Assembly: GCA_002898375.1 (NCBI GenBank)
Contig: BEIN01000010.1
Location: forward strand, 1-64,000
Length of the DNA: 64,000 nt
Origin: a bacterium HR37
Lineage (GTDB): Bacteria; Desulfobacterota_D; UBA1144; Nemesobacterales; CSP1-2
Direction of reading: 5' to 3'
Shown here: positions 1 to 64,000 of the stretch, piece by piece
How the letters are laid out: each line of letters opens with the position of its first letter
Position numbering within the stretch: position 1 is the stretch's first letter
Position numbers and translations under genes: made by a program
The notes under the pieces: generated by a model
Seen by the model: only the letters and a program-made list of their open reading frames with translations
What the model was told of the DNA's origin: nothing
Databases searched by the model: none

Positions 1-98
1 GCATCCATAACATCTAAATTCTCCTCCCCAGGTAACCCAAATACATACCTAACCCCCTCATTCTCTAAACACTTAACCAATAACTCTCCCGCCCTCAT
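1..98 (-). CDS. Acetolactate synthase-type thiamine-diphosphate enzyme, N-terminus only
   Basis: This is the first 32 codons of a minus-strand gene that runs off the window. The peptide starts MRAGELLVKCLENEGV and continues into FGLPGEENLDVMD. That is the opening helix and the glycine-rich GxPGEE segment of thiamine-diphosphate enzymes of the acetolactate synthase large-subunit family; the glutamate in GEE activates the cofactor in that family. An AGGAGA ribosome site lies 8 bases upstream of the ATG. Family assignment is good, but acetolactate synthase cannot be told from related decarboxylases with so little protein. The 136-base spacer upstream folds into three hairpins and may be its leader. 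Confidence 0.7.
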   Translation of the reverse strand, partial: MRAGELLVKCLENEGVRYVFGLPGEENLDVMD

Positions 99-234
99 AG
101 AAGAATCTCCTGGATAGCAGCATATGTAAGAACGAGGCAACCCCCATAAGGGAGTTGCCTCATTTCCGGAGGACGGAAATGTCCGGAGGGTGAAAGCAAG
201 CTCTTTCTCCCCTTATCAGGAAACCTCTAGCATC
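99..234 (-). other. Hairpin-rich spacer, possible leader of the ThDP enzyme gene
   Basis: Three hairpins lie in a row. At 134-161 a 12-bp stem (one G-T wobble) closes a TTAT loop; its core arms are GAGGCAAC and GTTGCCTC. At 162-180 the arms ATTTCCG and CGGAAAT close a 5-base loop. Around 187-216 a GGG-T-GAAAG arm pairs with CTTTC-T-CCC. No T-run follows the strongest stem in either direction, so a simple terminator is not obvious. On the minus strand the region precedes the ThDP enzyme gene, so it could be a regulatory leader or the 3' end of the upstream gene. Confidence 0.45.
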
Positions 235-429
235 CTATCCCCAGGGAACCGAGTAATCATCTGGATTTGGCATGTTCTTAAGCCACTTTGACCTGTCATA
301 TAAACAGGGACCGAAAAGGAGATTGAGATTCGTAACTATATAGGCTTCAGGGGTTGTTTTTAGATCCTCAGCCCTCTGCTTAACAATCTCAAATATACGG
401 TCTGGGAGTTCTATTGTTATACTTGGCAT
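235..429 (-). CDS. Small hypothetical protein, RHH-like N-terminus
   Basis: A 64-residue protein starting 17 bases after the nitroreductase stop, with its own AGGAGG site, so almost certainly in the same transcript. The first 35 residues (MPSITIELPDRIFEIV, then a charged helix) look like the strand-helix start of ribbon-helix-helix proteins. The second half is aromatic and polar (SKWLKNMPNPDDYSVPWG) and does not match the usual RHH ending. It may be an accessory or regulatory subunit of the nitroreductase-like enzyme. Function is not recognised; the pairing is inferred only from spacing. Confidence 0.6.
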   Translation of the reverse strand: MPSITIELPDRIFEIVKQRAEDLKTTPEAYIVTNLNLLFGPCLYDRSKWLKNMPNPDDYSVPWG

Positions 430-446
430 ACCTTCTACCTCCTTTT

Positions 447-1484
447 TTAATCTTCTGGGCTTATTCCTCTTTCCTTCCTGTACCTATCCAACTCCTCTCT
501 CTTTACGGTGGGCTTGAGCTGATACTCTACCGTAACGTCTTTTACATCCGCGATCCTGCGCTCCAGCTCCTCTTTTGAAAGAAGCTTTGGTCTTGTGTCC
601 TTTAAGACCCTTAGGTCATTTAGCTGAGATGGACCAAGCTCCCAGTCGGTAAGCCATTCATCTCCCAGGCCAAACCTCTTTGTTAACCTGTTAATCTCCT
701 CCAGTCTTCCTGGAAGCGGTCCTTGAGGCTGTATAAGCTTTAACTGCTTAAGAAGCTCAACAACACGCTCATCCCTTTGGAAGGGATTACCAACCTTCCT
801 CTCAAAGAACATGGTCTCAAATGGAGGTCTTCCTCTTGCACCCCCTCCATCTATGCTTTCTGCTGGATATCCAACCGTAAGCATCCAGCAAAAAACGTAG
901 GTATCAGGGAGGTTAAAGTACTTCTTAACGTTTCTTCTGGCTCCTCCACTTGCTCCGTTTAAGCAGGTTCCAAGGCCAAGAGATACCGCAGTTATAATTG
1001 CGTTCTCTATGGCTTTACCCAAATCTATAGCCGCAATCCTGTGAAGGATCATATCTGGAAGAAGTGCCGGTAAGGGAAACATCTTTGCAACCCTGTCGTA
1101 ATCCCATCCGTGTGCCTTATCAAGCGCACCGGTTCTCATAAGGTCGTGCAACTGCTGTCCCTGGGTATCATAAGCAGCCATATCGTAACACCAGAAAATA
1201 AGGACAGGAGCCATCTGGGTTGTAATCTGACTCCAGTCAGATATATACTCCCAGATATCGGGGTCTTCGTCCCTGTAGCAAACTATAGCCCTTGTTCCAT
1301 TGTAGTTACCGGCTGTCGGGGCCATTCTAGCAGCCTCAAGCATAGCCTGAATCTTCCACTTCTCCACAGGCTTATTTGGCTCATACCATCTTATTGACCT
1401 CCTAAGCCCTATAGCCTCGAGGGCATTAAGGGGTTTTACCTCTTCAGGCTTTGGAATCTCATCGGATATTAGCTTGGCAGCCAT
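447..1484 (-). CDS. Nitroreductase-family flavoprotein with long C-terminal extension
   Basis: 345 residues; AAGGAGGG precedes the ATG. Residues about 25-70 (RRSIRWYEPNKPVEKW, then AARMAPTAGNYNGTRA) are the FMN-phosphate-binding start of the nitroreductase fold, and GKAIENAIITAVSLGLGTC (about 155-175) is the second conserved block. The enzyme probably binds FMN and takes electrons from NAD(P)H or ferredoxin; the substrate is unknown. The family usually spans about 170-220 residues. Here about 120 extra residues follow, rich in charged helices (KLLSKEELERRIADVKD), with no domain I recognise. The gene is followed by a 64-residue partner ORF. Confidence 0.8.
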   Translation of the reverse strand: MAAKLISDEIPKPEEVKPLNALEAIGLRRSIRWYEPNKPVEKWKIQAMLEAARMAPTAGNYNGTRAIVCYRDEDPDIWEYISDWSQITTQMAPVLIFWCYDMAAYDTQGQQLHDLMRTGALDKAHGWDYDRVAKMFPLPALLPDMILHRIAAIDLGKAIENAIITAVSLGLGTCLNGASGGARRNVKKYFNLPDTYVFCWMLTVGYPAESIDGGGARGRPPFETMFFERKVGNPFQRDERVVELLKQLKLIQPQGPLPGRLEEINRLTKRFGLGDEWLTDWELGPSQLNDLRVLKDTRPKLLSKEELERRIADVKDVTVEYQLKPTVKREELDRYRKERGISPED

Positions 1485-1643
1485 TTACATCCCTCCTTCT
1501 TAACATTAAGTTCCTATATATGCATTTTTATAATATTCTAATACATTTGTCAATAACTAAATTGATTAAATTAAAAATTATTTTATTACAAGCTTGTAAG
1601 ATAGTGATTTTTTTAGCCAGAAAGAATGAGGTAAAATATTACC

Positions 1644-2225
1644 ATGGTTTTTAAGTTCCCAACTGAAGAGTGGCAACGCCTCGTTAGCCCGGAGAGAGAA
1701 ACATGGCAGAATCCAAAAGAACTTCTAAATGCCACAAACCCCACTAAAGAGGAAGTCTGGGCTGACCTGGGTTGTGGCCCCGGATACTTTACCCTGCCCC
1801 TTGCTGAGAGGGTAAAAAGGGTGTATGCAATAGACTATGATGAAAGAATGCTTGATCTATGTAGATACCGAGCAGAGTCCATGGGATTAAAGAACATAGA
1901 GTATGTTTTGTGCACCGAGGAAAAAATACCACTGGCCAGTGAAGAGGTTGATGTATCCCTCCTTGCAAATCTACTCCATGAACTGGTAAATCCGGGGGCT
2001 TTCCTAGAGGAGGTAAGAAGGATAACGAAACAGGGAGGAAAGATTATACTTATAGACTGGCAACCGGTGCCATCACCTGCCGGGCCTCCACTGGAAAAAC
2101 GAATACCAAAAGAAAAAGCCCTGAATCTCCTTATCCAAATGGGTTTTAGGCATTTATCTGATTTAAATACATACCCTTATCACTACTTTCTCGTGTTTGA
2201 AAACACCCTTACCAGAACTACCTAA
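1644..2225 (+). CDS. Class I SAM-dependent methyltransferase
   Basis: 193 residues. Motif I is visible as WADLGCGPGYFTLPLAE (about 40-56), followed by the acidic strand VYAIDYDERML and by the post-motif IPLASEEVDVSLLANLLHEL. GGKIILIDWQP is motif V/VI. This is a Methyltransf_11/25-type Rossmann enzyme; the substrate (small molecule or protein) cannot be read from sequence. It is monocistronic: a divergent nitroreductase lies upstream and a convergent oxidoreductase downstream. The ribosome site is weak (GAGG about 11 bases before ATG). Confidence 0.8.
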   Translation: MVFKFPTEEWQRLVSPERETWQNPKELLNATNPTKEEVWADLGCGPGYFTLPLAERVKRVYAIDYDERMLDLCRYRAESMGLKNIEYVLCTEEKIPLASEEVDVSLLANLLHELVNPGAFLEEVRRITKQGGKIILIDWQPVPSPAGPPLEKRIPKEKALNLLIQMGFRHLSDLNTYPYHYFLVFENTLTRTT

Positions 2226-2230
2226 ACAGA

Positions 2231-3082
2231 TTACCCGATAATTGAAGCATACCTGTCAAGTAAGGGAAGTAAAACGTCCTCCTTAGCTGAAGGGAGACCA
2301 AAGACAACCCGTTCAACTCCTGCCTTTTCCAGCTCCTCAATATCCCTTTGATCCGGATTGGAATCGTAAAAATAGTAGATTGATGTAACGGATATCTTGC
2401 CCGGATCACGACCTGCCGCTTCCGCACGCTGACGCAGTAGCGATATCTTCTCAGCCAGAACAGAAGGCTCTATACCGGTTGGCAACCAACCATCACAGAA
2501 CTCAACGATACGGTCAAAAGCCTTTAATCCATAACCACTTCCCATGATAATTGGAGGATGGGGTTTCTGAAACGGTTTTGGGTAAGACCAGATTTTATCG
2601 AAGTTAACAAACTCACCGTGAAACTCTGCCTCATCATTAGCCCAGATCTCCTTCATTGCAAGTATCCGCTCCCTTAGCACCTTCCACCTATTCTTAAAAT
2701 CAGTACCATGATTTTCCATCTCCTCTGCATTCCAACCCCCGCCTATTCCAAAGATAAAACGTCCTCCCGAGAGCTGATCCAGACTGGCAACCTCTTTTGC
2801 CGTGATTATGGGATCGCGCTCAACCACAAGACATATACCAGTTGCAACTTTAAGCTTACTTGTGGCCATTGCTGCAGCAGTAAGGGCTATAAAAGGGTCA
2901 TAGGTATGCCAGTACTCTTTTGGTAAATCTCCACCACCGGGCCACGGGCTACGACGGCTAACGGGAATATGGGTATGCTCAGGTACCCACATAGATTCAA
3001 ACCCGCGCTCCTCAGCAGCTCGTGCCAGATTGGCGGGATGCATGGCATACTCAGTTGGAAAGATTGAAATTCCAAATAGCAT
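2231..3082 (-). CDS. LLM-class (luciferase-like) F420- or flavin-dependent oxidoreductase
   Basis: 283 residues from the ATG preceded by GGAGGG; an in-frame start 11 codons upstream lacks such a site. The TIM-barrel landmarks are LARAAEERGFESMWVPEHTH, KLKVATGICLVVERDP and LDQLSGGRFIFGIGGGW, typical of the bacterial luciferase superfamily and closest in style to the F420-dependent subgroup (TIGR03619 type). It would transfer hydride between deazaflavin or FMN and an unknown substrate. It converges with the methyltransferase gene, 5 bases apart. A structured region lies upstream. Confidence 0.8.
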   Translation of the reverse strand: MLFGISIFPTEYAMHPANLARAAEERGFESMWVPEHTHIPVSRRSPWPGGGDLPKEYWHTYDPFIALTAAAMATSKLKVATGICLVVERDPIITAKEVASLDQLSGGRFIFGIGGGWNAEEMENHGTDFKNRWKVLRERILAMKEIWANDEAEFHGEFVNFDKIWSYPKPFQKPHPPIIMGSGYGLKAFDRIVEFCDGWLPTGIEPSVLAEKISLLRQRAEAAGRDPGKISVTSIYYFYDSNPDQRDIEELEKAGVERVVFGLPSAKEDVLLPLLDRYASIIG

Positions 3083-3163
3083 CTTAAATCCCTCCTTTTC
3101 TTTTTTCCCTTGCAAACAAAACCCATTTGTGATAATTTTGGGAAGTTTTTACCGTTTTTATTT

Positions 3164-3250
3164 GAGGGAGTTCCCTGAGATTACTCAGTTAGTGGAGGGA
3201 CCAGGTTTCTCAGGGAAACTCCCCAAGAGGTATGGTTTTTACCATACCAG
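3164..3250. other. Structured spacer with competing hairpins
   Basis: A long inverted repeat pairs 3166-3180 with 3208-3223 (one unpaired A). Its 5' arm can instead form a short perfect hairpin, CTGAG-ATTA-CTCAG at 3175-3188, so two folds are mutually exclusive. A second perfect hairpin, GGTATGGT-tttt-ACCATACC, follows at 3229-3248. The region separates the divergent LLM oxidoreductase and DUF488 genes, so it could be a leader for either or an independent RNA. I recognise no known family. Confidence 0.45.
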
Positions 3251-3310
3251 TGGAAGCTGGAATAATTCTACCCGAGTTGAGCCTACTAACAAGACATTAG
3301 GTGAGGTATT

Positions 3311-3772
3311 TTGCATTCTTATTCTCAAAAAAAGCAGATATTTACCATAGGACACTCCATCCGGAGTATAGATGAGTTTCTAGAAATCTTAAAACACTAC
3401 CAAATAGAAACACTGGTTGATATAAGACGCTTTCCAAAATCAGGGCGCAATCCACACTTTAGCAGGGAAGTCCTTGAAGAAAAACTTCCTGCAAACGGCA
3501 TCCGGTACGTCTGGATTGAGAAACTTGGGGGATTCAGAAAAGGTGGTTACGAAGAGTACATGAAGACAAAGGACTTCCAGGAAGGATTTAAAACACTCGT
3601 AGAAATTTCCAAAAAAAGCACTACAGCCGTTATGTGTGCTGAGCTTCTCTGGTTTAGGTGTCACCGCAGGTTCATTGCAACTGCCCTTACAGAAAAAACA
3701 TGGCGTGTGGTTCACATCCACAACAAGGAAAGAAAGGAAATACATAGAACCATTGAGGCTAAATTGCTTTAA
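3311..3772 (+). CDS. DUF488 family protein
   Basis: 153 residues from a TTG start with GAGG just upstream; no ATG is available before the domain begins. DUF488 landmarks are all present: FTIGHSIRSIDEFLEIL, LVDIRRFPKSGRNPHFS, IEKLGGFRKGGYEEYM, and the closing CAELLWFRCHRRFIA with the conserved Cys-His-Arg. The molecular function of DUF488 is not established. The gene seems complete and stands alone downstream of the structured spacer. Confidence 0.8.
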   Translation: MHSYSQKKQIFTIGHSIRSIDEFLEILKHYQIETLVDIRRFPKSGRNPHFSREVLEEKLPANGIRYVWIEKLGGFRKGGYEEYMKTKDFQEGFKTLVEISKKSTTAVMCAELLWFRCHRRFIATALTEKTWRVVHIHNKERKEIHRTIEAKLL

Positions 3773-4049
3773 AGCCTTTGCAAATTATACAAGAGTCTTT
3801 TGAAAACAGGCTTTTCTATTTGCAAAAGAAAAACTATTACCAATTACACAGTTTAAACAGTGTATATACACACAGTGACAAAGCGCTTCAGGATATAAAC
3901 AACCATAATTATTTGAAATATCTCTTTTGGCATACCTGTTGCAATAATCATAAAACACAAAGAACTAACCGGAGAATAACTGGTTTTTTAAATTAGATTA
4001 ATCCTTTTGGGTCAGTATAAAGACATATACACAAAGGAGGAGAAAAACC
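3773..4049. other. AT-rich intergenic region
   Basis: 277 bases between the DUF488 gene and the next small ORF. An open frame from a TTG at 3778 has no ribosome site and a low-complexity translation, so I do not call it. A well-placed AAAGGAGGAG near 4036-4045 serves the next gene. Nothing else is visible. Confidence 0.4.
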
Positions 4050-4232
4050 ATGGAAAGGAAAAAAGGGATTTTGAGCCTAGGTGAAACCCTAAACGAAATT
4101 CAGTACCTAAAAAAACAGATACAGGATTTCTCCTGGCTAATTGGTGAGGAACTTACAGAGAAATTAATAGAAACCCTCGACGAAAAGGAAAACAATTTCT
4201 CTTTCATACCATCTTGGCACTTCCCGGATTAA
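4050..4232 (+). CDS. Small hypothetical protein
   Basis: 60 residues with an excellent ribosome site (AAAGGAGGAG ending 4-5 bases before ATG), the main reason for calling it. The sequence is charged and helical (LGETLNEIQYLKKQIQDF, then ELTEKLIETLDEKENN) and ends in an aromatic tail. There is no signal peptide or cysteine. It precedes the OmpA-family gene by about 67 bases and could be co-transcribed. I do not recognise it. Confidence 0.6.
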   Translation: MERKKGILSLGETLNEIQYLKKQIQDFSWLIGEELTEKLIETLDEKENNFSFIPSWHFPD

Positions 4233-4299
4233 TTTTTATAATATGTCAAAATCAAGGCTTAAAACCTTTGTTCTATTCCAGGGAGAAAAGGAGGCCAAG

Positions 4300-5430
4300 A
4301 TGTTGCGAGCTTTTGTACTGTTTCTTGCTATCCTTTTTTTCCCCGTCTGGGCTGGTGCCCAGATAGAAGGTAGTGCTGAGCGGTATCGTTTTGAGCCCGG
4401 TGACAAACTCATCTATCAGGATGCCCTTGACCGTTGTCCGGTAGGAGAGTTTCTTCCTGAATGGAAGATAGTAAGTGGGGGCTACGAATGCGCACGCTTC
4501 AATGATCGCATATGGATACGCCCTCTAGAGCACGGCACAACACTCTATCTTTTGCTTCAAAATCCCTTACCCGAAGAATTCTCTCTAGAGCTAACCGTAC
4601 ACAGTTTTGAAGCTGGTAGACCCATGGTACGATTTGCCCTTCATCCTGAAGACGTACTCCCCAGACTCGAACGTGGTGATGCATATGCTGCCGGTGACAT
4701 GCAGATTATTGCAGGCACCATCGGAGTAGGTGACCCTTCGGTATTTGGTGCTAAAGATAAGGTAGCTGGCAATCTTGAAGGCCGCTGGGATTTTAGCCGT
4801 GTAATTCCTCACGGGCAGGATCACCAAATTGCCGTGCAGGTACGCCGTGGGCAGGTACGGTTTTTTGTGGATGGCCAGCGTGTTGGCCATAAACCCTTCC
4901 GACCGGAAAAATCTCCTCGCATACTTACACTTTATTTCAGACGAGTAGTGTCAGACCCAAAACCCTTTGCAGAAGCACCTGTGCTGGTACGTGGCATCCG
5001 AATTGCCACCTACAGCACAACCGAAGCCACCCCCCAGGCAGAGCGTGACCTGATACGGGAACTCGGCGCAGAAGAAACGAAAGAGGGACTAAAGGTTACC
5101 CTATCGGAATCGATTCTATTTGACTTTGGTAAGTGGACTCTTAAGCCTGAGGCCAGAACCACGTTAGAGAAGGTTGCTCGCCTTGCAAACCTGAATGAGG
5201 GTCCTGTGCGCATTTGGGGGCACACCGATGACGTTGGATCAGAGCAGTTTAACCTTGTGCTCTCAGAGCTACGAGCTCACGTCGTGGCACTTGCTCTTGC
5301 ACGCTTGGGTGTGGACCCAAAGCGGCTTGAACCCAAGGGATTTGGCGAAACGCGCCCTATAGTTTCTAATGACACCGATGAGAACCGTGCCCGTAACCGA
5401 AGAGTGGAAGTCATCCTGGGTAAGCAGTAA
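4300..5430 (+). CDS. OmpA-family outer-membrane/peptidoglycan-binding protein
   Basis: 376 residues starting at the ATG preceded by AAGGAGG; the in-frame ATG at 4243 would put 19 residues before the signal peptide. MLRAFVLFLAILFFPVWAGA is a Sec signal. Residues about 25-235 form a beta-rich region with no repeat, perhaps LamG/concanavalin-like. The last 110 residues are the OmpA C-terminal domain: ILFDFGKWTLKPEART, the diaminopimelate-binding GHTDDVGSEQFNLVLSELRA, and NRRVEV near the end. It probably tethers the outer membrane to peptidoglycan from the periplasm. Confidence 0.85.
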   Translation: MLRAFVLFLAILFFPVWAGAQIEGSAERYRFEPGDKLIYQDALDRCPVGEFLPEWKIVSGGYECARFNDRIWIRPLEHGTTLYLLLQNPLPEEFSLELTVHSFEAGRPMVRFALHPEDVLPRLERGDAYAAGDMQIIAGTIGVGDPSVFGAKDKVAGNLEGRWDFSRVIPHGQDHQIAVQVRRGQVRFFVDGQRVGHKPFRPEKSPRILTLYFRRVVSDPKPFAEAPVLVRGIRIATYSTTEATPQAERDLIRELGAEETKEGLKVTLSESILFDFGKWTLKPEARTTLEKVARLANLNEGPVRIWGHTDDVGSEQFNLVLSELRAHVVALALARLGVDPKRLEPKGFGETRPIVSNDTDENRARNRRVEVILGKQ

Positions 5431-5463
5431 CAAACCCACAACTGAGGTGTTGGGAGTAATTTG

Positions 5464-5563
5464 TAATGGTAAACAAACCATTATGATAAGAGTCTATTTA
5501 ATCATCAATTCTGGAAACAGGCCTCTAGATACGAGGCTTTAGACTGCAGCAGTCTAAAGCCTC
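5464..5563. terminator. Two hairpins between convergent genes
   Basis: 5464-5483 forms TAATGGT-loop-ACCATTA. 5533-5563 is a perfect 14-bp inverted repeat around a 3-base loop, with arms beginning GAGGCTTTAG and ending CTAAAGCCTC. They lie between the OmpA-family gene (+) and the alcohol dehydrogenase gene (-), where a bidirectional terminator is expected, but neither has a good T-run. Termination is inferred from position. Confidence 0.5.
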
Positions 5564-5627
5564 AAAGGAACTTGAGTTTAACAGTATTTCTGTATGAGAT
5601 AACAGGATTTTCAATAACGATTTAAAC

Positions 5628-6686
5628 TTAAGGCTTTATAGCCACTTTAATAACACCGTCTAGTTGATTGGAGAATATCCTGTAAGCTTCCTCTATCTCA
5701 TCCAGAGAGAATCTATGGGTGATTAACTGCTTAAGGTTTACCCTCTCATTCTTTATAAGACTGATAAGCCTCCTCATCCTCTCTTTACCACCAGGACAGA
5801 GAGTAGATACAATCTTTTTATCCGCTATACCATAACCAAACTCCTGAAGAGGAACCCCTATACTTCCTAACTGAGCAGGATACACCCCTAAACTGGATAT
5901 CGTTCCACCAACCCTTGTTACTTTAACACAGTTCTCAAAACTCTCCTGAAGCCCTATTGCCTCAATTGCAACATCCACCCCCCTGCCATCTGTAATCTTC
6001 ATTATCTCTTTAACAGGATCCACCTTCTTAAAATCAATAACAATATCAGCACCCATCTTCCTTGACATATCCATCCTCGAAGAAACAGTATCAACGGTTA
6101 TAATTAAGGAAGCACCTTTAAGCTTTGCCCCTGCAGTAGCACATAATCCAATCGGCCCCTGACCAAATACAGCTACAATATCCCCAACCTCTATATTTGC
6201 ACTCTCAGCACCAGAAAGTCCTGTAGAAAAAATATCGGTTGTAAAAAGCACATCCTCATCCGTAAGATCATCAGGTATCGGGGTTAAATTGGCCTGAGCA
6301 TTTGGAATCTTTACATAATCAGCCTGACAACCATCAATCGTATTCCCCATCTTCCATCCACCTAAAAAACCACCACACTGAGCCCAGTTTGCACTCAAAC
6401 AGTAGTTACACTGACCACAGGGAGTAATAGCATTAACCGCAACCCTCTGCCCTACACTATAACCACTAACACCCTCACCAAGCTCATGTATCACACCAAT
6501 TGGTTCATGCCCTATAATCCTGCCAACCTCCACAGGATATTCACCTCTCATTATGTGAACATCAGTAGCACATATGGTAGTAAGCGTAACCTTTATAACC
6601 GCTTCACCTGGACCAGCTTTGGGAATAGGCCTATCCTCAAGCCCTATCTTATTTACACCTTTAAAAACATTTGCCCTCATACTCAT
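5628..6686 (-). CDS. Zinc-dependent alcohol dehydrogenase (MDR family)
   Basis: 352 residues. The catalytic zinc ligands are plausible in ICATDVH (Cys) and IGHEPIG (His-Glu). The structural zinc site is intact: CGQCNYCLSANWAQC. The Rossmann motif is AVFGQGPIGLCAT, and the acidic residue after the second strand (TVDTVSSRM) leaves NAD versus NADP unclear. The layout resembles Clostridium/Thermoanaerobacter-type secondary alcohol dehydrogenases. It would oxidise a small secondary alcohol or reduce the matching ketone. It is monocistronic and faces the mobile-element relic upstream. Confidence 0.85.
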   Translation of the reverse strand: MSMRANVFKGVNKIGLEDRPIPKAGPGEAVIKVTLTTICATDVHIMRGEYPVEVGRIIGHEPIGVIHELGEGVSGYSVGQRVAVNAITPCGQCNYCLSANWAQCGGFLGGWKMGNTIDGCQADYVKIPNAQANLTPIPDDLTDEDVLFTTDIFSTGLSGAESANIEVGDIVAVFGQGPIGLCATAGAKLKGASLIITVDTVSSRMDMSRKMGADIVIDFKKVDPVKEIMKITDGRGVDVAIEAIGLQESFENCVKVTRVGGTISSLGVYPAQLGSIGVPLQEFGYGIADKKIVSTLCPGGKERMRRLISLIKNERVNLKQLITHRFSLDEIEEAYRIFSNQLDGVIKVAIKP

Positions 6687-6772
6687 CTCTAATACCCCCA
6701 GAGTTATTTATCTCATTAACCATTATAGAAAAAACCTATCCCTGAGTAAACAATAAATTTAATACACATAAG

Positions 6773-6804
6773 GCAAAAATCCTGCTTAAACTTGCCGTAT
6801 TTTG
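6773..6804. repeat. Island repeat copy 1
   Basis: About 32 bases matching 10687-10716: ten identical bases (GCAAAAATCC), four variable, then TAAACTTGCCGT and TTTTG with one indel. The copies stand at the left edge and near the right edge of the decayed island, each upstream of a plus-strand relic gene. Confidence 0.6.
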
Positions 6805-6887
6805 CCCTATAGCTTTTTTCTCCCCAGAGTGCTATCTCTAGAGTAATAAGTAACCTTTGTTCTTTGACAAAAAGAGAAAGCTTTTAG

Positions 6888-7187
6888 TGCGTAGATTTCT
6901 TCCACGACCCTAAAAAAGGTGGAAGAGAAGGAGAGGTAAAAACACTTACCCTCTCTTATGAGAAAACAGATAAGGGAGAAAGAGTGTTTTTTCAGATCAC
7001 TCAGGGACAAAAGAGGGTTTCTTTAGCTCTACAAAGAGCAGACCTTTTTGCTATAAGTTCTCTCATTCCCCATGCTGTAAGCTGCATGTGGGACTGGATA
7101 GGGACTCTCCCACCTCATGAGGAAGTAGAGGCTACTACAAATCAAAATTCCTCCCTTGAGGAACTGGAAGAAGATATACCGTTTTAA
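6888..7187 (+). CDS. Small protein with SSB-like acidic C-terminal tail (island relic)
   Basis: An open frame runs from just after a stop at 6885-6887 to 7187. The only good start is the GTG at 6984 (AAGGGAG upstream, 67 residues), but coding-like sequence continues upstream of it (GEVKTLTLSYEKTDKGER), so the 5' end may be damaged. The protein ends SSLEELEEDIPF, very like the DDDIPF tip by which single-stranded-DNA-binding proteins recruit partner enzymes. The body lacks an obvious OB fold and is not otherwise recognised. Context is the conjugative-element relic. Confidence 0.5.
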   Translation, partial: CVDFFHDPKKGGREGEVKTLTLSYEKTDKGERVFFQITQGQKRVSLALQRADLFAISSLIPHAVSCMWDWIGTLPPHEEVEATTNQNSSLEELEEDIPF

Positions 7188-7189
7188 TC

Positions 7190-7262
7190 AGGGATTGGGT
7201 TTTCGGTGTTGGGTATTGAGAATTAACTAATCCCTAACACCCAATCCCCAAAACCCAACCCC
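7190..7262. repeat. Imperfect inverted repeat with G-quadruplex motif
   Basis: Two arms of about 30 bases (7190-7220 and 7231-7262) are imperfect reverse complements rich in TTGGG. On the minus strand the right arm carries four G-runs with loops TT, TTTT and ATT (7240-7262), a canonical G-quadruplex pattern. It lies between two relic genes. Confidence 0.55.
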
Positions 7263-7268
7263 TAACCA

Positions 7269-7948
7269 ATGCCTGAGGGAAGAAGAGGCTCTGTAATATT
7301 TTCCACATCATCTCCTGTGCCAAAGCCTGCAGGACTTATTGATGCAATCTCAGAGATTCAACAGTACTACATAATAGAGAAAACAGGACAGGATATTCCC
7401 CCTGAGTTTCTTACCATCCGGGGAGTTATGACTTTCTTTACAGTAGGATTTAAAAATGGCTTTATAGAAGGAATAATCCTTGGACTATTTCTTCCCATTG
7501 CATGGGGTGTATGGGAAGGGAAGATAAAATCTTTGTTTTTGGATCAACCACACATGATCTTTTTACAAAACTCTTTATCTTTATGCTCTCATTTGGAATA
7601 AGTCTTTCTCTTATGCTTCTATTTGGAATAATACTCTCAAGATACTACATAGGGAATCTTACAAGAAGGGCAATAGACTCACTTGTATGGGGAAGGGCAA
7701 TAAGCCTTACTGTAAAGGGGCTAATTATATTTGCACTCTATTATGTGCTTGTACTTTTTTGGACACCTGAGAATGTGTGGAAGGTAGGAGAGTATGTATG
7801 GAAGAGTAATCCAGAGGGGTTTTATGAGAAGGCAATGAGTCTTAGGCATGCAGTGTGGATGAGTGCATGGATGCAGCTTGTTACTTCACCAATTTTAAGT
7901 GTAATTCCATTTGGGTGTCTTAAGGCAAGAAGGAAGCAACTTGGCTAA
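7269..7948 (+). pseudogene. Frameshifted integral membrane protein of the mobile island
   Basis: Two overlapping frames (7269-7601 and 7502-7948) read as one protein if a single frameshift near 7520-7545 is undone. The first ends GFIEGIILGLFLPIAWG and the second continues IFVFGSTTHDLFTKLF into FMLSFGISLSLMLLFG. The joined product of about 225 residues has three or four membrane segments and a soluble loop with Trp/Tyr repeats. No ribosome site precedes 7269, so the 5' end may be missing too. It is probably a conjugation-machinery membrane protein, inferred only from the traG-like relic 3 kb away; I do not recognise the family. Confidence 0.5.
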
Positions 7949-7986
7949 ATACAGTGAACTAAGAAGAATATGTTATAATTGATTGT

Positions 7987-8232
7987 ATGAAAACTTATGC
8001 TTTTAGAGTAGTAGTTGAACCGGATGATGATCGCTGGCATGCTTATTGCCCAGCACTGGAAAGGTATGGAGCATCTACATGGGGAAACACAAAAGAAGAA
8101 GCATTTAAACATATTCAAGAAGTGGTTCAAATGATTGTAGAAGAACTTATTGAAGATGGAATACCTCTTCCTGAAGAACCAAAAGAAGAGGTGGAAGTAT
8201 TTCCGGAATCTAGAATAGCAGTAACTATATAA
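7987..8232 (+). CDS. HicB-family antitoxin
   Basis: 81 residues, intact. It shows the partial RNase-H-like fold of HicB: FRVVVEPDDDRWHAYCPAL, then GNTKEEAFKHIQEVVQMIVEELI and the closing acidic segment. It lacks a C-terminal DNA-binding domain, as in the short HicB class. In HicAB modules HicB binds and neutralises the HicA mRNA interferase. Its partner starts 6 bases downstream but is frameshifted. Confidence 0.8.
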   Translation: MKTYAFRVVVEPDDDRWHAYCPALERYGASTWGNTKEEAFKHIQEVVQMIVEELIEDGIPLPEEPKEEVEVFPESRIAVTI

Positions 8233-8238
8233 AGTGCC

Positions 8239-8491
8239 TTGTCTATTGACTACAGTCAGTTAAGAAGCATAACCGCAAGAGAGATTGTTAGTGCCCTTAT
8301 CCGTGACGGTTTCTATTTGCGAAGTCAAAAATGCAGTCATCAACGTTATCGTCATCCTGATGGAAGGATGGTTACAGTTTCCTTTCATCATCCTTCTGAT
8401 ACTTTTCCACCCAAAACCCTTAAAGAAAATGATTGAAGAACAAGCACGTTGGAATGAAAAAGACCTTGAACGTCTGAAGCTTATAAAGTGA
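8239..8491 (+). pseudogene. HicA-family mRNA interferase toxin, frameshifted
   Basis: From a TTG start the frame gives a HicA double-stranded-RNA-binding-like fold: LRSITAREIVSALIRDGF, then KCSHQRYRHPDGRMVTVSFH with the catalytic histidine. It hits a stop at 8434-8436. Removing one A near 8421-8424 restores PKTLKKMIEEQARWNEKDLE to 8491, the expected ending. The usual glycine before SH is cysteine here. The toxin is therefore probably inactive while its antitoxin is kept; a sequencing error in the A-run is the alternative. Confidence 0.7.
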
Positions 8492-8501
8492 TTAAACACC
8501 C

Positions 8502-8891
8502 TTATCGTAAGATACGTATATCTATCTTCAAATTAAGCTTAGACCATGTTTTATCAGCGGTCAAAACAGGTAAACCAAGTTTTAAACCAAGGCAAAGGCA
8601 TGCTCTATCACCAAGAGAAAGACCAAGCGGTCTACAAATAGGATAAAGTTCTGATGAAATCCTTACCTCATCTTCCCCAAAAGGCACCACAATTAATCCC
8701 AGTGCTTTAAATCGTGGACTTACTTGATCAAGACTTAGCCCTTCCGAAACTATTTTCGCATACACCTCTGCAAGATTTACCGCACTTATAGCTGCCCCCT
8801 TAGCTATAGCATCACTTACTTCTTTATACCCCTTTTCTTGCTTAAGATAGGCTATTAATGCTGAAGCATCTAAAACAACACAGGGTTTCAT
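8502..8891 (-). CDS. VapC-type PIN-domain toxin
   Basis: 129 residues. PIN-domain acidic residues are in place: D8 (VVLDASALIAYL), E42 (SAVNLAEVYAK), D95 (GLSLGDRACL) and D113 (LTADKTW). VapC toxins are magnesium-dependent RNases that cut tRNA or rRNA. It lies 44 bases downstream of an AbrB-type antitoxin gene on the same strand. The ribosome site is poor. No lesion is visible, so it may be the only intact VapBC pair of the island. Confidence 0.8.
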   Translation of the reverse strand: MKPCVVLDASALIAYLKQEKGYKEVSDAIAKGAAISAVNLAEVYAKIVSEGLSLDQVSPRFKALGLIVVPFGEDEVRISSELYPICRPLGLSLGDRACLCLGLKLGLPVLTADKTWSKLNLKIDIRILR

Positions 8892-8935
8892 TGAACCACA
8901 AATACCCTTTTAGCAAATGAGGACATAGGCTAATA

Positions 8936-9280
8936 TTATCCCAATTCCCCATCTTCCCTTTTAGCTTCCTCTCTTCTTTCTGCTATAAGTTCCTTGGATG
9001 AAAATTTCGCTTTCCTGAACATAGACCAAAGTTCTTGCTCTACTACACGACGGGGTTGTAGAATCAGTTTATCTCCTTCTATCCATCCCACTACCATATC
9101 TCCGGGTTTTACTCCTAAAGCCTTACGCATAGGTGCAGGTATAACTACTCTACCTTGGGGGCCTATATGAAGTAGATACAAGCTTTGCCTAACTTTATCC
9201 ACACTTTGCTTTATTCCTGGCATATTTTTAAGATGTGTCATATCAAAAATGTATGGCAGATTATAGCTTCTGTCAACCAT
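8936..9280 (-). CDS. AbrB/MazE-type (VapB) antitoxin
   Basis: Up to 114 residues. The swapped-hairpin AbrB domain is clear: GPQGRVVIPAPMRKALGVKPGDMVVGW, then DKLILQPRR. A charged C-terminal toxin-wrapping tail follows (FSSKELIAERREEAKR). The first 40 residues are not part of the domain. A promoter-like TTGACA-N17-TACATT overlaps the ORF start, so translation probably begins at the third ATG (9223). It pairs with the PIN toxin downstream. Confidence 0.7.
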   Translation of the reverse strand: MVDRSYNLPYIFDMTHLKNMPGIKQSVDKVRQSLYLLHIGPQGRVVIPAPMRKALGVKPGDMVVGWIEGDKLILQPRRVVEQELWSMFRKAKFSSKELIAERREEAKREDGELG

Positions 9281-9292
9281 ATAGGTGAGAAC

Positions 9293-9803
9293 TTATTTGG
9301 ATTGAATAAGACATACCTCAAGAATGTATTGTACCCTGTGGTTTTCAACCAAAGAAAGGAAAAAAGCAATCCTCTCTTCTTCCCCTTCCCTTCCAACCCT
9401 TATGCTAGTTTGTAACTCCCCTTTCTTATCCGTCTGAGTTACAACAACATACCCACCTTCCCCCGAAATCGTATGGTTTCTTGAAAGAGGCCCAAGAAAC
9501 GATAGCTTCATAAAGCCAAGTATATCCACACTACTTGCCAATCTCTAAGGGTTACACTTACCTGCCTTGATGGAATCTGAGCGGTAAGGGTAACTTCTTC
9601 TTTCCCCCTATAACGAGAGTTCCCTGAGAGTAAGTAAAGACAAGAGGCCTCTTCACAAGGAAGGATTGTAGCTCAAGCAGAGTATCATGAAGAATCAGCT
9701 TAACTTTTTCAGGAACTTCAAGTTTGCATTTAACTGTTTTAATAAGATTCACCGTGTGAAATATATCCCATATTCTACAAAACCCATTAAAGGAGACGGG
9801 CAA
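9293..9803 (-). pseudogene. Disrupted gene of unknown function, possible TnpB scrap
   Basis: Two minus-strand frames (9558-9803 and 9293-9541) and a short third frame between them read as one chain if two frameshifts are undone: KTVKCKLEVPEKVKLILHD, then TLVIGGKEEVTLTAQIPS, then GGYVVVTQTDKKGELQ. The opening segment recalls the start of IS605-type TnpB proteins, and an IS605-like palindrome lies just upstream at 9797-9840. The remainder does not clearly fit TnpB. It precedes the vapBC pair on the same strand. Confidence 0.35.
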
Positions 9804-9840
9804 TTCCTCCCACCGCTAAAGCAGTGGGCTTTCTTGCCCG
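9797..9840 (-). repeat. Nested palindrome resembling an IS605/IS1341 terminal hairpin
   Basis: Outer arms CGGGCAA/TTGCCCG (9797-9803, 9834-9840) enclose CCCAC...GTGGG (9809-9813, 9824-9828), itself enclosing GC-TAAA-GC. This is the kind of subterminal structure found at ends of IS200/IS605-family elements, where it is also part of TnpB-associated RNA. No intact transposase is present. Confidence 0.45.
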
Positions 9841-9954
9841 ATTTTCTGTGATACTGGGATTTCTACGCAAAGGGTCATTAGATAGTCATAATAACCAATG
9901 GCTCACCTAATCATCAGATAAATCCTAAGCTCTGATTTTAGCAGAGTTTTCGAG

Positions 9955-9976
9955 CCTCCCGAAAGGGAGGTTTTTT
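9955..9976 (+). terminator. Intrinsic terminator without an upstream gene
   Basis: CCTCCC-GAAA-GGGAGG followed by six T. It is a strong plus-strand terminator, yet no plus-strand gene lies between it and the hicA remnant. It may end a lost gene or a small RNA starting near 9840. Confidence 0.75.
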
Positions 9977-10015
9977 GTTCTCTGGTGTGTCTTAATATGA
10001 ATTAAATTTACTTAA

Positions 10016-10244
10016 GTTCAAAGGGACAGGTGGTTATACCGAAACAATACAGGAACACTCTTTGACTAAAAGAGGGTGATGAATTTGGAAAGAAGATGAT
10101 AGATTAATTTTGTTGCCTGTGAGCAAATTTGGAACTGCAACCAAAGGAATAGCAAAAGGTACCTACGGCAGGACAAAAGAAAAAGTTGGGAATAAAAAGG
10201 TTCTTATCCAACGTTCAAAAACACCAAAAACTGGGATTAGATAG
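10016..10244 (+). pseudogene. Decayed AbrB/VapB-type antitoxin
   Basis: One frame gives GQVVIPKQYRNTL, an in-frame TGA, then LKEGDEF. A shift then gives WKEDDRLILLPVSKFG and a basic tail to a TAG at 10242-10244. Together these are the swapped-hairpin AbrB fold and C-terminal tail of a VapB. At least one nonsense codon and one frameshift disrupt it. The broken PIN toxin overlaps its end in another frame. Confidence 0.65.
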
Positions 10245-10660
10245 CACAGTTATTATTTATCATATTGAGAATGTAAAACCCTATTCTAATCTAACAACAG
10301 CACTATTTAATTGGATAGGTTCATCGAAGACAAATCTTTTTCTTTCGTCTCTGGTCCGGACTGAAATCTTAACAAAACCTTATAAGGATAAAAATTCTAA
10401 GATGGTTTTGGAACTTGAATGTTTCTTGAAATTACTACCAAACAAAGAATGAATTCCAGTAAGTCCCGAAATTGCAGAAGAAGGGGCACGGTGGAGTTTA
10501 TGGTTTAAGAACTCCCGATGCAATTATTATTGCAAGTGCTATTCTAAGTAAAGTAAGTGGACTTATTACAAATGATAAAAGTTGGAGCAAGGTTAAAAAA
10601 GAGGGTATGGGGATTATTGTTCTTGAGAATTTCTTTGATAAGTTGCTCCCTCTATCCTAA
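10186..10660 (+). pseudogene. Decayed VapC-type PIN toxin
   Basis: The first part reads LGLDSTVIIYHIENVKP and VRTEILTKPYKDKN, giving the first PIN aspartate and the glutamate. It stops at TGA 10450-10452, which likely replaced TGG. The frame continues IPVSPEIAEEGARW, then shifts near 10480-10500 to VYGLRTPDAIIIASAI and GLITNDKSWSKV, the last two acidic residues. Two lesions leave no functional product. Confidence 0.7.
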
Positions 10661-10686
10661 CATGTAAAGCCTTTTCCTTAAACACA

Positions 10687-10716
10687 GCAAAAATCCCCTC
10701 TAAACTTGCCGTTTTT
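10687..10716. repeat. Island repeat copy 2
   Basis: Second copy of the repeat at 6773-6804 (GCAAAAATCC, four variable bases, TAAACTTGCCGT, TTTTG). It lies 60 bases upstream of the broken traG-like gene's ribosome site, consistent with a promoter or regulator site shared by the former element's transcripts. Confidence 0.6.
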
Positions 10717-10776
10717 GACACAATTTACTTTCCTGAAACACTCTGTAGCTTTAATCTAAAAAGAGAGGTTATTTAT

Positions 10777-11267
10777 ATGAGGTTTAGAGCTCTTTCTTCT
10801 TATCTTTTTACCTTTTTGCCTTTTTGCCTTTTTACCTCTTTACCTTTTTGCCTTTTAACCTTCCTTTTTCCAACCATATCCCATGCCGCATACTAGGTTG
10901 TTACATACGGAAACGGGGAATTTATAGGGGAAGTTTTAAATTCCATCGCAATCATTGCAGGTGGGGGAGACCTCAGGAGACCTCTTAGACTCGGACTTCT
11001 TATAGGTCTAATTATTGCAGTTCTCTCTGCAATGCTTCACCGTCAGTTTAATCCCGCATGGTTTATAGGGACTGTTATCGTCTATATAACATTTTTCGCT
11101 GTGAAAGTAAACGTTGCAATAGAAGATAAACTTAACCCCTCTGCAAACCGTATCATTGGAAATGTTCCCATGGGAGTTAGGCTATTTGCTTATGGAACTT
11201 CTTACTTAATGTTCCTTCTTTTGCAATAGTTAGAGCAATAGGGCAGATGATGTCTCCTACAACAGGA
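10777..11267 (+). pseudogene. Truncated traG-like conjugal-transfer gene
   Basis: An ATG with GAGAGG upstream begins a hydrophobic signal-like stretch built of CTTTTT(A/G)CC repeats, ending FPTISHAAY. A TAG at 10894-10896 then interrupts before VVTYGNGEFIGEVLNSIAII, GGGDLRRPLRLGLLIGLI and FNPAWFIGTVIVYITFF. Those blocks match the N-terminal domain of TraG-type mating-pair stabilisation proteins. A second lesion near 11205 shifts the frame to LNVPSFAIVRAIGQMM, after which sequence changes to an integrase tail. Most of the gene is deleted. Confidence 0.7.
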
Positions 11268-11414
11268 CTTGGGCATTCAACAGTTAAAGTAATGGAGAGA
11301 TATTCACATCCGGAAAATAGCATTCAGTTGGCAGTAAAAATTCTAGCAAATTTCAGCTTGATCGTAGCGATTCCCGTAGCAATGAAGAATGAAGCTTATG
11401 AGAATGATTCGTAA
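11268..11414 (+). pseudogene. Tyrosine-recombinase (integrase) C-terminal remnant
   Basis: The frame reads LGHSTVKVMERYSHP and AVKILANF, the final helices of phage-type tyrosine integrases; the tyrosine in ERYSH would be the nucleophile. It is fused in frame to the traG scrap, implying a deletion between the two genes. The stop lies 14 bases from the 3' end of tRNA-Thr, the usual attachment site for such enzymes. No copy of the tRNA 3' end was found at the other edge of the island. Confidence 0.7.
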
Positions 11415-11428
11415 CCCCCTTAAATCAT

Positions 11429-11503
11429 TGGAGCCGATGAGGGGATTCGAACCCCTGACCTGCGCATTACGAGTGCGCTGCTCTACCGCTGAGCTACATC
11501 GGC
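11429..11503 (-). tRNA. tRNA-Thr (CGT)
   Basis: 75 bases including an encoded CCA. The acceptor stem is GCCGATG/CATCGGC, the anticodon stem-loop GCGCA-CTCGTAA-TGCGC gives anticodon CGT, and the T-loop is GTTCGAATC. It abuts the integrase remnant on its 3' side, so it was probably the target of the former element, and the 3' sequence is intact. Confidence 0.95.
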
Positions 11504-11535
11504 CTATATACACCCATACAACCTGCAAGAAGTTT

Positions 11536-11560
11536 AACAAAGGTTTTAAAGTATAGTCAA
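11536..11560 (-). promoter_or_regulatory. Candidate promoter for tRNA-Thr
   Basis: TTGACT at 11560-11555 on the minus strand, followed at 17-18 bases by a weak -10 (TTAAAC/TAAACT). It lies about 35 bases upstream of the mature tRNA 5' end. Confidence 0.4.
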
Positions 11561-11656
11561 GATAAAGAACCTAAAAATCCCTCCTGCTTGTTTTAGTGCT
11601 CAATATATGATAAATATAAATATCTGTATGGCTTAAAACCGGAGAGAATACCTTAC

Positions 11657-12274
11657 ATGGCAATTGTTATTAAGGGTATTACAGTTCCATCCTTACTCAT
11701 AAAGCTTGATAAAACAAAAACAGTAGATGAGAACATCACCGAACTTGAAGAAAAGCTTTCCTCAACCTTTTTTAAGGGCTCTTTAGTGGTTGTGGACACA
11801 AATGATATCAACCTGTCCGAAGAAGATAAAAGAAGGATTGAAGAGACCCTTGAGAAGCACAATACAAAGTTCCTGGGCTATCGTGTATCCAACAACACAA
11901 AAAGCAAAGAAGTAAAAAGGAGTGTGGATGAGATAGATGAGAGAAAATCCCTTAAGGTAGTCAACAAAACACTTAGAAGTGGTCAGAGGATAGAGCATGA
12001 CGGGGACGTTCTTATAATAGGAGATGTAAACCCCGATGCCTATGTTATTGCATCTGGCAATATCATCGTTATGGGAACCCTTAGAGGAATTGCACATGCC
12101 GGAGCAAGAGGAGATGAGACAGCGGTTGTCATGGCTTTAAAGTTAAGGCCTCAACAACTGCGAATAGGAAGCTTCTTTACGAGATCTCCCGATGAGAACA
12201 TCGAAATCCCGGAGTATCCGGAAAAGGCCTTTGTAAGGGAAAACCAGATTTACATAGAAAAAATTCAAACATAA
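11657..12274 (+). CDS. minC: Septum site-determining protein MinC
   Basis: 205 residues, with CGGAGAG upstream of ATG. The N-terminal half is the MinC N domain that inhibits FtsZ assembly. The C-terminal right-handed beta-helix is plain: LRSGQRIEHDGDVLIIGDVNPDAYVIASGNIIVMGTLRGIAHAG in overlapping pieces, including the GDVN and GxxRGxxHAG signatures that bind MinD and FtsZ. It is first in minC-minD-minE and starts 12 bases before minD. Length is slightly short but complete. Confidence 0.92.
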   Translation: MAIVIKGITVPSLLIKLDKTKTVDENITELEEKLSSTFFKGSLVVVDTNDINLSEEDKRRIEETLEKHNTKFLGYRVSNNTKSKEVKRSVDEIDERKSLKVVNKTLRSGQRIEHDGDVLIIGDVNPDAYVIASGNIIVMGTLRGIAHAGARGDETAVVMALKLRPQQLRIGSFFTRSPDENIEIPEYPEKAFVRENQIYIEKIQT

Positions 12275-12286
12275 GGGGAAAAGACC

Positions 12287-13069
12287 ATGGCCAGGGTTAT
12301 AGTAGTTACCTCAGGAAAGGGAGGAGTTGGAAAAACAACAATAACAGCAAACATAGGAGCAGCCCTATCCTCAATGGGAAAGCGGGTGTTAACGATAGAT
12401 GCAGACATAGGTTTAAGGAACCTGGATATGATCCTGGGATTGGAGAACAGAATCGTATACGACATAGTGGATGTCGTTGAAGGGGTTGTGGCACCGGAAA
12501 AGGCGTTTGTAAAGGATAAACGAGGTCTTCCACTCTATCTCCTTCCTGCAGCACAGACAAAAAACAAGGACTCGGTAAAACCAGAGCAGATGGTAAGCAT
12601 AGTAGAAAGGATAAAATGGAACTTTGACTATATAATAATAGACTCACCAGCAGGCATTGAGGGAGGATTTAGAACAGCAGCTGCACCTGCCAGTGAGGTT
12701 CTTGTGGTGGTAAATCCTGAGGTCTCATCTGTAAGGGATGCCGATAGGGTAATTGGTCTTCTTGAATCCATGGAGAAAGAAAACATTAAACTCATAGTAA
12801 ATAGAATTAAACTCCACCAGGTTAAAAAGGGAGAGATGCTATCTGTAGAAGATATAGAAGAGATACTGCATATTCCTAAGATCGGTATCGTTCCAGATGA
12901 AGAAAAGATGGTTGACTTTACAAACAAGGGAGAGCCTATTGTCCTCTCAGCAAACTCAAGATCAGGAAAAGCCCTTATGAACATAGCCAGAAGGCTAGAA
13001 GGACAAGACGTTCCATTTACAGAACTTGAAGAGAAAAAGGGCTTCTTAAGTCGAATATTAGGGGGATGA
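12287..13069 (+). CDS. minD: Septum site-determining ATPase MinD
   Basis: 260 residues. The deviant Walker A KGGVGKTT (residues 11-18) carries the signature lysine K11. IDADIGLRNLDMILGLE is switch I and DYIIIDSPAG is switch II. The C-terminal amphipathic membrane-targeting helix is present (KGFLSRILGG). MinD binds membrane in its ATP form and recruits MinC and MinE. Its stop overlaps the first possible minE start. Confidence 0.95.
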   Translation: MARVIVVTSGKGGVGKTTITANIGAALSSMGKRVLTIDADIGLRNLDMILGLENRIVYDIVDVVEGVVAPEKAFVKDKRGLPLYLLPAAQTKNKDSVKPEQMVSIVERIKWNFDYIIIDSPAGIEGGFRTAAAPASEVLVVVNPEVSSVRDADRVIGLLESMEKENIKLIVNRIKLHQVKKGEMLSVEDIEEILHIPKIGIVPDEEKMVDFTNKGEPIVLSANSRSGKALMNIARRLEGQDVPFTELEEKKGFLSRILGG

Positions 13070-13329
13070 TCATGTCTATACTTGGGTTCCTTAGCTTTTG
13101 GAAAAGAGATAAATCAGCTAACGTTGCAAAGGAAAGGCTTATGCTGGTTCTTTCATATGAAAGAAAAGACCTGCCCTCAGATTTTACCGAGAGGGTAAGG
13201 AAAGACCTCATAAAGATCTTTGAGAAATACCCTCAGTTTAATCTAAAAGACATAGAGGTTAACCTAAAAACAGGGTTTTCAAGAGATGAGCTTTCCATAT
13301 GCATTCCCTTCAGAAAGGACAGAAGATGA
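13066..13329 (+). CDS. minE: Cell division topological specificity factor MinE
   Basis: 87 residues from the ATGA overlap; the ATG at 13072 is better spaced from GGGG and would give 85. The order is standard: N-terminal membrane/MinD-interaction helix (ILGFLSFWKRDKSANVAKERL), then LMLVLSYERKDLP, then the dimerising topological domain. It stimulates the MinD ATPase and so drives pole-to-pole oscillation. It is last in the min operon. Confidence 0.9.
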   Translation: MIMSILGFLSFWKRDKSANVAKERLMLVLSYERKDLPSDFTERVRKDLIKIFEKYPQFNLKDIEVNLKTGFSRDELSICIPFRKDRR

Positions 13330-13350
13330 GTGCACCACTTGAGGAGATAA

Positions 13351-14052
13351 TTAAATATCTCTTTCCCTGATAAGGTAAAATACAAGAACAAGCATGTGTT
13401 TACATACCTCACCCCTTTCCAGATAGTCCCTACATTTACAGAAATCCCCACCCTTGGATAACATCACAGAAAACCCCATTCCCTCGTCCGTATAAACATA
13501 AGCCTTTATTAGCTCCTCTCTTTCCTCAACTACCTCCACCCTGGGAGGCTGGTCATAAAACTCCCTGATTGCCCTTACGATATTTGGTCGGCTTGCCCTT
13601 AAAATATAGTTTATAAGGTCAAGTCTAACCCTGCCAGGATTATCTTTAAATCGCTTGAAACTGTTCTTATTCTGAGCAGTATCCTTTTCTCTCTGTACCG
13701 ACTCTGAGACACACCTTACCTCTTCAACAAGCTTAACTACGGAAAAGGGTTTTTGCAGGAACCTGTTACCACTTGAGAGGATAAACTCATTTACAGATGA
13801 GGTAACAAAGATTATTCTCCCTGCAAGCTCCCTATCCAATCTCTGTACCTCTTGGTAGAACCTATACCCCCCCATATTTGGCATTGAAAAGTCTGAAATG
13901 ATAACATCGTACTTAGCCTTTTTTAGCTTTTCGAGTCCCTGAATACCATCACCTACAACCTCTACATTAAAACCCTTTGCCTCTAGAATCCTTTTCTCCA
14001 GATCCGCTATAGAACTGTCATCTTCCACAATAAGGATGCTTTGCTTTCTCAC
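13351..14052 (-). CDS. Response regulator with C-terminal SWIM-type zinc motif
   Basis: 233 residues from a GTG at 14052; an upstream GTG at 14112 overlaps promoter-like sequence. The REC domain is complete: acidic pair in VEDDSS, phosphoacceptor in DVIISDFSMPNMGG, T in FVTSS and the lysine in LQKPFS. After a basic linker comes a domain ending FCKCRDYLERGEVCKHML, the CxCx(n)CxH of SWIM zinc fingers. There is no DNA-binding HTH. This architecture is unusual; SWIM motifs usually bind DNA or protein in helicases and transposase-like proteins. No kinase is adjacent. Confidence 0.75.
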   Translation of the reverse strand: MRKQSILIVEDDSSIADLEKRILEAKGFNVEVVGDGIQGLEKLKKAKYDVIISDFSMPNMGGYRFYQEVQRLDRELAGRIIFVTSSVNEFILSSGNRFLQKPFSVVKLVEEVRCVSESVQREKDTAQNKNSFKRFKDNPGRVRLDLINYILRASRPNIVRAIREFYDQPPRVEVVEEREELIKAYVYTDEGMGFSVMLSKGGDFCKCRDYLERGEVCKHMLVLVFYLIRERDI

Positions 14053-14207
14053 TTTCCTACTATTAACTACGGCAGAATACGGTAAAACTATCTTATAACA
14101 GAGTAAAACCACTTTAAATAAAACCTTAGTAGTTATTTTCCTTAAATCTTTAGCAATAACTTTTTATGTTTTATTATATCCAGTAGGGAACCTTCAGAGG
14201 AGCGGAT

Positions 14208-14498
14208 TTGAAGGGAGAGAGAACAAAACCCGGGCAAATACTTCAGTTAAAGCTATCTGATCTGGTGAACAAGGAGATTGCCATAAAAATACACTCTGAG
14301 GTTCTTAACTGCGATGTATGGTTTTGTGGAACCGAGAAAATAGCATCCCTTGTAAAAGAAGAAGACCCACAAGCAGTAATCTACAGCATAAAAGAACTCA
14401 TAAAGCTTTTAGAGCTGGAACCAGACGTTGAGGAGATTAGAGCAATTCACAATATAAAAGCAATCTTTCCATCATCAAAGATAATTGTGGATGATTAG
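14208..14498 (+). CDS. Small hypothetical protein
   Basis: 96 residues from a TTG start with GAGGAG 6 bases upstream. It is soluble with alpha/beta character (KIHSEVLNCDVWFCGTEK, then AVIYSIKELIKLLELEPD). It has two cysteines but no recognised motif. It is divergent from the SWIM response regulator across 155 bases and convergent with the SDR gene. Function unknown. Confidence 0.6.
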   Translation: MKGERTKPGQILQLKLSDLVNKEIAIKIHSEVLNCDVWFCGTEKIASLVKEEDPQAVIYSIKELIKLLELEPDVEEIRAIHNIKAIFPSSKIIVDD

Positions 14499-14508
14499 AG
14501 ATATCCGG

Positions 14509-15225
14509 TTACCATGGCACCGTTTCCCCACGCCAGTTTAGGAAGCACCCGCTTTGCTCTGGTTTTATGGCATCAATAACGCGGATCATTCCTTCCACAG
14601 ATTGCTTAGGGGTTAGCGGAGCCCCTGGACCACCCATATCAGTTTGAACCCAGCCCGGATCAAGGAGTACAGCTGTAATACCCCATTTTTTTACCTCTAC
14701 AGACAGAGAACGCATAAACATATTCATGGCAGCCTTACTTGCACTGTAGTAATACGGGAAACCTTTAGTGTTTAACGAAAGCGATGCATAACCGGTTGAT
14801 ATACCTACAATCTTTGCACCTGATGAAGCCACCAGAAGATCAAGATACTCCTGAACAACTATAATCGGGGCAACTGCATTTATACGAAACACCTTAAGTG
14901 CATCTTCGAATCTAAGTGTTCCAAGGTGCTCTGAAGGCTCCTTGCTACCATAAATAGAGTAAACACCCGCATTGTTGATAAGAATATCGATAACACCCGT
15001 ATGGGTTTTAACCACCTCGTGTGATCTACGTATGGATTCAAAATCTGAAACATCCATCTCAACTATCTCTAGCTGTTTTCGATATACACTTTTAAGTTCA
15101 CCTAACCTGACGGCAGCCTCAGGATTACGACAGCATGCAAACACACACTCCCCTCTTTCCAAAAACTGACGTGTAAACTCCAATCCCAGACCACGATTTG
15201 CCCCCGTAATTAGTACACGTTGCAA
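14509..15225 (-). CDS. Short-chain dehydrogenase/reductase
   Basis: 238 residues from a TTG start preceded by GGGAGG. Cofactor motif TGANRGLGLEFTRQ, the NNAG motif (ILINNAGVYS) and catalytic YYSASKAAMN are intact, with the upstream serine in VGISTGYASL. This is a classical SDR; the arginine after TGAN suggests NADP preference. The substrate is unknown. It is last in an operon after rpiB. Confidence 0.85.
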   Translation of the reverse strand: MQRVLITGANRGLGLEFTRQFLERGECVFACCRNPEAAVRLGELKSVYRKQLEIVEMDVSDFESIRRSHEVVKTHTGVIDILINNAGVYSIYGSKEPSEHLGTLRFEDALKVFRINAVAPIIVVQEYLDLLVASSGAKIVGISTGYASLSLNTKGFPYYYSASKAAMNMFMRSLSVEVKKWGITAVLLDPGWVQTDMGGPGAPLTPKQSVEGMIRVIDAIKPEQSGCFLNWRGETVPW

Positions 15226-15237
15226 AGCGCTCCTCCC

Positions 15238-15717
15238 TTAATCGAATCCGTTATCTGATTCATGTCTCTTAAGATACCCTGCTTCCAGCTCATACAGTTT
15301 CTTTAGTCTTCGACTATGTCTTTCTTCATTGGTAAACCTGGCATCCAGAAAAACCCTTACAATCTCTTTGGCAAGTTCAGAACCAATAACACGTGCCCCA
15401 AGAACCAGAACATTCATGTTGTCATGTTCTACCCCCTGTCTTGCAGAATAGGTATCATGGCAAAGACCGGCTCTTATACCGGGAATCTTGTTTGCAGCTA
15501 CCGAAGCCCCAACACCACTACCACAAATGAGTATCCCACGGTCAGCTCTACCCTGATTTATAACCTCTCCAACAGCCTTTGCAAAATCCGGATAATCCAC
15601 AGGCTCAGTACTGTCCGTTCCTACATCCAGAACCTCATGCCCTATCCGACTAAGGTATTCAACCAAACTCTTTTTAAGACCAAACCCTGCATGGTCGGAT
15701 CCAATAACAACCCGCAT
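15238..15717 (-). CDS. rpiB: Ribose-5-phosphate isomerase B
   Basis: 159 residues. RpiB/LacAB-family signatures are [11 protein letters not shown] at the start, [13 protein letters not shown] with the catalytic cysteine, and [19 protein letters not shown]. It interconverts ribose 5-phosphate and ribulose 5-phosphate in the pentose phosphate pathway. It starts directly after the stop of the small membrane gene. The C-terminus is a little longer than typical (about 145-150), with a charged tail. Confidence 0.9.
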
Positions 15718-15963
15718 CTAACGCACTCCTTCGGAACCACCTGCCAAACCGGTGCCAAAACCTTCGCTCCTTTTTCTTAGCTTTCCATACACAAACCGTA
15801 TAGAGAGGAAAACACTTATAATCAATGTGGCTATAGAAACCATGAAAAAACCAATGGCCAAAAACACCCCCGAAAAGAGGATAAGAAAGGGAAGATAAAA
15901 AGGAAGTCTTTTCTCCTCTATATGCTCTTGTGTTTCTATTTCCCCAAAACCATCATTTTTCAT
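15718..15963 (-). CDS. Small two-segment membrane protein
   Basis: 81 residues: an acidic N-terminus (EIETQEHIEEKR), two hydrophobic helices (FYLPFLILFSGVFLAIGFF and IATLIISVFLSIRFVYG) and a basic tail. It is the first gene of the rpiB/SDR operon, preceded by GAGGAAATC. The topology suggests an inner-membrane anchor or assembly factor. Not recognised. Confidence 0.6.
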   Translation of the reverse strand: MKNDGFGEIETQEHIEEKRLPFYLPFLILFSGVFLAIGFFMVSIATLIISVFLSIRFVYGKLRKRSEGFGTGLAGGSEGVR

Positions 15964-16066
15964 GATTTCCTCCTCTGGCTTAATTTATCACTTTTACCAA
16001 TCTTATTCAACCAGTAGTAATCCAGTAAAACTTCAGATAAAGCCAACCCAAAAAGGACAAGACAAC

Positions 16067-16309
16067 TTAAGAATTCCACTTTGAGCCAAATGGCAGATAG
16101 GAGAGAAAGGTTCTTAGCAGAACCAGAAAGAAGGGGGCCGAAAACACCTTTATTAGATAGAAAATATCACCCAAGCCAAAGTAAAGCTTAGAACTCCAAA
16201 CCCCCATCTGAACCTCTAAGACTAAAAACTTCCCCTCCACCCTTATATCCCTCATCAGGATACCCAACTCACCTGATGGGGTTAGAACTCTTATATTTCG
16301 TGGCCTCAT
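16067..16309 (-). CDS. Small hypothetical protein with C-terminal membrane segment
   Basis: 80 residues from the ATG preceded by GGAAGGAG; an in-frame ATG 35 codons earlier has no such site. The N-terminus is beta-rich and basic (MRPRNIRVLTPSGELGILMRD), and one hydrophobic segment follows (VFSAPFFLVLLRTFLSYL). Possibly a membrane-associated regulator. No family recognised. Confidence 0.5.
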   Translation of the reverse strand: MRPRNIRVLTPSGELGILMRDIRVEGKFLVLEVQMGVWSSKLYFGLGDIFYLIKVFSAPFFLVLLRTFLSYLPFGSKWNS

Positions 16310-16567
16310 TTTTCTCCTTCCTCTGGATAGATATTTACGGTTACGTACAAGCAATATACATACCTCTAATTTAGATGCCCAGATATCTGGGGATAAAGCT
16401 ATTTTAAGGCACACAATCTGTCAGAAAATAAGACACCCTACAGAAATGAAATAGATTTTTTTTTAATTTTACACCTGTCAATATGGAAAAAGAAACAATA
16501 GTTGGTAAAATACATTTGGTTATTCAAACCCACTAAGGATAACTAAGCTTTTACAGGTGGAGAGGCA

Positions 16568-17803
16568 ATGGCAAAAAGGGAGCATGTAGAGATCCTAACA
16601 AAGGGAGTAGACACATGGAACAAATGGAGAGAGAGTAACCCGGAGGAAAAACCGGATCTAATAGGAGCAAACCTTAGCTGGGCAAACCTGATAAATGCAA
16701 ACCTTAGGGAAGCAAACCTTCAAAGGGCAAACTTAAGAGGTGCCAACCTAAGTCTTGCTGACCTAAGCAAATCGAACCTAAGCAATACAGATTTAAACAG
16801 TGCAAAACTCAACAAGACAAAACTCAGCGAAGCAGACCTAAGCTGGGCTGATCTTACTTATGGGATGGTAAACGATGCCAATCTGGTAAATGCCTGCTTA
16901 AGGGGGACCAATTTCACGGAGGCAGATTTAAGGGCAGCGGATCTAAGAGGAGCAGACCTAAGCTGGGCAAACCTGAACATGGCAAACCTGGGAAAGGCAA
17001 ATCTAAGCAGGGCAAACCTTAAAGGAGCAAACCTAACAGGGGCAAACCTGAACTGGGCAAATCTGAACAAAGCAGACCTAAGCTGGGCTGATCTGAGCTG
17101 GACCCAGCTAAATGGAACAACTCTCATAGAAGCAAGGCTTGTTGGAACCTTCTTTACGTATGCACATATGGTAAATACCAATCTTGAGAGGGCTTTTCTG
17201 GAAAACTGTTCTATATACGGAGCCTCCAGCTGGGGTCTTAACTTAAATGGAGCTACACAGTCAGGGTACATTGTAACCCCACCGGGAGAACCAGCAGTTG
17301 TGGTTGATGATTTTGAGATTGGACAGCTTATCTACCTACTGCTTAAAAGCGAAAAACTTGGTAACTTTATCGAGAGCATAGCCACAAAACTTGTCCTGGT
17401 AATAGGGGATAGAACCGAGCGGGAAAGTGTACTGGATGAGATATGTAAGGGAATTTCCAAGCATAACCACCTTCCAGTGGTATTTGATGTTAATAGCGGG
17501 TTAGCTAATCCCCAAACCGTAGAGACAGCATTCATACTGGCTCAGATTGCAAGATTTACTATCTCGGATTTAAGCGATACAAAAAGCAATCCCCCTGAGT
17601 TGGAGCTTCTAGTTACAAATGCCTTAAGAAGCAAGGAGTATATATCCGATAACTGGACGGATAAAATCATTAAAGACATAATCAATCTGGGATGGAATCT
17701 TAAAGTACTTCGCTGTGAAGGAAAGGATTTCCTTCTCTCCTACCTCCAGGAAAAGATACTTGGCACTCAAACTCTCCATAAATCCACAACGCAGGGCCCC
17801 TAG
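16568..17803 (+). CDS. Pentapeptide-repeat protein with TIR-like C-terminal domain
   Basis: 411 residues. Residues about 30-215 are tandem A(N/D)LxX pentapeptides, giving a right-handed quadrilateral beta-helix. DNA repeats of the unit AGCTGGGC(T/A)GA(T/A)CT betray recent amplification. From about 270 a Rossmann-like domain follows (KLVLVIGDRTERESVLDEI, HLPVVFDVNS, ARFTISDLSD), resembling the TIR-like module seen after pentapeptide repeats in other bacteria. Its enzymatic activity is unproven. The combination could be a sensor or effector. It precedes a histidine kinase by 57 bases. Confidence 0.75.
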   Translation: MAKREHVEILTKGVDTWNKWRESNPEEKPDLIGANLSWANLINANLREANLQRANLRGANLSLADLSKSNLSNTDLNSAKLNKTKLSEADLSWADLTYGMVNDANLVNACLRGTNFTEADLRAADLRGADLSWANLNMANLGKANLSRANLKGANLTGANLNWANLNKADLSWADLSWTQLNGTTLIEARLVGTFFTYAHMVNTNLERAFLENCSIYGASSWGLNLNGATQSGYIVTPPGEPAVVVDDFEIGQLIYLLLKSEKLGNFIESIATKLVLVIGDRTERESVLDEICKGISKHNHLPVVFDVNSGLANPQTVETAFILAQIARFTISDLSDTKSNPPELELLVTNALRSKEYISDNWTDKIIKDIINLGWNLKVLRCEGKDFLLSYLQEKILGTQTLHKSTTQGP

Positions 17804-17815
17804 GACCAGAGCTGT

Positions 17816-17844
17816 TTGACGGCAAAAAGATATTTAAACATACT
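17816..17844 (+). promoter_or_regulatory. Candidate promoter of the histidine kinase gene
   Basis: TTGACG, a 17-base spacer and CATACT, with the start codon 15 bases after the -10. Confidence 0.45.
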
Positions 17845-17859
17845 TTTACTTAAAGAAAG

Positions 17860-19110
17860 ATGCTAAAAGAGAGGTTTTGGGCATCTCTTGTACTTAGCTC
17901 AATTACGATCCTTGTATCTATCTTTTTAATATGGGAACTTATAGAAAAGAACTTCTTTAAAAACCTTGACTACAAAACCCTTCATTTTCTCTATATTACC
18001 CGTGGTATAGCAGCCTCCTCTCTACTTGCTGCCTGGGCCGTGTGGTTTATATGGAAAGAGAAACTAAGGTATCAGGAGCTCTTTAACAGGATAATCAACA
18101 ACTCACTTGATGCCATTCTGATTTACGACAAACTAGGAAATGTAATTACAATGAACAAAACCGCAAGAGAGCTGTTTTGCTCTACGGGGAAAGAGCTAAG
18201 AACCGTCTGGGAAACCATTCCACCGGAGAGTAAGGCTACCTTTCCTACACTGCTGGAAGAGGTAAAGAAAGGCAGGAAACTGGTAGACCACGAGACCGAG
18301 AAGATACTTCACGATGGAAGAAAGATACCGGTAAGTATAGGGCTTATATACCTAAACGGTAAAGATGGGAAGTTTATAGAGACGGTAAGAGACATAAGGG
18401 AAAAGATTGCCCTTCAGAACAAGATAATAGAGATTGAAAAAGACCAGCTAATAGGAAAGATGGCAGAGGGGATTGCACATCATATGGGAACCCCTCTTGC
18501 TTCCATGCTTCTTCGCATTCAGATGCTAAAAGAAGACCTACCTGAACACACAGAGTGTGTAACGTGTATGCAGAAACTAAACCTTGTTGAACAGCAGATC
18601 TTCTATACCCAGAAGGTGATTCAAAGGCTCCTTAGATTTGCAAGACGACCTACAAACGAAAGGCATTCGGAAAAGGTTTCCTTAATCCTTAAAGAGGGCA
18701 TAGAGATAATAAAACCCCTTATTAACAAAAGGAGGATAGAGCTTGAGCTACATACAGAAGATGATATAAACATTCAGGCCGATAGCAACCTACTGGGGTT
18801 GGTTTTCTCTGATATAATGATGAATGCAATTGATGCAATGCCTGAGGGAGGAAAACTCTCTGTACGCTTACACAGGGTGGATAAAGACACAGCAGAAGTG
18901 CTAATATCGGATACTGGAACGGGGATACCAGCAGACGTACTTCCCCTTGTTTTTGAACCCTTCTTCTCCACAAAACCCTCGGGCAAAGGAACAGGGCTTG
19001 GACTCTTTATAGCAAAGAGAGTAATAAGCGAACACGGAGGCACAATACACATAGAGAGTGTGGAAGGCAAGGGAACAAGTGTTTTTATAAGACTCCCAAT
19101 TATTGAATAG
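17860..19110 (+). CDS. Membrane PAS-domain sensor histidine kinase
   Basis: 416 residues: two N-terminal membrane helices (about 9-27 and 43-66) with a short periplasmic loop, a PAS domain (ELFNRIINNSLDAILIYDKLG), then a HisKA-type dimerisation helix. The H-box reads EGIAHHMGTPLASML, an atypical version of the usual HExxNPL. Between the two dimerisation helices lies CVTC. The ATPase N, G1 and G2 boxes are intact (DIMMNAIDAMPEGG, DTGTGIP, GKGTGLGLF). No response regulator is adjacent. The 3' end overlaps the convergent gene by 11 bases. Confidence 0.88.
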   Translation: MLKERFWASLVLSSITILVSIFLIWELIEKNFFKNLDYKTLHFLYITRGIAASSLLAAWAVWFIWKEKLRYQELFNRIINNSLDAILIYDKLGNVITMNKTARELFCSTGKELRTVWETIPPESKATFPTLLEEVKKGRKLVDHETEKILHDGRKIPVSIGLIYLNGKDGKFIETVRDIREKIALQNKIIEIEKDQLIGKMAEGIAHHMGTPLASMLLRIQMLKEDLPEHTECVTCMQKLNLVEQQIFYTQKVIQRLLRFARRPTNERHSEKVSLILKEGIEIIKPLINKRRIELELHTEDDINIQADSNLLGLVFSDIMMNAIDAMPEGGKLSVRLHRVDKDTAEVLISDTGTGIPADVLPLVFEPFFSTKPSGKGTGLGLFIAKRVISEHGGTIHIESVEGKGTSVFIRLPIIE

Positions 19111-20212
19111 CCAAAGACTCTCTCTTTCTGCTCTTTACCGTGTAAAAAAAAGCACCCGATGTACTAATAAAAAAAATCAGTATGCAGATAACATTTAAAA
19201 ACCCTCCCCAAGACCGAAGCGGAACCAGGCTTATAAGGTCTCCAAGAACGCGAAATAAAAGAGACAAATGGAGAAGACCAAGAGGCAGGTAAAAAGCCCT
19301 GGAAAAAGGAAGTGTTTTTCCAACTACGGAAGAAAAAACGATTGGAGCGTGACCAAAAATCATCGAAAACACAAACCCCAAGAAGAAAGAATGTAAGAGG
19401 GCATCGTATTGGAAACCAGAACTAAATCTTCCATAACATAATGCCAGCAAACCACTTATCCCAAGCCATATACAGCCTGATAAGACACAGGTGGCTATAT
19501 AGCGAGACAGTCCTGCAAAACGAATAGCAAATCTGGAGATATCATACCTAAAAAGCCATATTGAAAGCCCCACCATACCCATTCCGGCAATGTGTAAACC
19601 CAAAAGAAAGTTAAAAACCGATACGAAAAGACCGGCAAGGAACAAAATGGTTAAAGCAAGAAACACCAAGACAGAAAGCCGCGGTATAGCTCTAAGACGG
19701 CTTAGCTCAATCCGTTCACCAACAACGGTAAGCATCAAAAATCCCAACCACCAAAGAACCACTTTAGGCATACTTCCTACAACAACCCAGATGATATTAC
19801 CCAAAAACCAGACCACCGCCCCGATAAGCACAGTAAGGGTAAAGAGGCTCTTTTGACGTATGGATAAAAGGAGTAACTCCATAGAAAGCCCTAGACTCCC
19901 TGCTAAAATCAGAATGGGGCCAAAAGGGCTAAAAGGGAAAACAACAAGAAGCAAAGCCCCTACCCCTGTTAAGAACGGTATGGTGTAGGTTAAGCTATGA
20001 CCTAATGCCACAGCCCGTTCAAGTCCTATAAGTGTTCCTAAAAAACCAGATATCATAAGTGGGCCGTGGATCAAAGGAAAGCCTGAACCAAGTGATGGCA
20101 GACTCCAGCCAAGTCTTAAGAGCCCCGTCCACAGTGCAAGAAGCAGGGAACAGATAGCAAGGAACAGGAAAAACACACGCAACAGGGGCTTTTTATTACC
20201 AGTAGGGCCCAT
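19100..20212 (-). CDS. NnrS-like polytopic membrane protein
   Basis: 370 residues with about 11-12 hydrophobic helices. Conserved polar residues sit inside helices: HGPLMISGFLGTLIGLER, LHIAGMGMVG and LLHSFFLGFVFSMIFGHAP. These histidine-bearing helices resemble the NnrS/heme-copper-like membrane family associated with nitric-oxide stress. Function in this organism is not shown and no denitrification gene is nearby. A CDGSH protein gene lies just upstream on the same strand, 7 bases apart. Confidence 0.6.
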   Translation of the reverse strand: MGPTGNKKPLLRVFFLFLAICSLLLALWTGLLRLGWSLPSLGSGFPLIHGPLMISGFLGTLIGLERAVALGHSLTYTIPFLTGVGALLLVVFPFSPFGPILILAGSLGLSMELLLLSIRQKSLFTLTVLIGAVVWFLGNIIWVVVGSMPKVVLWWLGFLMLTVVGERIELSRLRAIPRLSVLVFLALTILFLAGLFVSVFNFLLGLHIAGMGMVGLSIWLFRYDISRFAIRFAGLSRYIATCVLSGCIWLGISGLLALCYGRFSSGFQYDALLHSFFLGFVFSMIFGHAPIVFSSVVGKTLPFSRAFYLPLGLLHLSLLFRVLGDLISLVPLRSWGGFLNVICILIFFISTSGAFFYTVKSRKRESLAIQ

Positions 20213-20219
20213 TACGGAA

Positions 20220-20429
20220 TCAGGGGGTATAAAACTTTACCTCAGCACCAACGAAGTTTACCTTTCTATGGGTTCCATCACAAAAAGGTTTATTCTGAGA
20301 ACCTCCACAGCGACAAAGAGCAATCCAATCCCTCTCAATAAGCTGCTCTTTTCCAGTGCTGTCTACAAATCTAAGAGGACCCTTAACCAGAATCGGACCG
20401 TTTTCAAGCAACTTGATTTCATATCCCAT
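20220..20429 (-). CDS. CDGSH-type iron-sulfur protein
   Basis: 69 residues from the ATG that follows AAGGAGG by 8 bases; an earlier in-frame start would add 30 unrelated residues. The cluster-binding motif is CRCGGSQNKPFCDGTH, three cysteines and one histidine that hold a 2Fe-2S cluster in this family. It probably works in electron or cluster transfer in the cytoplasm. It is co-oriented with and upstream of the NnrS-like gene. Confidence 0.85.
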   Translation of the reverse strand: MGYEIKLLENGPILVKGPLRFVDSTGKEQLIERDWIALCRCGGSQNKPFCDGTHRKVNFVGAEVKFYTP

Positions 20430-20546
20430 AAGCATTTCCTCCTTTTTGGCTGGACAAAATTGAAAAAACCTACATCCATAATAAATTTTCATGCTATAAG
20501 AAATACGGTTTAAAGTCAAGGCAGATAAACATGTAAAAACAGAGTT

Positions 20547-20574
20547 TTGAAAATAGCAATACTCATGCTAATAT
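20547..20574 (+). promoter_or_regulatory. Candidate promoter of tRNA-Ser/rsmI
   Basis: TTGAAA, 16-base spacer, TAATAT, located 59 bases before the tRNA. Confidence 0.5.
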
Positions 20575-20632
20575 TAAAGGTTAGAGTTTAGCAAACTGAG
20601 ACACACTCAGGGAACCTGTTCTTTTAGATAGC

Positions 20633-20719
20633 GGAGGGCTGGCAGAATTGGCAATGCACCGGACTTGAAATCCGGCGTCCCTCGGGGACTTGGGGGTTCG
20701 AGTCCCTCGCCCTCCGCCA
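20633..20719 (+). tRNA. tRNA-Ser (TGA)
   Basis: 87 bases with encoded CCA. Acceptor stem GGAGGGC/GCCCTCC, anticodon loop CTTGAAA giving TGA, a long variable arm (GTCCCTCGGGGAC) typical of class II serine tRNA, and T-loop GTTCGAGTC. rsmI starts 12 bases downstream and probably shares the transcript. Confidence 0.95.
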
Positions 20720-20731
20720 GTTTAAATCCAT

Positions 20732-21577
20732 ATGAAAGGAAAACTCTATATTGTTGCTACCCCAATAGGTAATCTTGAGGATATAACCCTAAGAGCACTA
20801 AAAACACTAAAGGAAGTTGATGTGATTGCCTGTGAGGACACAAGGGTTACAAGAAAACTCCTTTCTAAATACGATATAGAGAAGCCACTTGTAAGCTACC
20901 ACGAACACAACGAACAACAAAAAGCAAGGGAGCTAATATCCCTTCTGGAATCCGGGAAAAACATAGCAGTTGTATCCGATTCAGGAACCCCAGGAATATC
21001 AGACCCGGGGTACAGGATTGTAACCCTTGCCTCTCAAAAAGGCATTGAGGTAATCCCTGTACCGGGGCCATGTGCTGCAATAGCAGCCCTAAGTGTGTCG
21101 GGGCTACCTACAGCAAGATTTGCCTTCTTTGGTTTTCTTCCAAAATCCGCCAAGAAAAGAAAAGAGTTTCTGGAATCCATAAGGGAATACCCAGAAACAC
21201 TTGTGTTTTACGAATCCCCAAACAGGATACTGGAAACCTTAAAGGACATAATAGAGGTCCTGGGAGATAGAAACATATCCATAAGCAGAGAGCTTACAAA
21301 GGTATTTGAAGAAAGCCTAAAAGGAAAGGCATCCTGTGTTCTAGAAACACTCAGGCAGAGACAGAGCATAAAAGGGGAGATTACAGTTGTTGTAGAGGGA
21401 AAACATCATGAGGAAACCGATTTAGGTCAAGAGGTAGAAAGGGAACTAAAAGAATGCAGGGAAAAGGGGCTGAGTTTAAAAGAAGCTGTTCAGACGGTTT
21501 CAAAAGAGCTTGGGATTTCTAAAAACCTGGTATACAGGAAAGCACTTACGGTATGGCAAAAGCAAAGCCGGGCATAG
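20732..21577 (+). CDS. rsmI: 16S rRNA (cytidine-1402-2'-O)-methyltransferase
   Basis: 281 residues, usual length. The tetrapyrrole-methylase fold is clear: LYIVATPIGNLEDITLRAL, CEDTRVTRKLL, VVSDSGTPGISDPGYR and PGPCAAIAALSVSGLPT, all signatures of RsmI. It methylates the ribose of C1402 in the decoding centre using SAM. It follows tRNA-Ser directly and lacks a clear ribosome site. Confidence 0.93.
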   Translation: MKGKLYIVATPIGNLEDITLRALKTLKEVDVIACEDTRVTRKLLSKYDIEKPLVSYHEHNEQQKARELISLLESGKNIAVVSDSGTPGISDPGYRIVTLASQKGIEVIPVPGPCAAIAALSVSGLPTARFAFFGFLPKSAKKRKEFLESIREYPETLVFYESPNRILETLKDIIEVLGDRNISISRELTKVFEESLKGKASCVLETLRQRQSIKGEITVVVEGKHHEETDLGQEVERELKECREKGLSLKEAVQTVSKELGISKNLVYRKALTVWQKQSRA

Positions 21578-21583
21578 AAAAAC

Positions 21584-21754
21584 TCATGTTTTCTTTTTCT
21601 TTTCTTTTTCCAGCTCCTGGGCTATCTTAACCTCTCTTTCCACCTTTTGCTTCTTCTCTATTGCCTCACCCTGAATCTGAGCCTTACAGGGATCACAGAT
21701 AGAGGCATCAGAGGGTTTCCCGCATATCATACAAACCCTTTTTTTTTCGGGCAT
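21584..21754 (-). CDS. Small C4 zinc-ribbon protein with coiled-coil tail
   Basis: 56 residues, easily missed. ATG at 21754 with an AAGGAGGAG site. The N-terminus has two CxxC pairs (CMIC at 8-11, CDPC at 20-23), a probable zinc site. The remainder is a lysine/glutamate helix (KKQKVEREVKIAQELEK). It lies 24 bases downstream of gatA on the same strand, so it is likely in the gatC-gatA transcript. No family is recognised; resembles small zinc-ribbon proteins of unknown role. Confidence 0.7.
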   Translation of the reverse strand: MPEKKRVCMICGKPSDASICDPCKAQIQGEAIEKKQKVEREVKIAQELEKEKKKKT

Positions 21755-21778
21755 ATCTCCTCCTTGCTGTGGTGTTTC

Positions 21779-23242
21779 CTAGGCAAAAGGGGGCTTTCTA
21801 CGAGTCCAACTCGTATGGATCTCGTAATTATGTCCTACGCGCAGTATGGTTTCCTCATCAAAAGGCTTACCAAGTATCTGCAATCCAATTGGAAGCCCTT
21901 CGGAGTTAAATCCACACGGAACCGAGATACCGGGAAGACCTGCAAGGTTACAGGGAATCGTAAATATATCCGATAGGTACATCTTGAGTGGGTCATCTAT
22001 CTTCTCCCCGATCCTAAATGCAACCTCAGGCGAGGTGGGGGTCATAATTACATCCACTCTTTCAAAGGCCTTTTCAAAGTCCCTTTTAATCAGTGTTCTT
22101 ACCCGCTGAGCCTTAAGATAATAAGCATCGTAGTAACCTGCAGAAAGTGCATATGTACCTATCATAATCCTTCTCTTAACCTCTGCTCCAAAACCCTGAG
22201 CACGGGTTTTTGTGTACATATCCCTTAGGGACTCACAGTGAGGGGATCTAAAGCCGTATCTTACCCCATCGTATCTTGCAAGATTAGAACTTGCTTCAGA
22301 TGGAGCAATTATATAGTATGCAGAAACCGCATATTCAGTATGAGGAAGTGAGATCTCCTCCAGATGTGCACCTAAATCCTCAAAAAAGTTTATGGCCTTT
22401 CTTACCGCTCCTTCAACCTCAGGGTCTATCCCCTTTATAAAGTACTCCTTTGGAATTCCTATTCTTAAACCCTTTATCCCCTCATTTATATGCTCTGTGT
22501 AATCCGGAACAGGCAATCTAACGGAGGTTGAATCCCTAGGATCAGAACCTGCTATCACATTTAAAACCAAAGCAGCATCCTCAACGGTTTTTGCAATAGG
22601 ACCTGCCTGGTCAAGGGACGAGGCAAACGCTATCATACCAAACCTGCTTACCCTTCCATAAGTGGGTTTAAGTCCAACAACACCGCATAGAGAAGCCGGC
22701 TGCCTTATGGAGCCTCCGGTATCCGTTCCAATGGAAGCAAAACAAAGCGATGCTGAGACAGCAGCAGCAGACCCACCACTTGAGCCTCCAGGAACCCTAT
22801 CCAGATCCCACGGATTCCTTGTGGGTCCGAAGTAAGAATTCTCTGTAGAAGAACCCATTGCAAACTCATCCATGTTGTTCTTACCAACCACTATAGCCCC
22901 TGCTTCCCTTAACTTCTTAACAACAGTAGAGTCATAAGGAGAGATAAAGTTCTCAAGTATCTTTGAACCACAGGTAGTTCTTACCCCCCTCATCACGAAT
23001 ATATCCTTAACACTTAGCGGAATACCGTGAAGGGGTCCCCTGTAGTTGCCAGAAACAATAAGTTTTTCCTCCTCTTTTGCTTGGTTGATAGCCTCATCCC
23101 AAAGAACAGTTATATAGGAGTTGATCCTGGGGTCTTTCTCCTCAATTCGCTTTAGAACCACACGTGTGAGCTCTACCGGCGATATTTCTTTTTTCCTGAT
23201 GAGTTCGGAAGCCTCCTTTATGGTTAAAGAAGATAAATCCAT
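21779..23242 (-). CDS. gatA: Asp/Glu-tRNA amidotransferase subunit A
   Basis: 487 residues. The amidase triad is present: lysine in PLSVKDIF, the cis-serine in [11 protein letters not shown] and nucleophile serine in [13 protein letters not shown]. GatA releases ammonia from glutamine for conversion of Glu-tRNA(Gln) or Asp-tRNA(Asn) by GatB. It lies 14 bases downstream of gatC; gatB is about 10 kb away in this window. Confidence 0.95.
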
Positions 23243-23256
23243 AGCATACTCTCTCC

Positions 23257-23547
23257 TTAATCCTCTATAAACTTGGGGACAGCAAAGAAACCCTCTTCCC
23301 TATGAGGAGCGTTTTCCAGAGCCTCATCTTGGGTCAACCAGGATTCCACAACATCCTCCCTTAAGGGAGTTGAAACGTCAAGCACATGAAAAGTGGGTTC
23401 AACATCTCTTGTATCAAGCTCGTTTAACTTCTCCACATACTGAAGTATTCTCCCAAGCTGTTCCGTAAACTTCTCAAGCTCTTCCTGGTTAAATTCGAGT
23501 CTGCCAAGCTCAGCAACATGTAAAACGGTTTCCCTTGTGATCTTCAT
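23257..23547 (-). CDS. gatC: Asp/Glu-tRNA amidotransferase subunit C
   Basis: 96 residues, normal length. [20 protein letters not shown] is the N-terminal helix pair, and [19 protein letters not shown] is the strand that threads between GatA and GatB. It stabilises the heterotrimer. First gene of gatC-gatA. Confidence 0.93.
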
Positions 23548-23621
23548 TACGTCTCTCTAACCCCCTTTGATTCAGCCTACACAGATAAATATCTTACATG
23601 CTTACCATAACTTTTCCATAT

Positions 23622-24566
23622 CTATAGAATTTCCTTCTGGAAAAAGCCCTCAGCAAAATCTATAACCAGGGACTCAAGCTTCGTTCCGCAAAGCCTGTTA
23701 ATCTCCTGAATCCCCGTCGGGCTCGTGGTGTTTATCTCGGTAAGATAACCTCCTATAATATCTATTCCTACAAAGTAGAGCCCATCACTTACAAGTCGTG
23801 GGGCAATTTCTCTACATATCTCAAGATCCCTGCTTTCAAGCTCCGCTTTAACAGGGCTTCCGCCAGAGTGGAAATTGCACCTAAACTCCCCGGGTTTAGC
23901 AACCCTTAGTACAGCACCTATGGGTTCCCCATTTAAGAGGATAACACGCTTGTCTCCTTCAGATACCTTCTCTATGAATTTCTGAGCAAGAACGTATCTG
24001 CTCCCCTTTTCGGTTACTGTCTCAAGTATGATGTTAACGTTTTTATCCCCTTCCCTAACATAGAAAACACCCTCACCCCCACAACTATCCAGTGGTTTTA
24101 CAACTATTTCCCCACCCATTTCCGCAAGGAAACTCCTGAGTTTACCCATATCCTTTGTTACCAGTGTTGGTGGAATCAGATGAGGGAAATTAAGGGTGTA
24201 GAGCTTTTCATTTGACTCCCTTATACCCCTGGGGTTGTTTATGACCAGGGTCTTTTTAGGATCAATTAGGCTAAGGATATAGGTTGCATAAATATAGTCC
24301 ATGTTAAAAGGAGGGTCCTTTCTCATCCATACCACATCAAACTCATCCAGAGGCATCTCAACCCTCATACCCAGCGTGTAAAACTCCTCTGCCCTCTTTA
24401 AGCTTAGCTCAGATACACTTCCCCAGGCTCTCCCATCCTTTACAAAAAGGTCTTTTAGCTCAAGATACCAGACTTCGTGTCCCCTCTGCTGCGATTCAAG
24501 CATGAGCACAAAAGTGGTATCTTTATCTATGTTTATCGACCATATAGGATCCATTACAAATGCCAT
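23622..24566 (-). CDS. gshB: Glutathione synthase-type ATP-grasp ligase
   Basis: 314 residues from the third candidate start, matching the 316 of E. coli GshB; longer ORF starts (up to 24614) lack a better ribosome site. Typical pieces: MAFVMDPIWSINIDKDTTF, VKPLDSCGGEGVF and the metal-binding EINTTSPTGIQEIN. It would ligate glycine to gamma-glutamylcysteine. No gshA is in the window. It sits 74 bases upstream of gatC on the same strand. Confidence 0.88.
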   Translation of the reverse strand: MAFVMDPIWSINIDKDTTFVLMLESQQRGHEVWYLELKDLFVKDGRAWGSVSELSLKRAEEFYTLGMRVEMPLDEFDVVWMRKDPPFNMDYIYATYILSLIDPKKTLVINNPRGIRESNEKLYTLNFPHLIPPTLVTKDMGKLRSFLAEMGGEIVVKPLDSCGGEGVFYVREGDKNVNIILETVTEKGSRYVLAQKFIEKVSEGDKRVILLNGEPIGAVLRVAKPGEFRCNFHSGGSPVKAELESRDLEICREIAPRLVSDGLYFVGIDIIGGYLTEINTTSPTGIQEINRLCGTKLESLVIDFAEGFFQKEIL

Positions 24567-24640
24567 CTTAAGTCCCATAGGAGTTAATCTATACAAAATG
24601 GGTATGGAGTTCAAGAAAAGTTTTATATAAACTTTAAACT

Positions 24641-24892
24641 ATGGGTGAGAAAAAAATAACCTTACAGGATGTAGTAGAAGAGAACAGAAAGATAAGAATG
24701 CTTAGACTTATGGTTGATCTGAGTTTATCTCTTATCCTGCAGAAACAACTAACAAGGGAGGAAGCACTTGAGCAGTTTGCCAGGGTTAAAAGGTTTGCCT
24801 TAAAGCTTTTCCCAGGGAAGGAAGAGGCTTTTGAATTAATATATGCACCTAAATTCAAAAGAGCTATAGCCGAAACATATGGATTTCACTGA
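24641..24892 (+). CDS. Small conserved-looking hypothetical protein
   Basis: 83 residues, all helical (LQDVVEENRKIRMLRLMVDL, then LTREEALEQFARVKRFAL). The end overlaps the nfi start by 14 bases, indicating translational coupling. There is no cysteine, signal or known motif. It may be a small regulatory or structural partner. Not recognised. Confidence 0.6.
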   Translation: MGEKKITLQDVVEENRKIRMLRLMVDLSLSLILQKQLTREEALEQFARVKRFALKLFPGKEEAFELIYAPKFKRAIAETYGFH

Positions 24893-25583
24893 TAAGGAGA
24901 ATCTATTAGACCTGCTCCAGAGTACACCACTTTCCCGCAGAGAAGCCGAGGCTATACAGCGAGAACTTCAAAAGAAGGTAATAGCCAGAAACGATTTTGA
25001 TGAGATAAGGACTGTAGCCGGCGTTGACCTCGCCCCTGTTAAGAACAGGGAAAAACTGGTATGCGGAATAATAGTCTTTTCCTATCCCGAGCTTAGAGAG
25101 ATTGAGAGAGCCTGTGCAACTGTGGAAGATAAGTTTCCCTATATACCAGGGCTTCTTGCCTTTAGAGAAGGGCCCGCAATCATTGAAGCCTTTAAGAAAC
25201 TAAGGAACAAACCGGATTTGCTTATGATAGATGGACAAGGGATAGCTCATCCGCGTGGCCTTGGCATTGCAAGTCATGTAGGGGTTATACTTGATATCCC
25301 TTCAATCGGGGTGGCAAAGGAAAAACTCTATGGTAGGTACAGAGAACCTCCTGATACACAGGGAGCATGGACCCCACTTGTTGATACCCGAAGGGTAAAT
25401 ACAATTGGTGCTGTAGTGCGGACAAAAAAGGGGGTAAAGCCTGTCTTTGTATCAATTGGGCATAAGGTGGATCTGGTAACCGCTGTAAAGATTACCCTTA
25501 ACTGCACAAGAGGATACAGGATTCCAGAGCCAACAAGACTTGCAGATATATTCGTAAACCAGCTCAAAAACACAGAGGGGTAA
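24879..25583 (+). CDS. nfi: Endonuclease V (deoxyinosine 3'-endonuclease)
   Basis: 234 residues. Endonuclease V landmarks: VAGVDLAPV with the first metal aspartate, YIPGLLAFREGP (the PYIP minor-groove wedge and catalytic Glu), and MIDGQGIAHPRGLGIASHVG. It nicks DNA one base 3' to deaminated adenine, a repair task of special use at high temperature. It overlaps the upstream ORF, and 3 bases separate it from the phosphatase gene. Confidence 0.93.
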   Translation: MDFTDKENLLDLLQSTPLSRREAEAIQRELQKKVIARNDFDEIRTVAGVDLAPVKNREKLVCGIIVFSYPELREIERACATVEDKFPYIPGLLAFREGPAIIEAFKKLRNKPDLLMIDGQGIAHPRGLGIASHVGVILDIPSIGVAKEKLYGRYREPPDTQGAWTPLVDTRRVNTIGAVVRTKKGVKPVFVSIGHKVDLVTAVKITLNCTRGYRIPEPTRLADIFVNQLKNTEG

Positions 25584-25586
25584 TCT

Positions 25587-26045
25587 ATGCCAAAGAGGTT
25601 CTCCTGGGTAATCGACAAAAAACTTGCCGGAATGGAAAGACCCGGTTTGTTCTTTCCCCTTGAAGAAGACCTAGAGTTTCTTAGAGAATCAGGTATAGAT
25701 GTGATTGTAAACCTGGAGGAGGTTCCAAGAGAGTACAGCGGATTCGAGGTAAAACACATACCGATTAAGGACTTTGGGGCACCCAGATTGGAGGACTTTG
25801 AGGAGTTTGTAAGGTTTGTAGACTGTAAGACAAAAGAGGGGAAAAAGGTTGTTGTTCACTGCTATGCAGGCATGGGAAGAACAAATCTTATGATTGCAAG
25901 CTATCTGGTTTCCCTGGGAACGGAACCATCCAGGGCACTTCAAACCGTTGAAGAAAAACGTCCCTGTTTCCTGGTGGTGGAAGAGCAGGAAGAAGCCCTT
26001 TGGGAGTACTTCTACACAATTCGTCCTAAAGAGAATAACAAATAA
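25587..26045 (+). CDS. Dual-specificity/tyrosine phosphatase-like protein
   Basis: 152 residues with GAGGGG before ATG. Active-site loop VHCYAGMGRTNLMIASYL gives the Cys and Arg of the HCxxGxxR signature; the acid is probably the Asp in IKDFGAP. It resembles archaeal/thermophile small dual-specificity phosphatases. Natural substrate unknown. Third gene of a transcript with nfi. Confidence 0.85.
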   Translation: MPKRFSWVIDKKLAGMERPGLFFPLEEDLEFLRESGIDVIVNLEEVPREYSGFEVKHIPIKDFGAPRLEDFEEFVRFVDCKTKEGKKVVVHCYAGMGRTNLMIASYLVSLGTEPSRALQTVEEKRPCFLVVEEQEEALWEYFYTIRPKENNK

Positions 26046-26125
26046 GCCATTTTCTTCTGTTTGGTATAAGCTACCTTTTTCTGGTAGAGTTAATGGAAAC
26101 TAAAAAGTAACTGGCAGGAGGACAG

Positions 26126-28261
26126 ATGGGTTCTACTTACTCAAAGGAAGCAATAGAGGGACTAAAATATGGAGAAGGAAAGATCCTCTATGGGGATACA
26201 CCTCTTATAATGCTTAAAGGGTTTCTTCAATCGGGTGTCAGCTATCTCGGGGGATATCCTGGCTCACCAACAGCTGGACTTATAGATGCCATATCAGATG
26301 CATACGAACCGGTTCTAAAGGAGATGGGTATATACTTTGACTGCTCTGGGAATGAGGCCTCTGCTGCTGCACTCCTTTCAGCATCCATTAACCACCCCAT
26401 AAGAGGTGCAGTAAACTGGAAAATCGTTGGAACAAACGTAGCCTCAGATGCCCTCTCCCACATCTCCTCCTCAGGGGTTACCGGTGGGGCTATGATTGTT
26501 GTGGGTGAAGACTACGGCTGTGATAGCACATGCGTTGCAGAGAGAGCACTTCCGTTTGCACTAAAATCTACCATGGCTGTCATAGACCCAAGGGGAGACC
26601 TGCAACACATTGTAAGGATGGTTGAAGAAGGTTTTGAGCTTTCTGAATACACAAATATGCCGGTTATGTTCCTTCTCTCAACGAGAATAGCTCATATAAA
26701 GGGAAAGATAGTGTGTAAGGATAATGTGAAACCAAAGATAAGCATGTTAAACCCCCTAAATGAACTGGTTAACGACCTAAGTAAGATTCCCCTTCCCCCT
26801 TTTACATTTGAACAGGAGAGAAAGAAGTTTGCAGAGAGAATACCCGCTGCAAGGAGATTTATACTCGAACGGAGGCTAAATGAGGTAATAAAGGGAGATG
26901 ATAGCTCTCTTGGCATAATAACCCACGGTATGATCTTTAACTCTTTAATGAGGTGTCTGTATAACCTTGGTGAGGCAAACCTGTATGGGGAGAGCAGAAT
27001 ACCAATACTTAACCTGAATATAACCCACCCACTTGTTCCCGAGGAGATCGTGGATTTTCTGCGGGATAAGAAAGCAGTTCTTATCGTTGAAGAAGGAATG
27101 CCAAACCTAATAGAAGAGCAAATAAGAGCTATTGCCCAGAGGGCAAAGCTTGGTGTTGAGCTATTTGGCAAAGATATTCTTCCAGCCGCAGGTGAGTACA
27201 CCCCTGACCATATCATAAAAGGCATAGGAACCTTCCTTCTTATGAATACAAACTCCGATTATGAAAAAGAAAAGATTAAGGAAAAAAGCGAATACATAGA
27301 GAAGCACAAAGAAAAGGCGGCCAGATTCCTTAAAGAGCCTGTAACAAAAAGGAATCCTGTATTTTGTACAGGATGCCCCGAAAGACCGATCTTTACAGCC
27401 ATAAAGATCCTAGAAGAAGACTACGGAAGATCATACTATGCCTCAGATATAGGGTGTTACTCCATGAGCGGACTTCCCCCTTTTGATTTAAGCAACTCCA
27501 TTACAGGAATGGGAATAGGACTTGCATCAGCAAACGCGCTTTCGAGAATGACAAAGAAAAGGGTGATATCGTTTATGGGAGATGGAACCTTCTGGCACAG
27601 CGGCCTTACCACAAGCATAACCAATGCGGTATATAACAACCAGGATGCAATCCTTATAATCCTTGAAAACTTCTGGACCTCCATGACGGGGCACCACGAA
27701 AACCCAGCCTCCGGTAAAAACATGAGGCAGGAAGGGGTAAAAATGGACATTGAGAAGGCCCTCAAAGGAGCTGGTGTCAGGTGGATTAAGAAGGTAAATC
27801 CATACGATTTGAAAGAGTCAATGGATGTTCTAAAACAGGCATATAAGACCGAAAAAGGGCTTAAGGTTATAATCTCCCGGGGAGAGTGCCAGCTTGAGAA
27901 AACCAGAAGGGAGAGGGTAGTTCTAAAACGAAAACTCGAGGGTGGAAAACGAGTAGTACAGCAGAGGCTGGGAGTGGACCCGGAGGTATGTACAGGAGAC
28001 CACTCCTGTATGAGGTTAAATGGCTGTCCATCTCTTACTCTAAAAGAGAGCCCCACCGTTCTTAGAGAAGACCCAATTGCCTATATTGAACACTCATGCG
28101 TGGGATGCGGGCTATGTGGAGAGATAGCCCATGCTGCTGTACTTTGTCCCTCATTCTACAGGGTTGAGGTTATAAGTAATCCCTCAATTCTGGATAGATT
28201 AAGGGACAGGGTAAACCGTTTCTTCCTGCACCTGCTAACCAGAAACGGGTGGGCAAACTAG
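26126..28261 (+). CDS. iorA: Indolepyruvate:ferredoxin oxidoreductase, alpha subunit
   Basis: 711 residues with GGAGG before ATG. N-terminal pyrimidine-binding domain (LQSGVSYLGGYPGSPTAG and GNEASAAALLSASI), middle and C-terminal ThDP domain (VISFMGDGTFWHSGLTTSI, FCTGCPERP). The last 90 residues hold two cysteine clusters (VCTGDHSCMRLNGCP and CVGCGLCGEIAHAAVLCP) for iron-sulfur centres. It oxidatively decarboxylates aryl pyruvates to aryl-CoA, reducing ferredoxin. iorB follows after 18 bases. Confidence 0.9.
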   Translation: MGSTYSKEAIEGLKYGEGKILYGDTPLIMLKGFLQSGVSYLGGYPGSPTAGLIDAISDAYEPVLKEMGIYFDCSGNEASAAALLSASINHPIRGAVNWKIVGTNVASDALSHISSSGVTGGAMIVVGEDYGCDSTCVAERALPFALKSTMAVIDPRGDLQHIVRMVEEGFELSEYTNMPVMFLLSTRIAHIKGKIVCKDNVKPKISMLNPLNELVNDLSKIPLPPFTFEQERKKFAERIPAARRFILERRLNEVIKGDDSSLGIITHGMIFNSLMRCLYNLGEANLYGESRIPILNLNITHPLVPEEIVDFLRDKKAVLIVEEGMPNLIEEQIRAIAQRAKLGVELFGKDILPAAGEYTPDHIIKGIGTFLLMNTNSDYEKEKIKEKSEYIEKHKEKAARFLKEPVTKRNPVFCTGCPERPIFTAIKILEEDYGRSYYASDIGCYSMSGLPPFDLSNSITGMGIGLASANALSRMTKKRVISFMGDGTFWHSGLTTSITNAVYNNQDAILIILENFWTSMTGHHENPASGKNMRQEGVKMDIEKALKGAGVRWIKKVNPYDLKESMDVLKQAYKTEKGLKVIISRGECQLEKTRRERVVLKRKLEGGKRVVQQRLGVDPEVCTGDHSCMRLNGCPSLTLKESPTVLREDPIAYIEHSCVGCGLCGEIAHAAVLCPSFYRVEVISNPSILDRLRDRVNRFFLHLLTRNGWAN

Positions 28262-28279
28262 TCATAACTAAAATGAGTT

Positions 28280-29881
28280 ATGAAGACAAAAGGTGAGCTT
28301 ATAAAGATCTTAATTCCGGCAGTGGGAGGACAGGGAGGAGGGGTTCTTACAGAGTGGCTTGTCCAGGCCTTTACCCTAGAAGGGTTTGAGGTTCAGGGTA
28401 TAGGGCTTCCAGGGCTTTCCCAACGTGGTGGTTCTACCGTTTACTACATTGAAGCCTATCCAAGATCAAACCCTCACAAAAAACAGGTAATCTTTTCCCA
28501 GTATCCGGTTCCCGGAGACGTAGATGTTATCCTTGCCCAAGAGTTCCTTGAACTGGGAAGGGTCCTTGAGCAGGGGTATGGTTCTGAGAAAACAACCATA
28601 ATCTCAAGTACCCACAGGGTTTTTTCAACACTAGAGAAGATGCCCCTTGGAAGCGGTATCTACTCAAACGAGAACCTTATAAAACTTGCAATCAATTTTT
28701 CCTCAAGATTTATAGGATTCAATGCGCTGGAACTTGCAAAAGAAAACGGTATGGATGAGCTCGCAGTAAATGCGATACTTCTTGGAGCGCTTGCAGCCTC
28801 AGATACCCTCCCGATAAGCGAAGCCAGCTACCTAAAGGCCATAGAAGGTGTAGGGGTTGCCGTTGGAAGCAACCTAAGGGCTTTTAGAATCGGATGGGAA
28901 TATGTAAGGTCAGGGAAATACAAACATACTCCGGGGACTGAGGTTCAGAGAAGATGGGAAGATGTTGTAACAGAGAGGCTTGAGAAGTTAAAGCCTGCAA
29001 AAAGGGAAAGATACAGGGAGATTATCTCTCATATAGAGAAAAACTACCCACCACGCCTTAGGGAAATTCTTGCAGAAGCCACCTTCAGACTCATAGACTA
29101 CCAAGATGTATGGTATGCGGAGAGATACATGGACTATGTAGAAGAGATATACCAGAGAGACAGGGATAAGAAAAAAGATTTTAAACTTACAGAGTTTTTC
29201 TCAAAAAACCTTGCACTTATGATGAGCTATGAGGATGGGATACGTGTGGCTGAGCTTAAAATAAAACCCCAAAGGTTTAAGAGGATAAAAGAGGAGATAC
29301 GTCTTAGAGAAAACCAGATATTTCGCGTTATAGACTACCTAAAACCAGATGCAGAAGAGATCTACGGACTCCTTCCCTACTTTCTTGTAGCCCCTTTAGT
29401 CCGAGTTGCAAATACCAGACCAATAAGAAAACTCCTTTCAAAGAGAACGTTAACCCTGGAGCAAAAACCCACCACAACATCTTTTACCGGCTTCTTAAGG
29501 CTCTGGTTGCTTACAAAGCTTAAGCCCCTGAGGCCGTACTCATACAGGTATCATATGGAACAGAAGCTAATAAAAAAATACAGAAGAAAGGTAGAGGAAT
29601 TTGCCGGAGTAGACTATGAACTTGGATGCATAGTTGCAAAGAGTGGACAGATAATAAAGGGATACGGCAAGGTAAGGCGAAGGACTGTGGATGCCTTTAA
29701 CCGGTTTATAGATAACATACTAACTCCTGTTTCAGAATTCGAAAAAAGCCAAAGAAAGGGTTTTAACCTGACCCAGGAAATAGGGGAAGAGGCTCTAAAG
29801 TTAATACTTGCAACAAACGATGGGATAGATAAAGCAGAGGAGTTAGCCCGCAGGATAATTTCCTCCAAAGAGGCTTCCTAG
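28280..29881 (+). CDS. iorB: Indolepyruvate:ferredoxin oxidoreductase, beta subunit, long form
   Basis: 533 residues, more than twice archaeal IorB (about 200). Residues 1-205 are the catalytic gamma-type domain (PAVGGQGGGVLTEWLVQAF and GLPGLSQRGGSTVYYIEAY). The remaining 330 residues form a helical, basic domain (YRYHMEQKLIKKYRRKVEEF) found in the fused bacterial indolepyruvate oxidoreductases. Here alpha and long beta remain separate genes. The start lacks a strong ribosome site; coupling to iorA is likely. Confidence 0.88.
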   Translation: MKTKGELIKILIPAVGGQGGGVLTEWLVQAFTLEGFEVQGIGLPGLSQRGGSTVYYIEAYPRSNPHKKQVIFSQYPVPGDVDVILAQEFLELGRVLEQGYGSEKTTIISSTHRVFSTLEKMPLGSGIYSNENLIKLAINFSSRFIGFNALELAKENGMDELAVNAILLGALAASDTLPISEASYLKAIEGVGVAVGSNLRAFRIGWEYVRSGKYKHTPGTEVQRRWEDVVTERLEKLKPAKRERYREIISHIEKNYPPRLREILAEATFRLIDYQDVWYAERYMDYVEEIYQRDRDKKKDFKLTEFFSKNLALMMSYEDGIRVAELKIKPQRFKRIKEEIRLRENQIFRVIDYLKPDAEEIYGLLPYFLVAPLVRVANTRPIRKLLSKRTLTLEQKPTTTSFTGFLRLWLLTKLKPLRPYSYRYHMEQKLIKKYRRKVEEFAGVDYELGCIVAKSGQIIKGYGKVRRRTVDAFNRFIDNILTPVSEFEKSQRKGFNLTQEIGEEALKLILATNDGIDKAEELARRIISSKEAS

Positions 29882-29945
29882 CTTCCCACCCAGGCTTGCT
29901 ACCCAGCTGATTTAACAATAGACTTTAATTGAGTTTACACCCAAA

Positions 29946-30446
29946 ATGAAGAAAAAGGCACTCGAAACACGCTTTATAGCCGACTCCATGCTTGGTAAGT
30001 TGGCAAAGTGGCTCAGACTTGCAGGGGTTGATGTTGAATACGAAAAGGACATAGATGATAAGGAACTTGTACAAAGAGCCATCTGGGAAGACAGGGTAAT
30101 TCTTACAAGGGATAGATCAGTTACACAAAGAAAACTTGTAAAGGAGTGTCTGCTTATTAACAGTGAGCACCTATCCGAGCAGATTCGTGAGTTCAAAAGG
30201 GCCTTTGAACTAAACACACTAAAAAATGCCTTTACCAGGTGTATCCTGTGTAACAACCCGCTTGAGGAAATTCCCAAAGAGCTGTTAAAGGGGAAAGTCC
30301 CTCCCTATATCTGGAACACACATGAGAGGTTTAAGCACTGCAACCTCTGTAAAAGAATATACTGGGCTGGCACACACAGAAGAAATGCAGAAAAGCTACT
30401 AAAGGAACTAATAGAAGAGAAAGGACTTACACTAAAAACAGACTAA
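29946..30446 (+). CDS. Mut7-C (PIN-like) RNase domain protein with zinc ribbon
   Basis: 166 residues. ADSMLGKLAKWLRLAGVDVEY and VILTRDRSV are the Mut7-C RNAse core with conserved aspartates. The C-terminal half has two CxxC pairs (CILC, CNLC) forming a zinc ribbon, and ends in KRIYWAGTHRRN. The family is predicted to cleave RNA, common in archaea and thermophilic bacteria; the target is unknown. Convergent with carA, 5 bases apart. Confidence 0.85.
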   Translation: MKKKALETRFIADSMLGKLAKWLRLAGVDVEYEKDIDDKELVQRAIWEDRVILTRDRSVTQRKLVKECLLINSEHLSEQIREFKRAFELNTLKNAFTRCILCNNPLEEIPKELLKGKVPPYIWNTHERFKHCNLCKRIYWAGTHRRNAEKLLKELIEEKGLTLKTD

Positions 30447-30451
30447 GAGGG

Positions 30452-31570
30452 TTAATACCTCTTTTCCTTCATTAACTCTATAAAGTTATTAAAGAGGTAC
30501 ATTGAATCATGGGGCCCAGGAGAAGCCTCAGGATGGTACTGAACTGCAAAAATGGGATACTCCTTATGCCTTAGGCCCTCAACCGTACCGTCGTTTAGAT
30601 TTATATGGGTTATCTCGACATTGTCCTTAAGAGAATCCGGGTCCAGTGCAAAGCCGTGGTTCTGTGAGGTGATTTCAACTTCTCCGGTAGAGATATTCTT
30701 TACCGGATGATTCGCTCCCCTGTGTCCAAACTTTAACTTATAGGTCTTTCCACCAAGGGCCAGACCAAGGATCTGGTGTCCAAGGCAGATACCAAATATT
30801 GGCTTCTTGCCAATAAGGGCCCTTACCGTCTCAATTGCATAAGAGACAGCGGAGGGGTCTCCAGGCCCATTTGATAAAACTATGCCATCTGGATCAAAGG
30901 AGAGAACCTCTGAAGGAGGTGTTCTGGAGGGAAAGACCCAAACATCACATCCGCAATCTACAAGCCTTCTAAGTATACTGTGCTTTACCCCAAAGTCATA
31001 AACCGCAACCTTAAAAGGCCTTTCCTGATCCAACAGCATCTTTGGTCTCCATACACCACTTCCAACACCCCATCTGTATGGCTCACTGCAGCTTACCTCC
31101 GTTACAAGATCCACCCCGACTATGGATAAAGACGCCCGAACCTTTTTGAGCAAGCTCTCTGGATCAAGGTCTACTGTGGATATTACCCCCCTCTGTGCTC
31201 CTTGGTTACGTATCCTCTTTGTAAGCTCCCTGGTATCTACACCCTCAATACCAACAATTCCGTGCTCTGCAAGATAAGCATCAAGGCTACGCTCAGACCT
31301 CCAATTGCTTGGATAAGAGCAGTACTCCTTAACAACAAATCCCCTTACAAAAGGTTTTACTGACTCAACATCCTCCCTGTTAACCCCGTAATTCCCTATT
31401 TCGGGATATGTCATAACCACAATCTGACCGTTGTAAGAGGGATCGGTAAGAATCTCCTGGTAACCCGTAATGGAGGTGTTAAATACGACCTCTCCATAGA
31501 CCTCCCCACCCGCTCCAAACGCCCTACCCTCAAATACCGTTCCATCCTCTAAAACGAGCAAAGCCTTCAT
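30452..31570 (-). CDS. carA: Carbamoyl-phosphate synthase small (glutaminase) subunit
   Basis: 372 residues. The N-terminal CPSase_sm domain ([20 protein letters not shown]) is followed by a class I glutaminase: the nucleophile in [18 protein letters not shown] and His/Glu in [12 protein letters not shown]. It supplies ammonia to CarB for carbamoyl phosphate, used in pyrimidine and arginine synthesis. carB is not in the window. A good promoter with possible operators lies immediately upstream. Confidence 0.95.
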
Positions 31571-31586
31571 GGTTTACAGTTCTTTG

Positions 31587-31615
31587 AAGATACCCTCTAA
31601 CCTTAGAGCTGTCAA
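31587..31615 (-). promoter_or_regulatory. carA promoter with operator-like dyad
   Basis: TTGACA (31615-31610), 17-base spacer, TATCTT (31592-31587), 16 bases before the start codon. The spacer carries the inverted repeat CTCTAA-GG-TTAGAG (31595-31608), which would sit under RNA polymerase. Confidence 0.75.
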
Positions 31616-31632
31616 ACCGAAAGTCTTAATTG

Positions 31633-31663
31633 ACCAAATTTGTAAAATCAATACCAAATTTGT
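31633..31663. promoter_or_regulatory. Paired direct repeats upstream of the carA promoter
   Basis: ACCAAATTTGT occurs at 31633-31643 and again at 31653-31663, identical and exactly 20 bases apart (two helical turns). Each has an AAATTT core. The position, about 50-85 bases upstream of the predicted start, suits an activator or co-operative repressor. Confidence 0.5.
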
Positions 31664-31747
31664 CATTCACCCAATCCCCCAATTTATGTAAAACGCTTGA
31701 GTTTGCTTAAGAAAACCCATGGCATAGAACTTGCAATAACGTAAGGA

Positions 31748-31776
31748 TTGATAAAAAGACCTCCAGGGTATATTAT
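31748..31776 (+). promoter_or_regulatory. Promoter of the HD-GYP regulator
   Basis: TTGATA, 17-base spacer, TATTAT. Only 11 bases separate the -10 from the ATG, so the leader would be about 4-5 bases. Confidence 0.6.
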
Positions 31777-31787
31777 TAGAAACTGTA

Positions 31788-32924
31788 ATGAGCAGCACAC
31801 CAAGTATATACCAACAACTATTAAAAAGTACCCCCTATACAAGTCCACAGGGAAGGGTACTTGTGGTTGACGATGAAGAACACATAAGGACACTCCTTAA
31901 GGATGCCCTTGAAGAGCTTGGTTATGAGTGTGATACCGCAGAAAACGGTCTTAGGGGTCTAGAAAAGGTAGAAGAAAAGAAGGGTAACTATGAGGCTATC
32001 CTTCTGGATATTCACATGCCAGAGCTAAACGGTATAGAAACCCTAAAGAGACTAAAGCTCTCCTATCCTGATATATCAGTGGTTGTGCTCTCAGCATCAA
32101 GAGACGTAGAGAATGTAAGGAATGCTCTAAAGGAAGGCGCTTATGATTACGTATTTAAACCCTTCGACCTCAATGAGCTAAAAAACACCATAAAACGGGC
32201 CTCTGAGAGGACAAAACTTATAAGGGAGAACAGAGATTACCAGAAAAACCTTGAGATAAAGGTAGCTGAGCAAACAGAGACCCTTATAAACCTTTACGCA
32301 GATACACTGGAAGCTCTTGTCCTTGCCCTTGACCTAAGAGAGCATGAGACAGGTTTCCACTCATACAGGGTAACAGAATACAGCCTTACCCTGGCAAGGA
32401 AGTTAGGCTTGCCAGATAAAGATCTCTCTATACTGGCAAAGGGTGCTCTTCTTCACGACATAGGGAAGATAGGTATCCCAGATAGCATTCTTCTTAAACC
32501 AGGAAAGCTTACGGATGAAGAGTGGAAGATAATGAAGAGGCATCCTACCATGGGTTATGAACTTCTAAAGAAGATAGACTTCTTGGAAGAAGCTGCAGAA
32601 ATAGTGCTAAGCCACCACGAGCACTACAACGGAGAGGGCTATCCCCGCGGTCTTAAGGGAGAGAAAATACCCCTTGGAGCAAGGATTTTTTCCATTGTAG
32701 ATGCACTGGATGCCATGACCAGCAATCGTCCCTATAGACAGGCTCTTTCCTTCAAAGAGGCTATAGAGAGGATAGCCAAAGGCTCAGGCTCACAGTTTGA
32801 TCCCTCCATAGTTAGGGTGTTTCTTTCCATACCAAAGGAAGAATGGATAGAGATTAGAAACCGAATTGAGAAAGCCGAAGAACCCTACCTAAAGAAGCTT
32901 CTCTACAGGCTTAGCAAACCCTAA
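31788..32924 (+). CDS. Response regulator with HD-GYP phosphodiesterase domain
   Basis: 378 residues. REC domain: acidic pair in VVDDEEH, phosphoacceptor in ILLDIHMPELNG, lysine in VFKPFD. After a coiled linker comes HD-GYP: LLHDIGKIGIPD, then HHEHYNGEGYPRGLKGE and DALDAMTSNRPYR. HD-GYP enzymes hydrolyse cyclic di-GMP, so this is an RpfG-like output. No kinase or diguanylate cyclase is adjacent. Confidence 0.92.
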   Translation: MSSTPSIYQQLLKSTPYTSPQGRVLVVDDEEHIRTLLKDALEELGYECDTAENGLRGLEKVEEKKGNYEAILLDIHMPELNGIETLKRLKLSYPDISVVVLSASRDVENVRNALKEGAYDYVFKPFDLNELKNTIKRASERTKLIRENRDYQKNLEIKVAEQTETLINLYADTLEALVLALDLREHETGFHSYRVTEYSLTLARKLGLPDKDLSILAKGALLHDIGKIGIPDSILLKPGKLTDEEWKIMKRHPTMGYELLKKIDFLEEAAEIVLSHHEHYNGEGYPRGLKGEKIPLGARIFSIVDALDAMTSNRPYRQALSFKEAIERIAKGSGSQFDPSIVRVFLSIPKEEWIEIRNRIEKAEEPYLKKLLYRLSKP

Positions 32925-32930
32925 ATTCCG

Positions 32931-34358
32931 TTACTGGGAGAGTCTTTTTCTTAGGATCTCATTTACCAGCCTTGGGTTTGCCTTTCCCTTTGTGGCTTTC
33001 ATAACCTCACCAACGAAAAAACCAAGTAGCTTCTCCTGCCCTGCCCTGTATCTGGCTACCTCATTTGGGTTATTCTCTATAACCTGGGAAACTATCCTCT
33101 CGATCTCAGCCTCATCACTTATCTGCCTTATACCCTTTTCCTCAACTATATGTGTAGCCCTCTTTCCGGTTACAACCATTTCGGAGAAAACCTCTTTTGC
33201 TATCTTCCCACTTATGGTACCGTTATCGACCAGCTTTAAGAGTTCTGCAAGCTTCTCCGGGGTAACCGGAAAGTTTTTGATATTCTCTTCTCCCTTGAGT
33301 TCCCTTAAAACCTCTGTCATTATCCAGTTGCTTATGGTCTTTGGTTTACTGTAGTGTTTAACACACTCTTCAAAGTAATCAGCAACCTCCCTTGAAGAGG
33401 TTAGAATATCTGCATCGTATGAAGGAATACCATACTGGTTTATAAACCTCTCCTTACGTGCATCCGGCAGCTCAGGAAGGGTGTTTTTTATCTCCTTAAT
33501 CCATTCCTCATCAATCACAACAGGGAGAAGATCAGGATCAGGAAAGTACCTGTAGTCATGGGCCTCTTCCTTTGAACGCATGGAAAAGGTAACCCCTCGA
33601 TTGGAATCAAACAAACGGGTCTCCTGTACAACCTTTTCCCCACTCTCAAGAACAGCAATCTGCCTTCGGATCTCGTACTCAAGTGCCTTTTGAACAAATT
33701 TGAAGGAATTTACGTTCTTTATCTCGGTTTTTGTTCCAAGCTCTCTACTACCCCTGGGACGTACTGAAACATTTGCATCACACCTTAGGCTCCCCTCCTC
33801 CATGTTCCCATCACAAACCCCTATATACATCAGTATTGAGCGAAGCTTCTTTAGATAGGAAACGGCTTCCTCAGGACTCGATATGTCAGGTTCACTTACA
33901 ATCTCTATTAAGGGAACCCCTGCACGGTTTAAATCCACATAACTCCAGTCCCGAGAGTACTCATGAATTAACTTCCCGGCATCCTCTTCGAGGTGAATCC
34001 TCCTTATCCTGATTCTCTTTCTTGTTCCGTTGGTCTCGATCTCCAACCATCCATTTTTTGATAACGGCTCCTCATACTGTGAAATCTGATACCCCTTTGG
34101 AAGATCAGGGTAGAAGTAGTTCTTCCTGGCAAACCTTGACCTCGGTGAGATCTCACAGTTCATAGCAACAGCAGCCCTAATAGCATACTCAAGGGCCTTC
34201 TTATTCAATACGGGTAAAACACCTGGCATCCCCAGACACACGGGACAAACTTGTGAATTTGGTCTTGCTCCGAATTTTGTCGAACAGGAACAGAATATCT
34301 TTGACTCGGTTAAGAGCTGTGCATGTACCTCAAGACCGATTATAGCCTCATATTCCAT
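32931..34358 (-). CDS. gatB: Asp/Glu-tRNA amidotransferase subunit B
   Basis: 475 residues with GAGGGAG upstream. [20 protein letters not shown], the cysteine-rich [19 protein letters not shown] zinc region, and [18 protein letters not shown] are GatB signatures; the C-terminal YqeY-type tRNA-binding tail is complete. It phosphorylates and amidates misacylated tRNA with ammonia delivered by GatA. Separated from gatCA in this genome segment. Confidence 0.95.
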
Positions 34359-34430
34359 ATTGACTCCCTCTCTGTTATGTTAAATTAATGGTGATAAATA
34401 GAAAAAGGGTTGTCAAGGAAAGTTAGAGGA

Positions 34431-35093
34431 ATGGATAAAAAAAACGCACTTATAGTATCTCCTCACCCAGACGATATGGAAATCGGCATGGGGGGGACCG
34501 CTGCTAAGCTCTTAAAAAATGGAGTTAATGTTGTATCCCTGGTAGTTACGGATGGAAGACGAAGCACAAGCATGGGGAATATAAGCCAAGAGGAAATGGC
34601 AAAGAGAAGAGAGCAAGAAGCAAAAAGAGCAGCCCGTATTCTGGGCATAGACAACCTGATCCTTCTTGGGCTTCCTGATATAAGAACCCATGATAACAGG
34701 AAAAAGCTAAAAGAGAGGTTAGAAGAGATCCTTATTTGTCTAAATCCTTTAGAGGTATTTACAACACACCCTACAATAGATAAACACCCAACCCACAGAA
34801 CCACTTCAAGAGTCGTTTTGAAAACCCTAAGAAGGCTTAAAGGCAAGCTATCCACACACACCATATGGTTCTACGAGGTCTGGACACCCTTTGAAAAATA
34901 TAACCGGATAGAGGATATATCAAACGAAATTGCAAGAAAAAGGGCAGCTATAAGGGCCCATAAAAGCCAGATTGAATACAAAGACTATATAGAGGGGATA
35001 ATGGGGTTAAACAGATACAGGGCAACGTTTCACAATGTAAATGGGGTTGACGCCATGAAATACGCAGAGGTATTTATAGGGCTAAGTATTTAG
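34431..35093 (+). CDS. PIG-L family deacetylase
   Basis: 220 residues from the ATG preceded by AGAGGA; an earlier TTG would add 7. Zinc-site motif SPHPDDMEIGMGGT and the later HPTIDKHPTHRTT are diagnostic of LmbE/PIG-L enzymes, which de-N-acetylate GlcNAc-containing small molecules. The precise substrate (for example a low-molecular-weight thiol precursor or lipid) is unknown. It converges with the Ogg2 pair. Confidence 0.88.
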   Translation: MDKKNALIVSPHPDDMEIGMGGTAAKLLKNGVNVVSLVVTDGRRSTSMGNISQEEMAKRREQEAKRAARILGIDNLILLGLPDIRTHDNRKKLKERLEEILICLNPLEVFTTHPTIDKHPTHRTTSRVVLKTLRRLKGKLSTHTIWFYEVWTPFEKYNRIEDISNEIARKRAAIRAHKSQIEYKDYIEGIMGLNRYRATFHNVNGVDAMKYAEVFIGLSI

Positions 35094-35100
35094 GAGGCAG

Positions 35101-35742
35101 CTATCTGGGAATGTGACCCGTTTTTTCACTCCAGAGCAGCAGATCCAGTTCATCAGGGCTTATTCCCACCTCCAGTGCAAACTCCTTAAACCTCCTCTCA
35201 ACCTCAAGATACCTCTTTCTTGTACCAGGAGGTCTTGGACTCTCAATAACCCCAAACTCATAAAGAGACCTGACTATGTGCTTATCCAAAATGGCATAAC
35301 CAAAAAAACCTATGTTCCTTAGAAAGTGGCTTGCCTGAGTGTATCCTATTCCCTTTATGTTTTTATTCAGGGCAAAAAAATCTCTCCTTTCCAGAGGATC
35401 ACCAAATGAAGAAATAAGCTCTTTTAACCTGAAACCAAACTCCCTCCTAAAATACTCCCTGGTGGTAACTATGTAACCTGCCTTTTCAGGATACCTGTGG
35501 ATGGGACTTAGCCTTTTAAATATCTCATCCTCGCTTCCGTAAATAAGAATATCAGCTATAGCACTTAACGAGGTCTCTGCTACCTTTGGCCCAACAGCTG
35601 AGCTGAGTATACAGAAAACAAGCTCTTCAAATATCCTTATGTCATCTCCCCTCTCCCAGACCTCTTTAAACTCATTAAGCCTGGCCTGTATTAAGGCCTT
35701 TTTCTCCTCGTAACGGGCCTTTAGCAACTCACGATAGTCCAT
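35101..35742 (-). CDS. Ogg2-type 8-oxoguanine glycosylase paralogue lacking the catalytic lysine
   Basis: 213 residues from ATG (an in-frame TTG two codons earlier is possible). The HhH-GPD fold matches the neighbour, with the C-terminal 120 residues nearly identical in DNA and protein. In the helix-hairpin-helix the neighbour and archaeal Ogg2 enzymes read GIGYKEAS; here it is GIGYTQAS, with codon ACT at 35340-35338. The downstream aspartate (ILDKHIV) is kept, 18 residues on. That lysine forms the Schiff base, so base excision should be lost while DNA binding may remain. The N-terminal half has diverged. Confidence 0.85.
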   Translation of the reverse strand: MDYRELLKARYEEKKALIQARLNEFKEVWERGDDIRIFEELVFCILSSAVGPKVAETSLSAIADILIYGSEDEIFKRLSPIHRYPEKAGYIVTTREYFRREFGFRLKELISSFGDPLERRDFFALNKNIKGIGYTQASHFLRNIGFFGYAILDKHIVRSLYEFGVIESPRPPGTRKRYLEVERRFKEFALEVGISPDELDLLLWSEKTGHIPR

Positions 35743-35763
35743 TAACAATATTTTACACTTATC

Positions 35764-36414
35764 TTACTTAAGAATCTCACCCGTTTTTTCACTCCAGAGC
35801 AGCAGATCCAGTTCATCAGGGCTTATTCCCACCTCCAGTGCAAACTCCTTAAACCTCCTCTCAACCTCAAGATACCTCTTTCTTGTACCAGGAGGCCTTG
35901 GACTCTCAATAACCCCAAACTCATAAAGAGACCTGACTATGTGCTTATCCAAAATGGCATAACCAAAAAAACCTATATTTCTTAGAAAATGGCTTGCTTC
36001 CTTATACCCTATTCCCTTTATGTTTTTATTCAGGGCAAAAAAATCTCTCCTTTCCAGAGGATCACCAAATGAAGAAATAAGCTCCCTTAACCTAAAACCA
36101 AACTCCCTCCTAAAATACTCCCTGGTGGTAACTATGTAACCTGCTCTAGCATTGGGAAATCGGTGTACGTGTCTGAGTCTAGAGGCAAGCTCTTCTGAAC
36201 TTGCTTCCATCAATATATCCCTTATGCACTCAAGAGATCTAAGCCCCATTCTTGCACTTGCACCTGCAGTAAACACACAGAAAACAAGCTCTTCAAATAT
36301 CCTTATGTCATCTCCCCTCTCCCAAACCTCCCTAAACTCGTTTAGACGTGCCTTTATCAGGTGCTTTTTACGGACATAGCTTTGCATTAGATCCTCATAG
36401 ATCTTTTCCTTCAT
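35764..36414 (-). CDS. ogg: 8-oxoguanine DNA glycosylase/AP lyase, Ogg2 family
   Basis: 216 residues, normal for the family. Catalytic lysine (GIGYKEASHFLRN) and aspartate (AILDKHIV, 18 residues later) are both present. VFTAGASARMG is the N-terminal recognition segment. It removes 8-oxoguanine and cleaves the strand by beta elimination. The altered tandem copy lies 21 bases downstream on the same strand; long blocks of identical DNA suggest recent duplication or gene conversion. Confidence 0.88.
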   Translation of the reverse strand: MKEKIYEDLMQSYVRKKHLIKARLNEFREVWERGDDIRIFEELVFCVFTAGASARMGLRSLECIRDILMEASSEELASRLRHVHRFPNARAGYIVTTREYFRREFGFRLRELISSFGDPLERRDFFALNKNIKGIGYKEASHFLRNIGFFGYAILDKHIVRSLYEFGVIESPRPPGTRKRYLEVERRFKEFALEVGISPDELDLLLWSEKTGEILK

Positions 36415-36460
36415 GAAAAACCCCAGAGGTTAAACGGATTGTATAGCCAGATTACAGACT

Positions 36461-37897
36461 TTATTTAGGATATATGGTAAGCTCGTCACCCGCAATCAGC
36501 TTACTTGATTTAAGCCTATTCCATCTTTTGATATCTGATACGGATACATCATACCTAGAGGCAATATCCCAGAGCGTATCCCCTTTTCTAACACGGTAGC
36601 TTATGGCCTTTCGAGTCGTCCCTCCACTGGTACCAGCGGGTATCTTAAGCACCTGACCCACTCTTATAAGAGAACCCCTAAGACCGTTTGCCCTCTTTAT
36701 AGAGGAAACACTTACCCTGTAGCGTGAAGCAATCTCTGAGAGAGAATCACCGGGCTTTACCCTGTATTTTATAGTTCCCCTTGCTATTGTAAACTTGGGA
36801 AGCTTTGAGAGCTCTATGTATCTGGAGGCTACAACACCTGCATACCCTACCGGAACCTTTATCTCATAATCTCCATAAGGGGGAGTAGCTCCCCTTATCA
36901 AACTGGGATTTAAATCCCTAAGCACCCTGTAGTTTAGACCTATAACCCTTGCTATGTCTTTTAGGCTTTTTTGAGGTGGAACCTTTACCCTCTCAAAAGA
37001 TCTAGGCTCCTGATAGTCTATACCGTAAAAACCGTATTTTTCAGGGTTTTTTGCAATTATCAAAGCTGCCATTAGCTTTGGAACATAATCCCTTGTCTCC
37101 CTTGGAAGTGCATACTCAGAAATCTCCCAGAAATCAGCCACCTTGTACCTCTCTATTGCTTCAAGAACCCTCTCCTCACCTGCATTGTATCCAGCAGCAG
37201 CAAGTTCCCATGACTGAAACATGTTGTAGAGATCACTTAGATAATTTGCTGCCGCTACGGTAGACTTTTCCGGATCCATTCTCTCATCAACCCATGAATC
37301 AACCCTCAATCCGTATCTAAGAGCGGTAGACTTTATAAACTGCCAGGGACCAACAGCCCCCTTATTTGACTTTGCTCTAACATTAAAACCGCTCTCTATC
37401 ATCGCAAGATAAACCAGGTCAGCAGGTAACCCCTTTTCCTCAAGAATCCTTTTCATCATGGGAATGTATCTTCCAGAGCGTGAAAGCCAGCTGCTAAAAA
37501 AATCCCGGCCGGTGGTTTGAAAGTAGTTAATAAATCTCTGAACCTTGCTGTTTAAAACCACAGGTATATCATACTCGGTTTCAGGAACAAAATGCGGCAG
37601 ATCCTCAATAATCATCTTTCTTAGAAGGAAAAAGTCATCGTACATCTTCCAGACCTGGGAGCTGGGGTGAAGGATAAAGAAATTTGGCCTCGTCATCTCT
37701 GAAGAAAAGCTGCTGTCTTTCCTTAAGAGAACTGACTCCTGATGTGGAGAAGCCTCCTTCCTAGATTCCTCCACAGGTTTATCCAGACCCCTTATCTCTT
37801 TGCCAGGCAAACTGTGGTTGCTATAAGAGGGGTATTTAGCGCATCCACTTAGAAGCGAAACGACAAGGAGAAAAGTTAGGAGCAACTTAGAAAACAT
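36461..37897 (-). CDS. mltD: Membrane-bound lytic transglycosylase D with two LysM domains
   Basis: 478 residues. A lipoprotein signal ends in VVSLLSGC. The SLT domain has catalytic Glu in MIESGFNVRAKSN, then GAVGPWQFIKSTALRYGL and AAGYNAGE. Two LysM modules follow (YRVKPGDSLSEIASRYRVS and YRVRKGDTLWDIASRYDVS) that bind glycan strands. It cleaves peptidoglycan to anhydro products. The gene is divergent from tamA; its own promoter leaves almost no leader. Confidence 0.93.
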   Translation of the reverse strand: MFSKLLLTFLLVVSLLSGCAKYPSYSNHSLPGKEIRGLDKPVEESRKEASPHQESVLLRKDSSFSSEMTRPNFFILHPSSQVWKMYDDFFLLRKMIIEDLPHFVPETEYDIPVVLNSKVQRFINYFQTTGRDFFSSWLSRSGRYIPMMKRILEEKGLPADLVYLAMIESGFNVRAKSNKGAVGPWQFIKSTALRYGLRVDSWVDERMDPEKSTVAAANYLSDLYNMFQSWELAAAGYNAGEERVLEAIERYKVADFWEISEYALPRETRDYVPKLMAALIIAKNPEKYGFYGIDYQEPRSFERVKVPPQKSLKDIARVIGLNYRVLRDLNPSLIRGATPPYGDYEIKVPVGYAGVVASRYIELSKLPKFTIARGTIKYRVKPGDSLSEIASRYRVSVSSIKRANGLRGSLIRVGQVLKIPAGTSGGTTRKAISYRVRKGDTLWDIASRYDVSVSDIKRWNRLKSSKLIAGDELTIYPK

Positions 37898-37906
37898 CGG
37901 CTTTCT

Positions 37907-37935
37907 TATTTATCACAAATGAACTCTAAAGTCAA
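37907..37935 (-). promoter_or_regulatory. mltD promoter
   Basis: TTGACT (37935-37930), 17-base spacer, TAAATA (37912-37907). Nine bases to the ATG, so the transcript would start about 2-3 bases before it. Confidence 0.6.
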
Positions 37936-37964
37936 CCACAGCCTAGATGTGTAGCAAAAAGTTC

Positions 37965-37993
37965 TTGAATATTTGGCATAAGCTCAGCATAAT
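37965..37993 (+). promoter_or_regulatory. tamA-tamB promoter
   Basis: TTGAAT, 17-base spacer, CATAAT, 21 bases before the tamA ATG and back to back with the mltD promoter. Confidence 0.55.
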
Positions 37994-38014
37994 TAAGAAT
38001 CCCTGGTAGTTTTC

Positions 38015-39826
38015 ATGAAGCTAAGACTTTATCTTATACGTACAATTACGCTTTTTACCGTTTTAATATCTCTTACTGTATACGGCAGTACGAATCAAAG
38101 GGTTGTACGAATCTCAAAGATCAAGATAAAAGGTGCAAAGGCTGTCTCCCTAAAAGAGATAAAGGAGAATATGGCAACTGAGTTTCCCTCTATAAAACCA
38201 TGGGTAACCCAACCTGAATTTGATGAAGAGGTTCTTAAAGACGATATGGTTAGAATCGAGAGGCTTTACTCAAAATACGGCTACTACGACGCTCATGTAA
38301 CCTACAAACTAAAATACAACAAGGAGAGAGACAGAGTAGAAATAACCATAAACATAAAGGAGGGAAAGCCCGTTATACTTGAGGAACTAAATCTGGATAT
38401 AAGGGGAGAGATAGAAGACAGATTAAGAAAGGAGATCCTAGAGAGGATACCCATAAAGGTAGGAAGGCCCTTTTCTGCTGTGTCCTATCAGGCAACAAAG
38501 GGCACTATACTGGATATCCTGTCTACAAACGGTTATCCAAAAGCAACAATAGAGGGAGAGGCACTGATAAACAGAAAAAACAAATGGGCACATGCAACCC
38601 TTATTATAGATCCAGGTCCGCTTTACAGGTTCGGTGACATAACAGTAACAGGAAATAAGGAGGTGGAGGAAGAGGTAATAAGAAGAGAAATTACCTTTAA
38701 AGAAGGAGACATATACTCCACAAAGCATCTAAGTGATACACAGGGAAGGATATTTCAACTTGGTTTGTTTAGCTCTGTTGTAATAGATACAAAATTTAAC
38801 GAGAAACAACACAGAGCAGATATAAACATAAGGGTAAAAGAAAGAAAACTCGGTACCCTAAAGATAGGTGTTGGATATGGAACAGAAGACCTTCTTAGAG
38901 GGCAACTGGTATGGACACAAAGGAATCTATTTGGAGGAGGCAGAAAGCTTGAGGCATCAACAAAGCTTTCATTTATCACACAGAGATTTGAAACACAGTT
39001 TAGCCAGCCCTACATAGCAGGAAAAAGGTCTGAGTTTACGGGTAGTTTCAACCTGCAACGTGATATCCTCCCAAGCTTTTCATCCGATAGCATAACAGGT
39101 AGCGCCGGCATAAAGAAAGGCTTTTTAGATGTTTACAGCGCATTTGGTACCTTTAACGTTCAAATATCCAAACTATCTGACATCTCGAGTGCAACCGAGG
39201 AATTTATAAGGGAAAACAACTTTTTTTTAACCTTCTTTAACTTTGGACTGGAAAGAAACACAACAGACAGCATACTAAACCCGACACGTGGAACACTGCT
39301 AACCACCAACCTTGAAACATCCTTTAAAACACTTGGCTCCGATGTTAACTACCTAAAGGGCTTTGCAGAAGCCAGAGGTTACAAAAAGATATCAAAGCTG
39401 GTTCTTGCAAAGAGACTCGGGATTGGGTTTATAGAGCCATTTGGAACGACAAGAAGGTTTGATATCCCTTTATTTAAGAGGTTTTTTGCTGGAGGAAGCA
39501 CAAGCATGAGGGGTTTTCCCTTTCAAAAGCTTGGGCCCCTTGATGAGAACAACGAACCGATAGGGGGAAACTCAATTCTGCTGGGAAGTTTCGAGCTCAG
39601 GTTTCCCATTTACCGAAACTTTGGGGGAGTAGCCTTTCTTGACTACGGAAACGTTTTCCCGAAAGAGTTTGATATCAGGCTGGATGAGTTAAAGTACGCT
39701 GTAGGAACAGGGCTAAGATACAACACCCTTATAGGCCCCTTAAGGATAGATATAGGATATGCACTTAATCCAGAACCCGGTATCGGCAGATTCCAGTTTT
39801 TCCTAAGCATAGGTCAGGCATTTTAA
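38015..39826 (+). CDS. tamA: Omp85-family outer-membrane assembly protein, TamA-like
   Basis: 603 residues. Signal peptide (LFTVLISLTVYGSTN), then three POTRA-type repeats (about 30-270; VRISKIKIKGAKAVSL, RFGDITVTGNKEVEE, NIRVKERKLG), then a 16-strand barrel. Barrel motifs FFAGGSTSMRGFPFQKLGP and the closing GPLRIDIGYALNPEPG...FFLSIGQAF fit Omp85. TamA length (about 577 in E. coli), three POTRAs and the adjacent tamB gene favour TamA over BamA. Confidence 0.85.
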   Translation: MKLRLYLIRTITLFTVLISLTVYGSTNQRVVRISKIKIKGAKAVSLKEIKENMATEFPSIKPWVTQPEFDEEVLKDDMVRIERLYSKYGYYDAHVTYKLKYNKERDRVEITINIKEGKPVILEELNLDIRGEIEDRLRKEILERIPIKVGRPFSAVSYQATKGTILDILSTNGYPKATIEGEALINRKNKWAHATLIIDPGPLYRFGDITVTGNKEVEEEVIRREITFKEGDIYSTKHLSDTQGRIFQLGLFSSVVIDTKFNEKQHRADINIRVKERKLGTLKIGVGYGTEDLLRGQLVWTQRNLFGGGRKLEASTKLSFITQRFETQFSQPYIAGKRSEFTGSFNLQRDILPSFSSDSITGSAGIKKGFLDVYSAFGTFNVQISKLSDISSATEEFIRENNFFLTFFNFGLERNTTDSILNPTRGTLLTTNLETSFKTLGSDVNYLKGFAEARGYKKISKLVLAKRLGIGFIEPFGTTRRFDIPLFKRFFAGGSTSMRGFPFQKLGPLDENNEPIGGNSILLGSFELRFPIYRNFGGVAFLDYGNVFPKEFDIRLDELKYAVGTGLRYNTLIGPLRIDIGYALNPEPGIGRFQFFLSIGQAF

Positions 39827-39853
39827 CCTAAATAGGTTATACTTAAGCACGTA

Positions 39854-42800
39854 ATGAGCTTTTTTAGAGCCTTAACAAAGACCCTGGGTGTTGTTTTACT
39901 GTGTTTAATTCTTATACTGCTTTCACTCTATGTTTTTGCAAAAACCCAGTTTTTTAGAGACACCGTTAAAACCCTTATAGAAAAAACCGTATCCAGTTCA
40001 ACAAACCAAACCCTAAGAATTGAAAGTGTAGAGATTGATATCTTTCGCAAAATAACATTAAAGAACGCCTCGTTTACGATAGATGATAAACCCTTTATAC
40101 ATGCCCAAGAAGTATCCCTAAAGTACTCACTTCCCCTGCTTCTGGATAGCTCAACACTGCTTAGCAAAACACTTCTGCTAAAAGAGATCTCGATTAAAAG
40201 TGCAGAAGCAAACCTGATTCGCTATGAAGACGGCTCATGGAATCTGGAAAGAATAGGGAAAGAGAGAAAAAAAGAAAAAGATTCTCTGGAAAAGAAAGAA
40301 CCGTCCAAATGGAGTATAGTCCTTCAAAGTGTTCTGTTAAAGGATATAAGGGTAAAAATAGAAGATAAGGGTAAAAATAACGCCACAGAGATTAACATCC
40401 CGGAGATACTGGCTTCCCTTAAGATGTTTAACGTAACAAACAGGATAGAAGCAGAGATAAAAAGGGCAACTCTTGATGTAACATCTCCCACAAGAATCAA
40501 TATAACCGGGCTTTCAACAAAAACCATATATACAAAAGACGGGATAAAGATAACCAGACTGGAAAGCAAGGTAAACGACGCAAAGATTCAGGTAAATGCA
40601 GAGCTTAAAAATTTAAAGAACCCTGTTTTTGTGTTTGATATATCCTTACAAGGATACAGATTCAAACACGGCCTGCTAAATGCAGAATTACTTGGGGAGG
40701 GGAAATACGGAGACAACGGCAACCTAACAGGTTACGTAAAGGTAAGGATCCCAGAGTCCGAGATAATGGGGAAGAGGTTTGAGGGTTCACTAGAAGAAAT
40801 AAAGCTTATGGGTCACCTAATAGAACTACAAAACGGCCTTATAAAGACCGAATTCGGACAGATCCTATTTAAGGTTCAACTCGAGCCAACCAGGATACTT
40901 ACAAAGAAAGGGGTAAATACATTAAAATCAAGTTTAACAATTAAAGGCCTTGACATATCAAAGCTTCCCCATTTTGCCAGAAACCAACCCAGCACCGGAA
41001 TCATAAACGGTAAGCTTGTCTTAGCCGGAAGGTGGAAAGATACAGAAGACATACAGATTAACGCAAATATAGCCAATCTAACGCTAGAAGGCAAGAAACT
41101 TGGAAAGATAGAGGTAAGTGGGGATCTAAAGACGACAAGAGAAAAGGTAGATTTTAACCTTACCCCTGTTCTAGATAAACTCAACCTGGCCCTTATACTT
41201 AGTAACGAGACACTTACAACCCAGATTGATTCGAAGCTAAACATAAGGGGTTCTTTTCCGTTAAAGAGAGATCCGCTGGGGGGTCTTGTTGCTTATGCCG
41301 ATATAGTCTCTCTCAGACAGAGAAACCCTGAGCTGGGTAACGTAGATATTCAGGGAAAGGTAGAGATTAAGGAGTTAAATCTAGAACTAGATATAAGCTC
41401 CAAACTGGAAAACCTAAACCTGTCTGGGGTTTTAAAAAACAACCGATATAAAAGCAGCCTGAACTCCGACATGGAAATAAAAGCCTTTTTACCGCTAAAA
41501 AAGAAACCCCTTATATCCAGTACCTCGTTTTCCGTAAGGGGAAAAATACATCCATCCAGTATATCGGGGATAGAGATAAGGGAAGGAATTGTAGAGGCCA
41601 CATACAGAGAAGATATCCTTAACCTAAAAAAACTTACCCTTCTATCTGATCAATTTACCATAGAAGCACACGGAACCGGACAAAGGGAAAAGAAGATCAA
41701 CCTTACGTATGAAATGGAGATTAAAGACCCATCCCTGGTCTCAACTCTCTTTCCCCAGACAGGGGTAAAGGGCGTATTAAAATCCTCGGGAACAATACAG
41801 GGAAGCATTCTAAACCCTGAGGCTACATTTACAGCCAAGGTTTCAAACCTAAGGTACAGAAAGATTATAAGGACAGAGCTTATCGAGGTTAGTGGAAACG
41901 TGCTTTTTAACCCCGAGAAGCTAAAGCTACGTATAGAAGGAACCCTAAAAGAGATAGCTGTAAATAACATCCCACTAAAACAGGCAAGAATTAGCCTAGA
42001 AACGCGGGATAAACTCCTAGTTGGAAAACTGATTGTGCTACAGGATGAGCTAAGAAGCTATACGGTTGAGCTAGAAGCAGAAGACCTTTACGAAAAAGAA
42101 AAAAACATAGAGATAAAAAAAGCACTTTATAGGTTTGGGGACAAGGTGGTTAAAAACAGGGAACCAGTACAAATAAAGCTATATAAAGGGAAAGTAACCA
42201 TTAAAGCGCTTAATCTTTTTTACGAAAACAACTCTATAACTGGCAACGCTGAGATAGACTCTGGTGGCAGCACAGAGATAGCCCTATATTTGAATCTTGG
42301 AAACCTGATGGGTATATCAGAGGTTCTAGACCTCAAAGAGCCCATAAAGGGAAGTATAGGTGGCAACCTTGGACTTAGAGGAACTTTATCTAACCCATAT
42401 ATGGAAGCCAACATAAACCTTACAAACATGGCATTTAGGGACTTTAATGCTGACAAAGCACAGATTGAAATCTCATACTCAAAGAGGAATCTCCTTGCCA
42501 GAGCCCATGCAATAAAAAACTCCAAAGATATCCTCACCTTGGATGCAAGAGCAAACTTAAACCTTAACCTTACGAGTATAAAAGAGAGTGTAAACACAGC
42601 CGTATTTGATATAAAGTTAAGCTCACAGGGCTTTGACCTAAGTCCACTTGCAAGCTTAAGTGCTGAGCTAGAAAAAATGCAGGGAGAAGCTGTTTTCAAT
42701 CTAGAAATAGAAGGAAGCACCACAAATCCAGAGGTAAATGGCTCCATGAGAATTCAAGAAGCAATGTTAAAACCCAAATCCCTTAAGAACGAGATATATG

Positions 42801-43912
42801 TAACAGATGCCCTACTTGAATTCCAAGGACAAACAGCAACTCTAAAAACACTTAAAATACTGACAAATAAGGAAGGTTACGGCCAATTTAACGGAGAGGT
42901 TAATCTTAAAAGCTTAACCTACAGAGTAGAGGGAAAACTTAATAGATTTCTTATCAGATCAAAGAGTGTTACAGGTAGCCTGGAAGGATATATAAAACTC
43001 GAAGGAGAAAGGAAAAGGCTCTTTGTAACAGGTGATGTTAGCGTATTAAAAGCTGTGGTAAGGATACCAGAGCTACCTTCAAAGGAATTGGAAGATATAA
43101 AGTTTGTGGATGAAGAAGAGGAAGAAATAGTTATTGAGGTGGCAAAGGAAAAGAGCTACTTTAAAGAAAACGTAGGCATAAGAATAAACATCTCAATCCC
43201 TGGAAACTCATGGGTAAAAGGACAGGGTGCCAATATCGAAATAAGAGGGCAGGTTCAACTAACCAAGGAGTACGGTGAGTCAGTCATCCTAACCGGAAAC
43301 ATAGATACCGTAAGAGGAACGTACGAATTCATGGGAAAACTCTTCAGAATAGAGGAAGGGAAAATAAGTTTCAGGGGGACACCTCAGATTAACCCCTTTC
43401 TGGACTTAAAGGCAAGCTACAGGGTTTCAAACGTTATTGTTTTTGTAAACATAAGCGGAACCATGAAAAAGCCCGTCCTAAACCTCTCAAGCGACCCACA
43501 GATGCAGGAAACAGATATACTCTCGTATCTGGTTTTTGGAACCTCTTCTGACAAACTCGGCCCTGGACAGAGGACATCTCTTCAAGAAAAGGCTGCAGAG
43601 GTCTTTGCATTCATGGCCGCAGGTGAGCTTAAAGATATTATAGGAGATAAGTTCGGACTAGATATAATAAGCATAAAGGGAGGAGGAGCCGGATTCGAAA
43701 GCACCCAGATTGAAATTGGTAAATACCTGACAGAAGACCTCTATGTAGCATACGAAAGGGGCCTTACTTCAAGTTCAACCCTTCACTCTGCAACCCCTGA
43801 AATCGCAAATCAGGTAAGGGTTGAATACAGGATCTTTGACTTTTTAACCCTTGAAAGCAACCTGGGAGGTGTAGAAAGCGGAATTGATGTTTTCTTTAAC
43901 TTTAATTACTGA
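39854..43912 (+). CDS. tamB: Translocation and assembly module subunit TamB
   Basis: 1352 residues, 27 bases after tamA. One N-terminal membrane anchor (LGVVLLCLILILLSLYVFA), then about 1,000 residues of repetitive amphipathic beta strands typical of AsmA-like/TamB grooves, then the C-terminal TamB (DUF490) domain: GNIDTVRGTYEFMGKLF, ISGTMKKPVLNLSSDP and EIGKYLTEDLYVAYERGL. These proteins bridge the periplasm and are implicated in autotransporter assembly and phospholipid transport. Confidence 0.9.
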   Translation: MSFFRALTKTLGVVLLCLILILLSLYVFAKTQFFRDTVKTLIEKTVSSSTNQTLRIESVEIDIFRKITLKNASFTIDDKPFIHAQEVSLKYSLPLLLDSSTLLSKTLLLKEISIKSAEANLIRYEDGSWNLERIGKERKKEKDSLEKKEPSKWSIVLQSVLLKDIRVKIEDKGKNNATEINIPEILASLKMFNVTNRIEAEIKRATLDVTSPTRINITGLSTKTIYTKDGIKITRLESKVNDAKIQVNAELKNLKNPVFVFDISLQGYRFKHGLLNAELLGEGKYGDNGNLTGYVKVRIPESEIMGKRFEGSLEEIKLMGHLIELQNGLIKTEFGQILFKVQLEPTRILTKKGVNTLKSSLTIKGLDISKLPHFARNQPSTGIINGKLVLAGRWKDTEDIQINANIANLTLEGKKLGKIEVSGDLKTTREKVDFNLTPVLDKLNLALILSNETLTTQIDSKLNIRGSFPLKRDPLGGLVAYADIVSLRQRNPELGNVDIQGKVEIKELNLELDISSKLENLNLSGVLKNNRYKSSLNSDMEIKAFLPLKKKPLISSTSFSVRGKIHPSSISGIEIREGIVEATYREDILNLKKLTLLSDQFTIEAHGTGQREKKINLTYEMEIKDPSLVSTLFPQTGVKGVLKSSGTIQGSILNPEATFTAKVSNLRYRKIIRTELIEVSGNVLFNPEKLKLRIEGTLKEIAVNNIPLKQARISLETRDKLLVGKLIVLQDELRSYTVELEAEDLYEKEKNIEIKKALYRFGDKVVKNREPVQIKLYKGKVTIKALNLFYENNSITGNAEIDSGGSTEIALYLNLGNLMGISEVLDLKEPIKGSIGGNLGLRGTLSNPYMEANINLTNMAFRDFNADKAQIEISYSKRNLLARAHAIKNSKDILTLDARANLNLNLTSIKESVNTAVFDIKLSSQGFDLSPLASLSAELEKMQGEAVFNLEIEGSTTNPEVNGSMRIQEAMLKPKSLKNEIYVTDALLEFQGQTATLKTLKILTNKEGYGQFNGEVNLKSLTYRVEGKLNRFLIRSKSVTGSLEGYIKLEGERKRLFVTGDVSVLKAVVRIPELPSKELEDIKFVDEEEEEIVIEVAKEKSYFKENVGIRINISIPGNSWVKGQGANIEIRGQVQLTKEYGESVILTGNIDTVRGTYEFMGKLFRIEEGKISFRGTPQINPFLDLKASYRVSNVIVFVNISGTMKKPVLNLSSDPQMQETDILSYLVFGTSSDKLGPGQRTSLQEKAAEVFAFMAAGELKDIIGDKFGLDIISIKGGGAGFESTQIEIGKYLTEDLYVAYERGLTSSSTLHSATPEIANQVRVEYRIFDFLTLESNLGGVESGIDVFFNFNY

Positions 43913-43919
43913 ATAACCA

Positions 43920-45104
43920 CTAACTTCTTAAAACCCTTTTAATGCCCCTTACAGCCTGCATTATTCTCTTTTCATTCTCAACAAGGGCAAACCTGACATA
44001 ACCCTCACCTTCACTGCCAAAACCTATTCCGGGAGAGACTGCAACCTTTGCCTTTTCTATGAGCAGTTTGGAAAACTCAAGAGAACCCATTTGCTTAAAT
44101 CTATCGGGTATCTCAGCCCAGACAAACATGGTACCCTTTGGCTTTGGTATTTCCCAGCCTATTCGTGAAAGTCCCTCTATGAGTTTATCCCTTCTTGACC
44201 TGTACGTTTCTCTTATCTGTTCCAAGCAATCCTGGGGGCCATTTAAGGCCAGTATAGCTGCTATCTGAATCGGCTGAAAAATACCGTAGTCTAGGTAACT
44301 CTTTATTCTTCTTAACGCTGCAACTATCTTTGGGTTACCCACCATAAAACCCACACGCCATCCCGGCATGTTATAGCTTTTAGAGAGAGAAAAAAACTCA
44401 ACCCCCACCTCCTTTGCCCCTGGCACTTGAAGGAAACTTGGAGCCCTGTACCCATCAAAACAAAGATCAGCATAAGAAAAATCGTGTACCACTATAAGTC
44501 CTGCCTCTCTTGCAAGTTCATATATTCCCCGAAAAAACTCTATGTCCACAACGGTTGTCGTAGGATTGTGGGGAAAGGAGATAATCAATGCCTTCGGCTT
44601 CGGCCATATATCCCTTATAGCCCTGTCAACAGCCTCTATAAAGTTGAGATCACCCCTAAGCGGTACCCCCCTTGCATCAGCCCTTGCTATGATCACAGAA
44701 TAACTGTGGATTGGATAGGTTGGGTTTGGAACCAACACCACATCCCCTGGTGATAGTATCGAGAGCATAAGATGGGAGATCCCTTCCTTTGAGCCTATGG
44801 TTACTATGGCCTCATTTTCAAAGTCCAGCTCAACCCCAAAGTTTCTCTTATACCAGTTACAGATTGCAAGCCTTAACTTTGGAATACCTGCTGAGGCTGA
44901 ATACCTGTGGTTCCTCGGGTTTCTGGATGCTTCAATCAGTTTCTCTATTATGTGCTTTGGGGGGGGTTGATCAGGGTTTCCCATTCCCATATCAACTATA
45001 TCCTCGCCCCTGGCCCTTGCCTTTGTCTTTAGCTCATTAACTATGCTAAACACATAGGGGGGAAGTCTTTTAATAAGCGAGAAATCATCTAAAAAATCCT
45101 GCAT
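43920..45104 (-). CDS. Class I/II PLP aminotransferase (AlaC-like)
   Basis: 394 residues with GAGGATAAAAG before [18 protein letters not shown], the PLP-contact NPTYPIHSY and [22 protein letters not shown] and the Schiff-base lysine in [17 protein letters not shown] are all seen. Pattern is that of glutamate-pyruvate aminotransferase AlaC and relatives; LL-diaminopimelate aminotransferase is the close alternative. Converges with tamB, 7 bases apart. Confidence 0.85.
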
Positions 45105-45191
45105 CTTTTATCCTCTAGCTTGTTGTTTTAATAATTTTATTATAATACCACTTAATCTCAAGGATTCTGGAAAAAAAACACACCCTTATGG

Positions 45192-45197
45192 TAGAAT
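45192..45197 (+). promoter_or_regulatory. Possible -10 element of rlpA
   Basis: TAGAAT nine bases before the ATG; no clear -35 at the right distance. Listed because the spacing repeats that of mltD and the dksA-like gene. Confidence 0.3.
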
Positions 45198-45206
45198 GAG
45201 TGTGAA

Positions 45207-45878
45207 ATGAAGAGAAGAAATCTCCAAATCCTTATGGTTCTTCCTTTCCTCTTTTCCTGTGCACTGCTTCCCAAAAAAAGCATTCAAAAAGATAGTCTCT
45301 ATAAAAAAGAGGGCTACATTACAGAAGGATATTCCCAGGTTGGCATTGCCTCTTGGTACGGAATAGAGGAGCACAATAGGCAAGCAGCAAGCGGTGAACG
45401 CTTCAGCATGCACGCTTACACCGCTGCTCACAAAACCCTGCCTCTTGGAACAATGGTAAGGGTTACCAATCTGGAAAATGGTAAAGACGTTATAGTAAAA
45501 ATAAACGATAGAGGTCCATTCGTTGAAGGACGTATAATTGATCTTTCCTATGCAGCAGCAAAAGCTATCGACATGATAAGGGATGGAACCGTAAAGGTAA
45601 AGATAGAGGTAATCTCGTCCCCACAAAGAGAAGGCAACTACTTTGAGCCCCTCTACACAGTTCAGGCCGGTTCGTTTGTACACAGACAAAACGCAATAAA
45701 CCTAAGGGAAAGACTTGCAAACCGCTGGAATGACGTTAGAGTAGAACCAATCGAGATAGGGGGTGACATACACTACCGTGTAAGAATAGGTCGTTTTAAG
45801 AAAAGAGAAGATGCAGAAAAGGTATCTTCAAAATTAAAAGAAGAAATCGGATACAGGGGAAAAGTTATACTTGAGTAG
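45207..45878 (+). CDS. rlpA: RlpA-family septal ring lytic transglycosylase
   Basis: 223 residues. Lipoprotein signal (MVLPFLFSC, Cys about 18). Double-psi beta-barrel domain: GIASWYGIEEHNRQAASGERF, AHKTLPLGTMVRVTNL and KINDRGPFVEGRIIDLSYAA, with the catalytic Asp-His. C-terminal SPOR domain (YTVQAGSFVHRQNAINLRERL) targets denuded septal glycan. moaE follows by 5 bases, an unrelated function. Confidence 0.9.
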   Translation: MKRRNLQILMVLPFLFSCALLPKKSIQKDSLYKKEGYITEGYSQVGIASWYGIEEHNRQAASGERFSMHAYTAAHKTLPLGTMVRVTNLENGKDVIVKINDRGPFVEGRIIDLSYAAAKAIDMIRDGTVKVKIEVISSPQREGNYFEPLYTVQAGSFVHRQNAINLRERLANRWNDVRVEPIEIGGDIHYRVRIGRFKKREDAEKVSSKLKEEIGYRGKVILE

Positions 45879-45883
45879 GAATA

Positions 45884-46333
45884 ATGAAACTAGCCAGTAC
45901 AGATGAACGGCTCAAAAAACAGGATTTTTTCAGGATAACGCAGAGAAAGGTAGGTATAGAGAGTGTTCTAAAAAGGGTTATAGAACCCGAATCCGGAGCA
46001 ACCGTGGTTTTTATAGGAAGTGTAAGAAAGCACTCACGTGAGAGAGAGGTTCTGTACCTAGAATACGAAGTGTATAAGAAAATGGCCTTAAAAGAGTTCA
46101 AAAAGATAGCTCAAACCACAAGGAAGAAGTGGGATGTAAACCAGATAGCCATAGTACATCGCGCAGGCAAAGTAGAGCCCGGGGAGGTAAGCGTTATAAT
46201 TGCTGTTTCCTCCCCCCACAGAACAGAAGCATATGAAGCATCCAGATTTATAATAGAGATGCTAAAAAAAAGCGTTCCGATATGGAAAAAGGAAGTGTGG
46301 GAAGGTGGCCAGGAATGGATTCACGGCTCCTAA
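45884..46333 (+). CDS. moaE: Molybdopterin synthase catalytic subunit
   Basis: 149 residues. GATVVFIGSVRKHSR, YLEYEVYKKMALKEF, IAIVHRAGKVEPGEVSVII and SSPHRTEAYEASRFIIE are the MoaE signatures, with the active-site lysine in PIWKKEVWEGG. It transfers sulfur from MoaD to precursor Z in molybdenum-cofactor synthesis. Other moa genes are not in the window. Confidence 0.92.
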   Translation: MKLASTDERLKKQDFFRITQRKVGIESVLKRVIEPESGATVVFIGSVRKHSREREVLYLEYEVYKKMALKEFKKIAQTTRKKWDVNQIAIVHRAGKVEPGEVSVIIAVSSPHRTEAYEASRFIIEMLKKSVPIWKKEVWEGGQEWIHGS

Positions 46334-46376
46334 CAAGAGGCAGCAAATCCTCTACAGAGAAGAAGTTTGGGGCAAT

Positions 46377-46405
46377 TTGACATTTTAATTCTGCTTCTTT
46401 ATCTT
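46377..46405 (+). promoter_or_regulatory. panB operon promoter
   Basis: TTGACA, 17-base spacer, TATCTT, identical hexamers and spacing to the carA promoter. Start expected near 46412, giving a leader of about 180 bases. Confidence 0.75.
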
Positions 46406-46411
46406 TATCTT

Positions 46412-46593
46412 GGCTGTTTTTGGTTAAACCGCTTGGATCCTCAAAAGGAGGACCGAGACGGAGGTTATTTTTGGTGCATACAATAAAAAGAGTAGGACGG
46501 AACGGGTGCCGTACCGAATCAGTTTAAGTAAAGGAAAGCCAGCAAGGGGTAGAACCTCTAGCTGGTTTTTTTGTTATTAAGCACCTAATTAAG
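46412..46593 (+). ncRNA. panB leader RNA resembling the pan motif
   Basis: A stem at about 46429-46459 pairs CCGCTTGG-A-TCCTC with GAGGACCGAG-A-CGG around an AAAAG loop. It leaves one unpaired A on each strand. A second stem at about 46495-46516 (GGACGG with CCGT-A-CC) has one unpaired A. The known pan motif, found before panB/panC/panD operons, is described as one or two stem-loops with two bulged adenosines. Position, tandem stems and bulges agree; the ligand of that motif is not established. A terminator hairpin follows. Confidence 0.65.
46539..46572 (+). terminator. Intrinsic terminator inside the panB leader
   Basis: CCAGC pairs with GCTGG, with an inner AGGGGT/ACCTCT stem (one G-T), an A-A mismatch between them and an AGA loop, followed by seven T. 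It ends 22 bases before the panB ATG, so it must be controlled for panBCD to be expressed. Confidence 0.8.
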
Positions 46594-47394
46594 ATGAAGA
46601 AAGTCACAGTTCCCACACTCTACAGCATGAAAAAAAGGGGAGAGAAGATAGTAATGGTTACCGCCTACGATGCCACAACTGCAAACATAGTTGATGAAGC
46701 TGGTGTTGATGTGATACTTGTAGGAGATTCACTTGGAAACGTAATCCAGGGGTTACCAAATACCCTCTCCGTAACAATGGATGAGATGATATACCATGTA
46801 AAAATTGTATCTCGCGGGGTAAAACGTGCACATCTTTGCGGAGATATGCCGTTTATGTCGTATCAGGTTTCCAAAGAAAGGGCAATAGAGAACGCCGGCC
46901 GATTCGTAAAGGAAGCAGGAGCAGAATCGGTAAAAATAGAGATAAACGAGAACTACCTTGAAACGGTAAATGCAATATCCAGGGCCGGAATCCCGGTTAT
47001 GGGACACATAGGGTTGTGCCCCCAATCCATACACCTTACTGGAGGATATAAGGTGCAGGGCAGGGAAGAAAGTGAAGCCAGAAGGCTACTCGAACTGGCA
47101 ATAGCAGCAAAAGAAGCAGGTGCTTTTTCCCTTGTGCTAGAGAGCATTCCCAAAGAACTTGCAAAGAAGATAACTGAATCCATTGATATCCCGACCATAG
47201 GAATAGGAGCTGGGCCTTTCTGTGATGGGCAGGTACTTGTTATAAACGACCTGCTTGGTATCTCTCCGGAACCGGTACCACGATTTGTAAAAAAATACGC
47301 AAACCTAAGAGAAACAATGTTAAGGGCAATAAGGGAGTTTGCTCACGAAGTAAGGGAAGGAACCTTTCCCGACGAAGAGCACTCCTATAGCTGA
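46594..47394 (+). CDS. panB: 3-methyl-2-oxobutanoate hydroxymethyltransferase
   Basis: 266 residues. MVTAYDATTANIVDEAGVD, ILVGDSLGNVIQGLPNT with metal-binding Asp, HLCGDMPFMSYQ and GIPVMGHIGLCPQSIH are PanB hallmarks; the catalytic Glu is in LVLESIP. It makes ketopantoate, the first committed step to pantothenate. First gene of panB-panC-panD; the ribosome site is weak. Confidence 0.95.
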   Translation: MKKVTVPTLYSMKKRGEKIVMVTAYDATTANIVDEAGVDVILVGDSLGNVIQGLPNTLSVTMDEMIYHVKIVSRGVKRAHLCGDMPFMSYQVSKERAIENAGRFVKEAGAESVKIEINENYLETVNAISRAGIPVMGHIGLCPQSIHLTGGYKVQGREESEARRLLELAIAAKEAGAFSLVLESIPKELAKKITESIDIPTIGIGAGPFCDGQVLVINDLLGISPEPVPRFVKKYANLRETMLRAIREFAHEVREGTFPDEEHSYS

Positions 47395-47402
47395 GGGGAA
47401 CA

Positions 47403-48242
47403 GTGAGGGTAATAAAGAGCATAAAAGAGATGCAAAACCTGGCAAATGAAGCAAAAAAAGCAGGGAAAAGGATCTCTTTTGTTCCCACAATGGGTGCCCT
47501 CCATAAAGGCCACCTGGAGCTCATATCAGAGGGAAGGAAAAGAGGTGATCTCCTCGTTGTAAGCATCTTTGTCAACCCAACCCAGTTTGGACCAAATGAA
47601 GACTTTAACAGATACCCAAGAGATATAGAAGGGGATCTAAAAAAGGCCAGGGAAATGGGTGTGGATGTTGTTTTTACCCCAACCATTGAGGAGATGTACC
47701 CAGAAGGCTTTCAAACCTACGTTGAGGTAAGCAAGCTTCAGAACCATCTCTGCGGTATTTTTCGACACGGACACTTCAGAGGCGTAGCAACAGTGGTGCT
47801 AAAGCTGTTTAATATCGTAAAACCCGATGTTGCCATATTTGGAGAAAAAGACTACCAGCAGCTAAAAATCATCCAGAGAATGGTAAAAGACCTGAACCTG
47901 GAGATAGAGATCGTTGGTTTCCCTATTGTAAGGGAGGAAGATGGCCTGGCCTGTAGCTCCAGAAACTCCTATCTCTCCCACGAGGATAAAGAGTGCGCAA
48001 GCACAATCTATAGAGCACTTCAAGAAATGAAAATTGAGTTTGAAAGAGGGCAACTCAGTGCAAGGGAGATCACGGAGAAGGGAAAGAGGATTCTAAAAAG
48101 AGCAGGGATTGAAGAAATAGATTATATAGAGGTATGCGATCCCGAAACCCTTGAAAGCAAGCAAAAGGCTACCAGAGGAGATATTGTAGCCGTAGCGGTA
48201 AGAATAAAGGGGGTAAGGCTTATTGATAATATAAAACTCTAA
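47403..48242 (+). CDS. panC: Pantothenate synthetase
   Basis: 279 residues from a GTG with AGGGG upstream. ATP site [16 protein letters not shown] (HxGH as HKGH), [29 protein letters not shown] and the KMSKS-like [11 protein letters not shown] are present. It condenses pantoate and beta-alanine. Eight bases after panB. Confidence 0.95.
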
Positions 48243-48253
48243 AGGAGGGCACA

Positions 48254-48667
48254 ATGGAGAGGCTGCTGCTTAAATCAAAGATTCATAGAGCAACTGTAAC
48301 GGAGGCAAATGTTGACTATGAAGGCAGTATAACAATTGATAAGGAGCTTATGGAAGCTGCAGACCTGTTTCCCTACGAACAGGTACATGTATTTAACGTT
48401 ACAAACGGCCACCGATTCATCACCTATGTTATAGAGGGAAAACACGGCTCAGGTGAAATCTGCGTAAACGGAGCAGCTGCTCACCTTGCAAGGAAAGGAG
48501 ATATACTGATTATCGCAAGCTTTGCCTCTTACGATGAAGAAGAATGTAAAAGCCATGAGCCAACCCTGGTCTATGTAGATGGTATAAACAGGATAACGAA
48601 GTTATTAAAACCCACTTCTAACCCCAAGAAGCTAAAGGTTGCAAAAAGTTCAGGTAGGAATCCATAG
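48254..48667 (+). CDS. panD: Aspartate 1-decarboxylase proenzyme
   Basis: 137 residues with AGGAGGG upstream. Self-cleavage should occur at Gly24-Ser25 (DYEGSITID) to give the pyruvoyl group. [31 protein letters not shown] and [16 protein letters not shown] are typical. It supplies beta-alanine to PanC, completing pantothenate synthesis from this operon. Confidence 0.95.
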
Positions 48668-48711
48668 AAGTATCTAATACAACCCAAAATGATTCACAAA
48701 TAACATTATTA

Positions 48712-48740
48712 TTGACAGAAGCAATTTGTGAGGTTATAAA
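48712..48740 (+). promoter_or_regulatory. Promoter of the nucleotidyltransferase/CDP-alcohol cluster
   Basis: TTGACA, 17-base spacer, TATAAA. A leader of about 130 bases follows. It contains the inverted repeat TATGATAA/TTATCATA (48796-48803, 48812-48819). Confidence 0.65.
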
Positions 48741-48879
48741 TGTTAGCAATGCTAAAGGAAAATTAAGAAAAAGTGATAATAAAACCAGTAAAAGATATGA
48801 TAATATGTAGGTTATCATAGGTGTTTTTCACCATATTGGAGTCCAAAGCAATTAATTCATCAGATGGAGTATCGGTGAT

Positions 48880-49656
48880 ATGAAAGCAGTGATACTTGCA
48901 GCAGGTAGAGGCAAAAGGCTCTATCCGTATACTAAGTATATACCAAAATGCCTGCTCGACATAGGTGGGGAGACCATACTCGAACACCAGCTTAACAACC
49001 TAAGGGACTGTGGTATAAACGAGGTGGTTATTGTAGTGGGATTTGGATTTGAAAAAGTAGAGCACTTTTTGAGAAACTATGACAATCTTGGAATCAGTAT
49101 AAAGACACTTTACAACCCCTTCTACCAGACAACAAACAGCCTTATTTCTTTATGGATTGCAAGAAGTGAGATGAACGACGATATAGTCGTTATAAACGGA
49201 GACGATATATTCGAGATTGAGGTACTAGAGCAGGCCATAAGTGTAAAAGACGCAAAGATATGTCTGCCTATTAAAAGAAAGCCAAGTTACGAAGAAGAGG
49301 ATATGAAGGTAGTTATAAGAGGTGATAAGATAGTGGAGATAGGAAAGACACTAAATGCCCCACCCTCAGCTGAGTCAGTGGGGATTAGGGTGTTTAAAGA
49401 CACCGGAGTTGAGCTCATAAGAAGGGCTCTTGAGGAGGAAACAAGAACCGCAGGTGCTGAGAAGAAGTGGTATGTATCTGCGATCCAGAGGCTTATTAAA
49501 AACGGATACAAGATAAAGTACCTCGACATAAAAGACCTCTTTTGGATGGATGTTGACTACCCTAGCGACCTCTTTAAGGCCAGACTTAACTCAAGTAAAC
49601 TGGTTAGAAAGGCATACGAAGAAAGGATGCTTCAGGTAGTTGAAACAGGCCAGTAA
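48880..49656 (+). CDS. Sugar/choline-phosphate-type nucleotidyltransferase
   Basis: 258 residues. The nucleotide loop is LAAGRGKRLYP with K23 in IPKCLL; VINGDDIFE provides the metal aspartates and YNPFYQTTNSLISLWIA resembles LicC-type cytidylyltransferases. It would activate a phosphorylated alcohol (choline-P, inositol-P or similar) with CTP or another NTP. The next gene supplies a CDP-alcohol transferase, which argues for CTP. Confidence 0.8.
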   Translation: MKAVILAAGRGKRLYPYTKYIPKCLLDIGGETILEHQLNNLRDCGINEVVIVVGFGFEKVEHFLRNYDNLGISIKTLYNPFYQTTNSLISLWIARSEMNDDIVVINGDDIFEIEVLEQAISVKDAKICLPIKRKPSYEEEDMKVVIRGDKIVEIGKTLNAPPSAESVGIRVFKDTGVELIRRALEEETRTAGAEKKWYVSAIQRLIKNGYKIKYLDIKDLFWMDVDYPSDLFKARLNSSKLVRKAYEERMLQVVETGQ

Positions 49657-49657
49657 T

Positions 49658-50974
49658 ATGGATCATGCAATACTTGTAGCAGCCGGTACCGGTATAGATA
49701 AGGAGAAGCTTAGTTTATTTCCCCAAAAAATTCTTTGTGGAGTTCCCCAACTTCTCAGGTTAATTATCACGGCTGAGAGAATAGGAATAAGAAGATTCAC
49801 CATAATAGTTGAGGAAGAGGACCCCTCTCTAAAGGAACTTGTAAGAAAAGATAAACGCATAAAAAGCGAGATTGTGTGGCATAAACTCGGCTCCTCCGTA
49901 AAGCTGGAGGAAAAGCCCTGTCTTATACTGCAGTCAAATCTTGTTATAAATACCCTTGCCTTATCCAGCCTGTTAAATTGCAGTGTAAAAAGCAACGAAA
50001 TAGCCATGCTTGTAGAGGAAAGCAAAGATGCATGGGTAAAGACACGAGGAAACATAGTGGAGGAGGTATTTCTGGAAGGGGGAAAAGCAGTTGGGGCCTT
50101 TGTAGCTTATGGGAACCTCCTGGAGAAGTCCATTCTAAACTCCCTTTCCCTAAAAAGCTGGGTGGAAGAACTTGCTGGCAGAGAGGGGGTAAAGGCTGTA
50201 AAGGTATCGGATGGATACTGGATGAGGCTTTCTTCCAGCGAAAACTCGGTAAAGAAAGCCGAAAAACTGCTATTCTCTTACGTTGGGAAGACAGAGACGG
50301 GATGGATATCCAGAAACATTAACAGCAAGATATCCATTCCAACAAGCAAGCTTCTTGTACGTACCCCACTTACCCCAAATATGATAAGCGTTACGATAAA
50401 CCTGATAGGGATGCTATGTGGTCTCTTTTATGCTCTCGGCCATCCGGTAATCGGTGCACTTTTTCTGCAGATAGCAACCATACTTGATAGGTGCGATGGT
50501 GAAGTAGCAAGGGTTAAGCTGATGGAAACAAAACGCGGGCAATGGATAGATACGATCTGTGATCAGCTAACGATACTTTCCTTTATAATAGGAGTTCCAC
50601 TTGGTTATTACCGAATCTCTGAAAACCCCTGGGTTCTAGCACTGGGAGGCCTAAACCTGACGATATTTTTGTTCTTTGTTATATGGTCTTTTTACTTTCT
50701 CATCAAATACACAAACTCTGGAAGCCTGGTTGCCTATTTTAACGTAGATAAAATAATAGGGGAGGAAAACAAAAGCCTTATACGAAGATTAATAGTTCTT
50801 ATAAGACCCATGGCAAGAAGGAACTTCTACTCATTGAGCTTTCTGATTCTGGCAATTATTGGGGGATATCCCCTGGTGCTGGGAACTACATCAATAGCTT
50901 TAATCCTCTTTCTGGTTCACCAGGTTGAAGACATAATAAAGCTAAGAAGGTTAAAACCGGCAAAAGCCATATAA
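49658..50974 (+). CDS. CDP-alcohol phosphatidyltransferase with degenerate NTP-transferase domain
   Basis: 438 residues from the ATG just after the upstream stop. Residues 1-210 look like a nucleotidyltransferase fold (DHAILVAAGTGIDKEKL) without the GxGxRL and lysine signature. Residues about 220-430 are a polytopic CDP-alcohol transferase with DGEVARVKLMETKRGQWIDT then CDQ, the DGxxAR-G-D-D motif. This domain order and length match bifunctional inositol-1-P cytidylyltransferase/DIPP synthases of thermophiles, but here the first domain seems inactive and the separate upstream enzyme could replace it. Confidence 0.75.
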   Translation: MDHAILVAAGTGIDKEKLSLFPQKILCGVPQLLRLIITAERIGIRRFTIIVEEEDPSLKELVRKDKRIKSEIVWHKLGSSVKLEEKPCLILQSNLVINTLALSSLLNCSVKSNEIAMLVEESKDAWVKTRGNIVEEVFLEGGKAVGAFVAYGNLLEKSILNSLSLKSWVEELAGREGVKAVKVSDGYWMRLSSSENSVKKAEKLLFSYVGKTETGWISRNINSKISIPTSKLLVRTPLTPNMISVTINLIGMLCGLFYALGHPVIGALFLQIATILDRCDGEVARVKLMETKRGQWIDTICDQLTILSFIIGVPLGYYRISENPWVLALGGLNLTIFLFFVIWSFYFLIKYTNSGSLVAYFNVDKIIGEENKSLIRRLIVLIRPMARRNFYSLSFLILAIIGGYPLVLGTTSIALILFLVHQVEDIIKLRRLKPAKAI

Positions 50975-50988
50975 AGGGGAGGCAGATT

Positions 50989-51786
50989 ATGAAGAGTCTG
51001 GATAGAGGTTTAAAGCACCTAGAAGAAAACAAACCATATAAGCTCAGCATACAGGAACCACCTCCAAAAGAGTATGTTTCAAAACCAATATCCACTTTTA
51101 TTAACTGGGTGGAAAAGCTAAACATCAGGTACTCCGTATTTGGCAACCCACCGTTTTACGACAAATCCCTCTTTCCCTGGGTTGCGGAGGTAGAGAAAGA
51201 GTGGAAAACGATCCGAAAGGAGCTAGAACAGGTCCTAAGACGTAAGGAAGAGCTTCCCAGCTTCCATGAGATAGTAAGTGAGGTAAGAACCATAACACAG
51301 GATCAGAACTGGAAAACATTCTTTCTTATAGGCTATGGATTAAAAAGCGAAGAAAACTGCAAAATGTGTCCAGAGACAACAAGAATACTAAAGAAGATCC
51401 CGGGTCTTAAAACCGCATTCTTCTCAATCCTATCACCCAACAAATACATACCTCCACACAGGGGGCCATACAACGGAGTGCTACGCTATCACCTAGGACT
51501 TATAGTTCCAAAGCCAGAGGAGAAATGCCGTATACGCGTTGGAGATGAGATAAGACACTGGAGAGAAGGCGATAGTCTTATCTTTGACGATACGTACGAA
51601 CATGAGGTCTGGAATGAAACAACGGGAGACAGGGTTGTTCTCTTTGTTGATTTTGTAAGACCTGTTAAATTTCCCTTTAACCTTCTAAACCACTTTGTCC
51701 TTAACGCAGCAATATTTACCCCTGCCATAAGAGAAGCCCATGACTCACACCACAAATGGGAAAAGAGGTTCTACAACAAAGCGTAG
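50989..51786 (+). CDS. Aspartyl/asparaginyl beta-hydroxylase-family dioxygenase
   Basis: 265 residues with GGGGAGG before ATG. Iron and 2-oxoglutarate residues are recognisable: PPHRGPYNGVLRYHLGLIVP, then DDTYEHEVWNETTGDRVVLFVDFVRP. The family includes LpxO, which hydroxylates lipid A acyl chains. Fourteen bases after the CDP-alcohol transferase, it probably modifies the same lipid or head group. The C-terminus is His-rich (AHDSHHKWEKR). Confidence 0.8.
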   Translation: MKSLDRGLKHLEENKPYKLSIQEPPPKEYVSKPISTFINWVEKLNIRYSVFGNPPFYDKSLFPWVAEVEKEWKTIRKELEQVLRRKEELPSFHEIVSEVRTITQDQNWKTFFLIGYGLKSEENCKMCPETTRILKKIPGLKTAFFSILSPNKYIPPHRGPYNGVLRYHLGLIVPKPEEKCRIRVGDEIRHWREGDSLIFDDTYEHEVWNETTGDRVVLFVDFVRPVKFPFNLLNHFVLNAAIFTPAIREAHDSHHKWEKRFYNKA

Positions 51787-51899
51787 CTCTGTACTTTCCG
51801 CCTTGGAATTGTGCGGTGGTAAAGTGGGTCTTGACAATTTCTTCTATAAGCTTATCTTAAATAATCTCTTGAGGTCTAAAGAATATAAGGATAAAAAAC

Positions 51900-52457
51900 G
51901 TGAAAAAAACAAAAGATAAAACAAAAGCCCCTAAAAAAGAGTTAGAAGAAAAAAAGAGAAAGGGAAAAATAGCTCAGCCATCACGTAAAATAAAACCTTC
52001 TTCCGGAAAAGAAAAGAAGCAGACAAAAAAAAGCAAAGGAGGTGCCCTCTTGGAATCCACAGAGAAAAAGCCGGAAGGTGAAACAAAATCAGCATCCGAG
52101 CTGGATTGGAGAGAAGAGATAAAGAAGATGCTTCTTCAGATGAGAAAAGAGCTTTTGCAAGAGGTGTCTAAATCCATAAAAACTGAGTCGGATTATCTTA
52201 GATTTGATGTAGGTGATTTCTATGATCACGCATCCAGTGATAGGGACAGAGAGCTTTCACTTATGCTAACCGATAGGGAGAGAAACAAGCTTATACAAAT
52301 TGAAGAAGCCCTACGAAGAATAGAAGAGGGAAGCTACGGAATCTGTGAGAGCTGTGGGGATGAGATAGGTGAAGACAGGTTGAGGGCTATGCCGTTTGCA
52401 AAGCTATGCCTCTCCTGTAAGATAGACCTTGAAAGACAGGGAGGCCCTGAGTCCTGA
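51900..52457 (+). CDS. DksA/TraR-type zinc-finger protein with lysine-rich N-terminal tail
   Basis: 185 residues from GTG (AAGGA upstream). The first 75 residues are low-complexity Lys/Glu/Ser, likely disordered. A coiled coil follows (DWREEIKKMLLQMRKELLQEV), then RIEEGSYGICESCGDEIGEDRL and LCLSC, the C4 zinc finger. The DxxDxA tip of true DksA is seen only loosely (HASSDRDREL). Probably binds the RNA polymerase secondary channel, or is a structural TraR-like factor. Confidence 0.8.
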   Translation: MKKTKDKTKAPKKELEEKKRKGKIAQPSRKIKPSSGKEKKQTKKSKGGALLESTEKKPEGETKSASELDWREEIKKMLLQMRKELLQEVSKSIKTESDYLRFDVGDFYDHASSDRDRELSLMLTDRERNKLIQIEEALRRIEEGSYGICESCGDEIGEDRLRAMPFAKLCLSCKIDLERQGGPES

Positions 52458-52458
52458 A

Positions 52459-53493
52459 TCAGATAAATGCCCTTAGTGTTTCAGCAAATGGAGCCTGAGC
52501 AATTCCCTTTTCCGTTATTATAGAGGTTATAAGGTCACAGGGTGTAACATCAAAGGCCGGATTTATAACACCGACTTCAGGAGCTATTTTGCAACCCATA
52601 ATGTGAGTTACCTCACCTGGATCACGCCCCTCTATCGGGATTGACTCTCCCGAAGGACAGTTAAAATCTATGGTAGATACCGGTGCTGCAACGTAAAATG
52701 GAATCCTGTGGAATCTTGCAAGTATGGATAAGGAGTAAGTACCTATCTTATTTGCAACATCACCGTTTGAAGCGATTCTATCAGCCCCCACTATAACAGC
52801 ATCCACCATCCCTTTTCCCATTACGTATCCCGCCATATTATCTGTTATCAGGGTAACAGGTATACCGTCTTTTTTCAGTTCCCAGGCTGTAAGCCTTGCC
52901 CCCTGAAGAAAAGGCCTTGTTTCGGTAGCAAAAACCCTTATCTTTTTACCTTCCTCAAAGGCCGCTCTTATAACACCCAGTGCTGTCCCGTAGCCTGCTG
53001 TAGCCAGTGCACCTGCATTGCAATGGGTAAGAATCGACATACCGTCCCTTATCAGGGAGGCACCTACCTTGCCTATCCTTCTGCAGGTCTCTAGGTCTTC
53101 TTCGTATATCCTCTTTGCTTCCCGAACCAGCTCCTCCTTAATCCAATCTATATCCCTATCTATATTCCTCTCCATAACACCCATCATCCTACTTATTGCC
53201 CAGAACAGATTAACCGCTGTTGGTCTTGTATTTGACATTATTGTTGCAATCTCTTTAAGTTCGGCAAGAAACTCTTCCTTACCCCTTCTCTTACTGTTTA
53301 CTGCTCCAAGAGCTATACCCATCGCAGCAGCAATTCCTATAGCAGGAGCACCCCTTATCACCATATCTTTTATAGCACGTGCTACATCCTCAGACGTTCT
53401 ACACTCAACATAAACTTCTTGATTTGGTAGCTTTCTCTGATCAAGCATTATAACCCTATCATCCTTCCACTCAATCGTCTTAAAAGACTCCAT
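52459..53493 (-). CDS. mtnA: S-methyl-5-thioribose-1-phosphate isomerase
   Basis: 344 residues. eIF2B-like fold with [18 protein letters not shown], the catalytic cysteine in [19 protein letters not shown] and aspartate in [20 protein letters not shown]. It converts methylthioribose-1-P to methylthioribulose-1-P in methionine salvage. Related ribose-1,5-bisphosphate isomerases share the fold but are less similar in these motifs. Converges with the TraR-like gene, one base apart. Confidence 0.93.
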
Positions 53494-53523
53494 ACTCTAC
53501 CCCCTTTAATCAACTTATTAACT

Positions 53524-54411
53524 TTAATTTACTTTATCAACACCAAAAACAAAAGCCATCCACTCTCCCTCCTGAAGCTCCCTATCAAGGACAAAACCAG
53601 CCTTCTTAAGACCCTCTACCACCTCTTCCCTCCTAGGATATGGAATACCCGAGACTATGGCTTTTCCCCCCTCCATAAGTCTTGCCCTTAGCTCATGCCT
53701 GATAAGTATTATTACCTCAGCATATATGTTAGCAACCACCAGATCAAATTTCCCCCTTACACTCTCTATGTATCCACAAAAAAACCTTATCTTATCCTGA
53801 ACCAAATTCCTCCGTGCATTCTTTATTGCCTCACATACGGCAACAAAATCAGGGTCCAGGCCAAAGGCCTCCTTGGCCCCAAGCTTTACAGCAGAAATAG
53901 CAAGCACCCCGCTTCCACAACCAACATCAAGCATCCTTTTAATTCCCCTGTCCCTGGCTATATCCTCTATAGCCTGAATACATAACCTGGTGGTTTCGTG
54001 ATGCCCTGTACCAAATGCCATTGACGGATTGATCTCTATAACTATGTCGTCACCTCTGGGTATATACTCCTCCCATGGAGGGACGATAACAATACGACTA
54101 CCAGCCCTTACAGTTTTAAGTTGCTGCTTCCAAACCTCCCAGCTAGAGCTATCTATCTGCTCTACCCCAATACTGCCTACATATACCCCCGATAGAGTGT
54201 CTCTTAAAAAGCCCGTATAGTTTCTTAAACCCTCTACCACAGGCTCTAAATCGGTATCCACTGGAAAATAGGCTGAGATAACCTCCTTTGATTTATCATC
54301 CTCTGCAGTATCTCTGGCAACCCCTACGGTATCGAATCCAAGCAAAAAATCAGAAACAAGTGGGGAAACATTCTCAGATACAACCAGTGTTAGCTTCCAA
54401 CACTTAAACAT
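53524..54411 (-). CDS. prmA: Ribosomal protein L11 methyltransferase
   Basis: 295 residues from the ATG after GGGAG; an ORF start 4 codons earlier is less likely. An N-terminal substrate-recognition domain is followed by the catalytic part: EINPSMAFGTGHHETTRLC, MLDVGCGSGVLAISAVKLGA and DLVVANIYAEVI. Trimethylates L11 in E. coli. Single gene between mtnA and the dksA-like gene. Confidence 0.9.
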   Translation of the reverse strand: MFKCWKLTLVVSENVSPLVSDFLLGFDTVGVARDTAEDDKSKEVISAYFPVDTDLEPVVEGLRNYTGFLRDTLSGVYVGSIGVEQIDSSSWEVWKQQLKTVRAGSRIVIVPPWEEYIPRGDDIVIEINPSMAFGTGHHETTRLCIQAIEDIARDRGIKRMLDVGCGSGVLAISAVKLGAKEAFGLDPDFVAVCEAIKNARRNLVQDKIRFFCGYIESVRGKFDLVVANIYAEVIILIRHELRARLMEGGKAIVSGIPYPRREEVVEGLKKAGFVLDRELQEGEWMAFVFGVDKVN

Positions 54412-54497
54412 ATACGCTCCCAAATACCCAGATTCTTTTAAAACTCTTACCTAATAAATCCATTAATATCAATTCCATAGCCCTCATCCATCTATCA

Positions 54498-54526
54498 TTT
54501 ACACGGTATTTTTTGGATGATATAAT
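54498..54526 (+). promoter_or_regulatory. Promoter of the short DksA-like gene
   Basis: TTTACA, 17-base spacer, TATAAT. Only nine bases separate the -10 from the ATG, implying a leader of 2-3 bases. Confidence 0.65.
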
Positions 54527-54535
54527 TTTTTAATC

Positions 54536-54898
54536 ATGGATCCACAGAAACTCAAGTACTTTAGAGAGATACTCATAGAGAAGATGAACCAGATTCTTGG
54601 CACAGCGGAGAAAACCATGAACCAGTTGAGCCAGGAAGGAACCTCCTTTCCTGATCCTTTGGATCGGGCTTTAACAGAATCCAGCAGAAGCATAGAACTC
54701 AGGACAAGAGACAGGGAAAGGAAGCTCCTTCAGAAAATCATAAAGGCTATGAAGAAGATAGAGGACGGAAGCTATGGCATTTGCGAAGAATGTGGAGAGG
54801 AGATCTCTGAGGAAAGACTCAGGGTAAGACCGGAAGCAACCCTATGTATTAAGTGCAAAGAAGAACAGGAAAAGATTGAAAAGCAGTTTGGGCTTTAA
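54536..54898 (+). CDS. DksA/TraR-type zinc-finger regulator
   Basis: 120 residues: an N-terminal coiled-coil pair with a tip resembling DksA (DPLDRALTESSRSIELRTRDRE), then IEDGSYGICEECGEEISEERL and LCIKC, the C4 zinc finger. Size and order fit DksA, which acts with ppGpp on RNA polymerase. It has no ribosome site and a probable leaderless transcript. The longer relative at 51900-52457 shares the finger. Confidence 0.88.
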   Translation: MDPQKLKYFREILIEKMNQILGTAEKTMNQLSQEGTSFPDPLDRALTESSRSIELRTRDRERKLLQKIIKAMKKIEDGSYGICEECGEEISEERLRVRPEATLCIKCKEEQEKIEKQFGL

Positions 54899-54911
54899 AA
54901 AGACCCGATTC

Positions 54912-55379
54912 TTACTGTTTTACCTCACCAAAAACAAAACCCCTTAGAAAATCTATCTCAGAGTCCTTTACGATCTTCCACTTATTCCCTATCTTTTTAA
55001 GTTCCAGTTTTTCAGGAACAACAAACTTGCTCGTTTTATCCTCCATACGAAGCTCAATCTTTGTTTTCTGAAACACCTGAGCACTTCCATCGTTAACGTG
55101 GATGGATCTATTAAAATGAGTTATCTCTATACTGTCAAAAAGGGAAACGTTTGAAGTAAATTCCTTCTTTGCTTCTTCAATTCCTATAACCTTACCATCC
55201 TTTTCTACCCTGTAATTGGGATCAAGACACGATAGATAGAGCTCAATGTCTTTTGATTCAAATGCACTTTCCCTCTGCATAAGAACCTGCTCTATACCTT
55301 CCCTGTCGGAGTTACCACAGGAAGCAAGAAAAACAGCAGAAAGAAAAAACATTAACCAAAGAAACCTTTTTACTACCAT
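54912..55379 (-). CDS. Lipoprotein with NTF2/SnoaL-like domain
   Basis: 155 residues. Signal and lipobox FFLSAVFLASC. The mature part (REGIEQVLMQRESAFESKD, ELYLSCLDPNYRVEKDG, then KKIGNKWKIVKDSE) has the pattern of NTF2-like domains, common in periplasmic proteins of unknown role. It overlaps the end of bamD by 7 bases, so it may be made and function with the outer-membrane assembly machinery. Confidence 0.7.
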   Translation of the reverse strand: MVVKRFLWLMFFLSAVFLASCGNSDREGIEQVLMQRESAFESKDIELYLSCLDPNYRVEKDGKVIGIEEAKKEFTSNVSLFDSIEITHFNRSIHVNDGSAQVFQKTKIELRMEDKTSKFVVPEKLELKKIGNKWKIVKDSEIDFLRGFVFGEVKQ

Positions 55380-56203
55380 TCCACCAAAGCCTTTTTATCA
55401 CCTTTCTCCCTGTATCCCCTTCCCTCTTTCTTCTCAATCTCAGCAAGGAGTTTAGCCGCTTTATCATGATACTTAGCATGTGGAAACTCTCTAACAACCC
55501 TGTCTAAAGCTTCCTTTGCAAGGTCAAACTGGTTTTCCTCATAGTATACCTTTCCAAGAAGAAAAAGGGCCTCCTCAAGACTCTTTGTGTCACCGTAATT
55601 ATCTACCACCACCCTGAACCTGTTTATAGCAGCCCTGTGGTTTCCCCGCTTTTCATAAAACTTCCCAATGTATATCTCCCTCTTTGCAAGCTCACTTCGG
55701 CACCTCTTTATTCTCTCTCTGGCTTCTGAAATCAGAGGAGAATCAGGATACCTTTCAACAAACACTTCAAACCACTTAAGGGCCTCTCTCGTGTAGGTTG
55801 GATCTCTATCGTAGCTTCGCCTCTGCTTGTAGTAAGAAACGGCAAGACGGTAGATTGCATAAGGAATCTCACTGTGGCCTGGATGGTTCTTTACAAACCT
55901 CTCGTACTCTATAGCAGCCTGCTCATACTCACCCTTCTTAAAATAGGCATCTGCTGTACGCAACTCGGCAAGAACAGCATAGGAACTGTAGGTGTACCTA
56001 AGCTGAATATCCTTTAAAAGCTTAAATACCTTATCGTAGTTAGTACCTGTAAGAATCCAGGGAAACCCACCTTTTTTATTAAGTTCTCTTAAAGCCTCCT
56101 CATACATAGCCTCAGCACTCTCGTAGTTGTAAACCCTTTTCCCACCACAGCTAAAAAAGAGAGGAATCAGAACAAGAATAAGTATAAACAGGTGCCTTAA
56201 CAT
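55373..56203 (-). CDS. bamD: Outer-membrane assembly lipoprotein BamD
   Basis: 276 residues from the ATG placed 7 bases after a TAATAT -10; upstream in-frame starts lie inside the promoter. Lipobox VLIPLFFSC. Five TPR-type repeats follow (KLLKDIQLRYTYSSYAV, EYERFVKNHPGHSEIPYA, WFEVFVERYPDSPLISEA, RFRVVVDNYGDTKS, ALDRVVREFPHAKYHD). BamD helps BamA insert beta-barrels. Size agrees with YfiO (about 245) plus a short tail. Confidence 0.88.
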   Translation of the reverse strand: MLRHLFILILVLIPLFFSCGGKRVYNYESAEAMYEEALRELNKKGGFPWILTGTNYDKVFKLLKDIQLRYTYSSYAVLAELRTADAYFKKGEYEQAAIEYERFVKNHPGHSEIPYAIYRLAVSYYKQRRSYDRDPTYTREALKWFEVFVERYPDSPLISEARERIKRCRSELAKREIYIGKFYEKRGNHRAAINRFRVVVDNYGDTKSLEEALFLLGKVYYEENQFDLAKEALDRVVREFPHAKYHDKAAKLLAEIEKKEGRGYREKGDKKALVEW

Positions 56204-56210
56204 TGGCATT

Positions 56211-56239
56211 ATATTATTTACATAACTAGAGAGTGTCAA
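56211..56239 (-). promoter_or_regulatory. bamD promoter, leaderless arrangement
   Basis: TTGACA (56239-56234), 17-base spacer, TAATAT (56216-56211). Seven bases to the ATG, so transcription should begin at or next to the start codon. Confidence 0.7.
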
Positions 56240-56249
56240 GAAAGCACCG

Positions 56250-57305
56250 CTAATCTAGTTTTAGAAGTACCTCTCCCCTATCCACATTTATTCCCTTCTT
56301 AATGGACTCATCGTTTTCATAGTCACCACTGGCTATCTTTAACACATAAGGAAGAATCGCATTTGATAGGGCATGGGTTGCAGTTCTTGGGACAAGAGAG
56401 GGAATGTTTGTTACACAGTAGTGAATTACCCCATCCACAACAAAAACAGGAGAATCAAGCGTTGTAGGATGGCTTGTTTCCGAACACCCCCCCTGGTCAA
56501 TTGCCACATCCACAAACACACTTCCAGGTTCCATCCCGGAGACCATATTCCTTGTAATAACCTTTGGAGCTCTAGCACCGGTTACAAGAACAGCCCCAAT
56601 AACAAGGTCCGAGCCCTTAACCTCTCCTTCTACAAACTCAGGATATGATGGAAGGGTTTTTACACTTCCAGAGAATCTTTCGTGAAAAAACTCCAGTTTC
56701 TTTGGGTTCTTATCTATAACAGTGACCTCAGCACCCAAACCAAGAGCTGTAATAACGGCATTATAGCCCACAGTACCTCCACCTATAACGGTAACCTTCC
56801 CCGGTTTTACCCCGGGAGCACCCCCTAGCAGTACACCTTTTCCTCCCTGTGGTTTTTCAAGATAGTGCATTCCAACCTGTACCGATAGTCTTCCCGCAAT
56901 ACGGCTCATGGGAGCAAGAAGCGGAAGAGAACCATCTGGCAGTTCAATGGTCTCAAAGGCTATTGCCCTTACCCCGCTTTTCCTTAGCACCTCCAGTAGC
57001 TCTCTATTTGCTGCAAGGTGAAGATAAGAGAATATGATGTGATTGCTTCTTATGAGAGGGAATTCCTCCGAAATGGGCTCCTTTACCTTGACTATAAGCT
57101 CTGCACCATCAAACAAGCTCTCTTCGCTATCCACAAGCCTTGCACCAGCCTTGGAAAACTCTTCATCCTTTATCCCGCTTCCACTTCCTGCACCCCTTTC
57201 CACAAGAACCTGATGTCCCCTCTCAACCAAAACCCTTACTGCCTGTGGGGTAAGAGAAACCCTGTACTCATGAACTTTTCTTTCCCTTGGAATACCGATA
57301 ATCAT
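56250..57305 (-). CDS. ald: Alanine dehydrogenase
   Basis: 351 residues. MIIGIPRERKVHEYRVSLTP is the family start, with catalytic K in VKVKEP and H in IIFSYLHLAANRELL; Rossmann motif VIGGGTVGYNAVITALGLGA; VDVAIDQGGCSETSHPTT near the end. It interconverts alanine and pyruvate with NAD. About 15-20 residues shorter than typical. Upstream of bamD by 11 bases but bamD has its own promoter. Confidence 0.92.
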   Translation of the reverse strand: MIIGIPRERKVHEYRVSLTPQAVRVLVERGHQVLVERGAGSGSGIKDEEFSKAGARLVDSEESLFDGAELIVKVKEPISEEFPLIRSNHIIFSYLHLAANRELLEVLRKSGVRAIAFETIELPDGSLPLLAPMSRIAGRLSVQVGMHYLEKPQGGKGVLLGGAPGVKPGKVTVIGGGTVGYNAVITALGLGAEVTVIDKNPKKLEFFHERFSGSVKTLPSYPEFVEGEVKGSDLVIGAVLVTGARAPKVITRNMVSGMEPGSVFVDVAIDQGGCSETSHPTTLDSPVFVVDGVIHYCVTNIPSLVPRTATHALSNAILPYVLKIASGDYENDESIKKGINVDRGEVLLKLD

Positions 57306-57351
57306 CGGAAATTAGCTTATCATCACCCACGTAAAGTGGCAAACCCCTATT

Positions 57352-57380
57352 TTAGAAATAACCACTGTGCCAGGTAAAAT
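57352..57380 (+). promoter_or_regulatory. obgE promoter
   Basis: TTAGAA, 17-base spacer, TAAAAT, 14 bases before the ATG. Confidence 0.5.
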
Positions 57381-57394
57381 TAAATAATAGGGAA

Positions 57395-58414
57395 ATGGTT
57401 AGGTTTATAGACGAGGCAAAGATATACGTAAGGTCAGGCCGCGGTGGAAGAGGATGTGTTAGCTTCCGAAGGGAGAAGTTTGTCCCCAGAGGAGGCCCTG
57501 ATGGTGGAGATGGAGGTAACGGGGGAGATGTTATACTCGTAGCCCAAAGAAACGTATCCTCTCTTCTGGATCACAGATACAGACAGCACTATATAGCTCA
57601 GAACGGAGAGCACGGAAAGGGTAAAAACCAGCACGGGAAAAATGCTCCCCCACTTATAGTCCCGGTACCTGTTGGAACGGTTGTAAAGGACTTCTACACA
57701 GGAGAAATTCTTGGAGACATGGTAGAGGAAGGTCAAACCCTTGTTGTAGCCAGAGGAGGACGAGGGGGCAGGGGAAACGCAAGGTTTGCTACCTCCACCA
57801 ATCAGGCTCCAAGATATGCAGAACCTGGGGAGGAAGGAGAAGAACGGACGCTTCTTCTTGAGCTAAAGCTCCTAGCTGATGTGGGAATAGTAGGGTTTCC
57901 AAATGCCGGGAAATCAACCCTTATCTCAAGGATTTCAGCCGCACGTCCAAAGATTGCTGACTACCCCTTCACAACCATAGTTCCTAACCTAGGTGTTGTA
58001 AGATACAATGAGGGAAAAACCTTCGTTGTAGCAGATATCCCCGGTCTGATTAAAGGAGCGCATGAAGGGGCTGGGCTCGGTATAAGGTTCTTAAAACACA
58101 TAGAGAGAACGAGGCTTTTAATCCACCTTCTAGACCTATCCCCTCTTACGGGAAGAAACCCCATAGAGGATTACCACGTTTTAAACGAGGAGCTTATGAG
58201 ATACAACCCAAGCCTTCTCAATGAAAAACTACAGATTATAGTGCCAAACAAGATTGACATAACAGAAGCAAGGGAAAGGCTAAAGGAAGTACAGGAGTAC
58301 TTTGAAAGCAAAAACATAGAGGTATTCCCCATCTCTGCAGCAACCGGAGAGGGAATAAAGGAGCTTATCAGAGAAGTTGGAGTAAGGCTTGAGAAACTCT
58401 CATCTGAAGCTTAA
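57395..58414 (+). CDS. obgE: Obg-family GTPase
   Basis: 339 residues. The glycine-rich OBG fold (GRGGRGCVSFRREKFVPRGG, ARGGRGGRGNARFAT) precedes a GTPase with G1 GFPNAGKSTLI, switch DYPFTTIVPNLGVV, G3 DIPGLI and NKID in G4. There is no long C-terminal OCT domain. ObgE acts in late 50S assembly and stress control. Single gene. Confidence 0.95.
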   Translation: MVRFIDEAKIYVRSGRGGRGCVSFRREKFVPRGGPDGGDGGNGGDVILVAQRNVSSLLDHRYRQHYIAQNGEHGKGKNQHGKNAPPLIVPVPVGTVVKDFYTGEILGDMVEEGQTLVVARGGRGGRGNARFATSTNQAPRYAEPGEEGEERTLLLELKLLADVGIVGFPNAGKSTLISRISAARPKIADYPFTTIVPNLGVVRYNEGKTFVVADIPGLIKGAHEGAGLGIRFLKHIERTRLLIHLLDLSPLTGRNPIEDYHVLNEELMRYNPSLLNEKLQIIVPNKIDITEARERLKEVQEYFESKNIEVFPISAATGEGIKELIREVGVRLEKLSSEA

Positions 58415-58729
58415 TTACGTTGCTTCCATGTTTATTCTATCTGCCGTTCTCTTTGCATCCAAAGCAGCGTAAACAAGTATTACGGTTCCTGCCAGGGTGT
58501 ATCCTGCCACAATAATCAATGTAGCTCTATCAACGGATGCCCCGTTTAAAGACTGAATCAGCCTTTCTAAAGGCCCTATCAAGAGAAGGTTTATAGAAAC
58601 GTTTACAACAGCAATGACAACACCTTTTAAGACCTGACCGTTATATATCTGTCCCAGACCCGGGAAAATCACAGATAGTATCAAGGCCAGTAAGGGGTTT
58701 TTCTTCTTCGAGCCCTGTTTTGCATCCAT
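58415..58729 (-). CDS. Small TM2-like membrane protein
   Basis: 104 residues. A basic N-terminus, then NPLLALILSVIFPGLGQIYNGQ, the turn typical of TM2/DUF5683-type proteins, and a second pair of helices to VYAALDAKRTADR. About three membrane segments. Function unknown. Converges with obgE with no gap. Confidence 0.7.
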   Translation of the reverse strand: MDAKQGSKKKNPLLALILSVIFPGLGQIYNGQVLKGVVIAVVNVSINLLLIGPLERLIQSLNGASVDRATLIIVAGYTLAGTVILVYAALDAKRTADRINMEAT

Positions 58730-58810
58730 ACCAAGAACAGGATTTTATCAGCTTAACACTCCCAATTCAATAGAATTTGTAAAAGCAAAACAAACACGTA
58801 GAATAAAACT

Positions 58811-59215
58811 ATGAAGAAAGCAATAACCCTCACAGTGGATCCAATCATAGTAACGGATGAGGGGAAGGTAGTACTGATTAAAAGGGCATTTGATCCCTAC
58901 AAAGACTGCTGGGCTCTTCCGGGAGGAATGGTAGAATACGGTGAGACAGTTGAAGAAGCCGTCAGGAGGGAGGCAAAGGAAGAGACCGGCCTGGATGTAG
59001 AAATAGAGAGGTTAGTAGGGGTTTACTCTGATCCGGGACGTGACCCAAGAGGACACTTTGTTTCCGTAAGTTTTCTTTGCAGACCGGTTGGAGGGGAATT
59101 TAGAAGGAGCGGGGAAACAAAAGAGGTAAAGGCGTTTTCAAAAGAAGAGCTAAAATCCATTAAGCTTGCATTTGACCACGAAAGGATTCTAAAGGATGCA
59201 GGTTTTATAGAGTAG
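58811..59215 (+). CDS. Nudix hydrolase
   Basis: 134 residues. The Nudix box reads GGMVEYGETVEEAVRREAKEETGL, given here as its core pattern Gx5Ex7REAxEETGL. KRAFDPYKDCWALPGG precedes it. Similar to ADP-ribose/8-oxo-nucleotide pyrophosphatases; the exact nucleotide is not determined. It converges with trpC, 8 bases apart. Confidence 0.88.
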   Translation: MKKAITLTVDPIIVTDEGKVVLIKRAFDPYKDCWALPGGMVEYGETVEEAVRREAKEETGLDVEIERLVGVYSDPGRDPRGHFVSVSFLCRPVGGEFRRSGETKEVKAFSKEELKSIKLAFDHERILKDAGFIE

Positions 59216-59223
59216 TGCCTATT

Positions 59224-60006
59224 CTACCTAAACTCAAGCAACATTTTCCTTAGCATTTCTCCAGGGTCAGAAGCCCTCATAAAGGCTTCCCCGATAAGAA
59301 ACACATAGATTCCCTCATCGATTAACCTTCTTAAATCTCTGGTAGAGCTAATTCCACTCTCAGCCACAACTACCTTTCCCTGAGGAACAAGCTTTGAAAT
59401 CCTTATAGATACATCAAGGCTGACATCAAACGTTTTTAAATTCCTGTTATTTATACCTATTATGTCACCTCCAGCAGCCAAAGCCTTCTCAAGCTCCCAT
59501 TCATCATGTACCTCAACAAGAGCACTCATTCCCAGAGAGCGCACAAGACCCAAAAGCTCCTCCATCTTCTTCCTGTCCAGAATAGCAGCAATTAGTAAGA
59601 CAGCATCCGCTCCGTAAAGCCTTGCCTCATAAACCTGATAAGGGTCTATAATAAAATCCTTTCTCAAAACAGGGATTCCAACACTTTCCTTAACCCTTCG
59701 AAGGTGTACCAGATCCCCTTTAAAGAACTCTCTATCCGTAAGAACAGAAACCGCAGAGGCTCCCGCCCTTTCGTAACCCCGGGCAATCTCTTCAGGACTA
59801 AAGTTGTTTCTGAGAATACCTTTTGATGGGGAAGCCCGCTTTACCTCTGCTATAATCTTTGGTGTTCCGTTTGGTTTTACCGCACCGTAAAAATCAAGGG
59901 GTGAACTCATCCGCTCCAATCTGGAGGAGATAAGCTCTAAAGGGTTTTCTCTCTTTGCCCTCTCAAGCTCAACCACCTTGTGTTTAACTATCTTATCGAG
60001 TATCAT
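59224..60006 (-). CDS. trpC: Indole-3-glycerol phosphate synthase
   Basis: 260 residues. TIM barrel with IIAEVKRASPSKGIL (catalytic Glu and Lys), VLTDREFFKGDL, VLRKDFIIDPYQVYEARLYG, ALVEVHDEWELEKAL and IGINNRNLKTF. It closes the indole ring in tryptophan synthesis. Last gene of the ribBA-ribH-nusB-trpD-trpC run. Confidence 0.95.
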   Translation of the reverse strand: MILDKIVKHKVVELERAKRENPLELISSRLERMSSPLDFYGAVKPNGTPKIIAEVKRASPSKGILRNNFSPEEIARGYERAGASAVSVLTDREFFKGDLVHLRRVKESVGIPVLRKDFIIDPYQVYEARLYGADAVLLIAAILDRKKMEELLGLVRSLGMSALVEVHDEWELEKALAAGGDIIGINNRNLKTFDVSLDVSIRISKLVPQGKVVVAESGISSTRDLRRLIDEGIYVFLIGEAFMRASDPGEMLRKMLLEFR

Positions 60007-60031
60007 TCAGGGTAATTCCTCTAAATAAAGG

Positions 60032-61054
60032 CTAACTACCAAAGCTTCTGCTGAATCTAATTAACTCATTTAGCTTCTCAAGTGCCTTTCCTGAATCTAT
60101 AGAATCTTCTGCCTTTGCAATGGCCTCCTTCATATCGGAAGCCCCCTCACCAATCAAAATAGCTGCTGCTGCATTGAGTACCGCAATATCCCTTTTTGCC
60201 TCTCTTTCTTCTCCTTTCAAAATAGAAACGAGTATACGTGCGTTTTCCCTTACATCTCCTCCTTTGAGCTCATCGAGTTTTCTTCTCTTAAATCCCAGCT
60301 CCAGGGGATCCATCTGATATGTTTTTACCATACCACACTTAAGCTCTGCAACCTGCGTTTTACCGGTTACGGTTATCTCATCGAGACAATCAATCCCGTG
60401 AACAACCATTGCTCTGAGATAACCGAGGTTTCTTAAAACCTTGGCAATTGGCTCCAGAAGAACCTCAGAGTAAACACCCATTAGCTGGTGCTTAACCCCA
60501 GCCGGATTTGTAATAGGACCAAGCAGGTTAAAGATAGTTCTTATCCCTATATCCCTTCTCGATTGGGATACGTTTTTCATTGCAGGATGATAAATAGGGG
60601 CAAAAAGGAAGGTAATACCTATCTCATTTAAGCATCTCTCCGCAGCCTCGGGTGTAAGGTTTATATTAACCCCAAGCTCTTCAAGCACATCAGCACTTCC
60701 AACCTGACTTGATACCGAGCGATTCCCATGCTTTGCAACAGGGATCCCCGCACCTGCCACTATAAACGAAGCTACGGTTGATACATTAAATGTACCCTTT
60801 TGATCCCCACCGGTTCCGCAAAGATCAACCACCACTGGATAAACTGGTTGTATCCTGATTGCCTTATCCCTCATTACCTTGGCAGCACCTGTAATCTCAG
60901 AAATTGACTCTCCCTTCATTCTCAATCCCACAAGAAACGCTGCCATCTGACTCGGAGACGCCACCCCATCCATCATCCTCTCCATAACCTTTGCCATCTC
61001 TTCCTCTTCAAGGTCTATGCGTTCTACAACCTTTGATATGGCTTCCTTAATCAT
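60032..61054 (-). CDS. trpD: Anthranilate phosphoribosyltransferase
   Basis: 340 residues. PRPP-binding DLCGTGGDQKGTFNVST, VAKHGNRSVSSQVGSADVLEELG and FAPIYHPAMKNVSQSRRDIGIRT are TrpD signatures. It joins anthranilate and PRPP. Its start lies one base after nusB; trpC follows after 25 bases. Confidence 0.95.
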   Translation of the reverse strand: MIKEAISKVVERIDLEEEEMAKVMERMMDGVASPSQMAAFLVGLRMKGESISEITGAAKVMRDKAIRIQPVYPVVVDLCGTGGDQKGTFNVSTVASFIVAGAGIPVAKHGNRSVSSQVGSADVLEELGVNINLTPEAAERCLNEIGITFLFAPIYHPAMKNVSQSRRDIGIRTIFNLLGPITNPAGVKHQLMGVYSEVLLEPIAKVLRNLGYLRAMVVHGIDCLDEITVTGKTQVAELKCGMVKTYQMDPLELGFKRRKLDELKGGDVRENARILVSILKGEEREAKRDIAVLNAAAAILIGEGASDMKEAIAKAEDSIDSGKALEKLNELIRFSRSFGS

Positions 61055-61055
61055 A

Positions 61056-61496
61056 TCAGATTTCCCCTTTTTCGAGAGCTATCCGTATCCTATCCAGGAT
61101 ACCGTTTACAAAAGCCCCAGACTCCTCCGTTCCGTATTTCTTTGCAAGCTCCACCGCTTCGTTTATAGTAACAGCAGGGGGTATGTTTCTCAAGTACACC
61201 ATTTCATATGTTGCCATACGCAGTATATTTCTGTCTATTTTTGACATACGAGAGAGCTTCCAGTGTTTGGAGTACCTGGAAATGATGTTATCTATACCTT
61301 CCATGTTTTCGCAGGTTCCGGTTATGAGAACGGTTGCAAATCTTCTTGCCTCATCGTCTGAGGGGATTCCCCTTGTATTCCAGAATAGATCAAAGACCTC
61401 ACTAAAGTTAACATCTTCTGGAGAGGATTCTTTAAGGATCTCATACTGGTACAAGAACTGAAGAGTAAGTTCTCTTGCGCGTCTCCTCTTACCCAT
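61056..61496 (-). CDS. nusB: Transcription antitermination protein NusB
   Basis: 146 residues. RRRARELTLQFLYQYEI at the start and KIDRNILRMATYEMVYL with PPAVTINEAVELAKKYGTE near the end are diagnostic. Binds boxA with S10 in rRNA antitermination. Eight bases after ribH, a common pairing. Confidence 0.93.
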   Translation of the reverse strand: MGKRRRARELTLQFLYQYEILKESSPEDVNFSEVFDLFWNTRGIPSDDEARRFATVLITGTCENMEGIDNIISRYSKHWKLSRMSKIDRNILRMATYEMVYLRNIPPAVTINEAVELAKKYGTEESGAFVNGILDRIRIALEKGEI

Positions 61497-61504
61497 AACA
61501 AAGC

Positions 61505-61981
61505 TTACTTTTTGCGAGGAAGCGCTTTAACGAGGTTAGCCATTTCAATAGCGGAAAAAGCCGCTTCACCGCCTCTGTTTCCTGCCTTTACCCCTGCTCT
61601 CTCAATAGCCTGCTCAAGGGTTTCTGTGGTTATAACCCCGCAGGCAACCGGAATGTCGAACTCCAAACTGATCCAGTTCAGAGCCCTTGTAACTTCGGAG
61701 GCTAAAAAACTAAAATGGGGGGTCTCTCCTCTTATGATTGCTCCTATCGCTATTATAGCATCATATTTCCCTGATTGAGCCGCCTTTTTAACACCGAAGG
61801 GAATTTCAAAAGATCCTGGCACTTTTATAATATCTATATCGGAATCCGAAGCGTTATGTCTTAGCAAAACATCCAGTGCTCCTTCAACCATTCTATCGGT
61901 TATAAGGCTATTAAAACGACTGACCACAATTGCAAACTTAAAACCCGTTGCATCTAGCTTACCTTCATAGATATGGGGCAT
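61505..61981 (-). CDS. ribH: 6,7-dimethyl-8-ribityllumazine synthase
   Basis: 158 residues. VVSRFNSLITDRMVEGALD, VPGSFEIPFGVKKAAQSGKYDAII in segments, GAIIRGETPHFSFLASEV with catalytic His, and RAGVKAGNRGGEAA. Condenses the pyrimidine with the four-carbon unit made by RibBA. Nineteen bases after ribBA. Confidence 0.95.
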   Translation of the reverse strand: MPHIYEGKLDATGFKFAIVVSRFNSLITDRMVEGALDVLLRHNASDSDIDIIKVPGSFEIPFGVKKAAQSGKYDAIIAIGAIIRGETPHFSFLASEVTRALNWISLEFDIPVACGVITTETLEQAIERAGVKAGNRGGEAAFSAIEMANLVKALPRKK

Positions 61982-62000
61982 CTCTCCTCCTTAGAATCGT

Positions 62001-63209
62001 TTAGTCCACCATAGAGAGCAAATGACCAAGCTTATCTTTCTTAACCTTCAGGTACTTTGAGTTTCTCTCATTTGGTGGCACCTCAATTGGAACTCTTTCA
62101 ACTATCTGAAGCCCAAATCCTTCAAGTCCCTTTACCTTCCTTGGGTTGTTTGTAAGAAGCCTCATCTTTCTTACCCCAAGGTCAAGGAGGATCTGTGCAC
62201 CTATTCCATAGTCCCTGAGGTCAGGTTTAAAGCCCAGTGCCTCGTTTGCCTCTACGGTGTCAAAACCGTTGTCCTGGAGCGCGTAAGCCTTTATCTTATT
62301 TACCAACCCTATACCCCTTCCCTCCTGACGCATATAGAGGATAACACCTTTCCCTTCCTTCTCAATCATACGCATTGCCTCACGTATCTGGGGGCCACAA
62401 TCACACCTTAGAGAACCAAACACATCACTTGTCAGGCACTCAGAGTGAACCCTCACAAGAACACCCTCATCAGGTGAGATATCCCCTTTTACAAGGGCTA
62501 CATGGTGCTGTGGATCGATCTCACTTTCGTATACTATAACCCTAAACTCACCGTACTGGGTTGGAAGAAGAGCTGAAGCTGCCCTCTTTACAAGGCACTC
62601 AGCCCTAAGACGGTAACTTATAAGGTCTGCAATTGTTGCAATCTTTATTCCGTGTTGTTCGGAAAACTTCTCAAGGTCCGGCAACCTTGCCATATCACCA
62701 TCATCTTTCATGATCTCACATATAACAGAGGCTGGCTTAAGTCCCGCAAGCCTTGCAAGGTCAACGGAACCCTCTGTATGGCCTGCCCTTACAAGAACCC
62801 CCCCCTTCCTTGAAATAAGCGGGAAGACATGACCGGGACGGATAAAGTCCTCCGGCTTTGCATCATCCGAGATAGCAAGACGTATTGTTGAGGCACGATC
62901 ATAGGCTGAGATTCCCGTTGTTATGCCCCGTCTTGCATCTATAGGGATTGTAAACGCTGTATACTGGGGAACAGGGCTGTTTTCCGGCTTTATGGGCTGA
63001 AGCCCAAGCTGATCAGCCTTTTCCTGGGTTATGGCAATACATATAAGCCCTCTTCCATGTTTTGCCATAAAGTTTATTACCTCTGGGGTTGCAAACTCGG
63101 CAGCTACTACAAGGTCGCCTTCATTTTCCCTATCCTCGTCATCAACGAGGATTATCATCCTTCCATTTTTTATCTCTTCTATGGCTTCTTCAATTGAGCA
63201 AATTGGCAT
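62001..63209 (-). CDS. ribBA: Bifunctional DHBP synthase / GTP cyclohydrolase II
   Basis: 402 residues. RibB half: [33 protein letters not shown] and [16 protein letters not shown]. RibA half: [20 protein letters not shown] with the zinc cysteines, [16 protein letters not shown] and [17 protein letters not shown]. It supplies both precursors for RibH. First gene of the operon. Confidence 0.95.
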
Positions 63210-63260
63210 TGCTGTAAACCCTTTAAGAACAGGTTTTTAGGATTGCGATTTGTAATCTTA

Positions 63261-63288
63261 ATAATAAGCAACGTAGTGATTTTGTCAA
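63261..63288 (-). promoter_or_regulatory. ribBA promoter
   Basis: TTGACA (63288-63283), 16-base spacer, TATTAT (63266-63261). The leader to ribBA is only about 45 bases, too short for an FMN riboswitch. Confidence 0.6.
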
Positions 63289-63406
63289 ATATACAGAGCC
63301 CAGCACGGTATTAACATACTTTTAGCTCCGCTTAATCCAAAGCTTGACTTTTTAATACCAGTATGTAAGGTTTCAAGTGATTACATCCAAAGTAGGAGAG
63401 GTGTAC

Positions 63407-63577
63407 ATGGAACTTGAGCTAAACATACTTACAAGAGATGACGACTGGGAAGACGAGGACGAAGAGTGGGAAGAAGACGAGGAGCTATGGGAAGAAGATG
63501 AAGAAGAGTGGGAAGATGAAGAGGATATATTTGATGAGGAAGAATGGGAAGATGAAGAAGAAGATGAGGACTTTTGA
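63407..63577 (+). CDS. Very acidic small protein
   Basis: 56 residues from the ATG with AGGAGAGG upstream; the in-frame ORF start at 63377 lacks one. After MELELNILTRDDDWED the rest is almost only Glu, Asp and Trp, with WEEDEE-like units repeated about every 8-9 residues. Predicted charge is strongly negative. Such tails usually mimic nucleic acid or bind basic proteins or metals. No family recognised. Single gene upstream of a secreted protein. Confidence 0.6.
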   Translation: MELELNILTRDDDWEDEDEEWEEDEELWEEDEEEWEDEEDIFDEEEWEDEEEDEDF

Positions 63578-63704
63578 TCTTAGCGGGAAACTTCCTACTT
63601 TACACGGTTCCTCATCTTTATAATCCCGATTTTCAAAGCTCCTGTTCTCATAAAGAGAGTGTGATTTGCACTTTAGCCTGTACTAAAAGGGGTTGGGTTC
63701 TTTC

Positions 63705-64000
63705 ATGAAGAAAAGATTTGGCAGGTTGTCTTTTGTCTTAGCTGTTTTTATGCTGCTGACGGGAGCCAGTAAAAACCTTACGGTTGAGAATCCAGAGCTT
63801 TATATAAAGATCACAGACTGGTCAGTATATGCAACATGGAGTGCAGTAGCCATAATACACCACCTTACAATAGAAAACACGGCCGATATAGCGTACAAAA
63901 ACATTAAGGTAAGAGTGTACTACACATCCACTTCCACATCCAAAGAGGGAACGATAGTAAGCCAGGAAACCGGTGTTCTGCCGATTACCCTACCTCCAAG
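63705..64000 (+). CDS. Secreted protein, N-terminal part (runs off the window)
   Basis: 98 codons visible. Signal peptide KKRFGRLSFVLAVFMLLTGAS. The mature start (ENPELYIKITDWSVYATW, HHLTIENTADIAYKNIKVRVYYTS) is beta-rich and resembles FxLYD/DUF2393-type extracytoplasmic domains. An AGGGG lies about 14 bases upstream. Function unknown. Confidence 0.6.
   Translation, partial: MKKRFGRLSFVLAVFMLLTGASKNLTVENPELYIKITDWSVYATWSAVAIIHHLTIENTADIAYKNIKVRVYYTSTSTSKEGTIVSQETGVLPITLPP

Follow-up and report, generated by a model that had tools for sequence, protein, structure and literature searches.

The window (the whole 64,000-nucleotide stretch of DNA analysed here) carries on its minus strand, at 13351–14052, a gene for a response regulator of 233 amino acids plus stop. 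The stop codon occupies 13351–13353, and the likely start is a GTG at 14052. The mechanical open reading frame is longer (253 aa, from 14112), and we placed the start at 14052 because two homologues begin at the matching position in the alignment. The protein consists of a receiver (REC) domain (13717–14037, minus strand; residues 26–132 of the 253-aa frame, PF00072), a linker delimited by alignment of the copies described below (13642–13701, minus), and a C-terminal SWIM domain of 96 aa, delimited with AlphaFold2 and PF04434 (13354–13641, minus). The linker varies in both sequence and length among copies. In the window copy it is basic, with a charge of +4.8 over twenty-three residues (about 121–143, the edge of this segment reaching into the SWIM part).

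The gene adjoins minC (11657–12274), minD (12287–13069), and minE (13066–13329) and is convergent with them; its stop codon and that of minE are 21 bp apart. Directly upstream and divergent lies a 96-aa open reading frame without a Pfam match (14208–14498, plus strand). Farther along the plus strand, 16568–17803 encodes a protein of 411 aa in which a long stretch of pentapeptide repeats (PF00805) precedes a C-terminal part outside any family. Two adjacent 8-oxoguanine DNA glycosylase genes (PF22175) are found on the minus strand at 35101–35748 and 35764–36414. Their C-terminal halves are nearly identical and their N-terminal parts differ more, a pattern that suggests tandem duplication with gene conversion.

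The sequence-only reading of this gene had described a complete receiver domain joined to a domain with a CKC/CKH pattern, and both parts are present. The receiver matches PF00072 with an E-value of 5e-20 and a score of 72.2 bits, the cut-off being 30.2, and its canonical residues are complete: E10/D11/D12, D54, T84, and K101, which we take to be the acidic pocket, the phosphoacceptor aspartate, the Thr/Ser, and the lysine of the REC family. The phosphorylation site is thus intact, with Asp54, the predicted phosphoacceptor, read from the sequence at 13891–13893 (minus strand). In the C-terminal domain the pattern is C205-K-C207-x9-C217-K-H219. These four residues are the predicted zinc ligands and lie within 13396–13440 on the minus strand (C205 at 13438–13440, C207 at 13432–13434, C217 at 13402–13404, and H219 at 13396–13398); judging from the motif, the domain would bind zinc.

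Searches with the Pfam SWIM model (PF04434) scored the window copy at 15.8 bits when the whole frame was used, 17.2 bits with the C-terminal 129 aa, and 17.9 bits with 92 aa. None of these reaches the curated cut-off of 19.6, which is a detection threshold and not a defining trait of SWIM domains. Two paralogues from the same genome do exceed it, namely a stand-alone protein on contig C6 (23.5–24.4 bits) and another protein of the REC-SWIM type, encoded on contig C22 (21.1 bits). When the C-terminal 129 aa were compared with Pfam at E-values up to 10, SWIM was the sole match; no HTH, winged-HTH, or other DNA-binding family appeared, and the cysteines were assigned to no other output domain. 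All four ligands are invariant in the four copies that we aligned (the window copy, those on C22 and C6, and one from the related genome G001); the other three copies share 39–58 per cent domain identity with that of the window. Conserved positions are spread across the whole domain, beyond the ligands. The pattern CxCx(6–25)CxH turned up in 6 of 200,000 shuffled versions of the window protein. Among the 298 stop-to-stop frames of at least 60 aa in the window, two contain it: the REC-SWIM gene and one of 83 aa at 22148. The four copies, combined into a profile, also matched a profile of fifteen viral SWIM proteins (probability 97.4 per cent, 55 columns), a match that is partly circular because the fifteen were chosen by their cysteine pattern, so that the columns outside the pattern alone count as independent.

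AlphaFold2 folded the 96-aa domain on its own at pLDDT 90.7 and pTM 0.84, from an input that included thirteen viral SWIM rows picked by motif. The model has two helices (9–15 and 18–30), three strands (35–41, 44–50, and 56–62), and two further helices (71–76 and 81–93). Against a library of viral structures, no match reached E ≤ 0.001. An unnamed protein ranked first (E = 1.5e-3), and a SWIM-type phage protein ranked second (E = 0.018, Foldseek probability 1.00, TM 0.58 over 85 columns). A fold search of the PDB likewise gave nothing at E ≤ 0.001, its best VIA-align Z of 3.5 being uninformative. The full-length model has a pLDDT of 47.3, too low to place the domains relative to each other. 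The Pfam scores of the closest paralogues and the lack of a match to any other output family support the assignment of the window domain to SWIM, and the SWIM-type viral protein near the top of the fold matches agrees with it.

In the window genome the domain occurs three times: in the two REC-SWIM proteins, which are 44 per cent identical to each other, and in the 90-aa stand-alone SWIM protein, which is 58 per cent identical to the C-terminal domain of the window protein. The stand-alone protein lies at about 8528–8800 on the minus strand of locus L033 (G000 contig C6) and at 1480–1752 of L001. One more REC-SWIM homologue was found in a second, related genus (genome G001). Across fifty-seven genomes of the phylum, a profile of the C-terminal domain matched in five, and the REC-SWIM architecture occurs in two of them, with two copies in the window genome and one in G001. 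The other three (G003, G008, and G019) have small SWIM proteins or fragments without a receiver. On contig C7 of G019 (loci L043, L049, and L052), a small SWIM gene resembling the G008 protein is split across two frames, perhaps by a frameshift or as a pseudogene.

A widened profile run against 386 genomes, mostly from outside the phylum, added one stand-alone protein (G100) and no REC-SWIM. The Pfam SWIM model gave ninety-eight matches in 80 of these 386 genomes. We scanned ninety-four with a receiver profile that recovered four of four positive controls; the remaining four (two from the window genome and one each from G008 and G019) were examined separately. None of the ninety-four had a receiver. 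Ninety-three of them were effectively readable (one, L147, is merely a 16-aa frame), and long frames were cut at locus ends, where a distant receiver could be missed. In another phylum, SWIM matches numbered 103 in 75 of 246 genomes, and the twenty-eight with open frames of 170–385 aa had no receiver. Together these make 121 readable SWIM frames without a detectable receiver, some of which are truncated where the locus stops. Both surveys underestimate the number of weak SWIM domains, since even the window copy falls short of the threshold used. SWIM frames from at least eighty viral loci, found by cysteine pattern, also gave no receiver match. In viral contigs, confirmed matches came to 1 of 17 for the SWIM alignment, 0 of 6 for the window protein, and 4 of 75 for the REC alignment, all four being REC relatives. 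Plasmids and phages yielded no match. Two scans for close relatives of the domain in contigs of 84,980 species, which may omit near relatives of the window genome, gave 586 and 21 pattern matches, and none was confirmed. The proposal that a SWIM module is unusual as the output of a response regulator is therefore supported by these surveys. The accompanying view of SWIM as a helicase- and transposase-associated module proved too narrow, given the many stand-alone SWIM proteins, for example in viral contigs.

In a phylogeny of receiver domains, the three REC-SWIM receivers fall in a clade of nine with support of 100/100, together with five single-domain receivers from G001, G004, and G005 (the same family as the window genome) and one receiver from G020, a 121-aa frame from the same order. 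Single-domain receivers of about 120–147 aa from sister genera (L036, L037, L038, L148, and L149) form one clade with the REC-SWIM receivers. Since the receiver groups with single-domain regulators of its own family, the gene points to a fusion, specific to this lineage, of two modules that already existed. On the tree, a family-specific REC-only regulator may have acquired a SWIM domain, or may share ancestry with a form that did. We searched all six frames before the stand-alone SWIM gene on C6 for a receiver remnant and found none; the in-frame sequence upstream is full of stops, and there is thus no trace of a recent fission. The REC-SWIM receivers are not monophyletic in the best tree, with a single clade not rejected (p-AU = 0.273); for the SWIM part, which has long branches, the corresponding value is 0.094. 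Both one fusion and several would be compatible with these trees.

The G001 homologue offers some indication of a kinase partner. Its gene is followed, 155 bp downstream and on the same strand, by one for a hybrid histidine kinase (1134 aa; REC-GAF-PAS repeats-HisKA-HATPase-REC), and their shared direction and close spacing suggest a kinase–regulator pair. No kinase lies directly beside the gene in the window genome, nor does that genome encode a clear orthologue of the G001 kinase, the best match showing 30 per cent identity over query residues 312–1130. The window does encode, at 17860–19110 on the plus strand, a PAS histidine kinase whose N-terminus is hydrophobic and which has no response regulator gene next to it. 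It is a possible partner for the orphan REC-SWIM protein.

We interpret the window protein as a two-domain response regulator in which the SWIM zinc module serves as a phosphorylation-switched output that binds a partner macromolecule, a reading to which we give a probability of about 0.6. A histidine kinase would phosphorylate Asp54 of the receiver, which would alter the conformation of the receiver or cause it to dimerise. This change would in turn expose, pair, or hide the SWIM domain, which would then bind its partner. The arrangement would have arisen when a family-specific single-domain receiver was joined to a SWIM domain of the kind present on its own, as the 90-aa protein, in the same genome. 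A protein partner seems somewhat more likely than DNA, because the domain is near neutral (charge −0.2 in the window copy and −2.1 to +0.6 across all four copies), the basic linker is not conserved, and the SWIM proteins Shu2 and SWS1 work through protein contacts. One speculative extension, which we regard as improbable, is that the SWIM domain acts as an adaptor docking on a nucleoprotein machine such as a RecA-like filament (compare the eukaryotic Shu complex). The stand-alone protein of 90 aa would then compete with it or partner it, and recombination or chromosome processing would come under direct kinase control.

A serious competitor to this reading is that the output is DNA binding after all: phosphorylation would dimerise the receiver, two SWIM domains would bind a DNA site, and the protein would be an unusual transcription factor. 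Response regulators act mostly on DNA, SWIM was originally suggested to bind either DNA or protein, and the linker is basic in the window copy. That linker is not kept among the copies, however, the near-neutral charge of the domain in all four copies weakly disfavours DNA binding, and the Pfam search retrieved no DNA-binding family, HTH or otherwise. We consider this alternative a real possibility, though a less probable one. We are considerably more doubtful that the SWIM cysteines serve to sense metal or redox conditions, so that the protein would combine kinase input with information on zinc or redox and its stand-alone paralogue would be the sensor by itself. The CCCH ligands are indeed conserved even in the 90-aa stand-alone protein, but conservation runs over the whole domain and does not single them out, and structural zinc sites of the SWIM kind are normally non-sensing.

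Two further explanations fare worse. The position of the gene, convergent with minCDE and 21 bp from it between stop codons, could mean that the regulator is part of the Min system and governs where the cell divides. We detected minE in three of eight related genomes (G001, G008, and G019), and none of the three has a receiver gene within about 1.5 kb of it; the other two REC-SWIM genes, on C22 and in G001, are not located at minCDE. The adjacency noted by the sequence-only reading is thus real, but because the region downstream of minCDE in the three other genomes lacks a receiver gene, we give the linkage no weight and reject it as a functional connection; a Min role is very unlikely. The remaining explanation, that CKC/CKH came about by chance or is a degenerate remnant with no function, could draw on the window copy's score below the Pfam cut-off. 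It is largely refuted by the rarity of the pattern in shuffled sequences, by ligands that stay invariant in four of four copies at 39–58 per cent identity, and by the high pLDDT of the predicted fold.

Bacterial response regulators end mostly in HTH, enzymatic, or cyclic-di-GMP domains, and a SWIM output would extend this list by a zinc adaptor module. Neither a SWIM output in a response regulator nor the term REC-SWIM turned up in the text available to our literature search, with the main bacterial output-domain censuses outside its scope. The two parts are known, and within the material searched their combination appears to be new. It suggests a new, though probably lineage-specific, readout of two-component signals. 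As REC-only, SWIM-only, and REC-SWIM proteins coexist in one lineage, they provide a natural test set for the birth of a signalling output by fusion and for what bacterial SWIM domains bind.

Among known systems, the response regulators of the OmpR, NarL, and NtrC types carry a C-terminal HTH or winged HTH, which is not matched in the window protein. Its closest counterparts on the receiver side are the single-domain CheY-like regulators of G001, G004, and G005, which share the 100/100 clade and, among the matches listed, have 45–56 per cent identity to the window receiver; they stop after the receiver, whereas the window protein continues into SWIM. On the output side, the small stand-alone SWIM proteins (C6, G003, G008, and viral contigs) have the same domain as the window C-terminus, and those of C6 and G008 also share its CxCx(9)CxH spacing. 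They have no receiver and are not under direct phosphorylation control. The SWI2/SNF2 ATPases associated with SWIM (SsoRad54 type), as presented in the available text of PMC5512222, share the zinc module; the window protein lacks their ATPase domain. Shu2 and SWS1 are described in the available text of PMC6316741 as small SWIM proteins that interact with RAD51 paralogues and carry the motif CxC...CxHxxA. The window protein shares their CxC...CxH zinc ligands, but it is bacterial and fused to a receiver, and the alanine of CxHxxA is replaced by V222 (L, V, and V in the other three copies), so that we do not count its domain as a Shu2/SWS1 member. A census of archaeal response regulators (PMC5847659), whose main text does not contain the word SWIM, describes, in the text available, regulators with lineage-specific, narrowly distributed output domains, which are expected to act through dimerisation or partner binding. 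In joining a receiver to a narrowly distributed output domain, REC-SWIM resembles these archaeal proteins.

Follow-up and report, generated by a model that had tools for sequence, protein, structure and literature searches.

In the main text of its original description, the pan RNA is defined as a stem with two bulged adenosines, often present in tandem, that lies before pan genes (Weinberg et al. 2010, PMC2864571). Its ligand and mechanism were open at the time of that description, and a search of the literature outside subscription journals returned no later answer and no pan ligand. The corresponding Rfam family, RF01749 (pan), reached its cut-off in 106 of 300 sampled genomes of the phylum of genome G066. 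Group names are presumed here, this phylum being taken as Firmicutes and that of genome G076 (Desulfoluna) as Desulfobacterota. Within the Firmicutes pan RNAs (L140 to L169, n = 30), a stem of type A (GG-gcaGU-A...ACugc-A-CC) is followed by a stem of type B (CCGCUUGGAUC...GACCGAGACGG) and then by a terminator, and the Desulfobacterota loci L170 to L199 carry a single stem, of type B. Many of the Firmicutes RNAs (L144, L145, L154 to L160, and others) precede a Rossmann-fold gene resembling a ketopantoate-reductase-like protein rather than panB.

When upstream segments were scored for pairing with the terminator 5′ arm against shuffled terminator arms, the usual best partner of that arm in both of these groups was made up of the last bases of stem B and the tail that follows them. 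For example, ACGGAAGG pairs with CCUUCCG or CCUUCUG, ACGAAUGCG with CGCAUUUGU in locus L151, and ACAGAGGG with CCUUCUGU in locus L175, and the Desulfobacterota tail GGAAGG pairs with CCUUCU or CCUUCC of the terminator arm. The median z for pairing between B tail and terminator was −1.95 over 25 Firmicutes leaders and −2.22 over 30 Desulfobacterota leaders. Judged from these complementary sequences, stem B is likely, through its 3′ arm and tail, to form an antiterminator in the two groups, one that would exclude the base of the stem itself; no mention of such a pairing was found in the main text of the pan paper (PMC2864571).

Two further features were observed among the Desulfobacterota. Loci L172, L174, L181, L182, L184, and L188 contain a conserved hairpin-like insert (GGGAUAGUUGAUCAGGGG..CCUAGGUCUAUU..AGCCCAUU) between stem B and the terminator, for which no other Rfam family was matched. 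At some loci (L221, 274-2593 on the reverse strand; L224, 368-2718; L222; L225), the pan RNA heads an operon in which a 663-aa aldehyde:ferredoxin oxidoreductase-like protein and/or a small MoaD/ThiS-like protein (names given by eye) is encoded before panB, panC, and panD. It would be surprising to find a tungsten or molybdenum enzyme controlled by a pan RNA.

The window analyzed here is a 64,000-nucleotide stretch of DNA from bacterium HR37 (contig BEIN01000010.1), and the leader elements and pan genes described below lie on its plus strand. The nearest named relatives of its panB belong to Candidatus Dadabacteria (79 and 77% identity), which the NCBI taxonomy lists as a class of Thermodesulfobacteriota. 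Directly 3′ of the leader, the genes for ketopantoate hydroxymethyltransferase (panB, 46594..47394; NF001452/TIGR00222), pantoate-beta-alanine ligase (panC, 47403..48242; TIGR00018), and aspartate 1-decarboxylase (panD, 48254..48667; TIGR00223) follow one another in the order given in a preliminary description of this DNA, each scoring above its NCBIfam cut-off. The promoter TTGACA-N17-TATCTT proposed there was likewise found, as a sigma-70-like element at 46377..46405; a matching TTGACA precedes the leader in most relatives, and the promoter pattern was found once, with 0.6 occurrences expected from shuffles. A moaE-like gene (molybdopterin synthase, PF02391; 45884-46333) ends about 45 nt 5′ of this promoter, and the gene 5′ of moaE is rlpA.

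The preliminary description had assigned this leader to the pan class and had proposed the pan covariance model as a check. In that check, RF01749 matches 46356-46465 with 34.7 bits (E 1.7e-4), which is 1.5 bits short of the gathering cut-off of 36.2 bits, and none of the 61 genomes in the relatives search reaches this cut-off. The second stem of the model aligns exactly to 46429-46461, and its first stem is forced onto unrelated upstream bases. Other Rfam matches in the leader (TLS-PK6, DUF805b, HOTAIR_2, and Teg23) were far below cut-off. In the comparison of panB leaders, proposed as a second check, the bulged adenosines were invariant in all 21 aligned leaders, and together with the E value of the RF01749 match this supports the class assignment; the refuting outcome named beforehand, a leader with neither a pan match nor conserved bulged adenosines, did not occur. 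By the published definition, then, the leader is almost certainly a pan-class RNA, although it is not recovered as one by Rfam's cut-off and stem order. It resembles RF01749 in its two conserved bulged adenosines with a 5-bp stagger, its tandem stems (stem B and a pan-like stem A, with compensatory changes), and its site before panB, panC, and panD.

Stem B (46429..46461; CCG CUUGG (A46437) UCCUC-AAAA-GGAGGA CCGAG (A46458) CGG) is built from 3 bp, the bulged A46458, 5 bp, the bulged A46437, and an apical stem, so that one adenosine is bulged on each strand with a stagger of 5 bp, which is the canonical pan form and agrees with what had been seen previously in the first stem. Both adenosines are invariant in 21 of 21 leaders, six pairs of the stem show changes on both sides in this set, and the outer 12 + 12 bases are identical to those of the Firmicutes pan RNA L144. 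Its near-identity extends to the stem B of the single-stem Desulfobacterota RNAs, which also have a terminator before pan genes but, unlike the window, only one stem.

Stem A (46495..46515; GGACGGAAC..GCCGUACC) reads GG ACGG A (A46502) CGGGU G CCGU (A46513) CC, and it fits a divergent form of the pan pattern, with 3 + 5 pairs and the staggered bulged adenosines A46502 and A46513. A single bulged A had been reported in this second stem; the bulge on the 3′ strand stands, and one or two unpaired adenosines are present on the 5′ strand as well. The stem differs from RF01749 in its short loop and in its non-standard fifth pair, A46501-G46508; most leaders share this A-G combination, and only 3 of 21 have a standard pair here, namely A-U (L010 and L011) or C-G (L018). 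Apart from this, stem A has an invariant core and is near-invariant across the 21 leaders, the outermost pair showing GC/AU exchange; in L018, a longer paired hairpin replaces the loop. Additional copies of the A-stem pattern in L125, L129, L136, and L137 apparently fall inside coding sequence and were set aside.

The panB upstream regions compared were those of the family and order, and the 21 leaders share one architecture: promoter, stem B, about 25 nt, stem A, about 20 nt, terminator, and ATG. A covariance model of this arrangement (R1) matched 21 of 58 genomes of the phylum, at one place each and with 60-89 bits, and these genomes belong to families f1 (7 of 7), f2, f3, and f4; families f5 to f8 were without an R1 match. 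A model from family f3 only (R2) found the window at 49.3 bits (E 6e-11) as its sole match there, recovered all eight other non-f3 leaders, and gave no match on nine loci of the f6/f7 type; stem A was also recovered by this out-of-sample model. In family f6 (L025 to L031), panB comes immediately after what looks like the terminal part of an rlpA-like gene, leaving no space for a pan leader, which suggests that pan control has been lost from this family or was never present.

For the whole leader of the window, the fold energy is −57.6 kcal/mol, or 4.6 sd lower than dinucleotide-shuffled sequences give. In the alignment of the 21 leaders (A1), 93% of cells are paired, compared with 25-44% when the partners are slid, and seven pairs are changed on both sides, a number that none of 500 shuffles equaled. 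Because they are conserved in 21 genomes, the leader elements are not due to chance. As had been described, a strong intrinsic terminator lies just before panB, with its hairpin at 46538-46565 and its U-run at 46566-46572 (46538..46572 in all), ending 21 nt 5′ of the panB ATG at 46594; across the set, the gap from terminator to ATG is usually 16-30 nt. Terminators accompany 20 of 21 leaders, which gives good support to the earlier proposal of termination control, and panBCD would very probably be regulated in this way. The sister genomes L006 and L007 have a gap of 148-149 nt between terminator and panB, with an insert rich in GGAATTGGGAATT-type repeats. One leader of family f2 (L016) keeps both pan stems and the short open reading frame described below but lacks an intrinsic terminator; its control may therefore be exerted at translation alone.

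With regard to stem order, RF01749 runs from A to B, whereas the window, together with the rest of the Dadabacteria set, has the type B stem first and the A-like stem second. Outside Dadabacteria, R1 scores stayed at or below 38 bits in 247 Desulfobacterota genomes, 33 bits in 300 Firmicutes genomes, and 28 bits in 201 genomes of the phylum of G071, and the model gave no match in 198 genomes of the phylum of G078; the matches inspected rest on stem B alone. Over these scans of four other phyla, the reversed order was thus not found outside Dadabacteria, and its description in this clade is new.

The link between stem B and the terminator differs as well. In RF01749 pan RNAs the B tail is GGAAGG and is complementary to the terminator, whereas in the window it is GGAGG, with a start codon downstream. 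The GGAGG (46460-46464) is not complementary to the terminator, and the window's B tail pairs with it at −4.6 kcal/mol (z −0.7). The median z for Dadabacteria is +0.5, and the B-tail pairing is absent in 19 of the 20 testable leaders of this group. Antiterminators formed by the B tail, the B 5′ arm, the A arms, the 5′ leader, or the spacer of the open reading frame were each considered, and none clearly beats shuffles, with median z for the segments tested lying between −1 and +0.8 across the Dadabacteria set. The exception is L033 (family f4), in which a helix of 10 bp forms between GACUUUUUAUUA and the terminator arm (z −3.2); it is also the one leader of the 21 in which stem B is not followed by a start codon with an open frame.

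The GGAGG is Shine-Dalgarno-like and overlaps the base of stem B (46460..46464), two of its Gs being in the basal helix with a pairing probability of 0.98-0.99 in the window. It is intact in 15 of the 21 leaders, all 15 among the 20 that bear an open reading frame; the remaining ORF-bearing leaders have variants, close ones in several, while L016, L021, and L023 show a weak motif or none. It is followed in the window by a putative leader ORF (MVHTIKRVGRNGCRTESV, 46471..46527) with a TTG start (or GTG at 46474) and a TAA stop at 46525-46527. A start codon (TTG, ATG, or GTG) at ribosome-binding spacing, with a frame open through stem A, occurs in 20 of 21 leaders, and the spacers are only 35% identical between genera. 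When 12 genus representatives were compared with spacer shuffles, 10 had an NTG at a spacing of 4-8 nt (p 2e-6) and 11 had a frame that stays open through stem A (p 2e-8), values to be read with the leader ORF having been noticed and tested on the same sequences and with genera that are not fully independent.

The placement of the start codon is therefore conserved, and the coding of the ORF is putative: given the start codon, 16 of 20 leaders have frame 0 open through A, hardly more than the 14 of 20 for +2, one of the two control frames. The leader peptide is not conserved, because the frame relative to stem A varies among genera. The ORF mostly ends about 10 nt or less from the terminator hairpin, inside it, or past it, positions compatible with blockage of the hairpin by a ribosome; in the window, the stop lies about 10 nt 5′ of the hairpin, where a terminating ribosome would do no more than touch it. 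A UUGA-like motif with some other conserved role, instead of a start codon, may also account for the NTG. The preliminary description included neither the reversed order of the stems, nor the lack of the usual antiterminator, nor the Shine-Dalgarno-like sequence and short ORF that lie between the stems and extend through them.

Taken together, the leader is best read as a pan off-switch in which the connection to the terminator was probably rewired through translation of the leader ORF, a rewiring that we infer from these comparisons. The pair of B and A stems would be bound by a pathway product, or by a protein that reports on it, leading to premature termination and turning panBCD off. The B stem's 3′ arm and its tail (CGG-AAGG) would in most pan RNAs serve as the antiterminator strand too, so that a bound B stem would free the terminator. 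Families f1 to f3 have lost the B-tail pairing and carry the stems in reverse order; their B tail would instead be a GGAGG ribosome-binding site, followed by a start codon and a short ORF that runs through stem A. With stem B free, a ribosome would start at UUG, AUG, or GUG, melt stem A, and end at or near the 5′ arm of the terminator, in which case the terminator would not form and panBCD would be read. With stem B occupied, the GGAGG would be blocked through its two Gs in the basal helix, the leader ORF would be silent, and the terminator would form, leaving panBCD off. We regard this explanation as a whole as evenly balanced, and the translation-coupled step in it as possible, at somewhat less than even confidence; that an ancestral antiterminator strand became the ribosome-binding site, with the ribosome rather than an RNA helix deciding the panBCD terminator, is put forward more tentatively still.

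The conserved stems could also be explained by a dimeric RNA-binding protein for which B and A are half-sites, with no leader ORF involved. Once bound, such a protein would promote or block the terminator, with GGAGG-NTG either belonging to the binding site or surviving from the old antiterminator strand. A dimeric protein site was suggested in the original description of the motif (Weinberg et al. 2010, PMC2864571), and two short stems with invariant bulged adenosines and helix sequence would suit one, as would the fact that no antiterminator was detected in families f1 to f3. However, the inspected Desulfobacterota pan RNAs consist of a single B stem and an antiterminator, and a relic tail would not be expected to preserve, from genus to genus, both GGAGG and a start codon at the distance that suits a ribosome, which leaves the protein site a doubtful explanation. 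A direct metabolite riboswitch, in which a missed upstream pairing (long-range, tertiary, or pseudoknotted) competes with the terminator, would be in keeping with the B-tail pairing of pan RNAs elsewhere and with the complementarity between 5′ leader and terminator seen in L009, L011, and L017; we consider it unlikely, given that no tested Dadabacteria segment pairs with the terminator arm clearly above shuffles.

Ribosome-mediated attenuators of the trp/tna type carry a leader ORF, and the present leaders are like them in placing a short ORF ahead of an intrinsic terminator; they differ in having no conserved peptide or codon run and in the structured pan element that sits on the ribosome-binding site. 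Attenuation by a leader peptide sensing amino-acid or translation status, in which B and A do no more than give the leader its shape, would account for the start codon and short ORF that precede the terminator in most leaders. The peptides, however, share no single-amino-acid run, the reading frames differ between genera, and the strongest conservation is that of the pan stems and not of codons, all of which makes attenuation of this kind very improbable.

The Rfam cut-off overlooks pan RNAs throughout this clade, and the fixed stem order of the model is the most likely reason. For Firmicutes and Desulfobacterota, the comparison offers a concrete mechanism, in which stem B would compete with an antiterminator made from its own 3′ arm and tail. 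Dadabacteria are a natural variant in which this antiterminator output has been lost and the stems are in reverse order, and under the preferred reading of a rewired pan off-switch, the comparison separates the sensing part (the two bulged-A stems) from the acting part (the tail and terminator). Because these parts would be separable, ligand screening and reporter tests should be straightforward.
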